Shown here: piece by piece, positions 1 through 29,817 of the stretch | How the letters are laid out: each line of letters opens with the position of its first letter | How positions within the stretch are numbered: position 1 is the stretch's first letter | Virus record (IMG/VR): IMGVR_UViG_3300031885_000078 | Span: 1-29,817 of that record | Direction: 5' to 3' (one strand) | DNA from: a virus | DNA: 29,817 nt | The notes under the pieces: generated by a model | The model's database searches: none | What the model was told of the DNA's origin: nothing | The model's input: the letters and a program-made list of their open reading frames with translations, nothing else | Program-made: the position numbers and the translations under genes

Positions 1-486
1 GAGGTAGCGGTCGAAACCTTGCACGCCTTGCTCGTTCATGATTGCTTCAGCTTGAGCCACATCATCAAAGCCGGATGCAGCGGTCGTGCGCTTTACCACG
101 AGGGTACCTTGCTGCGCCGCCACGTTCATGATGGCCAGATTGATGTCGCTGGCCAGCTTTTGCTTTGCAGAGTCACCCAAGCGCCCCTCTTGCAGCGTGT
201 CGCGCAGTTCGGTGGCTGTCAAAACCCACGGCACAGACTTGTTGAAGCCGATCGTAGACGGCACGCTCAGCTGCGTGAAGTCCTTGAAGTTCGAGGTCAT
301 GTCGGTACCGTCGAACGATTGCGCCACGTAGGGCTGAGGACGCCAAATGACGTTATTGGTGCGCTCCATCATCGCCTGGTCGGTGTTATAAACAGCGACA
401 TTGCGTGACAGCACCAGAGCATCATTAAAGCCCTCGAGGATGTCTTCGAACGCCACGCGTTCCTCTTTCGAAAATGCATTAGGCAT
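1..486 (-). CDS. Major coat protein, P22 gp5-like (partial, C-terminus beyond the left edge)
   Basis: The first 162 codons are visible and the frame is still open at the window edge. The N-terminal region MPNAFSKEERVAFEDILEG is followed by ERTNNVIWRPQPYVAQSFDG, which lines up with the RSSNTIWMPVEQES stretch of P22 coat; a later stretch resembling NVELKVANMAAEMGS of P22 reads SDINLAIMNVAAQQGT here. The protein would form the icosahedral shell. The ATG follows TTTGGAGATTGAATC, a usable ribosome site in the 24-base gap after scaffold. P22 coat is 430 residues, so well over half is missing. The family call comes from my memory of the P22 sequence and from position after portal and scaffold; both agree. 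Confidence 0.9.
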   Translation of the reverse strand, partial: MPNAFSKEERVAFEDILEGFNDALVLSRNVAVYNTDQAMMERTNNVIWRPQPYVAQSFDGTDMTSNFKDFTQLSVPSTIGFNKSVPWVLTATELRDTLQEGRLGDSAKQKLASDINLAIMNVAAQQGTLVVKRTTAASGFDDVAQAEAIMNEQGVQGFDRYL

Positions 487-510
487 GATTCAATCTCCAA
501 AAAAAATAGG

Positions 511-1353
511 TTAGGTGTTGCGCTTTTGCCGTTTGTAGGACATTACCTTTGAGTAATCTCCTGACTTCTCAGCATCTGCGCGAAGTCGATCAAGGGTGGA
601 ATCCACCGTGCCGGATACTTTGCCAGAACCCTGGACAGTTTTCTCAGGCGGCGGTGCCGCTTTGCGATTTGTAACCTTCAATTGCGTCTCCAGTTTTGCG
701 ACCGCAAAAGCGAATTTTACGGGGTCACTGATTGAGGCGAGTTCCTTGGCCTTCTTTGGGTTTTTGCCCAACGCATAGACCAGCAACGCGGGATTTTCAG
801 CGCCTTGAAGAATGACGCCTTGCTGAACGACGTTCAATGATTCCTGGGCGATTGCTTCGGCCTCATCGTAGTCTTTGACTTTCAGCTCTGCTTTCGCTTT
901 GCCGTAGCCTTCTAGCTTTGCTTGCCATTCCTTGGCTTGATTGTCTCGCTCTGCTTGCAGCTTTGCCACTTGTCGCTTGCGCTCAAACCAATTGGCCAGG
1001 CTTGCCTCGAATTTCTCCGCGTCGTAGTCAAAATCCTCTAGCGTTGGCTTTTTGCCAAGCTCCGTAACCGCTGGAGCGGCTGGCTCTTGGTTTAGCTTTG
1101 CTTCGAGTTCTCGATTGCGCTTCTGTAATTCTCGGTGCTGTTTGCGAAGTTCGCGTACCCACTCGGGCGCCGGTTTCTCTTCCTCTGGAGGTGGCGATTC
1201 CTCTCCGATGCTTACGATTACCTCGTCATCTTGTTCCGCTTCTGGCGCAGTTTCTGCGGATTGCTCTGGGCTTTCCGTTTCTTGCTGTGCCTCGATTGGT
1301 TCTTCGATGATTTCAGTTTGCTCGTTTACCTCGTTTTCTGCCGTTTCTGACAT
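511..1353 (-). CDS. Scaffolding protein (P22 gp8-like role)
   Basis: 280 residues lying between portal and coat, the position of scaffold in P22-like phages (P22 gp8 is 303 residues). The first ~60 residues are extremely acidic and Glu/Gln/Pro-rich, followed by a long charged helical or coiled-coil stretch (about residues 65-160, many K/E/A/L/Q). The C-terminus is basic (SYKRQKRNT), matching the P22 theme in which a basic C-terminal hairpin binds coat. There are no catalytic motifs. It should direct procapsid assembly and then leave the head. The start follows ATGGGGTAACT. Sequence identity to gp8 is not obvious by eye; the call rests on context and composition. Confidence 0.8.
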   Translation of the reverse strand: MSETAENEVNEQTEIIEEPIEAQQETESPEQSAETAPEAEQDDEVIVSIGEESPPPEEEKPAPEWVRELRKQHRELQKRNRELEAKLNQEPAAPAVTELGKKPTLEDFDYDAEKFEASLANWFERKRQVAKLQAERDNQAKEWQAKLEGYGKAKAELKVKDYDEAEAIAQESLNVVQQGVILQGAENPALLVYALGKNPKKAKELASISDPVKFAFAVAKLETQLKVTNRKAAPPPEKTVQGSGKVSGTVDSTLDRLRADAEKSGDYSKVMSYKRQKRNT

Positions 1354-1380
1354 AGTTACCCCATTGTTTGACTCACCCCA

Positions 1381-3450
1381 TTAAAGGCTGGGCGGATTGC
1401 CTGTATTCTGTTGCTGCTGCAAAGAGCCACCGATTGCTTGCGCAGTTTCAATGGCGGCTTTTTGCTGATTGGCGCTGACATTTGATAGGGTTTCAATTGT
1501 CTGCGCCCTAGTTTGTTCGGATTTTGCCACAGTTAGCACAGTATCTGCTTGTGCTTTCATGGCTTTTGCTTCAGCTTCTTTCGCTGCGCTCATCAAATAC
1601 ATGGCCTGCGGATCTGGTTGCTGGCCCTGCATTTCAGCCTGCATTTGTTCCGCTTCTTGCTCTGTTGCCTTCACGGCGCCCAACCGAACAAGCTTTCCTC
1701 GGAAATAATCGCGTACATCGCTCACGCCTTCGCCTTCGATATTCATCAAGGCCATGGCCGACAATACCTGCATCGTCTCAGGATCTTGCGTGACTTGCAT
1801 CATGCCGGTCAGTGCGCGCACGGTAGCCTGGCGCTTGCTGGAACTGGACGGGCCAACATCCACGGCAATATCAAATTCAGCTTCGCTCAGGTCGTTCTCG
1901 AATTCGACTTCGCCGGTTTCTTTATTGAGCGTTGGCCGCATCAATTCCACCGCTTCCGAAGTGCCGCCGGATGTAATGGCCTTCATCTTGCGGCCAGGCT
2001 CGACGAATATATCCTTGGCCATACTCAGCCAGATCTCGCCTGAGCGCTTCACAGACTTTGCCATGTTGCTCATGTAGATGAATGTCTGCATGTCAAGCCG
2101 CTGCTGGATCATCTCAATGGCTTTGCCGCTGATGTTGCTCACGACCTTGTCGCCTTGCTGCTGATTGCCGAGAACGTCCTGCATATCTTGCTCGGTTATC
2201 TGCAAGAGCGCGGCCATGGCAGGCGGCAAATTCGGTGCTTTGGTGTATGCAGCTGGCCCGCCGACTACCTGCTGGCCCATAGCATCCGTCACCGGGTTGA
2301 TAAGCAGGTAAGGATAGTTCTTGATGTTGTCCTCAGCCCACATCATCTGATGGCCGGCGATCTGCTCCGGCGTGAAGATCGGTTTCTCAACGCTGGACAA
2401 TGCGCTGATCTCGCCCAGCTTGGAGAGTTGCATATTCTTCAGTCGCTGAGCATCTTTTGCCAGGCGCACATGGCCCATACAGCGCTCAACCCCGTCGATA
2501 AACCAGCGCTTTCCGTACATCGGAACGATGGGGATATGCTTGCCTGCGATGTATCCGCAGTCTTCAAGCACTGCGCGCCCGCTCAAGATGTACTTGCGCA
2601 CTTTGCGGCGCTTGACCTTCTTTTGCCGCACTTCTTTGGCGCCGATGGCCTGCAATTCCACCAGCAAAGCGCCATCATCGGCCTCTAGTTCGGCGTCAGT
2701 GTGGCGTTCTTCCTCACCGTCCAGCATCTCGAAAACGCGCACAGTCTCGCTCGTTTCTTCGACGCGGTAGTACTCGGCCACGTAGACCAGATCCGGCGTG
2801 AGCCAGTCGAACTCGTGTTGAAAGATGTCTTTCGGCCAGCTCGCCGGATCATCTCCCCATTCTTCGGCGTATGCGTCACGGGTCATAGCCGTGAGAACGA
2901 AGCAGCGTTTTGCGTCTGCTTTGTCCTGGCGCTTGGCGTTCAGGTCAAAGAACACGCATGAATCAGCATCAAAGATCGGCTCGATGCGAATGCGCTGGCG
3001 TTCGTCCTCGTCGTCTTCCTCATCCTCGTACACAGTACGCAAGCGCCATGCACCGAAGCCGCCACCTACGGCTTCCTCGAAGGCGTTGTCATAAGCTTCC
3101 TCTGCTCCTGAATCCTGCTCATCGGCGCGATACAGACCATCGCAGGTTTCGGCCAGCTTGTCGTATTCGCTCTCGCCGTCTTTCGAAACGAAGTCAACCG
3201 TGATGCGGTTATTGCGGTATTCGTTGATGATGCGGATAACGGCCAGGTGAATTTTGTTCACTTCAAAACGTGGCTTGCTTTCAAACTGCTCGCCTATCTG
3301 GCCTTCCCACTGCGCGCCTGCGATTGAATAGAAACGCCGATCTTGCAAGCATTGCAGGCGCTCATCGCGCAGGGCAGATTGGATGGCGTCGAATTCGGCC
3401 ATTGCCTCGCTGTGAATTGCTGCCCACTTTTCCGCTTTGCTGCGCGCCAT
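1381..3450 (-). CDS. Portal protein, P22 gp1-like
   Basis: 689 residues against 725 in P22. Several stretches align with P22 portal: VGGGFGAWRLRTVYEDEE (P22 has VGAWRLVTDYEDQ), the AKRQDKADAKRCFVLTAMT region, GKHIPIVPMYGKRWFIDGVE, VRLAKDAQRLKNM, FTPEQIAGHQMMW and FDIAVDVGPSS. The C-terminal ~90 residues are Gln/Ala-rich and helical, as in the P22 barrel. It forms the dodecameric DNA channel at one vertex and docks terminase. The start is uncertain: the first ATG sits directly behind the T-run of a terminator-like hairpin and has no Shine-Dalgarno. The Met at residue 17 (about 3402) has GCGAGGCA in front but at very short spacing. The P22 alignment fits either start. Confidence 0.96.
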   Translation of the reverse strand: MARSKAEKWAAIHSEAMAEFDAIQSALRDERLQCLQDRRFYSIAGAQWEGQIGEQFESKPRFEVNKIHLAVIRIINEYRNNRITVDFVSKDGESEYDKLAETCDGLYRADEQDSGAEEAYDNAFEEAVGGGFGAWRLRTVYEDEEDDEDERQRIRIEPIFDADSCVFFDLNAKRQDKADAKRCFVLTAMTRDAYAEEWGDDPASWPKDIFQHEFDWLTPDLVYVAEYYRVEETSETVRVFEMLDGEEERHTDAELEADDGALLVELQAIGAKEVRQKKVKRRKVRKYILSGRAVLEDCGYIAGKHIPIVPMYGKRWFIDGVERCMGHVRLAKDAQRLKNMQLSKLGEISALSSVEKPIFTPEQIAGHQMMWAEDNIKNYPYLLINPVTDAMGQQVVGGPAAYTKAPNLPPAMAALLQITEQDMQDVLGNQQQGDKVVSNISGKAIEMIQQRLDMQTFIYMSNMAKSVKRSGEIWLSMAKDIFVEPGRKMKAITSGGTSEAVELMRPTLNKETGEVEFENDLSEAEFDIAVDVGPSSSSKRQATVRALTGMMQVTQDPETMQVLSAMALMNIEGEGVSDVRDYFRGKLVRLGAVKATEQEAEQMQAEMQGQQPDPQAMYLMSAAKEAEAKAMKAQADTVLTVAKSEQTRAQTIETLSNVSANQQKAAIETAQAIGGSLQQQQNTGNPPSL

Positions 3451-3475
3451 AAAAAAGCCCCGAAGTATCGGGGCT
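3451..3475 (-). terminator. Intrinsic terminator between the 95-residue gene and portal
   Basis: An 8-bp perfect stem AGCCCCGA/TCGGGGCT (3456-3463 with 3468-3475) with a 4-base loop. On the minus strand it is followed by a run of T that ends exactly at the portal ATG. This is the classic GC-stem plus U-tract form for minus-strand transcription. Confidence 0.8.
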
Positions 3476-3482
3476 GTTTATA

Positions 3483-3770
3483 TCACATTCTGCGCTTTCG
3501 ATTCTGGAAAAAGTCATCAATCAAGTCTTCCGCCTCTGCATGATCTGCTTTTGTCATCTTGTTGACCAGCCAGTTTGCGGGCCGGTAGTTGCGATCAAGC
3601 AGCTCCCATTCCATTTCAGTGTAGCCGTAGTAATCCATGTCTGAATCCCACGTATCCCGGCCATTGACCTTGTTGTAATGCTCAATGCCGAGCTTGCAAG
3701 GGATGCCGCAAATTTGAGCATCAATCACTGCCACGAATTTTTGATGCGCTTGGGTTTGGTACTTGTTCAT
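3483..3770 (-). CDS. 95-residue phage protein of unknown function, moron-like
   Basis: Soluble, 95 residues, no membrane segment. Near the N-terminus it has QICGIPCKLGIEHYNKV, then acidic/aromatic DSDMDYYGYTEMEWELLDR, and a charged C-terminus FFQNRKRRM. I recognise this general shape (a GIPC-x-x-G motif, then DYYGY..E.ELLDR) from uncharacterised phage proteins but know no function. The ATG at 3770 is chosen over upstream starts because it follows GAAAGGCGACAA and lies 35 bases downstream of a good promoter -10. The gene is bracketed by that promoter and by a terminator, so it can be expressed apart from terL and portal. Confidence 0.75.
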   Translation of the reverse strand: MNKYQTQAHQKFVAVIDAQICGIPCKLGIEHYNKVNGRDTWDSDMDYYGYTEMEWELLDRNYRPANWLVNKMTKADHAEAEDLIDDFFQNRKRRM

Positions 3771-3804
3771 TTGTCGCCTTTCGGTTTCGGGTTGCGATGA
3801 ATGA

Positions 3805-3833
3805 ATTCTGAGGCATTGCGCCCACAATGTCAA
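3805..3833 (-). promoter_or_regulatory. Sigma-70-type promoter for the 95-residue gene
   Basis: On the minus strand, a perfect -35 TTGACA (3828-3833), exactly 17 bases of spacer, and a -10 CAGAAT (3805-3810; 4 of 6 consensus positions). The expected start of transcription is near 3798, about 28 bases before the ATG at 3770. This is the best-looking host-type promoter in the window. Confidence 0.7.
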
Positions 3834-3853
3834 GCACAAAAGAGCACAAAAAA
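3834..3853 (-). repeat. 10-bp-phased direct repeat upstream of the 3805-3833 promoter
   Basis: On the minus strand TTTTGTGC occurs twice (3844-3851 and 3834-3841) separated by TC, so the two copies lie one helical turn apart and abut the -35. A near copy, TTTTGTGT-TC-TTTTGTAT, occurs on the plus strand at 18887-18904. The placement suggests a regulator-binding or upstream promoter element; that is inference. Confidence 0.55.
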
Positions 3854-5080
3854 TTACGCGCGACGGAATGCGGAGACAGTCGGGACGATTGCCACGCTTT
3901 GAGGCTTTGCCGCGGTCTGCGCTCGCCTGGCACCTTCGCACGCGTAGCGCAATGCGTCGATTACGTGATTGTCCCGATCATCGAGGATCGGTAGCACTTG
4001 CGAGGTGAGCGGGTCAATTTTGTAGCTGTAGGCGTTCAGTTCGTCAATTGTGTGAGTGCATCGCGGGTGCACGACGATGTCAAAAGACTTCAGCCACTCG
4101 ATGCCATCTTCCACACTACGCGGCCCTTTGACGGCGCCGACTATCTTTGGGAAGCCGTTTCGCCGCATGTGGCTGATTGTCTCCGGCCTGGAACTATCGG
4201 CCACGATCGGCCAACGCTCAGACTCAGGCACGCTCATGAAAAGGCTAGGCGTGTCCATGATCTCGCAGCCGATACGATAAGCCTCGTGATCTATGTATAG
4301 CGTGCGCCCGATGATGTGGCATCGCACCAGGACAGTCGGGTCAACCGCAAAGCCCCAGTCCGCGCCGTATCGATGGACAGCATCGGCAGGCGCTTCGAAC
4401 TCGTCAATGCGCCAGTTCTTGAACACTCGCGCCTCTGTGTTTTGCTGATACTGCCCGAGCCACACGTGCGCCCACTTTCCCGGGTCGCGCTTGCGGTCAT
4501 ACTCCATCTCATCGCGCAGCACGTCAGGAAACCACGGGTTGTCCTCGTAATTCACTTGCAGAACTATTGCATCCGGCGGCGGATTGTCGCCGCGCAGGAG
4601 CTTGTCCACCGGATCGTCTGGGCTCTCCGGGTTCCAAGTGAACAGAATCTCCGATCCTTCCTCACGGATCGTAGGACGCAACAGCTCCAGGCTGCGATGG
4701 CTCAAGCTTTGCGCTTCCTCGATCCACGCCACGTGATAGCCCTGAAGCGACTTGATCGAGTCTGCGGTATGGTTCTGCATCCCCATGAAGATGATTTGCC
4801 CGCCGTTCTTGGCCTTGATCTTGGCCTCTTGGATCTCGAAGTGATGCCCAACCCCGAGCGCCTCTATCTTTGCCTCAATCAGCTTCTTCACAGACTGATT
4901 CAGAGACTTCTGGATCTCACGGATGCACACGATATCGGTGCGCTTCATGAGCGACAGCTCAACTAGGTATTCCGCCACGAAGTGAGACTTGCCCGAGCCT
5001 CGTCCGCCGTATGCGCCTTTATAGCGCGCCGGTTTGAACCAAGGCTCGGCCCATGCTGGGGTTTCGATTTGCAGTTTCAT
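3854..5080 (-). CDS. terL: Terminase large subunit, Sf6/PBSX-type (Terminase_3)
   Basis: 408 residues. ATPase motifs: Walker A GGRGSGKS at 25-32 and Walker B VAWIEEA at 117-123 with catalytic-type Glu. The N-terminal pattern (FKPARYKGAYGGRGSGKSHF) resembles Sf6 gp2. The nuclease domain has DWGFAVDP (Asp241, Asp247), IVADSS (Asp295) and DNHVIDALRYA (Asp375), the acidic residues of the RNase-H-like fold. It pumps DNA into the procapsid and cuts it. The start is placed at 5080 because this ATG overlaps the terS stop as ATGA; a longer reading frame upstream lies wholly inside terS. It pairs a Sf6-like motor with a P22-like portal, as Sf6 itself does. Confidence 0.96.
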   Translation of the reverse strand: MKLQIETPAWAEPWFKPARYKGAYGGRGSGKSHFVAEYLVELSLMKRTDIVCIREIQKSLNQSVKKLIEAKIEALGVGHHFEIQEAKIKAKNGGQIIFMGMQNHTADSIKSLQGYHVAWIEEAQSLSHRSLELLRPTIREEGSEILFTWNPESPDDPVDKLLRGDNPPPDAIVLQVNYEDNPWFPDVLRDEMEYDRKRDPGKWAHVWLGQYQQNTEARVFKNWRIDEFEAPADAVHRYGADWGFAVDPTVLVRCHIIGRTLYIDHEAYRIGCEIMDTPSLFMSVPESERWPIVADSSRPETISHMRRNGFPKIVGAVKGPRSVEDGIEWLKSFDIVVHPRCTHTIDELNAYSYKIDPLTSQVLPILDDRDNHVIDALRYACEGARRAQTAAKPQSVAIVPTVSAFRRA

Positions 5081-5493
5081 TTCTTGACAATCACGCGCTC
5101 GATCTGCTGAATCGCAATTGGCCGGTCGGAGTCGCCGGACAGCTCCAGCTTGTCGCCCCACTTCTTCGGGGCCAGCTTGCTCAGTAGCCACTTGCGCGAG
5201 TCGATCTGCAGCCGCTGCTTCTGAACCGCGCCGTTGTCAGTCGCGCCGCTTTCAGTGCTTCCCACCGGAGCGTCAGCGATGGAGATGATCTCGGCGGCGA
5301 TGTGCTCGTGCAGGTCTTCGCGCGCGCGTGTGTATTCTTCGACGAGCGCGGGATTATTATTCAACCACTCGCTCAGCGTGCTTTGAGGAATCCCGACAAT
5401 TTGGCAAGCTTTGAATGCGCTATTTCCTTTTCGCATCAATGCGAATACTTGCTCAGCAATATCTACCTTTTCCTCTTCAGTTCTGCGTACCAT
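5077..5493 (-). CDS. terS: Terminase small subunit, Sf6 gp1-like
   Basis: 138 residues. The N-terminal ~55 residues form a helix-turn-helix DNA-binding domain (NSAFKACQIVGIPQSTLSEWL), followed by a helical region (EEYTRAREDLHEHIAAEIISIAD) suited to ring assembly. The stretch LQIDSRKWLLSKLAPKKWGD is typical of Sf6-type small terminases. It recognises the packaging site and recruits TerL. The ATG at 5493 is preferred over an in-frame TTG four codons upstream because GAGGTGGAAA stands directly before it. It overlaps the upstream DUF3310-like gene by 17 bases and terL by 4, so the three are probably translationally coupled. Confidence 0.92.
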   Translation of the reverse strand: MVRRTEEEKVDIAEQVFALMRKGNSAFKACQIVGIPQSTLSEWLNNNPALVEEYTRAREDLHEHIAAEIISIADAPVGSTESGATDNGAVQKQRLQIDSRKWLLSKLAPKKWGDKLELSGDSDRPIAIQQIERVIVKK

Positions 5494-5710
5494 TTTCCAC
5501 CTCAATGAGTTTATCCAAATAATGCCGCGCTTTTCTCAAATCCTCAATCCCGCCTTTATCTTTCCACCGTGCGATATATTTGATTGCATTTCCCTGTAGG
5601 AATCCTGAGAATGCCTCATGGCTCATCCAAGCCTCCATGGCATCCCATGGCTGGATCTCTTTCGTAGTGTAGTGCGTGCCGCCGATCTGGTGGAGTCTTG
5701 ATGTTGTCAT
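5477..5710 (-). CDS. DUF3310-like small phage protein
   Basis: 77 residues. IGGTHYTTKEIQPWD, then SGFLQGNAIKYIARWKDKGGIEDLRKARHYLDKLIE, matches the pattern of the DUF3310 family (IGG-HY..IQPWD, L.GN-IKYI.R...K.G..DL.KA..YL..L), common in phages next to replication or packaging genes. The molecular function is not established; some annotations call it a nucleotide kinase without good support. The ATG follows GAAGGAACGAAAGC. It is the first gene of the packaging operon after the G/C-rich spacer. Confidence 0.85.
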   Translation of the reverse strand: MTTSRLHQIGGTHYTTKEIQPWDAMEAWMSHEAFSGFLQGNAIKYIARWKDKGGIEDLRKARHYLDKLIEVENGTQN

Positions 5711-5750
5711 GCTTTCGTTCCTTCAAGTTCATCGGTTGAGAAGTTGCCCC

Positions 5751-5887
5751 AATTTTTCCGCATCCCGGTCCCCCTACCTCCCCCTAACGTATACGTTTTA
5801 GGGGAGGGGCGGGGGATTTTTCCGGGCTTTTGCCCCGAATCCCCCTAAACCCCCCTGGGGGACTTCGGGGGATTTAGGGGGATTTTT
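5751..5887. repeat. G/C-run spacer with nested inverted repeats
   Basis: The gap between the primase-helicase stop and the DUF3310-like gene is packed with runs of C then G. Visible elements: a 12-base palindrome AACGTATACGTT inside CCCCTA...TAGGGG arms (5781-5804); the motif GGGGGATTT three times (from 5811, 5867 and 5877); a small GGGC-TTTT-GCCC hairpin near 5824-5836; and a large imperfect hairpin pairing AATCCCCCTAAA (5838-5849) with 5873-5884 and CCCCC (5851-5855) with 5867-5871. The primase-helicase TAA lies inside the right arm. On the plus strand GGGGAGGGGCGGGGG followed by CCGGG could form a G-quadruplex. Its role is unknown: terminator, origin or packaging signal are all possible. 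Confidence 0.7.
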
Positions 5888-7928
5888 GATGTCCTCTTTT
5901 GCTAATCAAAAGTGCGCTACTGTGTGCGGGGTCGATGATAACCCAGCCCTTCTCGGCGGTTGCAATGATGCCAGAATTGAGCATTGGCATGATCATCCCG
6001 TCTTTGCGGCTGGCTTCTGTTTTATTCGTTGCGGTGCGTTCTGAAATACCGTCTGCAATCAGTAATTCTCTCAATGCGTTACGGCTAATATAAGGCAAAC
6101 CATCCTGTTCTTCGGCGCCGCCAGCCCAATATGCGCGTTGCAAAGTGCGGATATTCTCATCATGTTTTGTAGGTTTTTTGTGCGGTATAACTGACTCCGC
6201 ATCTAAATCAGGAATTGCCACGCAAGTCGTTGCGGCTTCACCGAATTTAGTAATCCCCATTTCGATTATTTCTAGTTTGAAATAGATGGTCTCACCTTTG
6301 CCTGGGAGTTCACGCTGCTTTGTGACGGTGACAGACCGAACGCCGTCCTTCTCTGCCACTTCGATTTCGGTGTCGATGTGTGCGCGGATTCCTGACCAGC
6401 CTCGGGCGCCCTTAGCCTGATCTTTTCCGTTGTGGTGGATGATCATCAAGGCGGCTCCGGTAGCGTGTGCAACTTGGTCAAAACGTGCCATGACTGGCCC
6501 CATGTCCTCGCCGCTGTTTTCGTTGGCTCCGGCGCTCATCCTGGCCAGCGTGTCGCCGATGATGAGCCGCACGGGCTTGCCTTTGATCTGTTCGACTGCT
6601 TTGACCAGCTCGATCACGTCATTGGCGTCCTGATCGCCAGAATAGAAGTTCATGGGCACTGGCACCATGGCCAGGTTCTCCAGGTTGCACACGTAGAACT
6701 TCTTGATTGCTTGCATGCGTGAGCGAATGCTGCCAGGTGCCTCGCTGGCCAGATAGACAACTAGGCCGGGATCTGTTCTGCGCCCGTAGCATTCTGCGCC
6801 GGTAGCAATGGCGGTTGCAACTGACAGCGCCCAGAATGTCTTACCTGAGTTGCTATCACCGTAGACCACTACCGAACTGCCGATTGTCATCAAGCCTTCG
6901 ACTAGCTCATTTGGTGCCTCGTATTCGTCGCCCAATTGATCGCCAAAGACAAGCTGCAACTTTTCAACGACTACTGAGCCGGTTTGTGGCATGAGCAGAC
7001 TAGACAAATCATGTCCAGCTTGCACATAATCGTTGGCATCCATGCCTTCGATTGGAGGGATGATCACGCGCGCGCCATACTTCGCGCTGGCTTGATCGGC
7101 GTACTTTTGCCCGGTGCCACTCTTGTCATGATCTGCGACGATCACGATTGATTGCTGCGGGCCGTACATCTCACGCAAGCTTCCAGTCACTGGAACGAGA
7201 TTGCTGGCACTGTAGGCAACTGCGCAAGGCCTGCCAGTCGATTCATAGATAGTTGCGGCGGTGGCGAATCCCTCGGCAATGTAAAGAATGCCAGGTTCGT
7301 CCATCGTTCCGAGCATCCAAAATTTGCCGCCTGACTTGCCGCCAGGGTGATAAAGCTTACCGCCTTCTTCATCAATGTATTGCAGCGTGCTCAGGGTGCC
7401 GTCTTGATCGTAAAGCGGCACCATCAGGCGCCCATCGCCGGTGATGCGAACTCCATGCGTCTGAATGCCCTTTCGCTTGAGATACGGGTGATCTGGGTGC
7501 GCGGCCACGCCACTGAGCCAGATTTTCTCAACGGTCTCGCTAGCGATTTTTTGCTGGCGCTCTAGCTCCGCATCGCGCAGCGCTTTAGATTCTGCGACAC
7601 GGCGAGCGTAGAACATCTCCTCGGCGTCTGACAATTTGCGGCCTATATCAGCTTTCCAGGTCATCTCAACGCCATACCTCCAGCACCCGAAGCGACCAGC
7701 CGGAACGCCATCCCCGAACACCAGATACCACCCAGGCTTATCGCCATGTCCTGGTGATCCCTTGGTGCCAGACCGAAAGCGGTGAATCTTGCCATCAAAG
7801 TGCAGCTCTTCGGGCGGATTCAATCCAGCCTTCAGCATGGCATCTCGCAGCTGCACCTCTGGCGCATCTACTCGCTTTTCCGGCGGTGGCGACCACGGCC
7901 CGCCGAGCACTTTTGAAAGATCAGCCAT
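5874..7928 (-). CDS. Toprim primase fused to RepA/DnaB-like helicase
   Basis: 684 residues. A Toprim domain carries ILYIAEGFATAATIYES (Glu219) and IVIVADHDKSGTGQKYA (Asp266, Asp268). A RecA-fold ATPase follows with Walker A GDSNSGKT (357-364), Walker B LIIGDTLARM (455-464) and IIHHNGKDQAKGARGWSG (~496-513), the pattern of the RepA-like AAA_25 helicases. The N-terminal ~140 residues have no clear zinc ribbon. The C-terminal ~100 residues probably form a winged-helix tail (ISRNALRELLIADGISERTATNKTEASRKDGMI). It should prime and unwind phage DNA at the replication fork. Its start overlaps the stop of the 58-residue HTH gene by 8 bases, so the two share a transcript. Confidence 0.92.
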   Translation of the reverse strand: MADLSKVLGGPWSPPPEKRVDAPEVQLRDAMLKAGLNPPEELHFDGKIHRFRSGTKGSPGHGDKPGWYLVFGDGVPAGRFGCWRYGVEMTWKADIGRKLSDAEEMFYARRVAESKALRDAELERQQKIASETVEKIWLSGVAAHPDHPYLKRKGIQTHGVRITGDGRLMVPLYDQDGTLSTLQYIDEEGGKLYHPGGKSGGKFWMLGTMDEPGILYIAEGFATAATIYESTGRPCAVAYSASNLVPVTGSLREMYGPQQSIVIVADHDKSGTGQKYADQASAKYGARVIIPPIEGMDANDYVQAGHDLSSLLMPQTGSVVVEKLQLVFGDQLGDEYEAPNELVEGLMTIGSSVVVYGDSNSGKTFWALSVATAIATGAECYGRRTDPGLVVYLASEAPGSIRSRMQAIKKFYVCNLENLAMVPVPMNFYSGDQDANDVIELVKAVEQIKGKPVRLIIGDTLARMSAGANENSGEDMGPVMARFDQVAHATGAALMIIHHNGKDQAKGARGWSGIRAHIDTEIEVAEKDGVRSVTVTKQRELPGKGETIYFKLEIIEMGITKFGEAATTCVAIPDLDAESVIPHKKPTKHDENIRTLQRAYWAGGAEEQDGLPYISRNALRELLIADGISERTATNKTEASRKDGMIMPMLNSGIIATAEKGWVIIDPAHSSALLISKRGHQKSP

Positions 7929-8097
7929 TGATTGCTCCGCCCTTCAAGTATTGAGACAGGAGCGTCATTGTCGCCCGATGTGGACGCGTTTTGCCAGAGG
8001 AAATTCTGTAAAGCGTGTGCGGGTTAAGGCCGATTGACTGCGCCACGGCCTGCAATTTGCGATCTGCGAGCGCAGCTTTGATCTCATCTAGTGTCAT
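7921..8097 (-). CDS. Small HTH transcriptional regulator (Cro-like)
   Basis: 58 residues, nearly all helix-turn-helix: LQAVAQSIGLNPHTLYRISSGKTRPHRATMTLLSQYL is the usual XRE/Cro-type pattern (A-x3-G-x5-L-x3-SG). The ATG at 8097 follows TTTTTGAGGCCGTGCACA; the longer upstream frame runs through the control region and is not used here. It sits first in the minus-strand replication transcript, next to the divergent early block, where a Cro-type switch protein would be expected. A palindrome AAGCGCTT lies at the predicted transcription start and may be its operator. No partner CI-type repressor is visible. Confidence 0.85.
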   Translation of the reverse strand: MTLDEIKAALADRKLQAVAQSIGLNPHTLYRISSGKTRPHRATMTLLSQYLKGGAING

Positions 8098-8144
8098 TGT
8101 GCACGGCCTCAAAAAAGTACAGAAAAAGTTGAATAAGCGCTTGC

Positions 8145-8173
8145 ATCTTAGCAAAAGCTGGCGCACACTACAA
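8145..8173 (-). promoter_or_regulatory. Candidate promoter for the HTH/primase transcript, with a palindromic operator candidate
   Basis: On the minus strand: -35 TTGTAG (8168-8173), a 17-base spacer, and an extended -10 TGC-TAAGAT (8145-8150). The predicted start is near 8138, inside the perfect palindrome AAGCGCTT (8135-8142). The -35 is weak (3/6) and the extended -10 compensates. No equally good plus-strand promoter for the early block is apparent in 8098-8220; TTGCAT with CACACT is the best and is poor. Confidence 0.4.
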
Positions 8174-8220
8174 CCACTGCACGAACTGATTCCCAGACGG
8201 TGCAGATTGAAAGGCAAGAG

Positions 8221-8517
8221 ATGAAGCTGATTGACATCAACGTTACCTCGGCAGACGAACTGGGGTTGCTTCTGGCGGAGATTGCTGATCTTGAAAAGCG
8301 TGTTGATGCTATCAAGGCCAGCATGAAAGACAAGGCAACGGTGCAAGGTGGAGAGAATGTGTTTGATGGTGCGATGTTCTGCGCAAAGGTTGTCGAGGCC
8401 AATCGCAAGGTGACGGATTGGAAAGCAATCTCCAAGGCCTGCAACATCCCCGCCGAAGTGATCGAGGCCAACACCAGCGTGACGGCTGCGTTCTCGGTCA
8501 AGGTCACATCCAAGTAA
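8221..8517 (+). CDS. First gene of the plus-strand early block, unknown function
   Basis: 98 residues. The N-terminal half is a charged amphipathic helix likely to be coiled-coil (ADELGLLLAEIADLEKRVDAIKASMKD). The C-terminal half ends in IPAEVIEANTSVTAAFSVKVTSK. There is no membrane segment or known motif. The ATG is preceded by GAAAGGCAAGAG. The helix-hairpin look and its place at the head of a recombination block recall small Gam- or nuclease-inhibitor-like proteins, but I see no specific motif for that, so it stays unassigned. Confidence 0.7.
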   Translation: MKLIDINVTSADELGLLLAEIADLEKRVDAIKASMKDKATVQGGENVFDGAMFCAKVVEANRKVTDWKAISKACNIPAEVIEANTSVTAAFSVKVTSK

Positions 8518-8525
8518 TCAGGAAG

Positions 8526-8547
8526 GGGCTCCAAAAACTGGAGACCC
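8526..8547 (+). terminator. Weak hairpin after the first early gene
   Basis: GGGCTCCA (8526-8533) can pair with TGGAG-A-CCC (8539-8547) with one bulged A and a 5-base loop, followed only by TGTTTA. There is no proper T-run. It may attenuate transcription or occlude the ribosome site (GGAG) of the small ORF at 8553. Confidence 0.25.
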
Positions 8548-8552
8548 TGTTT

Positions 8553-8666
8553 ATGGAACAAAACATGAACATCTCAGTGATAGTTTTCCAAAACGGCTAC
8601 CGTGAAGCCTCGCTTCATGGTGCGATCCTCGTCGTGCGACCTGACGGGTCTCACTATTTGCTTTAA
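8553..8666 (+). CDS. Possible 37-residue small protein
   Basis: Begins MEQNMNISVIVFQNGYRE and ends VVRPDGSHYLL. It lies in the otherwise empty 270-base gap before the Sak4-type gene. GGAG stands 9 bases before the ATG. It is compact with a beta-strand-like pattern and a hydrophobic N-terminal stretch too short to be a confident membrane segment. There is no family recognition. The remainder of the gap (8667-8789) holds only a 23-codon frame without a convincing ribosome site and the ribosome site of the next gene. Confidence 0.4.
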   Translation: MEQNMNISVIVFQNGYREASLHGAILVVRPDGSHYLL

Positions 8667-8789
8667 AGATGCTGGAGAAAATGCGCCAGCGTCAAAGCAA
8701 ACAAGCCTATGGCTTTGCGCAGGAAAGCGTGCAAGAATAACACCCCGGCCTAGCAATGGGCCGATCTCAACAGCCAACCGGAGAACCAA

Positions 8790-9461
8790 ATGGCTATCAA
8801 CTTGAAGCGCAGTTCCGCGCTTTCTATGAGCGGCGTAAAACTGCTCGTTTACGGGCAAGCTGGCGCTGGCAAAACCTTGCTCATCCCCACATTACCGGCG
8901 CCCATTGTCCTGAGCGCTGAAGGCGGCTTGCTTTCAATTGCTGGGGCCGATGTGCCTTACATCGAGATCGCCAGCATGGGCGACTTGATGGAGGCTTACA
9001 AATGGCTCTCAGAAAGCGCCGAAGCAGCTCAGTTTCAATCGGTGGCGCTGGACAGCATCAGCGAGGTGGCTGAGGTGGTGCTGAATGCTGAAAAGAAAGC
9101 CAGCAAAGACCCGCGCCAAGCATACGGCGCGATGCAAGAACAGATGGCCGACATCATTCGGGCCTTCCGCGACCTGCCGGGTCGTCACGTTTACATGAGC
9201 GCGAAGCTGGAGAAGACACAGGACGAAATGGGCCGCGTGCTGTATTCGCCCAGCATGCCGGGCAACAAAACCGGCCAGCAATTGCCCTACTTCTTTGACG
9301 AGGTGCTGGCACTGCGTGTGGCACGCGATGCCGAAGGCAATACCCAGCGGGCTTTGATGTGCGATTCTGACGGTCTGTGGCTTGCAAAAGATCGCAGCGG
9401 CAAGCTAGAAACGTGGGAAGCGCCTGACTTGGGCGCAATCATTGCAAAGATTGGAGGCTGA
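8790..9461 (+). CDS. Sak4-type RecA-like ATPase (AAA_24, single-strand annealing)
   Basis: 223 residues. Walker A GQAGAGKT at 22-29 after the strand VKLLVYG, and a Walker-B-like SVALDSIS with Asp88. The pattern LLIPTLPAPIVLSAEGG.LSI and the C-terminal PYFFDEVLALRV.. with GLWLAKDRSG are typical of the phage AAA_24 family that includes the Sak4 recombinases. Expected role: ATP-binding recombination/annealing mediator acting with the ssDNA-binding protein two genes downstream. GGAGAACCAA precedes the ATG. The stop is followed one base later by the next ATG, so translation is coupled. Confidence 0.88.
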   Translation: MAINLKRSSALSMSGVKLLVYGQAGAGKTLLIPTLPAPIVLSAEGGLLSIAGADVPYIEIASMGDLMEAYKWLSESAEAAQFQSVALDSISEVAEVVLNAEKKASKDPRQAYGAMQEQMADIIRAFRDLPGRHVYMSAKLEKTQDEMGRVLYSPSMPGNKTGQQLPYFFDEVLALRVARDAEGNTQRALMCDSDGLWLAKDRSGKLETWEAPDLGAIIAKIGG

Positions 9462-9462
9462 A

Positions 9463-9849
9463 ATGCAAGAGCTTGAGCAACTGAGCCAAGAATGGATCAT
9501 GGCCAAAGAAGCGGAGAAGCGCGCAGTCGCAAAGCGCCGTGAGGCAGAAGACAAGCTGACAGCACTGCTAGGCGTCAAGCCAACACTAGAAGGCACTGAG
9601 AGTCATCTCGTGCCTGGCTTGAGCATCAAGATCGTGGGCCGACTTGATCGCAAAGTCGATGCAGACAAAGCGCAGGAGATCGCTGCCGAGGCTGGTTTGA
9701 ATGCTTACCTTTCAACGCTTTTCCGGTGGAAACCTGAAATCAACATGTCTGCCTGGAAATCCACCGATTCACAAATCACCGAGCTTTTTTCGCACGCGGT
9801 CACGGTCATGCCAGGCCGTCCGTCTTACACCATCACCATCAAGGAGTGA
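9463..9849 (+). CDS. Unknown protein between the Sak4-type ATPase and the DUF669 protein
   Basis: 128 residues. Residues 1-45 form a Lys/Glu/Ala-rich coiled coil (EKRAVAKRREAEDKL). The rest is a compact alpha/beta domain with GLSIKIVGRLDRKVDADKAQEIA, LFRWKPEINMSAWK and a C-terminal PSYTITIKE. The ATG at 9463 is chosen for the ideal GGAGG spacing (TTGGAGGCTGAA). Genes of this size and shape recur between AAA_24 and DUF669 genes in proteobacterial phages, so a part in recombination or replication is likely, but no activity can be read from it. Confidence 0.8.
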   Translation: MQELEQLSQEWIMAKEAEKRAVAKRREAEDKLTALLGVKPTLEGTESHLVPGLSIKIVGRLDRKVDADKAQEIAAEAGLNAYLSTLFRWKPEINMSAWKSTDSQITELFSHAVTVMPGRPSYTITIKE

Positions 9850-9854
9850 ACATC

Positions 9855-10349
9855 ATGGCGTTTCTTTCACAATCTTTCGACGTAGCCGACCTGCCCCAAT
9901 CATCCGGTGGCAATTTTGAGCCACTGCCCGCGGGATGGTACAGCGTCACTATCGCGGGTGCCGAACTGAAAAACACAAAGGCAGGAAATGGCCAGTTCAT
10001 CGCAGTTCGCTATGACGTGACCGGGCCGACTCACCAGGGCCGCGTGGTTTTTGGCAATCTGAACATTCAGAACCCGAACCCCAAGGCCGAGGAAATTGGG
10101 CGCCAGCAACTTGGCGAACTGATGCGCGCTATTGGCCTTGCCAAAGTTACCGACACCGATCAACTGATCGGCGGCAATCTGCAAATCAAGCTTGACATCA
10201 AGCGCGATGAGCAGTACGGCGACAAGAACGAGGTGCGCGGCTTCAAGGCCGTGAGCGGTGGCGCATTGCCTAGCGTCGCGCCAACTGCTATGCCTATGCA
10301 ATCCATGGCTGCACCTGCAAAGGCTGCGCCGCCGTGGGCTAAGAAGTAA
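9855..10349 (+). CDS. DUF669 protein, probable ssDNA-binding protein
   Basis: 164 residues. The pattern FEPLPAGWYSVTIAGAELKNTKAG followed by YDVTGPTHQGRVVFGNLNIQNPNPKAEEIGRQQLGEL fits the phage DUF669 family, an OB-fold-like group usually coded beside Sak-type recombinases and thought to bind single-stranded DNA. The C-terminal tail is low-complexity Ala/Pro/Met ending PPWAKK and lacks the acidic tip of bacterial SSB. The start at 9855 is chosen because AAGGAG lies 8 bases upstream; a GTG at 9846 overlapping the previous stop is a weaker choice. A terminator hairpin follows the gene. Confidence 0.85.
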   Translation: MAFLSQSFDVADLPQSSGGNFEPLPAGWYSVTIAGAELKNTKAGNGQFIAVRYDVTGPTHQGRVVFGNLNIQNPNPKAEEIGRQQLGELMRAIGLAKVTDTDQLIGGNLQIKLDIKRDEQYGDKNEVRGFKAVSGGALPSVAPTAMPMQSMAAPAKAAPPWAKK

Positions 10350-10360
10350 TCAATCAACCC

Positions 10361-10382
10361 GCCCGGCTTGTGCCGGGCTTTT
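10361..10382 (+). terminator. Intrinsic terminator after the DUF669 gene
   Basis: A perfect 7-bp stem GCCCGGC/GCCGGGC with a TTGT loop, followed by TTTT. The T-run is short, so it may be partial, letting some transcription reach the helicase-methyltransferase gene. Confidence 0.6.
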
Positions 10383-10394
10383 GAGGTTTACACG

Positions 10395-12596
10395 ATGAAT
10401 TCATACGATTCATTTGTCGCACAGAAAAGACGCGCAGAAGTGGCAACTGGACACGCTCCAGGTGATTTGAATGAATACCTGAAGCCATTTCAGCATGCCG
10501 TTGTGTCATGGGCGGTGCGCCGTGGGCGTGCTGCCGTATTTGCTGACACTGGCCTTGGAAAGACAATCATGCAATTGGCATGGGCCAATGAAGTGCAATC
10601 GCATACTGGTGGAAAGGTGCTCATTTTGGCCCCGTTGGCTGTATCAGAGCAGACGATTGAAGAAGGCGCAAAATTTGGCATTGAAGTGCAGCGCGTTCCG
10701 TTGGGTCAAGATATACCGAGCACTGGAGTATGGATCACCAACTACGAGCGCATGGATGCCATTGATTTTGCTGAATTGCATGGCATTGTTTTGGATGAAT
10801 CAAGCATTCTCAAGGCGCATGATGGAAAAACACGATCACGCATCATTGAGGCATCGCAGGGTGTTCCGTATCGTCTGAGTTGCACAGCCACACCCAGCCC
10901 GAATGATTTTGAGGAGCTTGGCAATCAGTGCGAGTTCCTTGGCGTGATGACTCGAACCGAGATGCTTGCAACGTACTTCGTGAACGACACCGGAGACACG
11001 GGCACATGGCGACTCAAAGGATGGGGCGCTGCGAAGTTCTGGGAATGGATGGGCACTTGGGCTGTTGTGATCCGTAATCCTTCCGATATTGGATTTGATG
11101 GCTCTGAATACGACTTGCCAGCACCAGAATACATTGAGCACGTTGTTCAAACAGAAGTGCAATCCATTGATGATTTATTTGGACGTCCTGCCATGGGATT
11201 GGCAGAGCGCAGGAAAGCACAGCGCGACAGCATTGATGCTCGATGCAAAGCATTGGCTGATGTCGTAAACGCTCAAAGCAATGAGCCGTGGTTGATTTGG
11301 TGTCACTTGAACGACGAGGCAGAATTTCTGCAAAGCATGATTCCTGGCAGTGTCAATGTGCAAGGCTCAGATAGTGCAGAAGTCAAAACAAAAGGCATGA
11401 TGGATTTCACGCATGGGAAATTGCGTGTTTTGATTTCCAAGCCCAAGATTTGCGGCTTTGGCATGAATTGGCAGCACTGCGCTCGCATGGCATTTGTCGG
11501 TCTTGATGATTCATTCGAGAAGTTCTATCAAGCGGTGCGCCGATGCTATCGCTTTGGACAAAAGCGCAATGTGCAAGTGCATCTATTCACCGCTGAGAAT
11601 GAAGGCCAGATTTTGGCCAATCTCAAACGCAAAGAGACTCAGCACCATGAAATGAGTGCAAACATGATCGAACATATGAAAGACATCATGAATCAAGAAT
11701 TGGCCGGGCAAGTAAACATTGTGGACGAATACAAAGAAGACACATACCACGGGGAAGGTTTCACGGTGCATCTCGGTGATTGCGTGAAATGGACGCAGCG
11801 CATGGCTAACGATAGCATTGACTATTCTGTTTTCTCTCCGCCATTTGCTGATCTGTTTGTGTATTCAAACAGCGATCATGATATGGGCAATTGCAAAGAC
11901 GATGCAGAGTTTGTAGCGCAACTGAAATTCCTGATTTCTGAATTGTTCCGTGTCTTGAAGCCTGGACGCAATGTGTCATTCCATTGCATGAATCTACCGA
12001 CAACCAAGATGCGCCAAGGCTTCATTGGGTTGCGTGACTTTCGAGGCGATCTGATTCGCGCATTTCAGGATGCTGGCTTTATCTATCACTCCGAAGTGTG
12101 CATTTGGAAAGATCCAGTTGTGGCAATGCAGCGTACCAAGGCGCTTGGATTGCTGCATAAAACGATCCGAGAAAACAGCACTATGAGCCGCATGGGATTG
12201 CCGGACTATGTTGTCACGATGCGTAAGCCTGGTGATTGCGAAGAGCGTGTTACGCATGGAGATGATCTACCAGTGATGATGTGGCAGAAATATGCCAGCC
12301 CAATTTGGGATGACATCAACCAAGGGCGCACCTTGAACAAGCTGCCAGCACGTGATGAGAACGACGAAAAGCATATGTGTCCACTGCAACTTGATGTTAT
12401 TGAACGATGCATTCACTTGTGGACTAACAAAAATGATCTTGTATTCAGTCCGTTCACTGGTATCGGATCAGAAGGCTATACAGCAGTCAAGATGGGCCGG
12501 CGCTTTATCGGGACTGAATTGAAGCCGCAATACTGGGATTTGGCATGTCAAAACATACAAGATGCGCGCAACGATCAGCGTGGATTGTTTGAGTAA
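10395..12596 (+). CDS. SNF2-type helicase fused to DNA methyltransferase
   Basis: 733 residues in two parts. Residues ~25-400 are an SF2/SNF2 ATPase: motif I DTGLGKT (51-57), motif II LDESS (133-137), motif III TATPSPND (164-171), and motifs V-VI GFGMNWQHC and QAVRRCYRFGQKR (~354-391). Residues ~450-730 are an amino-methyltransferase: HLGDC (459-463), motif IV SPPF (481-484), then AdoMet-binding motif I FSPFTGIGS (684-692) and GTELKPQYW. This beta-type motif order with SPP[FYW] is more usual in N4-cytosine than N6-adenine enzymes. No nuclease domain is seen. It probably translocates on DNA and methylates it, for protection from host restriction or regulation. Base composition is lower in GC than the neighbouring DUF669 gene, hinting at separate acquisition. 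Confidence 0.9.
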   Translation: MNSYDSFVAQKRRAEVATGHAPGDLNEYLKPFQHAVVSWAVRRGRAAVFADTGLGKTIMQLAWANEVQSHTGGKVLILAPLAVSEQTIEEGAKFGIEVQRVPLGQDIPSTGVWITNYERMDAIDFAELHGIVLDESSILKAHDGKTRSRIIEASQGVPYRLSCTATPSPNDFEELGNQCEFLGVMTRTEMLATYFVNDTGDTGTWRLKGWGAAKFWEWMGTWAVVIRNPSDIGFDGSEYDLPAPEYIEHVVQTEVQSIDDLFGRPAMGLAERRKAQRDSIDARCKALADVVNAQSNEPWLIWCHLNDEAEFLQSMIPGSVNVQGSDSAEVKTKGMMDFTHGKLRVLISKPKICGFGMNWQHCARMAFVGLDDSFEKFYQAVRRCYRFGQKRNVQVHLFTAENEGQILANLKRKETQHHEMSANMIEHMKDIMNQELAGQVNIVDEYKEDTYHGEGFTVHLGDCVKWTQRMANDSIDYSVFSPPFADLFVYSNSDHDMGNCKDDAEFVAQLKFLISELFRVLKPGRNVSFHCMNLPTTKMRQGFIGLRDFRGDLIRAFQDAGFIYHSEVCIWKDPVVAMQRTKALGLLHKTIRENSTMSRMGLPDYVVTMRKPGDCEERVTHGDDLPVMMWQKYASPIWDDINQGRTLNKLPARDENDEKHMCPLQLDVIERCIHLWTNKNDLVFSPFTGIGSEGYTAVKMGRRFIGTELKPQYWDLACQNIQDARNDQRGLFE

Positions 12597-12601
12597 ACAT
12601 A

Positions 12602-12907
12602 ATGGCCCGCACAAAATACGCAGCATCACTATTTGGCAGGCCAACACGCAAAGAGAAGGCCCTGGATCGTGAAGAATACATTTCACGCGCCAGGGAATTC
12701 GCCAAGCGCGGCCAAGATTTGCCCCAAACCAAACTGCTTGATTTAGAGGTTCACAGCATCAAGTCAGCAGCGAGACAGCGCGAGAAACTGCGCGCATACA
12801 TCAAAGACAACCTGAGCAATGCGGCCCTAGCCGCGCAATACGGTGTTCACGTGCGAACGATTGAAAAGATTTTGCAGCACGAAACATGGAGCCATGTTCT
12901 TCTATGA
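12602..12907 (+). CDS. HTH protein of unknown role
   Basis: 101 residues, basic. The N-terminal ~60 residues are charged and helical; residues ~70-97 (NAALAAQYGVHVRTIEKILQHETWSH) form a clear helix-turn-helix. It lies 5 bases after the methyltransferase fusion, and its stop overlaps the exonuclease start as ATGA. It may be a regulator or a DNA-targeting partner for either neighbour; the sequence does not say which. Confidence 0.82.
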   Translation: MARTKYAASLFGRPTRKEKALDREEYISRAREFAKRGQDLPQTKLLDLEVHSIKSAARQREKLRAYIKDNLSNAALAAQYGVHVRTIEKILQHETWSHVLL

Positions 12908-13938
12908 CAGCAATCCCAGAAGCGGCGCATTCAATCGCCGCCATGATCGACAAACATCACGTCAGCAAAACCGAGCAGCCGCGCCAGCATCTCGGAGCAA
13001 GCATCCTCGGACACCCATGTGATCGGTGGCTCTGGCTTTCCTTTCGATGGGCTGCGCGTGAGGAATTCCCCGGCCGCATCTTGCGAGTGTTCCGGCGTGG
13101 GCACCATGAAGAAGGCTGGATCGTGAGCGACCTGCGCGCCATCGGAATTGACATCCGAGACACGCAAGGCGAACAAAGCCGTGTGGACTTTGGCGCGCAT
13201 GTTGGCGGAAGCTTGGATGGAATCATTCATTCCGGCGTGCCAGAAGCGCCCAAGAAAAAGCACGTTGCAGAGTTCAAAACGCACTCGAAAAAGAGCTTTG
13301 ATGAAGTCGAATCGCAAGGTGTCGAGAAGGCCAAGCCGATGCACTGGGCACAGATGCAAGCCTACATGCACGGCACTGGCATCGATCGGGCGCTGTATGT
13401 TGCAGTCTGCAAAGACGACGACCGGATCTACACCGAACGCGTGAAATACAACAAAGAAGCGGCCGAGGGCTTGATTGCCCGTGGACATCGCATTACACTA
13501 AGCGACAGACAGCCGGAACCGCTTTCGACGAACCCTAGCTGGTATCAATGCAAGTTTTGCGCAGCGCATGAGATGTGCCATGGTGGCAAGCCGACTAAGC
13601 ATGTCAACTGCCGCACCTGTGCTCATAGTACGCCTCGGGCGGATAGCACCTGGCACTGCGCAAAGTGGGATGCGGAGATTCCATTCGAGGCTCAGATTCA
13701 AGGTTGCGAGTCGCATGTGCTGCACCCGGATATGGTGCCTTGGAAGTTAGACACCGAGGCATCAAGCATGGATGAGGCTGTTTGGATTATTGACGGCAAG
13801 CCAGTTCGAAACGGCGAGCCAGATGCGTTTGTTTTCGGTAGCCGTGAACTGATCGCCAACCCTTCCGCCTGCGCGGGTGGCGAGCAAGTATTGATGGATA
13901 TGCGGGCGCAATTTAAGACTGCGAGGATAGTTGGATGA
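12904..13938 (+). CDS. Cas4/RecB-like PD-(D/E)XK exonuclease with Fe-S cysteines and extra Cys4 module
   Basis: 344 residues. Nuclease motifs in order: RGHHEEGW (His68/69 region), GGSLDGII (Asp105), VAEFKTH (Glu123, Lys125), and QMQAYM (Gln-x3-Tyr near 150-154). Cys39 (GHPCDRW) with Cys216, Cys219 and Cys225 (YQCKFCAAHEMC) matches the four-cysteine iron-sulfur arrangement of Cas4 and AddB-type nucleases. A second set, Cys236, Cys239, Cys252 and Cys268 (NCRTCAH..WHCAKW..GCESH), looks like a zinc finger added after it. Probable role: resection of DNA ends to feed the Sak4/DUF669 annealing pair. The start at 12904 overlaps the HTH gene stop. Confidence 0.88.
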   Translation: MTAIPEAAHSIAAMIDKHHVSKTEQPRQHLGASILGHPCDRWLWLSFRWAAREEFPGRILRVFRRGHHEEGWIVSDLRAIGIDIRDTQGEQSRVDFGAHVGGSLDGIIHSGVPEAPKKKHVAEFKTHSKKSFDEVESQGVEKAKPMHWAQMQAYMHGTGIDRALYVAVCKDDDRIYTERVKYNKEAAEGLIARGHRITLSDRQPEPLSTNPSWYQCKFCAAHEMCHGGKPTKHVNCRTCAHSTPRADSTWHCAKWDAEIPFEAQIQGCESHVLHPDMVPWKLDTEASSMDEAVWIIDGKPVRNGEPDAFVFGSRELIANPSACAGGEQVLMDMRAQFKTARIVG

Positions 13939-13992
13939 CTGACCGCGAATTACTTAGTACATCTTAATTTTTTATCAAAAAGGAAATTTGAA

Positions 13993-14304
13993 ATGAACAC
14001 TATCAACATCAATGGAATTGAATATAGCCCTGTTACCGAACCCACTCAAAAAATTGAGTGGGCTCGAGCAGTTGTGGTTGTAGACCGGGGCTGGATTTTC
14101 GCTGGCGATGTGACCCGCGAAAACGGGCGCATTAAATTGTCTCGTGCCGTGCACGTTTTCCGGTGGGAGAGTATTGGATTTGACGGAATGATCGCATCTC
14201 CAAAGAGTAATAAAGTCACACTGAAGCCGATGCCCGACGGAGTGGATATTCCAGGGGGCGCAGAACTTTTTTCGGTTCCTGTAGCAGATGATTGGGGGAT
14301 GTGA
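13993..14304 (+). CDS. Small beta-rich phage protein, possibly DUF6948-like
   Basis: 103 residues. The core WARAVVVVDRGWIFAGDVTRENGRIKLSRAVHVFRW, then a Lys/Ser-containing loop (SPKSNKVTLKPM) and GAELFSVPVADDW, resembles the DUF6948 type as I remember it: small phage proteins often coded just before a Gly-rich repeat ORF, as here. The function is unknown. AAAAAGGAAATTTGAA precedes the ATG, one of the strongest ribosome sites in the block. The stop overlaps the next start (TGATG). A 9-bp perfect hairpin lies within codons 17-24. Confidence 0.75.
   Translation: MNTININGIEYSPVTEPTQKIEWARAVVVVDRGWIFAGDVTRENGRIKLSRAVHVFRWESIGFDGMIASPKSNKVTLKPMPDGVDIPGGAELFSVPVADDWGM
14041..14062 (+). other. Perfect 9-bp hairpin inside a coding sequence
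   Basis: CCCACTCAA (14041-14049), loop AAAA, TTGAGTGGG (14054-14062). It starts about 48 bases after the ATG of the 103-residue gene. There is no T-run on either strand, so it is not a standard terminator; an mRNA structure slowing ribosomes or binding a regulator is possible. Confidence 0.5.
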
Positions 14305-14669
14305 TGTTTAAGCCTGCAGGCAACGGCTACGGCGACGGCAACGGCTACGGCGACGGCAACGGCTACGGACACGGCTACGGCTACGGCGACAACAACGGCA
14401 ACGGCTACGGCCACGGCAACGGCAACGGCTACGGCAGCGGCTACGGCTACGGCTACGGCTACGGCAACGGCTACGGCGACGGCTATGGCTATGGCTACTG
14501 CCACGGCTACGGCTATGGCAACGGCCACGGCTACGGCTACGGCAGCGGCTACGGCGACGGCTATGGCTATGGCTATGGCTACTGCCACGGCTACGGCTAT
14601 GGCAACGGCCACGGCTACGGCTACGGCAGCGGAACCGTATCTAACTCAAGAATGCGGAGGAGCAAATGA
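14304..14669 (+). CDS. Gly-Tyr dipeptide-repeat protein
   Basis: 121 residues. After MFKPA, about 100 residues alternate Gly with Tyr, Asn, Asp, His or Ser (GNGYGDGNGYGHGYGYGD), ending in a basic TVSNSRMRRSK. Two Cys occur at equivalent places in a duplicated segment (YGYCHGYGYGNGHGYG). It has no fold I recognise; such Gly/aromatic sequences are disordered and prone to self-association, and comparable ORFs occur in other phages after DUF6948-like genes. The ATG is preceded by TGGGGGATGTG and overlaps the upstream stop. Codons are almost all GGC with TAC or TAT, so the coding repeat is also a DNA repeat. Confidence 0.75.
   Translation: MFKPAGNGYGDGNGYGDGNGYGHGYGYGDNNGNGYGHGNGNGYGSGYGYGYGYGNGYGDGYGYGYCHGYGYGNGHGYGYGSGYGDGYGYGYGYCHGYGYGNGHGYGYGSGTVSNSRMRRSK
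14319..14632 (+). repeat. GGCNAC-type tandem repeat with a 78/84-base duplication
   Basis: The whole stretch is built of 6-base units (GGC TAC, GGC AAC, GGC GAC and so on). An 18-base unit CAACGGCTACGGCGACGG is repeated at 14321 and 14339 with a partial third at 14357. A larger tandem duplication covers 14471-14548 (78 bases) and 14549-14632 (84 bases), differing by one extra GGCTAT unit in the second copy. That is the mark of slippage or unequal exchange, so length probably varies between relatives. Confidence 0.9.
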
Positions 14670-14884
14670 CACGCGACGAAATTATCCGCATGGCACACGA
14701 AGCTCATTTTGAAGGTTTTAGAAACGGCGACTGGGTTTGCACAACGGAAGAGATTGAACGCTTCGCCGCCCTTGTCGCCGCTGCCGAGCGCGAGGCGTGT
14801 GCTCAGATCGTTGAAAGGGCCTATAGAGAGCCGGTGTGGGCGGTCGAGATTGTCAACGACATCCGAGCAAGGGGGAATAAATGA
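14666..14884 (+). CDS. Small acidic helical phage protein
   Basis: 72 residues. MTRDEIIRMAHEA at the N-terminus and ERFAALVAAAEREACAQIVE in the middle are a very common pattern in uncharacterised phage and prophage ORFs of Burkholderiales and relatives. Entirely helical, one Cys per half, no membrane segment. GCGGAGGAGCAA gives a strong ribosome site; the start overlaps the repeat-protein stop and the stop overlaps the next start. The function is unknown. Confidence 0.8.
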   Translation: MTRDEIIRMAHEAHFEGFRNGDWVCTTEEIERFAALVAAAEREACAQIVERAYREPVWAVEIVNDIRARGNK

Positions 14885-15096
14885 AAACCACCATCCTAGC
14901 AGACTACAAAGCAAAAACGTCAACAGGATCGCGCATTCACGTGGCGCACAACGATCTGCCTGTACAAGTGCATCAAATGATCGTCTGGATGCTAGACCAT
15001 CCTCAGCTGGCGCTTGGGATGGTGCCGCGTTGGAATGAACTGCAACAGGAGCAAAAGGTTTTTGCAGGATCGAAAGTGAACAAAAATGCTGCGTGA
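14881..15096 (+). CDS. Unknown 71-residue protein
   Basis: Starts MKTTILADYKAKTSTGSRIH and ends QKVFAGSKVNKNAA. Mixed alpha/beta, with PVQVHQMIVWMLDHP and MVPRWNELQQEQ. No motif is recognised. Its ATG overlaps the previous stop and its tail overlaps the SF2 helicase start by 11 bases, so it is firmly part of the coupled early operon. A helicase accessory role is possible from position only. Confidence 0.7.
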   Translation: MKTTILADYKAKTSTGSRIHVAHNDLPVQVHQMIVWMLDHPQLALGMVPRWNELQQEQKVFAGSKVNKNAA

Positions 15097-16690
15097 CTAC
15101 CAACAGCGCACAATTGACCAGCTTTATTATTGGTTTGAAGCTGGCAATGCTGGCAATCCTTGCCTAGTGCTGCCAACTGGAGCAGGGAAAAGCCACATCG
15201 TGGCCGCACTATGCAAAGATGCGGTGCAGACATGGCCAGAGACTCGCATTCTGATGTTGACTCATGTGAAGGAGTTGATTGAGCAAAATGCTGAGAAGAT
15301 GCGCCATCATTGGCCAGATGCACCGCTGGGAATCTACAGCGCCAGCGTAGGCCGCAAAGACCTGGGCGAACCGATAACATTCGCAGGCATTCAATCGGTG
15401 CGCAAGAAAGCGCAGCAAATAGGCCACATTGACCTGGTGTTGATTGACGAATGCCACCTAGTCAATCACAAAGACGAAGGCGGCTACCGTGGCTTGCTGG
15501 CCGACCTGAAGGCAATCAATCCGGCTTTGCGCGTGGTAGGTCTGACAGCCACGCCTTACCGCTTGGGCCACGGCTACATCACCGACAAGCCCGCCATCTT
15601 TGATGCGCTCATTGATCCCGTGAGAATCGAGGAATTGATATTCAAAGGCTACCTGGCCACACTGCGAAGCAAAGTCACGCAAACCAATCTGGACATCACT
15701 GGCGTGAAGAAGCGAGGCGGAGAATACATTGAGGCCGAACTGCAAGCGGCTGTGAACAAAGCCGACAAAAACGCCAAAGTGGTCAGCGAAGTGATTGCAC
15801 TGGCAGGCGAGCGCAAGGCGTGGCTTTTCTTTTGCGCTGGCGTGGCTCACTCTGAGGCCATTGCAACCGAACTAAACGCGCAAGGCATCACCGCAGCATC
15901 TATTACCGGGGAAACTCCGAAGGCCGAGCGCGAGCGCCTGATTGAAGAATTCAAGGCTGGCAAGATCCGCGCATTGACAAATGCGAATGTGCTAACAACG
16001 GGCTTTGATTATCCTGACATTGACCTAATCGCAATGCTGCGCCCAACAATGAGCGCCAGCCTATACATGCAGATGGCAGGGCGAGGATTGCGACCAAAGA
16101 GCCATATAGATCATTGCTTGGTGCTGGACTTCGCTGGCGTGGTGGCAACGCATGGCCCGATCACGGCAGTGCAGCCGCCAAAGAAAGCTGGCGAAGGCAA
16201 CGGAGAGGCTCCGGTCAAAGTGTGCGACTCGTGCGGAGAGCTTGTGCATCTAGCTGCGCGTCAGTGCCCGGCCTGCGGAGCCGAATTCCCAGAGCCTGAG
16301 CGCAAGCCGCTCAAGCTATGCGCTGATGACATCATGGGGCTTGAGGGCATCGAAATGCCAGTGCGCGCCTGGTGGTGGAAAAAACACACGAGCCGGGTAA
16401 GCGGCAAAGAAATGCTGGCAGTGACGTATTACCCTGATGGTCTATCCGATCAAGCCGTGACGGAATACTTGCCCATCTTGCATGAAGGCTACGCTGGACA
16501 CAAAGCACTCATGCAACTACTGACGATGGCCAGGCACGCAAATGCCGACATTGATACGTCAAAAGATGCTTGGTTTGCCTCTAGCTTGGTTCTGTCTCTG
16601 AATGAAAGCAAAGCCCCTGAGATGGTGAAGTACAAGCGTGACGGTAAGTTTTTCAGAGTGATGGAGAGGAGATGGAATGAGACATCCTGA
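15086..16690 (+). CDS. SF2 DEAD/DEAH-box helicase with zinc ribbon
   Basis: 534 residues. Motif I PTGAGKS (30-36), motif II DECH (121-124), motif III TATP (154-157), motif V NVLTTGFDYPDID (~301-313) and motif VI QMAGRGLRP (329-337). A Cys4 zinc ribbon follows at Cys380, Cys383, Cys394 and Cys397. The C-terminal ~130 residues (VRAWWWKKHTSRVSGKEML..VTYYPDGLSDQAVTEYL) form an accessory domain common in phage helicases of this type. It probably remodels DNA in replication or recombination. It is a second, distinct SF2 enzyme beside the SNF2-methyltransferase fusion. Confidence 0.93.
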   Translation: MLRDYQQRTIDQLYYWFEAGNAGNPCLVLPTGAGKSHIVAALCKDAVQTWPETRILMLTHVKELIEQNAEKMRHHWPDAPLGIYSASVGRKDLGEPITFAGIQSVRKKAQQIGHIDLVLIDECHLVNHKDEGGYRGLLADLKAINPALRVVGLTATPYRLGHGYITDKPAIFDALIDPVRIEELIFKGYLATLRSKVTQTNLDITGVKKRGGEYIEAELQAAVNKADKNAKVVSEVIALAGERKAWLFFCAGVAHSEAIATELNAQGITAASITGETPKAERERLIEEFKAGKIRALTNANVLTTGFDYPDIDLIAMLRPTMSASLYMQMAGRGLRPKSHIDHCLVLDFAGVVATHGPITAVQPPKKAGEGNGEAPVKVCDSCGELVHLAARQCPACGAEFPEPERKPLKLCADDIMGLEGIEMPVRAWWWKKHTSRVSGKEMLAVTYYPDGLSDQAVTEYLPILHEGYAGHKALMQLLTMARHANADIDTSKDAWFASSLVLSLNESKAPEMVKYKRDGKFFRVMERRWNETS

Positions 16691-16868
16691 ACCTAGTTTC
16701 GTCGTTAAGTGGCGCGAAGTTGAGCGCAAAGGCCCGCCAAAGTGTTGCCACACTTGCGATTGGTATGAAGCTGATGGCAAGTGCGCCAAGCATGAAATGG
16801 CGCCGCCTGCGGAGTTCGCGGCGACTGAGGATGAATGCCCCGATTGGATAAGGGAGTGCCCATTTTGA
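16677..16868 (+). CDS. Cys-rich small zinc-binding protein
   Basis: 63 residues with CCHTCDWYEADGKCAKH and ECPDWIRECPF; the C-x2-C spacing plus further Cys suggests one bound zinc. Short proteins of this kind are common in phage operons beside helicases and nucleases. It overlaps the helicase end by 14 bases. The precise role is unknown. Confidence 0.75.
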   Translation: MRHPEPSFVVKWREVERKGPPKCCHTCDWYEADGKCAKHEMAPPAEFAATEDECPDWIRECPF

Positions 16869-17032
16869 ACAAAAAAGAAGCATTGGAATTTGAGAGATTG
16901 AAGCGATTGCTTGATGTAGAGCGAGAACGCGCAGAAAAAGCATGGTCTTCATATCGAGAGACACTTTACGAGTTGGTCGATATGAAAATGAAACTAGAAC
17001 GTATTGAAAAGATACTAAACAATGAAGAATGA
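16865..17032 (+). CDS. Short coiled-coil protein with probable TTG start
   Basis: 55 residues, nearly all charged helix (EFERLKRLLDVERERAEKAW, then ELVDMKMKLERIEKIL), likely coiled-coil. The TTG at 16865 is preferred: it overlaps the previous stop as TTGA and has AAGGGA 9 bases upstream. An ATG at 16835 would need a 34-base overlap and has GAGG directly against it. The tail overlaps the VRR-NUC start by 11 bases. The function is unknown. Confidence 0.55.
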   Translation: MNKKEALEFERLKRLLDVERERAEKAWSSYRETLYELVDMKMKLERIEKILNNEE

Positions 17033-17381
17033 AATACCAACAGAGCACGAGGAGCAACGAGAGCTCGTGCGCTGGTTTCGTCAAACGTGGCCAGGTGTTC
17101 GCATCCTGGCGATTCCAAACGGCGGCGCCAGAAGCGCGGCAACCGCTGGCCGATTGAAGGCCGAAGGAGTGTGCGCTGGAGTTCCTGATCTTTTCATTCC
17201 GGCGTGGAGATTGTGGGTCGAGATGAAGCGCATCAAAGGCGGAACTGTGAGCGCAGAACAAAAAGATTGGATTTCATACTTGCAAAGTGTCGCAATGTGT
17301 GCAATAGTATGCCGTGGGTTTGAAGATGCACGCTCACAAGTAAGCAATTTTCACGAAAGGCATATCCATGAACACAAATAA
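17022..17381 (+). CDS. VRR-NUC domain nuclease
   Basis: 119 residues, the size of stand-alone phage VRR-NUC proteins. Key motifs: EHEEQRELVRWFR, ILAIPNGGARS, GVPDLFIP (Asp56), WVEMKR (Glu67, Lys69) and VSAEQKDW (Gln80), the PD-(D/E)XK core of the family. These enzymes cut structured or branched DNA; related phage proteins may act as junction resolvases. Its neighbours are the SF2 helicase upstream and a ribbon-helix-helix protein whose start overlaps its tail by 14 bases. Confidence 0.92.
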   Translation: MKNEIPTEHEEQRELVRWFRQTWPGVRILAIPNGGARSAATAGRLKAEGVCAGVPDLFIPAWRLWVEMKRIKGGTVSAEQKDWISYLQSVAMCAIVCRGFEDARSQVSNFHERHIHEHK

Positions 17382-17529
17382 AGACGAAACCACCAAGAGC
17401 CGCACGTTTACGCTGCGCATCAATCCTGACGTTTTGAAGCGCATTGAGCAAGTGGCGCAGGCTGAAGATCGCACGACCGCCGGCCAGATCATGCACTACA
17501 TTCGCCAAGGTTTGGAGCGCAAGGCATGA
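17368..17529 (+). CDS. Ribbon-helix-helix (Arc/CopG-type) regulator
   Basis: 53 residues. RTFTLRINPDVLKRIEQVAQAE, then TTAGQIMHYIRQGLERK, gives one beta strand and two helices, the Arc/CopG fold. It probably binds DNA as a dimer and may repress an early or late promoter. The ATG follows GAAAGGCATATCC and the stop overlaps the next start as ATGA. Confidence 0.82.
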   Translation: MNTNKDETTKSRTFTLRINPDVLKRIEQVAQAEDRTTAGQIMHYIRQGLERKA

Positions 17530-18020
17530 GCAAAAAGCGCAAGATGCCAAAAAAGATTTTCGTTGTGACTTACACGATGCTGGATGAGCTAATGGCCAGC
17601 CCAACCGCACCAATGCCGGCAGAAAAACGCACCTATCAACTGACGCGCATGTATCAAGGTTTACACGCGCTAGAAATTGAAGCAAACCCAACGCCGGAAG
17701 ACTGGCGCTGTGTATCGGATGCAATCAATCTGCTAGAAACTCTGGTGCGAGATATGCAAGTTTGCGAAGATGCAAGCGGATTGCTGCAAGATGCAATCGA
17801 GGCCATGGCAAAAGCCGGCAAGCGATACATATGCGGCGGATCATTGCGCTTAGACGGTGTTGGCATCAAGGCCATTCGAGCAGTTCTTGACGACTATGCT
17901 AGCGTCATTGAACAGGTATCTGCGCGAACGATGCTCAAATGCCATCGTTTGACAGAGCGCCGCTTGAGTGATATTTGCGCAGGGAAAATGCGCGCTGATG
18001 ATGTGGTGATAGCATCATGA
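17526..18020 (+). CDS. Unknown helical phage protein
   Basis: 164 residues with a basic N-terminus (MSKKRKMPKK), then helices throughout (ALEIEANPTPEDWRCVSDAINLLETLV; DDYASVIEQVSARTMLKCHRLTERRLSDI). It has the build of a widespread uncharacterised phage family that starts with a short basic segment and carries a TPEDW-x3-SDA-x-N-type middle. There are no catalytic motifs. It is coupled by ATGA overlaps on both sides. Confidence 0.75.
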   Translation: MSKKRKMPKKIFVVTYTMLDELMASPTAPMPAEKRTYQLTRMYQGLHALEIEANPTPEDWRCVSDAINLLETLVRDMQVCEDASGLLQDAIEAMAKAGKRYICGGSLRLDGVGIKAIRAVLDDYASVIEQVSARTMLKCHRLTERRLSDICAGKMRADDVVIAS

Positions 18021-18412
18021 GGGGCTACGGAGCGCTAGTCGAAATGGTGCTGATTGCATTGCGTGAAGAAGGCCCCATGAGCCGGCGCGAGTTGTCTGAT
18101 TGGCTGGATGTGACGCATGGAGAACTGAGCATCATCAGCAAGATGGCCAAAGCCCAAAAGCGCCTACCAAAGCGACTCTACATCTGCAAGTGGGTGCGCG
18201 ATCTTGACTATGGCTCTTATCGTCGCTATCTGCGGCCAGTCTATGACATTGGCGATCATGCAGACGCAAAAAAGCCGCGTAGAGAGCCCAACAGTGTAGC
18301 GGGCTTGCGCTCGTACTATCTCAAGCGTGACATGGGCCGGACAAATAGTGTTTTCAACCTTGGCTTGCAAGCAAAGTCAGCCGAACAATCGCAAAGGAAA
18401 AAAACAGCATGA
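18017..18412 (+). CDS. Winged-helix-like DNA-binding protein
   Basis: 131 residues. The N-terminal ~50 residues (LVEMVLIALREEGPMSRRELSDWLDVTHGELSIISKMAKA) look like a winged-helix domain. The middle is rich in Tyr and Arg (YGSYRRYLRPVYD) and the C-terminus is basic (SQRKKTA). It is probably a DNA-binding accessory or regulator. Starts and stops overlap its neighbours as ATGA. Specific targets cannot be read from the sequence. Confidence 0.72.
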   Translation: MRGYGALVEMVLIALREEGPMSRRELSDWLDVTHGELSIISKMAKAQKRLPKRLYICKWVRDLDYGSYRRYLRPVYDIGDHADAKKPRREPNSVAGLRSYYLKRDMGRTNSVFNLGLQAKSAEQSQRKKTA

Positions 18413-18867
18413 AAACGAATTTTCAACGTACAGCCGAATGGCTAACCGCTTGCGGTCGTCCTTCGGAACCGTCTAGCTTGACGAAAACGTCAGTTCAGAT
18501 CGGATGCCAGATTGAGGAGATTGTCGAGTTCTTGTCATGCCTTCGAGTTGAAAAAGAAGGCTATGCAAGGATGCTTGATCGCGTCCAAGAGGATATGACC
18601 TGGCTGGGCATGAAGCTAAAACGTGGCGAAGTGATCGCATACATCCCGCACCATCGTCGCGTTGATGCGCTTGATGCGCTGTGCGATATTGAAGTGACTG
18701 GAAATGGAATCGCTCACATGAGCGGGTTTGACAAAGATATGGCCGACTTGCGCGTGCTGGACAGCAACGATGCAAAGCTAGTCGATGGCAAGCCGGTATT
18801 GCTTTACGGTGGCAAGATCACAAAGCCGCCAGGATGGAAAGCGCCAGACCTGACCGATTGCGTCTAG
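18409..18867 (+). CDS. MazG-like / PRA-PH-fold NTP pyrophosphohydrolase
   Basis: 152 residues. QIGCQIEEIVEFL supplies the metal-binding Glu set (Glu36, Glu37, Glu40), and RRVDALDALCDIEVTGNGIAHMSGFD the second acidic set (Asp89, Asp93), as in the all-alpha NTP-pyrophosphatase fold. The C-terminus (KPVLLYGGKITKPPGWKAPDL) matches the phage MazG-like pattern. Expected activity: hydrolysis of (d)NTPs to NMP and pyrophosphate, cleaning the nucleotide pool or lowering stress nucleotides. It is the last gene of the coupled run that starts at 13993. Confidence 0.82.
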   Translation: MKTNFQRTAEWLTACGRPSEPSSLTKTSVQIGCQIEEIVEFLSCLRVEKEGYARMLDRVQEDMTWLGMKLKRGEVIAYIPHHRRVDALDALCDIEVTGNGIAHMSGFDKDMADLRVLDSNDAKLVDGKPVLLYGGKITKPPGWKAPDLTDCV

Positions 18868-18882
18868 GTGTTTGTCATATGC

Positions 18883-18912
18883 TTGTTTTTGTGTTCTTTT
18901 GTATGTCATAAT
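18883..18912 (+). promoter_or_regulatory. Candidate promoter for the small-protein cluster, with phased repeat
   Basis: -35 TTGTTT (18883-18888), 18-base spacer, -10 CATAAT (18907-18912; 5/6). A direct repeat TTTTGTGT-TC-TTTTGTAT (18887-18904) fills the spacer and is a 15-of-18 match to the element upstream of the 3805-3833 promoter. This is the only gap of any size (75 bases) between 13993 and 19732. The -35 is weak, so factor help would be expected. Confidence 0.45.
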
Positions 18913-18942
18913 CTCATCAACAACACCAACCGGAGTAACCGA

Positions 18943-19044
18943 ATGATGAAGCATGTATGGAATTTTCTTTGGCACTTGTGTGAATGCGCCATTGTCTTGG
19001 CGCTGTTTGCAAGCATTGGCATCATGCTGGCCTGGAGGGGATGA
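18943..19044 (+). CDS. 33-residue single-pass membrane peptide
   Basis: MMKHVWNFLWHLCECAIVLALFASIGIMLAWRG: a short basic/aromatic N-terminus and one membrane segment of about 20 residues, ending Arg-Gly. CGGAGTAACCGA is a good ribosome site. It begins the small-protein cluster behind the 18883-18912 promoter, two bases ahead of the next ATG. Confidence 0.65.
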   Translation: MMKHVWNFLWHLCECAIVLALFASIGIMLAWRG

Positions 19045-19045
19045 A

Positions 19046-19219
19046 ATGAAACCATCCCATTTTCAAACGCCACGTACGCTCGGAGAGTGTCAATTCGTAG
19101 AGGGCTATTGGAGCCCTGCCACTTTTGACAAAGAAGAGCGGCAGTTCTCTTCTGCGTACATCTGTGGTTTGATTGTTGCCGCAACTTTGACAGTCATTAT
19201 TTTGATGGTGGCAGCATGA
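19046..19219 (+). CDS. 57-residue tail-anchored membrane protein
   Basis: A polar N-terminal domain (TLGECQFVEGYWSPATFDKEE) and a C-terminal membrane segment (YICGLIVAATLTVIILMVAA). The ribosome site GGAGGGG lies just upstream, inside the end of the previous gene. The stop overlaps the next ATG. The function is unknown; the topology suggests an inner-membrane protein with a cytoplasmic head. Confidence 0.65.
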   Translation: MKPSHFQTPRTLGECQFVEGYWSPATFDKEERQFSSAYICGLIVAATLTVIILMVAA

Positions 19220-19344
19220 GAAAGCGCAACAAAATGCCGCCTGATTGCGATGTCTCCATTCTGCTGACGATTGGAGTAATCGTCATGATTGCGCTTGGGA
19301 TCGCGTTTTTGTTCGGTACGCTGATCATCATGGTGATCGGATGA
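19216..19344 (+). CDS. 42-residue membrane peptide
   Basis: A basic N-terminus MRKRNKMPPD, then one hydrophobic stretch (SILLTIGVIVMIALGIAFLF) that runs on to the C-terminus. ATGA overlaps on both sides. Third membrane protein in a row. Confidence 0.65.
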   Translation: MRKRNKMPPDCDVSILLTIGVIVMIALGIAFLFGTLIIMVIG

Positions 19345-19535
19345 GCGAGTCATTGTGGCTCACGCATTCAGCACCGAAAAAAGAAACTCCGGTGCCATCG
19401 AGGCACCCGGGTTTGTTGAAGTCATGCAGCAAATGCGCGCATGAACGGCAAGAGAAAAACGGAGTTGAGTTGAAGCCTGGCCGGTGGATTTGCTCAGCGT
19501 GTTGGATCAACAAACGGCAAAGCAAAAGCTCATAA
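19341..19535 (+). CDS. 64-residue zinc-ribbon-like protein
   Basis: Soluble and basic. CSKCAHERQEKNGVELKPGR followed by WICSACW gives two C-x2-C knuckles 17 residues apart, as in small zinc ribbons. The C-terminus NKRQSKSS is basic, consistent with nucleic-acid binding. Its start overlaps the previous stop as ATGA. Confidence 0.68.
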   Translation: MSESLWLTHSAPKKETPVPSRHPGLLKSCSKCAHERQEKNGVELKPGRWICSACWINKRQSKSS

Positions 19536-19549
19536 ACAAGGAGATGGAC

Positions 19550-19732
19550 ATGGAGAAAATATGCACGTATTGCGGCATGGCAGGCCACAGAGCTAGTCAA
19601 TGTCCACATCTGCGATCCGCCGAGGCTTGCACGGAATTGGGCTTTGAAAACGAAAACGACGATCTAGTGTCGCCGTTCGTTTTGTTTGTGCTGACTGTTG
19701 CAATAGCCAGTTGTGTAATTTTGATGCTATGA
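19550..19732 (+). CDS. Zinc-knuckle protein with C-terminal membrane anchor
   Basis: 60 residues. MEKICTYCGMAGHRASQCP holds an exact C-x2-C-x4-H-x4-C zinc knuckle (Cys5, Cys8, His13, Cys18), the retroviral nucleocapsid type that binds single-stranded nucleic acid. An acidic linker (ELGFENENDD) leads to a membrane segment (VSPFVLFVLTVAIASCVILML) at the very C-terminus. The start at 19550 is chosen over 19544 because AAGGAG then stands 6 bases away rather than touching. It runs tail-to-tail into the holin gene with a 6-base overlap. Confidence 0.7.
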   Translation: MEKICTYCGMAGHRASQCPHLRSAEACTELGFENENDDLVSPFVLFVLTVAIASCVILML

Positions 19733-20248
19733 GCGCTTGGACAACAGAGCCGTTTTATCGACGCTGCCTGCGCTAGAACCGAAGTAGTAGCTGATGATGC
19801 TTGCCCAGGCTCCGCCAAGAGCGCCAAGCATCACTAGCAGAGCATCGCCGCCCGTTTCTGGCTTACCTTCAATGAGCAAGTAGCCCAGCACGCCGAAAAA
19901 CCCAGAAGTGACAAATAGAGCCAATGCTCTCGGCGTAAACGTGTCGCCAGTCTTGGCCTCACGCTCACGCGCCGCAGCGCGATCCGCCTGATGGATCTTC
20001 TCTACATCAATATCAAGCTCACGCATGCGCGTGGTGAATGCTAGTTCGGCTTCTTTCAGCTTTGCAAGCACTTCAGGGCCGCCATTTCCGATGGCCTGTG
20101 CAATCTCTGTTTCTGTGCCATCAGGCTTGCCTAGCAGCTTTTCAGAAACCATTGTGGCAACAGATCCGCCAAGTGGGCCACCCCAGGCTGTGCCGATCAC
20201 AGGCGCAGCTGCGCGAACAATGCGCTTCCAGGTGCTTTCCTCGCTCAT
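19727..20248 (-). CDS. Holin, 3TM/GTA-type family
   Basis: 173 residues. The N-terminal half is soluble with an Ala/Gly-rich start (RAAAPVIGTAWGGPLGG) and a charged helix (LKEAELAFTTRMRELDIDVEKIHQADRAAARERE). The C-terminal half has two strong membrane segments (ALALFVTSGFFGVLGYLLI and ALLVMLGALGGAWASIISYYFG) before a short SSAGSVDKTALLSKRS tail. This is the pattern of the 3TM phage holin family, which often shows PRALAL..T-GFFG and a WA-I-SYYFG-S end. It would form the membrane lesion that releases or activates the endolysin. Its ATG overlaps the endolysin stop by 4 bases. Confidence 0.85.
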   Translation of the reverse strand: MSEESTWKRIVRAAAPVIGTAWGGPLGGSVATMVSEKLLGKPDGTETEIAQAIGNGGPEVLAKLKEAELAFTTRMRELDIDVEKIHQADRAAAREREAKTGDTFTPRALALFVTSGFFGVLGYLLIEGKPETGGDALLVMLGALGGAWASIISYYFGSSAGSVDKTALLSKRS

Positions 20249-20631
20249 GGGTACTTTCTCCGGTCAAGCTCGAAATGCGGGCCGTCTTTGAACGAAACCC
20301 AATCACCGCCCCACACAATCGGGACGTTTTCTTCTTTCGCTGCCAGCTTGAAGGCTTTTGCAAGCTCTTGGAATGGTGGCCAATCCCAACGCACTTCGCC
20401 GGCAATGATTGGCGCAATGTCAATCGCATGGCCAGTGATGTGCCGGCTGTTCATTGTCTTACTAGCGCCTGCGGCCATCAATTGCGCCTGGCGTTCTTTT
20501 GTCCGCAATCCTTCTGTGACTGTAAAGTCAATCTGAGACAGCTCAAGCGCTTTGGTGGCAACTTTGACTAGATCGGGATGTACGCCTGTTAGATTCTTTT
20601 TTGAGCGCTCACCGAATGCAAAGTTGCCCAT
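20245..20631 (-). CDS. Endolysin, L-alanyl-D-glutamate peptidase (M15)
   Basis: 128 residues. Zinc-site motifs SRHITGHAIDIAP (His and Asp ligands) and DGPHFEL (catalytic/His end) with TEGLRTKERQAQLMAAGAS in between are the standard M15 VanY-like endopeptidase signature. It has no signal peptide, so it needs the holin. It cleaves peptide stems of peptidoglycan. It lies one base after the 91-residue membrane gene and directly before the holin. Confidence 0.94.
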   Translation of the reverse strand: MGNFAFGERSKKNLTGVHPDLVKVATKALELSQIDFTVTEGLRTKERQAQLMAAGASKTMNSRHITGHAIDIAPIIAGEVRWDWPPFQELAKAFKLAAKEENVPIVWGGDWVSFKDGPHFELDRRKYP

Positions 20632-20632
20632 A

Positions 20633-20908
20633 TCATGCCTTTTTTGCGTGTGCTGGCGGCTTTACTGACCACGTGTGGAATGAGATCACAAGCCAGCACG
20701 TTGATGCTAGAACAGCCCCAAAAGTTCCCGGAGTGACGCTTAGGTGTAGTGCATCATGCAAGGCCCAGACGCACGCAAACGCCAAGCCGATATGCATAAA
20801 GATGACACCCGCGCTATTTTCTCGCCAGTGCAACATATTCAGCCTGCAAATCAGGCCAATCAACGCACCGCTGGCAAAGATTCCGAGCAAGAAGGACAGG
20901 ACGATCAT
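20633..20908 (-). CDS. Small membrane protein in the lysis block
   Basis: 91 residues with about three hydrophobic segments (MIVLSFLLGIFASGALIGLI; GVIFMHIGLAFACVWAL; FGAVLASTCWLVISF) and a basic tail KPPAHAKKA. This type is common next to M15 endolysins in proteobacterial phages. It could be an antiholin or second holin. Its ATG overlaps the previous stop as ATGA and follows AAGAGGTTAGC. Confidence 0.8.
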   Translation of the reverse strand: MIVLSFLLGIFASGALIGLICRLNMLHWRENSAGVIFMHIGLAFACVWALHDALHLSVTPGTFGAVLASTCWLVISFHTWSVKPPAHAKKA

Positions 20909-21255
20909 GCTAACCTCTTTGCCACTATTTTCGGCAACTCATTAACGATGACTGAGAGTGCCGGATGAAAAAGAATTCCAAGCCCGGCGGCTATTCCCTG
21001 TGCTGTCTCGCTTGAGCCTGCAAACCAAATATTTGCAGCAATCGCGCCGCCTTTTGCAGATAGCATGGCAGCGCTTGCAAATAATGCAATGGCGCGGATT
21101 CTTCCTGTTTCTGGTGCCCATGTTACACCGACAATGCACCCGAGAGCCGACCAAATCAGCAGGCCCCATGAAATACCCAACGATAGAAGGATTGCACCGG
21201 CAACGCCTGATGCAAGCGCGATCACTCCTGAGGTTGTAGCGGTCGGTTCAGCCAT
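20905..21255 (-). CDS. Holin-like membrane protein (MAEP-type)
   Basis: 116 residues. MAEPTATTSGVIALASGVAGAILL at the N-terminus, then several more hydrophobic segments (GLLIWSALGCIVGV; AIALFASAAMLSAKGGAIAANIWF) and a C-terminal helix (SVIVNELPKIVAKRLA). The MAEP-T-TTSG start is typical of annotated putative phage holins. The ATG at 21255 is used; a GTG three codons upstream is possible. With the 3TM protein, this gives two holin candidates. Confidence 0.78.
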   Translation of the reverse strand: MAEPTATTSGVIALASGVAGAILLSLGISWGLLIWSALGCIVGVTWAPETGRIRAIALFASAAMLSAKGGAIAANIWFAGSSETAQGIAAGLGILFHPALSVIVNELPKIVAKRLA

Positions 21256-21673
21256 TTTCGTCACTTGTCCAAAGACCTAGCACTAAGAGAGCTGCCAACA
21301 AGCTAACGAGCAGCATCGGAATCCCCCACCGTTCTGAGCATTGTTGTTCCCACGATTCTAAAACCCATGGCGCATAGAGCCATGCAATTGAGCATAACGC
21401 CGTAGTCGATGACATAACTACGATTGCAATGCAAGCTGCGCCAATGAATCTATGATGCGCACAAATTGTAACAAGTAAGCACAAAGCCGCCAAGAGCGGC
21501 CATTGTGTGATTGCTCGGATATCGCCCTGGATGTCTTCAGGGAACCATTGCCATATGAATTCATGCACGCAAGCCAAAACGAATAAGGCTTGAGCGATGT
21601 GTACGCTTAGCGCGGAGGTTTTGGTCTTGGTCCTGCTTTGGGTTTGATCTTTTCCCACAGTTTTGCAATCCAA
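21248..21673 (-). CDS. Multi-pass membrane protein, start uncertain
   Basis: Up to 141 residues with three clear membrane segments (HIAQALFVLACVHEFIWQW; WPLLAALCLLVTICAHHRFIGAACIAIVVM; IPMLLVSLLAALLVLGLW). No ATG lies before the first segment: TTG at 21673 or GTG at 21658 are the possible starts, neither with a good ribosome site. Its beginning overlaps the well-initiated 28-residue frame at 21607-21693, so it may be translated by coupling or after a frameshift. It belongs to the lysis block; the function is unknown. Confidence 0.6.
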   Translation of the reverse strand: MDCKTVGKDQTQSRTKTKTSALSVHIAQALFVLACVHEFIWQWFPEDIQGDIRAITQWPLLAALCLLVTICAHHRFIGAACIAIVVMSSTTALCSIAWLYAPWVLESWEQQCSERWGIPMLLVSLLAALLVLGLWTSDENG

Positions 21674-21693
21674 GCTTTGAACATTGCGAACAT
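21607..21693 (-). CDS. 28-residue basic, Pro-rich peptide
   Basis: MFAMFKAWIAKLWEKIKPKA followed by GPRPKPPR: an amphipathic Trp-containing helix and a Pro/Lys/Arg tail. TTGGAGTCTATAGA before the ATG is a good ribosome site, better than that of the overlapping 141-codon frame. It may be a leader peptide for that membrane protein, a membrane-active lysis peptide, or the true start of one protein joined by a frameshift. I have no family match. Confidence 0.4.
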   Translation of the reverse strand: MFAMFKAWIAKLWEKIKPKAGPRPKPPR

Positions 21694-21738
21694 TCTATAG
21701 ACTCCAATCAAAGAAACAAATAATTGAACAAGAACCTA

Positions 21739-21783
21739 GACAAACCATAACTAAACTTGCGAAGTTTGAAGATTATGGTTGTC
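21739..21783 (-). terminator. Structured element after the tailspike gene
   Basis: GACAAACCATAA (21739-21750) pairs with TTATGGTTGTC (21773-21783) with one bulge; inside it AAACTT (21753-21758) pairs with AAGTTT (21762-21767). On the minus strand it begins at the tailspike stop codon. It is AT-rich and has no T-run, so it would be a weak terminator or a 3'-end stabiliser. Confidence 0.4.
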
Positions 21784-23485
21784 AAACAATAGATGTCAAA
21801 GTATACGACCAATAGATATCATTGGCAGAACCAGAACTTTGAGTTGCTTGCACATTTGAACCAGACAAAGTAATTGTCATATTGGCGGTGTTGTTAGCGA
21901 CAATACGAGCGCCGGTACCATCCCACACCACCGTGGCAAACACAGTATAAAGATTGGCTGAGCCGCTATTGGCAATAGCGGCCACGATGTCATAGCGCCC
22001 ACGATTCCCGGCACCAATTGTGAAAATCGTGGACGCCGCACCAGATGCCGCCGCGCTGACCACTCCTTTTCCGGTGTTAACTCCGCCCGTCAGAGACGCC
22101 AAGCCACTTGCGCTCAAAGTCGTGAATGCGCCTGTGCTTGGTGTAACGCCGCCAATAGGGCCGGGCTTGTTGCTGATCGGCTGAATTCCGGTTGTAACAC
22201 CAATCGGGAGATTGCGTGACCCAGCGCCAAAGATCGCGTCGTAATAGCAGTTCGTGTTGGTATTATCAAAATCAAGAAGACCGATTGTGCGCCCTCCGCT
22301 TGACATGACAGGATGTACGATCATTGCCGAGTCGGCGTTGCTTGAACGATAAGCTCGCGCTCCACCAGCCGTATGATTTGTTACCCCGCCGTAGAAATAA
22401 ACGCTGCCAGTCTTTAACGAAATGTCTGCAACGCTGTTTCCCTCTAAGTAAGTTCCAATAACTTGCGTTTGAATCCCCTGATCTACTATGCCTTCAGTTC
22501 CATTCTGAATGAAGCCGTTCAGAATCATGTTTCCGACGTTTGGGTATGCGCCGCCTGTTTTAATCCAAATGCCAGCCACGCCGAAATGGTCAATGCTTGG
22601 GTGGTCAATCAGAACAGCGTTACAGCCCTCAACCAGCGTGATTGGGTAATTCACAAAATCGCAGTCTGGGTTTTCTATCTTGAGACCCCAGCACAAAGAG
22701 CGCAGATAAATTCCGTACTCGCAGCTAATCATGACAGGCCGTACGATCTGAGCCCCGGCCAACTGGAACCGAGTCAAATCAAACGCATAAACGCCGGTGT
22801 AGCCGTTGCCATCAACCCGCGCATCAATGATGCGACATCCATACGCGTTGGTTGTGGATTGAAAAACCTTGAGGTTGTTTGTGCCAGCCTTGATGCCAGA
22901 TCCGTTGCCAGCAAAACTGATGATGCCAGTGAACCCGTTCAGGTTAATCGACGCGTTTATTGTGTAGATCTCAGATATGCGAATGTGCCCTGCAAGATTT
23001 GCCTGCACTGCAGCATTGATTGCCGAAGCATTTGATGCTGCCGCTCCAATTGTGCTGGCTCCAAAATCTCGCACATCTACCCAGTCGCGCATCTTGTCCT
23101 GCGCCGTTCTCGACACAGCTCCTATGCCAGCCTGCAAAAACCCAATCAATGATGAACCGCTAGATGCGGCCAAAGCATTCGTCAAGTTTGAATCTGAGGT
23201 GGCATCAAGAACCGTCAAAACAATCACGCCATTGCGATTCTTGACCGTGAGCGAGAAGTCATCCAAAGACGTATACACCCGCGCAGGAGTGCCATTGCGC
23301 ACGATGTAGCCGTTTTGCGTGCGGATAGGCTGTGCGGCCGGGATGGTGCCAGCATCATCCCACCAAAGAGAGATCGGGCTCACTTCAGGGTTTGCATTGG
23401 CCGTTCCAATGTACAAATAACCGTTGTCCAACGGAGATCCATCGGTGTCGAAGATCTGCTGAAATGGGGATGCGATTTGGAGCAT
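21782..23485 (-). CDS. Tailspike with P22-type head-binding domain and beta-helix body
   Basis: 567 residues. The first ~115 residues (FDTDGSPLDNGYLYIGTANANP, then NGYIVRNGTPARVYTS and DFSLTVKNRNGVIVL) have the layout of the P22 tailspike head-binding domain. DWVDVRDFGAS opens a repetitive Gly/Asn/Ile-rich region (~135-420) that reads as a right-handed beta-helix. A Gly/Ser/Thr-rich region with GPIGGVTPSTGAFTTLSASG leads to a C-terminal beta domain. P22 tailspike is about 667 residues, so this is shorter. It would bind and perhaps cleave host surface polysaccharide. AAAGGTCAATC precedes the ATG. The catalytic residues are not identifiable by eye. Confidence 0.88.
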   Translation of the reverse strand: MLQIASPFQQIFDTDGSPLDNGYLYIGTANANPEVSPISLWWDDAGTIPAAQPIRTQNGYIVRNGTPARVYTSLDDFSLTVKNRNGVIVLTVLDATSDSNLTNALAASSGSSLIGFLQAGIGAVSRTAQDKMRDWVDVRDFGASTIGAAASNASAINAAVQANLAGHIRISEIYTINASINLNGFTGIISFAGNGSGIKAGTNNLKVFQSTTNAYGCRIIDARVDGNGYTGVYAFDLTRFQLAGAQIVRPVMISCEYGIYLRSLCWGLKIENPDCDFVNYPITLVEGCNAVLIDHPSIDHFGVAGIWIKTGGAYPNVGNMILNGFIQNGTEGIVDQGIQTQVIGTYLEGNSVADISLKTGSVYFYGGVTNHTAGGARAYRSSNADSAMIVHPVMSSGGRTIGLLDFDNTNTNCYYDAIFGAGSRNLPIGVTTGIQPISNKPGPIGGVTPSTGAFTTLSASGLASLTGGVNTGKGVVSAAASGAASTIFTIGAGNRGRYDIVAAIANSGSANLYTVFATVVWDGTGARIVANNTANMTITLSGSNVQATQSSGSANDIYWSYTLTSIV

Positions 23486-23507
23486 GATTGACCTTTGAAA
23501 TTAGGCT

Positions 23508-25625
23508 TCAATGATATTTTGGAGAGCCTTGCAAGGCTTTGTCGATTTCTTTCTGAAAAGCTCGCTTGGCTGCCATTTCAGAAACGCCGCGACCAGCAAC
23601 AGCGCCAACCATAGCGCCAACTGGTCCAGCAATAGCGCCCAGTCCAGCTCCTGCACTTTCCATAATCGGAGCTTTTGCACCAAGGTTTTTAAGCGCAGCG
23701 CCAGCTCTGCCAGTTAGATTTTGCGTTTGCGTTGCAGTGCCACTTGGGTTGTAATCAATTTTCTTGAGAATATGCGCACCTGCTTGAATCGTACGCAATT
23801 TATCTGCATTTTCTGGGCCAAAAATGGAATCTAATTTTTCTTTATATTGACGCACAGCTGCATCAAAAGATTTTGGATTATGTGCCCATTGGAATTGATC
23901 GCTCAAATTGTTTTTGAAAATATCATCAAGAATTGCACCTTGAATCTCTTGTTTTGCTAACGCTGCTGTTTGACGCAGTTCAGAAGTTGGCATGTTATCT
24001 AGCACATTCATGATGTGTTCAAACTGCTTAAAATTGGATGCAGCTTGATTTGCCATGTAACCTGGCAATTTTTCATGCGAGATTGCGCGATTGATTCCAC
24101 CTGGGCCAGATACATCAAGAATCTTTGCTAGTGAGTCTGGCTCCTCAAAGATTTGATTATATTGTCTGCGGGCTTGTCGCGCATTTTCATATACTTGTTT
24201 ACCAAGCACTTGTGTAACATCTTCATCCAAAGCATCTTTAATTGATCTTACTGCAAATGCGTTTTTCCTATCCCATAGAGGAGTCATAAATTGCTTGACG
24301 CCTTCTGCTTGTGCAGCAGTCATAGGAATGATATTGCCATCAGAATCAATAAGACCTTGCTCTTTCATGTAAGAACGTAATCCTCTACGCAACTGACTAG
24401 CTTCGCTAGTAGCAAAGTTGCTATTTTTGTTCAATGCTTCCTGTAAACGATTGAATTGAATGCCTCCAGATTGCGATGCAATCTCATCGGATTTTTTGTA
24501 TAGATTACTGATTTGTTGCGAATACCATGCCTCATACGACTCAAGTGGAGCAGCAATAGTTGATCCTCTAGCCGCAGGAGCTTTTTTGAGTTCAGTTCCA
24601 ATATCGCTGGCAACTTGCTGAGCGTATTGGCCAAGCTTTTCTGTTTCCAAGTCAAATTGAGCGCGCATGCGTTCTCCACCCTCAAGCTTGGAGATGGCAG
24701 TTTCTCTGCCAGCTTGCCACTCATCGCCGCGCACGGCACCAGTGCGCATTTCACCCTCTTTGAATCCAAGAGCTTCCAAAACACTGCGCCTGTCTTGTGT
24801 GATTTTTGGTGAAAGGCCTCCAGCAGCAGGTTCTGCAGAAAGTGCAACGCGCTTTACTTCTGGCATCTTTGGCAATGGAGAAACAGTGCCAGCTTGTTGT
24901 GCAGCCGCTTCTTGCGCCTGCATTCTTTGCGCTAGTGGCTGAAGTACAGGCGCTTGTTCCATTTGCTGTGCAGCCTGCACTGCTGGAGGAATCTCGGCTC
25001 TTGCAGCCGCTTGAGCCGCTTGTTGCCGCGCCGTTTGCCTAGCTACTATGGCTGTTTTTCCTGCTTGCGCAACTTTCCCAAGTGCGCCGCCAGTGGCAAT
25101 ATCAGCGCCAATTTGAGCAACTGTTGCAGATCCTGGCAGTCCTGCTTCTGCCAACTTCCCACCGACATATTGGCCTGGCATGCCCAGAAGTTCTCCAACT
25201 TTTCCAACTGCTCCGACAATGGCTTGACCTGTTTGTCCTCTAGGTTGATAACTCATCAATTGTTGAGTTTCCTGAACAGCTTGCGCTGCCAATTCTGGAT
25301 TTTGCGTGCGAGCCAATTCAAACAGACCACGTAAACCTGCAGGAATAGACGAAAGTAATCCAGTTCCTAGAGCAGTACCAGCCTCAAAAGGAGCGGCTGC
25401 TTCATAAGCTGCTTGCTCTAGCATGGAACGTTCAGAAGCCGCTGTAGTTGGCGCAGGTTGTTGAGTGGTCTGTGCCGCCACTGCGGCCGGAGCTTCAAGC
25501 GCAGCAGTTCCACCACCAGCGCGAATTTTTGCGACTCTTGCTTTCAAATCTGGAGAATCAGGCGCAATATCATCAGGAATGTTGTTGATCGTAATTCCGT
25601 CTTTGGTAGTGATGGAGTATGGCAT
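23508..25625 (-). CDS. Large ejection protein (P22 gp16 position)
   Basis: 705 residues (P22 gp16 is 609). The N-terminus MPYSITTKDGITINNIPDDI is a short beta domain often found at the start of phage virion proteins. Residues ~45-260 are Ala/Gln-rich with hydrophobic Gly/Ala stretches; the middle is a long helical region (KLEGGERMRAQFDLETEKLG and similar). Near the C-terminus a Gly/Ala membrane-like stretch (AGAGLGAIAGPVGAMVGAVAGRGV) precedes a basic tail. It has the features of a DNA-ejection protein that enters the cell envelope. Third in the gp7-gp20-gp16 order, directly before the tailspike. Position is stronger evidence than sequence. Confidence 0.75.
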   Translation of the reverse strand: MPYSITTKDGITINNIPDDIAPDSPDLKARVAKIRAGGGTAALEAPAAVAAQTTQQPAPTTAASERSMLEQAAYEAAAPFEAGTALGTGLLSSIPAGLRGLFELARTQNPELAAQAVQETQQLMSYQPRGQTGQAIVGAVGKVGELLGMPGQYVGGKLAEAGLPGSATVAQIGADIATGGALGKVAQAGKTAIVARQTARQQAAQAAARAEIPPAVQAAQQMEQAPVLQPLAQRMQAQEAAAQQAGTVSPLPKMPEVKRVALSAEPAAGGLSPKITQDRRSVLEALGFKEGEMRTGAVRGDEWQAGRETAISKLEGGERMRAQFDLETEKLGQYAQQVASDIGTELKKAPAARGSTIAAPLESYEAWYSQQISNLYKKSDEIASQSGGIQFNRLQEALNKNSNFATSEASQLRRGLRSYMKEQGLIDSDGNIIPMTAAQAEGVKQFMTPLWDRKNAFAVRSIKDALDEDVTQVLGKQVYENARQARRQYNQIFEEPDSLAKILDVSGPGGINRAISHEKLPGYMANQAASNFKQFEHIMNVLDNMPTSELRQTAALAKQEIQGAILDDIFKNNLSDQFQWAHNPKSFDAAVRQYKEKLDSIFGPENADKLRTIQAGAHILKKIDYNPSGTATQTQNLTGRAGAALKNLGAKAPIMESAGAGLGAIAGPVGAMVGAVAGRGVSEMAAKRAFQKEIDKALQGSPKYH

Positions 25626-25627
25626 TT

Positions 25628-26881
25628 TTAATAATCCACCTTGATATTTTTAGTCACACCAAACACATTTTCAGGATTAAGATTGTAATTTTTTACGACA
25701 GCACCTAAATCTTGCTTTTCTTTTTCCGCTTTATTTTGAGCAGATTCAAGATATTTTTTCGCCAAATCCACATATTCTTTTCTTTGTGCAGGATTCAAAA
25801 ATTGCCCATTTTTTGCTTTTTCAAGTTTATTTTGCAACTGAATATAAAATCCTCCAGTATCACGTGCTGTAGCAAATTCTGTTTCACGCACCACTGATCC
25901 AGGATCAAGCATCTTCATAAATCCAGTAATCAATGCAATATCTCCTGGACCACTTGACGCTGATGCAGATTCTTTTAATGTATTAAATGTACCCTGCAAT
26001 TCACCATATACCTTGCTTCGGCCTTGCCATTCTTTGCGTATCTTTTCTTCTTGTGCAAATTTCCTTTCTTGATCAACTCCACCAGAAGTTTTGAATGACT
26101 CCAATACAAGTGCAGCCTGTTGAGTTTCAATGCCAAGTTTTCTTGTTTCAGCCAATACTTTATTTTTATTTGCTTGTGACAAACCAAGTTCAGCAGCAGC
26201 TTTGTCAAGAGCTGCCAATTTTTCTTTTCTTGCAAATTCAGCTTTTACAGCTGCCTTTGATTGCTCAATCTCAGCCTTCCCAGCATCAGCCGCAGCCTTG
26301 CGCTCCGAAATCGGAGCAGAGCGTTGCTTTAGCACTGTTTCATTTAATTTGCCAAAACGTTCAGGATCAATTGCATTCATGCCAATTCCAGCTTGGCCCA
26401 TCAATACATTTTGACCTTCTGGTGTGTCCAGCATTTTTAACTGCGCTTCAATAGCTGATGCTTTATCTTTCTCTCCAGCGTTTGTAGCCGCTGACAGTTG
26501 GTTAGAAAGAGCGTTTTTTGCTGTTTGTATGCCAGCAGGAGTTCCAAGTGCAATTCCACCAAATACTGGAGCCATGTTGCTAAATGCTGTGTCTTTACGT
26601 GCCGTATTCATAGCACCTATACCAGCAGTTAGAGCCTTTTCATTGGATGGATCAACTAGCAGAGCTTGTTGATAGTCCTCAGTCTTTGCAGTGCCAGCGG
26701 CAATTTTGCTCATGAAACCTTGCATGAACTCTTGTTTTTTCTGTGCAGCCGCAGCATTAGCCTGCGCCATAGCCATATCTTGCTCACGCTTACGCAAAGC
26801 ATCAACCATCTGGATGCCTTGCAGGAAAGATTGCTGCGGGCTTGCAATTTCGCCAATGGTGTAATCGTATGGTGCTGGCAT
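25628..26881 (-). CDS. Ejection protein (P22 gp20 position), AT-rich
   Basis: 417 residues (P22 gp20 is 471). Mostly helical and Ala/Gln/Lys-rich with long coiled-coil (SKAAVKAEFARKEKLAALDK). The later part carries ALITGFMKMLDPGSVVRETEF and NGQFLNPAQRKEYVDLAKKY, a pattern I recognise from virion proteins of many podoviruses. The start at 26881 is chosen for GCGGAGGCATCTAAC; a longer frame upstream would run through the previous gene. Base composition is strikingly AT-rich: 19 G/C of 60 in 25681-25740, against 36 of 60 in a terL sample (4801-4860). Confidence 0.78.
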   Translation of the reverse strand: MPAPYDYTIGEIASPQQSFLQGIQMVDALRKREQDMAMAQANAAAAQKKQEFMQGFMSKIAAGTAKTEDYQQALLVDPSNEKALTAGIGAMNTARKDTAFSNMAPVFGGIALGTPAGIQTAKNALSNQLSAATNAGEKDKASAIEAQLKMLDTPEGQNVLMGQAGIGMNAIDPERFGKLNETVLKQRSAPISERKAAADAGKAEIEQSKAAVKAEFARKEKLAALDKAAAELGLSQANKNKVLAETRKLGIETQQAALVLESFKTSGGVDQERKFAQEEKIRKEWQGRSKVYGELQGTFNTLKESASASSGPGDIALITGFMKMLDPGSVVRETEFATARDTGGFYIQLQNKLEKAKNGQFLNPAQRKEYVDLAKKYLESAQNKAEKEKQDLGAVVKNYNLNPENVFGVTKNIKVDY

Positions 26882-26882
26882 G

Positions 26883-27542
26883 TTAGATGCCTCCGCTAAT
26901 GAGCAAATTAAAACCACCGCCACCAAACGCGCTTCCAGCACCTTGCCCAAGCGCATTGATCATTTCCAGCTTGGCGCGGTTTTGTCCCACAATTCCACCA
27001 GCCCGAGCTGCGCCCATTTGGCCCAACAGATCAGAAATTCCACGTCCTGTTTGCATGCCAGCCGATCCAACTCCAGCAGCGCTTTGTTGTCCAAGCGTAG
27101 TCATGCCACCAAGCCTCGAGTATTGGTCTTGAATTGCTTGTGAAAGCATCTGCGGCCTGAACTGAGCCATAGCGCCTTGCATATTGCCACCACGTAGCCC
27201 GCCGGTAGCCGAAGCGTTTTGCAGCATTGCGTTTTCGCCTTGCTGAATCATAGATTGAAAGCCAGGTTGATTCTCAATCGCTGAAATTGCTGCTTGTTGC
27301 GCTTCTGGGCCTTCAAGACCTAGCAGGGCTTGCTGTTGCTTCAGTGCTGGCAAGCCGGCTTGAGTGTATGGCTCAAGCAAGCGGCGCATCTCATCAAACT
27401 GACGGCGCTGTTCATCAATCCCCATCTGTGAGGCTTGAACTTGAGCGCTAGAGGCTTGGCTCGCTGCTTTGCGCTTTTGCTCTGCGCCTATCAAATTTAA
27501 ACCAACCCCGGCAATAGCACCACCAAATACGGGATTAGGCAT
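26883..27542 (-). CDS. DNA transfer/ejection protein (P22 gp7 position)
   Basis: 219 residues (P22 gp7 is 229). A Gly-rich hydrophobic start (VFGGAIAGVGLNLIGA), then a helix (SQMGIDEQRRQFDEMRRLLE), PYTQAGLPALKQQQALLGL, NQPGFQSMIQQGENAMLQ and ASATGGLRGGNMQGAMAQF; this series is characteristic of phage DNA transfer proteins. The C-terminus is Gly-rich. The ATG at 27542 follows AAGGAGTTTGATC and overlaps the upstream stop. It should be packed in the head and ejected with DNA. Confidence 0.82.
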   Translation of the reverse strand: MPNPVFGGAIAGVGLNLIGAEQKRKAASQASSAQVQASQMGIDEQRRQFDEMRRLLEPYTQAGLPALKQQQALLGLEGPEAQQAAISAIENQPGFQSMIQQGENAMLQNASATGGLRGGNMQGAMAQFRPQMLSQAIQDQYSRLGGMTTLGQQSAAGVGSAGMQTGRGISDLLGQMGAARAGGIVGQNRAKLEMINALGQGAGSAFGGGGFNLLISGGI

Positions 27543-27993
27543 GATCAAACTCCTTCATGTATTCTTCAAAATTCTCGCCATAAAGCCGCAATACTGATGC
27601 GGCTGCTGGAATTGCGGCGTTTGGGCCATGCACTAAGCTGACAGCCAGCAAAACCACATCATAAAAGCCAGCCCGCCAAGTAAATGATTTGGCATCGGCT
27701 TGGCCTTTGCGCTCTACTTCATCGGCAGCTTGCCATTTCAGAATCTGCGTGGCCACCAATGGCAATAAAGCTGTGGAATGTGCGGAAAAAAACCTGTTTT
27801 GTGGCATGGCAACCAGAAGATTCCAAATGGCCGCATCAAGCGCTGAGCGCTCTATTTTGTCGCCGTCTGCCACATCATCAAGCACTTGAATGGCATCGAA
27901 CAGCATACAAAGCCAATCCGTGGCATCCTTTGGCATGGCAAATACATGCTCCAAGTTATGCCGGATGGCATCTGTGTATGCTGCTGGCTTCAT
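27535..27993 (-). CDS. Unknown virion-region protein (P22 gp14 position)
   Basis: 152 residues, helical: AIRHNLEHVFAMPKDATDWLCMLFDAIQVLDDVADGDKIER, then RAGFYDVVLLAVSLVHG and SVLRLYGENFEEYMKEF. Similar proteins are common in podovirus late regions. By gene order it matches P22 gp14, which is needed for DNA ejection or assembly; sequence likeness to gp14 is not evident to me. TGATG overlap with the upstream gene. Confidence 0.72.
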   Translation of the reverse strand: MKPAAYTDAIRHNLEHVFAMPKDATDWLCMLFDAIQVLDDVADGDKIERSALDAAIWNLLVAMPQNRFFSAHSTALLPLVATQILKWQAADEVERKGQADAKSFTWRAGFYDVVLLAVSLVHGPNAAIPAAASVLRLYGENFEEYMKEFDHA

Positions 27994-28328
27994 CAAGTCA
28001 CCTCACGCCCGGATGCGCTGATTGTAAGCGCGGAAGCCGCACCAGCAAGAGTAGAAATGAATCCGCCAGATTCCAGCGTTTGTCCTACCACCTCGGGGCA
28101 GTTGTAGGTTTCATTCGACGTGATACTTTTGAGGCTCAGCACTCGATTCGATGCGCTGGCAGAACCGCCGGATGCAACCAGGTTCACGCTAAATTGCACC
28201 GTGCTGGCCGATGTATTGGTAACCGTGAACTTGTCGATGATGGTTTTGCAGTTCACGGCGGTATATTGCGCAGTCTGCGCGTTTTCGGCCTGCTTGCGCG
28301 GGATGATGTTGACGACTGTAACGGTCAT
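27993..28328 (-). CDS. Small beta-rich virion-region protein
   Basis: 111 residues, Ser/Thr/Val-rich beta pattern: VNIIPRKQAENAQTAQYTA, KFTVTNTSASTVQFSVNLVASGG, and the end FISTLAGAASALTISASGRE. It resembles small phage beta-sandwich proteins (IPRKQAE...QYTA, IDKFT-TN) often found beside jelly-roll fibre genes. It may decorate the tail or a fibre. GTGAGGCATCC precedes the ATG. Confidence 0.75.
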   Translation of the reverse strand: MTVTVVNIIPRKQAENAQTAQYTAVNCKTIIDKFTVTNTSASTVQFSVNLVASGGSASASNRVLSLKSITSNETYNCPEVVGQTLESGGFISTLAGAASALTISASGREVT

Positions 28329-28335
28329 GGATGCC

Positions 28336-29073
28336 TCACGAAATGTTGTTTGTGACGGTCAATAGGATGGATGGAATGGCCGGCACTGGAGCTGCTGCGG
28401 CCTGCGATAGGATTTGCACAGATGTGTCTGAAGCAGAGTAGACCAGCTCGAAATAGTCTCCATCCTTCATAGATAGCACAAAATTCCATGCCGAAACCAA
28501 TTCTCCATCCGTGCCCTTCAATCGCATCTGACTAGCAGAGTTGGCCACATCAACGCCATTCACGCGGCACCAAATGAAAATGAGATGACTGCCGCCGCTG
28601 GTGTTGTCTAGCTGCGCCGAGAACTGAAAGTCATACACGCCAGGTTCGTCAACATAGATGCGTGATGTGGTAGCCCCGCGATAAACTCCAAAGCTCAAAT
28701 CTGTACTATTGAACGTGATCGGATAGGCTGTGTTGATCGCTGCCGGAACCTGCGTTGTGGTGTCGTAGAACGTGCCATAGCGCTTGCGTTTCTCCGGTTG
28801 AACCGGAGGCAGCAGAAAGGCTGCGTCGTCGCTTGTGCGGGCTTCTGGTGGCGCTGTTGCAAGCAGTTCTAAAGCCTGGGCAATGCGATCCAATGAATCC
28901 AATGCGGCATTTGCATTGCTCTGCGCAATTCCAGTATCCAACGTCAGTTGGTCAATCTGGTCGGGCAGCAACTCGCCAGCGTTGGCCGTGATCTGCTCGA
29001 AGACCTTGATGGATTCGTGGTCTGGCAGAAACTTGGCAAGCTGGTTGCGCGTTAGCTGGGTGAACTTATACAT
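28336..29073 (-). CDS. Jelly-roll-tipped tail protein, tail-needle candidate
   Basis: 245 residues. N-terminal FTQLTRNQLAKFLPDHESIKVFEQI is a short motif common at the start of podovirus structural proteins. A helical trimer-like region follows (QIDQLTLDTGIAQSNANAALDSLDRIAQALELL). Residues ~100-245 read as a TNF/C1q-like jelly roll (YGTFYDTT, SRIYVDEPGVYDFQFSAQLD, HLIFIWCRVNGVDV, MKDGDYFELVYSA). It lies directly after gp10, where P22 codes the needle gp26; the Sf6 needle ends in a TNF-like knob. It could be a needle or a side fibre. The start overlaps gp10 by 8 bases. Confidence 0.72.
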   Translation of the reverse strand: MYKFTQLTRNQLAKFLPDHESIKVFEQITANAGELLPDQIDQLTLDTGIAQSNANAALDSLDRIAQALELLATAPPEARTSDDAAFLLPPVQPEKRKRYGTFYDTTTQVPAAINTAYPITFNSTDLSFGVYRGATTSRIYVDEPGVYDFQFSAQLDNTSGGSHLIFIWCRVNGVDVANSASQMRLKGTDGELVSAWNFVLSMKDGDYFELVYSASDTSVQILSQAAAAPVPAIPSILLTVTNNIS

Positions 29074-29817
29074 TCAGCGGCTCCAGCGTGGCCTCAAGCC
29101 GCATCACTGACAAATGAGCATCGCTGATGCCTTGAAAGCGCTGCGCCCGCCACTGGCGCATCGTGCCACATTGCAGCCACCGAATGCGCTTTCCACGGTT
29201 TCCAATGCTTCCAGTGTTGCAGTGCCGGAGTTGGCTCCAAGTCTCGCCGTCGAGCGTGTAGCTTGTCCAAATAGCAGGATTGGCGCTAAGCGCTACACGG
29301 CCAGGCAACGCCACGAGTTCTAGCTCATGGAAAATTGCGCCCTTGGCCTCGTTGTAGATCATCTGAGTGCCGAATTCCCAAGCCACAGGCTGGCCCCAAT
29401 GCGTCGAGATGTTTTCAACGATGCGCCCATGCACTGCGCTAGCAGGATTTCCAACTAGCCATTGGTCATAGCAGTAGACAAAATGCCGCGCCAGATATTG
29501 ACCAGTCTCAGTCAAAGAGCTGACCAATTCAAACCATACTTGCGCTTGCATCGATTGAGATGCAGTGCCGTTGTAAACCAGCGTGCGATCTGGCAGATGG
29601 ATGTATAGCAACCATTGGCCATCAAGTAGCCGCGACTCCATCAGCACAGTTGATAGCTGCGCTTCTGTGTAGGTTGAAAGGATGCGGTCTATCTCTGTTG
29701 TAGAAATATGCTGCGACTGGCTATTAGCACCGAGATACACGCCAATGGCCTCGCCTCTGCCACTGCCGAGGAATGCCATGTTATCCATGAAAAGCGCCGC
29801 TGCATGTGTGCCAACCA
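29066..29817 (-). CDS. Packaged-DNA stabilisation protein, P22 gp10-like (partial, N-terminus beyond the right edge)
   Basis: About 249 codons are visible and the frame stays open through the right edge (upstream codons read VGTHAAALF before MDNMAFLGSGRGEAIGVYL), so the ATG at 29788 is internal. MDNMAFLGSGRGEA..VYLGANS, then HISTTEIDRILSTYT and GQWLLYIHLPDRTLVYN, fit the gp10 / Phage_stabilise family, a beta-propeller-rich tail factor that closes the portal vertex (P22 gp10 is 472 residues). Roughly the first half is missing. Confidence 0.82.
   Translation of the reverse strand, partial: VGTHAAALFMDNMAFLGSGRGEAIGVYLGANSQSQHISTTEIDRILSTYTEAQLSTVLMESRLLDGQWLLYIHLPDRTLVYNGTASQSMQAQVWFELVSSLTETGQYLARHFVYCYDQWLVGNPASAVHGRIVENISTHWGQPVAWEFGTQMIYNEAKGAIFHELELVALPGRVALSANPAIWTSYTLDGETWSQLRHCNTGSIGNRGKRIRWLQCGTMRQWRAQRFQGISDAHLSVMRLEATLEPLNV

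Follow-up and report, generated by a model that had tools for sequence, protein, structure and literature searches.

Morons, as defined for lambdoid phages (Hendrix 2000, Juhala 2000, as given in PMC6814406 and PMC6316719), are single small optional genes that have their own promoter, lie between conserved genes and end in a hairpin. The term now also covers insertions without signals of their own (PMC6316719). In the siphophage SPP1 three moron ORFs (ORFs 3-5) lie between terL (gp2) and the portal gene (gp6) (PMC6316719), so that morons at this position are already known. The window, by which we mean the whole 29,817-nt stretch of viral DNA that was analysed (IMG/VR record IMGVR_UViG_3300031885_000078), holds a clear member of that kind. 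It shares with the lambdoid morons all the features just named; unlike in those morons, its hairpin is common to gene-free relatives and there is no sign of lysogeny. SPP1 is alike in position and unlike the window in having three ORFs and in being a Bacillus phage.

The closest described relatives of the protein itself are YuA gp49 (PF20788) and the solved structure 3pes, with which it shares family, fold and an invariant GIPC motif. In Yuavirus M6, unlike in the window, the family gene belongs to a run of small genes that precede terS, and the M6 record notes no gene-specific promoter for it.

Layout of the terL-portal junction

The original prediction described a complete transcription unit between terL and the portal gene. 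Its promoter, ribosome site, 95-codon gene and hairpin with T-run are all present where it had placed them:

5077..5505 (-): terminase small subunit
3854..5080 (-): terminase large subunit terL (TIGR01547), with conserved start MKLQIQT and stop at 3856-3854
3834..3850 (-): two TTTGTGC copies 10 bp apart, immediately upstream of the -35, from comparison
3833-3828 (-): putative promoter -35 hexamer TTGACA, the same in every filled junction
3810-3805 (-): putative promoter -10 hexamer CAGAAT, 17-nt spacer to the -35, the same in every filled junction
3782-3777 (-): Shine-Dalgarno-like GAAAGG within a conserved leader
3483..3770 (-): 95-codon gene of the PF20788 YuA_Gp49 family, by profile match, ATG at 3770 and TGA at 3485-3483
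3451..3475 (-): terminator-like 8-pair G+C-rich hairpin (3475-3456) with T6 (3456-3451), from folding
1381..3450 (-): portal protein of Sf6/P22 type

On the minus strand the hairpin/T6 immediately adjoins the portal ATG at 3450. The best solved-structure match of the portal is 7sfs (Gene 3 protein, E 1.7e-132), which we take to be the Sf6 portal, and the P22-type portal 3lj5 also matches (E 1.4e-85). With a portal of that type after terL, the window has an Sf6/P22-type head module. An Rfam scan of window positions 1-12000 gave no match.

To see how general this arrangement is, we queried IMG/VR with three sequences, those of the gene, terL and portal, which gave up to 80 loci apiece, and measured the terL-portal gap in each contig having both terL and portal. 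Seven contigs, including the window, have a family member inside a gap of 403-672 bp. In seven near relatives (terL 83-95 % and portal 89-96 % identical) the gap is exactly 46 bp and holds no gene, and 71 further contigs, mostly at 60-75 % identity, have a gap of at most 65 bp, again with no gene. The junction runs straight through in 78 relatives; the tight form is its normal state and the gene is optional, as originally predicted. The gene is accordingly not a feature of all relatives that lacks promoter and terminator. The family is rare in this phage group: among 24 relatives with contigs of at least 30 kb none carries it, and the gene therefore appears dispensable. The portal tree gives no supported separation of filled from empty junctions.

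The same junction holds an insert of about 1 kb in two contigs with a different portal type (L065 6236-7289 and L067 1779-2832), including an ORF that by eye resembles an HNH endonuclease. These two are like the window in having extra DNA at this place and unlike it in portal and ORF; the junction thus takes inserts repeatedly.

Promoter and hairpin

The TTGACA/CAGAAT pair has 10 of 12 consensus matches. Scanning for the motif found 3 sites in 10 kb compared to 5.8 expected in shuffles, which is not beyond chance, and the motif by itself therefore proves no promoter. Comparison is more telling. Across the five filled haplotypes the hexamers vary at 0/12 positions and the spacer at 8/17 (Fisher p 0.009); in the same haplotypes 148/300 portal third codon positions vary, and judged against these the spacer appears to change at about the neutral rate. 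Because the hexamers are conserved while the spacer varies, we accept this as a likely sigma70-type promoter, and the claim that the gene has a promoter of its own appears well founded. The region of the TTTGTGC repeats varies at 1/17 positions with both copies kept in all five haplotypes, making the repeats a candidate operator or activator site, and the leader varies at 4/35 sites. Searching IMG/VR with the promoter core matched only contigs with this cassette. In the rest of the window, the best promoter match is a TTGACA-16-CATAAT (21799-21772, minus strand, 11/12) at the end of a tail-spike-like gene, before small lysis-like genes, possibly a second internal promoter of the late region.

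The hairpin folds at -17.1 kcal/mol (z -5.6) and is clearly non-random. Here the original prediction holds in part: a terminator-like hairpin with T6 does follow the gene, but each of the seven empty junctions has the same hairpin and T-run directly next to the portal ATG. Since the hairpin is present without the gene, the terminator is not specific to it. More generally, a suspected moron may be followed by a terminator that is not part of it. Across junctions the stem pairs are kept and the loop bases and length vary; among the more distant relatives sampled, no such hairpin was found at the terL-portal junction.

Filled junctions and empty ones both have a short motif, AATGTG[A/G]TATAAAC, ahead of the hairpin, in L013 only in part. 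The last codons of the gene, ATG TGA, fall inside this motif, whose A form supplies the stop codon in the window and in L002, L004 and L008; in four of the five haplotypes the stop codon lies 7-8 nt ahead of the hairpin. The 3' arm of the hairpin contains the only ribosome-site-like sequence of the portal gene, GGGG. An extended -10-like TG-N-TATAAA immediately precedes the hairpin whether the junction is filled or empty; we considered it as a portal promoter and rejected it, as it has no -35 and its start would fall inside the hairpin.

One explanation for the shared hairpin is that promoter, gene and hairpin entered the common ancestor as a whole unit, the seven empty junctions being deletions and the hairpin their scar, in which case the terminator would be the cassette's own. 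The 71 outgroup junctions lack the gene and the sampled ones lack the hairpin, so that a joint arrival is conceivable, and the AATGTGRTATAAAC stretch beside the hairpin is common to filled and empty junctions. However, each loss would have to retain the hairpin precisely, the empty junctions bear no trace of the promoter repeats, and two of the phages with empty junctions still have the family in their early operon. We regard this history as possible and rather unlikely.

We favour, with reasonable confidence, a moron-type accessory gene placed after terL, expressed from a sigma70 promoter, using an existing terminator and probably acting early. One sub-clade of podovirus-like phages with Sf6/P22-type portals would have gained a YuA_Gp49-family accessory gene at the terL-portal junction. 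Host RNA polymerase would read it from the sigma70-type promoter independently of the late operon, and the transcript would end at the hairpin that also stands at the portal start in gene-free relatives. The insert would thus comprise promoter and gene, with a terminator that was borrowed or left over, and diverged alleles were probably exchanged by recombination through the conserved promoter-leader on one side and the flank towards portal on the other. Of the predicted moron, an optional gene with a conserved promoter of its own is supported; a terminator of its own and expression in lysogens are not.

Divergence of the gene under a shared promoter

Compared with L008/L010, the window is 90-93 % identical in the promoter-leader and 85-90 % in the flanking terL and portal, and its gene has 53-58 % nucleotide and 38-52 % amino acid identity. 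This pattern indicates either replacement of the gene or its rapid divergence beneath an unchanged promoter. Purifying selection acts on the ORF (dN 0.028, dS 0.23), an estimate that rests on the window and L002, the comparison with L010 being set aside because its codon registers were out of alignment and its sites are saturated. The gene has a G+C content of 47.6 % compared to 57.5 % for terL and 54.8 % for portal, so that the differing base composition used to recognise morons is present, weakly.

In L008, L009 and L010 the stretch from terL to the promoter is longer by about 270 bp. This extra piece holds an ORF:

L008 2342-2548 and L010 2552-2758 (-): minus-strand ORF of the extra piece, diverging from the gp49 promoter

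It is 58 % identical between the two contigs and extends into the end of the oppositely oriented terL; it has no family match, and no homologue was found outside these loci. In L010, TTTGTGCGCTT occurs twice, at the left end of the extra piece and ahead of the promoter, and a deletion between these repeats would appear to have produced the window form.

We tentatively hypothesize that the junction works as an exchange slot anchored by its promoter, in which a fixed, selected promoter-leader and the portal-start hairpin would hold the place while strongly diverged alleles of a single accessory protein are swapped under the same control. As the stop codon lies near the hairpin and the 3' arm contains GGGG, a ribosome ending on the gene could open the hairpin and so couple its translation to that of the portal gene. 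We regard this reading as possible and rather unlikely.

Empty junctions, filled junctions, junctions filled with a diverged allele and genomes with the gene in the early operon form a natural series for how optional genes enter a head operon, and an unusually clean comparative series for a moron-type insertion.

The protein family and its probable role

The gene product matches PF20788 YuA_Gp49 (E 4e-15, 56.2 bits compared to a curated cut-off of 27) and phrog_6858, and it is related to the solved structure 3pes. The proposed structure prediction of the 95-residue protein was run with AlphaFold2 (pLDDT 87), and the model has the 3pes fold (Foldseek E 9e-4, probability 1.00, TM 0.64-0.72). The protein is predicted to be a small fold of beta hairpins with a C-terminal helix. 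Beyond 3pes the fold search gave one confident uncharacterised viral relative and otherwise weak matches; several of these were T4-type head vertex chaperones, which we rejected as insignificant (E 0.16-1.7). The GIPC motif is invariant in 37 family members, which are mostly acidic (median pI 4.5, compared to 5.5 for the window protein). The protein matches no known anti-phage defence protein in PADLOC-DB and nothing in NCBIfam, and a literature search turned up no paper on the function of YuA gp49 or 3pes.

In other phages, PF20788 members are found among small early, non-structural genes, often few genes before terS. The window has no second copy of the family gene. L013 and L016, whose terL-portal junctions are empty, have a family member elsewhere on the opposite strand. 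In L016 it precedes the ATPase gene of the early operon, and both phages appear to carry it in that operon. An ArdC-type gene lies just upstream of the family gene in 6/80 loci, and an ArdB/KlcA-type gene is in the same cluster in M6; these are unrelated types of anti-restriction gene, in two phage groups. The early-block setting and the anti-restriction neighbours point weakly to early action in counter-defence or takeover, weakly because such neighbours occur in 6/80 loci only, several of them near-identical. Most likely the protein would serve host takeover or counter-defence at an early stage and be non-essential, a guess that we hold with low confidence. A small, widespread phage family whose function is unassigned and which keeps its regulation while the protein diverges shows the pattern expected in an arms race.

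Alternatively the gene may be an ordinary late gene tied to DNA packaging, maybe assisting it, and read mainly from the late operon. The family often stands just before terS/terL, with terS within four genes downstream in 27/76 loci and the M6 gene two genes before terS, and here it stands behind terL. We nevertheless find this improbable, given its absence from the 24 long relatives, which have a related terminase, its own conserved promoter and the fact that small unrelated genes commonly lie where the early block ends.

A moron of lysogenic conversion that is active in a prophage and affects the host or superinfecting phages would agree with the gene's own promoter and classical moron position but is very improbable, as the window has neither a tyrosine integrase nor a serine integrase/resolvase although its non-structural region looks complete, only 5/27 relatives have a tyrosine integrase, and no prophage relative was found. 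A terL search of 84,980 bacterial genomes gave no close relative, the nearest being a 35 % match in one MAG; the predicted expression in lysogens has no support. The window seems to miss only structural genes, since its non-structural block looks whole.

Two further features of the window stand apart from the junction. Positions 10368-12596 (+) encode a 742-aa protein with an SNF2/DEAD helicase half and a C-terminal N4/N6 DNA methylase domain. At 14292-14669 (+) a long repeat has a Gly/Tyr-rich frame, with an Ala/Val repeat frame on the opposite strand.

Follow-up and report, generated by a model that had tools for sequence, protein, structure and literature searches.

In Type ISP and Type III restriction-modification enzymes, a motor and a methylase act together and a nuclease is included. 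A 2017 survey (PMC5512222) likewise reports joint action of motor and methylase for Type III, introduces the 'methylase-helicase dyad' of phages, and states that coupling of SNF2 ATPases to adenine methylases is widespread in phages and plasmids. In the same survey, DarB of phage P1, a polyvalent dyad, combines a methylase with an SNF2 ATPase and is proposed to serve self-protection; proteins of the DarB type have a gamma-class NPP(Y/F) motif, a methylase N-terminal to the motor and an LPD36 domain, and are virion head proteins. An actinophage methylase family with an intein is, according to PMC9957025, patchy in distribution and moves horizontally, and PMC11855218 describes Pacc40 gp60, which consists of a helicase domain followed by a methylase domain and shares its genomic context with a different methylase. 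These three papers bear on the kind of protein studied here, and our literature search found no report of activity, target base or motif for an SNF2-methylase fusion. The system of PMC11705971 was set aside, since it describes a different helicase-methylase-ATPase system, and a Rhizobium methylome table gives 4mC motifs, none of which could be tied to a homologue of the fusion.

Here we analyze such a fusion gene from a freshwater phage. The window, meaning the whole stretch that was analyzed, comprises the 29,817 nucleotides of IMG/VR record IMGVR_UViG_3300031885_000078.

Domain organization of the fusion protein

The fusion gene lies on the plus strand at 10395-12596 and encodes 733 aa. The frame may start at ATG 10395 or at an alternative TTG at 10368, which gives a 742-aa frame, and ends with the stop codon at 12594-12596; GAGG, read directly in the sequence at 10383-10386, precedes the ATG, and aligned relatives start near it. 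Three Pfam families, SNF2-rel_dom (PF00176), Helicase_C (PF00271) and N6_N4_Mtase (PF01555, 59.8 bits against a cut-off of 26.7), match above their curated cut-offs. The motor half covers residues 1-440 (10395-11714, plus strand), as delimited by Pfam, conservation and a fold match to INO80/ISWI motors. Its motifs, in ATG-based numbering, are Walker A (DTGLGKT, residues 51-57, 10545-10565), the DESS box (LDESS, 133-137, 10791-10805), motif III (TATPSP, 164-169, 10884-10901), motif V (11454-11474) and motif VI (QAVRRCYRFGQ, 379-389, 11529-11561). The methyltransferase half covers residues 441-733 (11715-12593, plus strand), based on Pfam, phmmer similarity to TTHA0409 and a fold match, and contains SPPF (481-484, 11835-11846), the motif X region HMCPLQ (12372-12389) and motif I (FSPFTGIGSEG, 684-694, with FTGIG at 687-691; 12444-12476). 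Motif IV (SPPF) precedes motif I, and the methylase is thus of the beta order.

Conservation and structure agree with this assignment. Among 73 close relatives, the window included, the motifs are invariant at all but a few positions (T57, A380, Y385 and T688) and SPPF is fully invariant; the catalytic motifs are also kept in 45 diverse members. A structure predicted from 45 sequences reached a mean pLDDT of 83.6 and a pTM of 0.69, the latter too low for the relative placement of the two halves to be trusted. Within it, residues 22-433 match the INO80 motor (Z 32.0, rmsd 3.4, 372 aligned) and residues 455-728 match the TTHA0409 methylase (Z 26.5, rmsd 2.1, 222 aligned). The first half is therefore placed among the SNF2 ATPases by its two Pfam families, signature motifs and INO80 fold, and the second among beta-class amino-methyltransferases by motif order, the AdoMet-site FxGxG, PF01555 and the TTHA0409 fold. 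The original prediction of an SNF2 motor joined to a beta-order methylase, without a nuclease, is borne out by Pfam, motif order, conservation and fold matches, and every motif it quoted is present in the ORF. It had named loss of AdoMet-binding residues among the findings that would count against it; that check is applied here in part, and the motif residues are present and conserved in a predicted domain that fits a solved methylase fold.

These data also bear on the notion that the gene is a decayed or inactive leftover. Its patchy presence and slightly different base composition would suit such a fate, but the frame is full-length and the motifs are invariant or nearly so in the aligned relatives and kept in the diverse ones, which makes decay hardly credible.

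The protein can be set apart from several known systems. It has the motor N-terminal and an SPPF methylase C-terminal, so domain order and motif class exclude it from the DarB type. A nuclease belongs to the Type ISP and Type III enzymes, whereas Pfam found no nuclease family in the 733 aa; a nuclease-bearing restriction enzyme is rejected on this ground, although a partner protein supplying that activity is still conceivable. The DISARM DrmD profile gave 17.9 bits against a cut-off of 950, and the weak, partial matches to ZorD, DpdE, BrxHII and DrmD are read as reflecting motor similarity shared across SF2/SNF2 proteins. Absence of a family from the VIA-align list was given no weight as evidence.

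The SPPF motif points to N4-cytosine methyltransferases. In a phmmer comparison, the nearest solved sequences to the methylase half are mixed, namely a putative methylase and MboIIA, an adenine enzyme. SPPF slightly favors N4-cytosine as the predicted target base, and N6-adenine is possible.

Distribution of the fusion and its two groups

The fusion belongs to an already catalogued kind of phage protein that is common in phage databases. Positions 272-919 of the 986-position profile of PHROG family phrog_16 align to residues 37-738 of the 742-aa frame, covering both domains with E=2.6e-73, far beyond chance. Matches occur in 329 of 50,697 phage records, and in 305 of these they cover 80% of the query or more. 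Relatives are also encoded in at least 599 IMG/VR stretches, and a scan of 84,980 species genomes yielded 287 candidate stretches, of which 226 encode a relative and 80 loci were kept. A search for the same domain fusion across phages, as originally proposed, therefore finds it in hundreds of them, and public annotations already use 'DNA helicase/methylase' for such genes. The family name of phrog_16, 'DNA helicase', mentions the helicase alone, yet its profile spans both halves. The same profile also matches a stand-alone protein of the window at 15086-16690 (plus strand), a second SF2 helicase of the ResIII type with a zinc-ribbon-like stretch.

Relatives fall into two groups. Group A includes the window protein, and group B includes actinophage genes annotated as 'DNA helicase/methylase', which likewise encode an SNF2 motor followed by a methylase in one chain, occupy a similar slot, and are patchy and horizontally transferred. 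Group B differs from group A in its identity to the window protein (about 30-34%), in having SIPF rather than SPPF, in a longer segment before motif X and in forming a separate clade. In a helicase tree of 109 rows, a branch marked 100* separates the ten group B rows from all others, and the window protein lies outside the group B clade. The actinophage family of PMC9957025 is probably group B, judging from phage cluster, gene position and a likely intein in phage Job42.

The motor and methylase halves travel together as a unit that is repeatedly fused or split. All 80 species-genome loci have both halves, of the group A type; 45 have them in one frame and 35 are split or partial, some of which may be assembly frameshifts or errors. 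Helicase and methylase distances in 99 group A rows are strongly correlated (Mantel r 0.82; none of 2000 permutations as high), and the helicase tree requires 14 switches between the fused and the split state, at least 8 of them forced by well-supported branches. In EBPR podovirus 1 (L082:2569-3483), the methylase is annotated at only 203 aa and an opposite-strand ORF overlaps its start; the true methylase is probably longer and either frameshifted or wrongly annotated.

An exchangeable cassette in one slot

The fusion gene is a clean, accessory and exchangeable cassette. In contig L100, the flanking proteins are 96-98% identical to those of the window, and the slot holds a group B fusion only about 34% identical to the window protein over the motor. 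Nucleotide homology between the two, at 92% identity, ends at 10387, which lies 8 bases ahead of the ATG, and picks up again with 94% identity at the stop codon (12594), so that the replaced segment is 10388-12593 (plus strand). The left border of the slot is a DUF669 single-strand DNA-binding-type protein (9846-10349, plus strand; Pfam, PHROG) and on its right side lies a Cas4-domain exonuclease (12886-13938, plus strand; phrog_1990, E=1.7e-104), with a putative HTH protein of 101 aa in between (12602-12907, plus strand; a weak Pfam match, 98% identical in L100). A GC-rich hairpin (GCCCGGC-TTGT-GCCGGGC, then TTTT; 10361-10382, plus strand), read in the sequence just upstream of the GAGG and ATG, is also found beside the group B allele in L100; it is only terminator-like, and the terminator scan did not report it.

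Similar events are seen elsewhere. Between L108, which carries group A, and L106 and L111, which have no such gene, there is a clean 2.2-kb presence/absence difference in adjoining DNA that is about 93-94% identical. Flavobacterium phages FCV-11 and FCOV-F56 show an A/B exchange between flanks that are about 97% identical, and Mycobacterium phages Emma and Job42 show a less clean one, in which the 3' border lies about 0.2 kb beyond the Emma gene. To survey the slot, 79 loci were newly fetched via the flanking exonuclease, and 71 of them had the SSB and exonuclease genes in order. The slot lacked such a gene in 65 (gap below 500 bp) and held group A in one, group B in three and something else in two, fractions that are not a population estimate because the 79 loci rank with the most similar members of a set of 529 exonuclease relatives. 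In the two other cases (L150:2402-4726 and L155:3564-6007), ParB-like and DUF3440/PAPS-reductase genes take the place of the SNF2-methylase, which suggests that the slot may be a general site for DNA-marking or conflict cassettes.

A separate origin of the gene had been proposed from its lower GC content. The counts given were exact (27 of 60 in 11401-11460 and 36 of 60 in 10081-10140), and over its full length the gene has 48.2% GC (GC3 0.50) against 52.1% for the rest of the window. Near neighbors have 51-57%, and values as low as 42% occur among the tail-side genes of the window; GC content is accordingly too weak as proof of transfer and serves as a hint only. Cassette replacement and presence/absence support a separate origin far better. 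Elsewhere in the window, two large ORFs at 23508-26956 (minus strand) have a much lower GC3 (about 0.30); one, of 705 aa, has no PHROG match, and the other, of 442 aa, matches a PHROG of unknown function.

Genomic neighborhood

Upstream of the slot, the window encodes a Sak4-like ssDNA annealing/recombination ATPase (8790-9461, plus strand; Pfam, PHROG). Among 130 neighbor ORFs scanned at viral loci, the commonest are recombination exonuclease, SSB, primosomal and replication-initiation proteins, while C5 methylases and DnaB, DUF1376, polymerase and VapE families lead among 140 neighbor ORFs at the genome loci. No restriction-enzyme family occurs among the 25 of 46 neighbor families listed for the genome loci. 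In Pseudomonas phage YMC11/07/P54_PAE_BP (L087:35-4752), a second DNA methyltransferase gene, 2.1 kb in length, comes immediately after a group B fusion gene.

The suggestion of a replication-coupled marker thus fits in terms of location, with recombination, SSB and replication-initiation genes as neighbors. The main rival to the reading favored below is built on this setting: the motor would remodel forks or displace proteins for Sak4, SSB and the exonuclease, methylation would mark replicated DNA or limit re-replication, and protection would be secondary. The Sak4, SSB and Cas4 exonuclease genes of the window, the replication-initiation, primosomal, recombination and DnaB/VapE genes elsewhere, and a methylase core well conserved across phyla are all in keeping with it. 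However, the 65 of 71 relatives that have the same flanking SSB and exonuclease but no gene in the slot indicate that the fusion is not a fixed part of the machinery, and the whole gene can be exchanged for a homologue of about 34% identity. We therefore consider this role unlikely, though it is to be taken seriously.

The same neighborhood could be read as a restriction or superinfection-exclusion device, in which the fusion, with the adjacent exonuclease or HTH protein, attacks unmarked rival DNA in a Type ISP- or DISARM-like manner. Restriction systems do contain motor-methylase pairs according to PMC5512222, and a Cas4-type nuclease is encoded 0.3 kb downstream. Yet the exonuclease is present in all 65 loci whose slot has no methylase, and the DrmD, ZorD and DpdE matches are weak and partial, so such a device is very unlikely.

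Conservation and the recognition segment

In sequence comparisons, conservation is usually higher in the methylase than in the motor. In 74 of 75 viral group A loci, for which peptide patterns in both halves were used, the methylase resembles the query more closely than the motor does, and the same holds for 79 of 80 group B loci compared with their own query. For genome loci the figure is 69 of 77, which is skewed in favor of conserved methylases, since both peptide patterns of that scan lay in this half; three of 80 genome loci and five of 80 viral loci had been dropped for short or missing matches. In 12 annotated records, out of 18 retrieved, the methylase is the more alike half in all four fused and in three of eight split cases, and the less alike half in the remaining five split ones.

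In beta-class enzymes, the recognition domain is usually located between motifs VIII and X. In 45 diverse members, this segment has a mean conservation of 0.63, close to the 0.58 averaged over the motor, and no hypervariable recognition segment was seen in the methylase. The segment before motif X has a median length of 57 aa in group A (n=144) and 132 aa in group B (n=87). For motif IV, 176 of 180 group A members have SPPF, while SIPF is found in 77 of the 87 members of group B, the remainder being missed by the pattern; at the group B loci (L259-L338), SIPF departs from the usual S/D/N-PP-Y/F. Such a recognition segment suggests that the target is single and fixed, and not adapted to each host.

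Orphan methylases can regulate. A fixed recognition region, together with the presence of the gene in prophage-like regions, would be expected of a methylase that marks a few phage or host sites to switch expression or lysogeny, with the motor aiding the site search. No regulator partner is common to the neighbor families listed, and sparse regulatory marks need no motor; a regulatory role is consequently quite unlikely.

Proposed role

We infer that the fusion is an accessory, motor-assisted self-modification methylase of a podovirus-like phage, acting around replication and mainly protective, and give this reading, drawn from sequence and a structural model, a probability of about 0.55. The SNF2 half would track along double-stranded phage DNA, driven by ATP, and carry the methyltransferase, which would flip a base out and methylate its amino group. 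If methylation takes place as new DNA is made, progeny DNA may resist host restriction. Since the recognition region is nearly the same from host to host, the mark would probably be a fixed, frequent motif not matched to the restriction enzyme of each host, and groups A and B could be alternative marks exchanged in one slot.

A protective or anti-restriction function fits the patchy, exchangeable distribution of the gene. Against it stands the near-constant recognition region, unlike that of classic host-specific anti-restriction methylases and, if confirmed across many phyla, unusual for an anti-restriction methylase; the steady location in replication and recombination modules fits a replication role as well. 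In a comparison of restriction-site avoidance across group A (81 sources), group B (80 loci) and empty slots (64 loci), and then in nine lineage-matched group A carriers, none of the 4-base palindromes stood out clearly or convincingly; host and redundancy confound this comparison.

A more speculative form of the protective reading is that the enzyme paints DNA. ATP-driven tracking and a short fixed recognition segment might permit processive marking at a short motif of very high frequency, or with hardly any selection of sequence, and hence protect broadly in hosts as different as archaea and Bacteroidota. We consider this unlikely; if true, A, B and the ParB/PAPS-reductase occupants would be interchangeable DNA-marking modules of one slot.

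Near-identical phage pairs that differ in the cassette (A, B or none), such as Emma, with a split group A pair, and Job42, with group B, form a natural experiment in which the role is directly testable; the Mycobacterium host of these two is a standard one in the laboratory. In Job42, a likely intein splits the group B methylase of gp69 (L086:4986-8498) just before the conserved CPLQ, and one record of this phage labels gp69 'anaerobic ribonucleoside reductase large subunit'.
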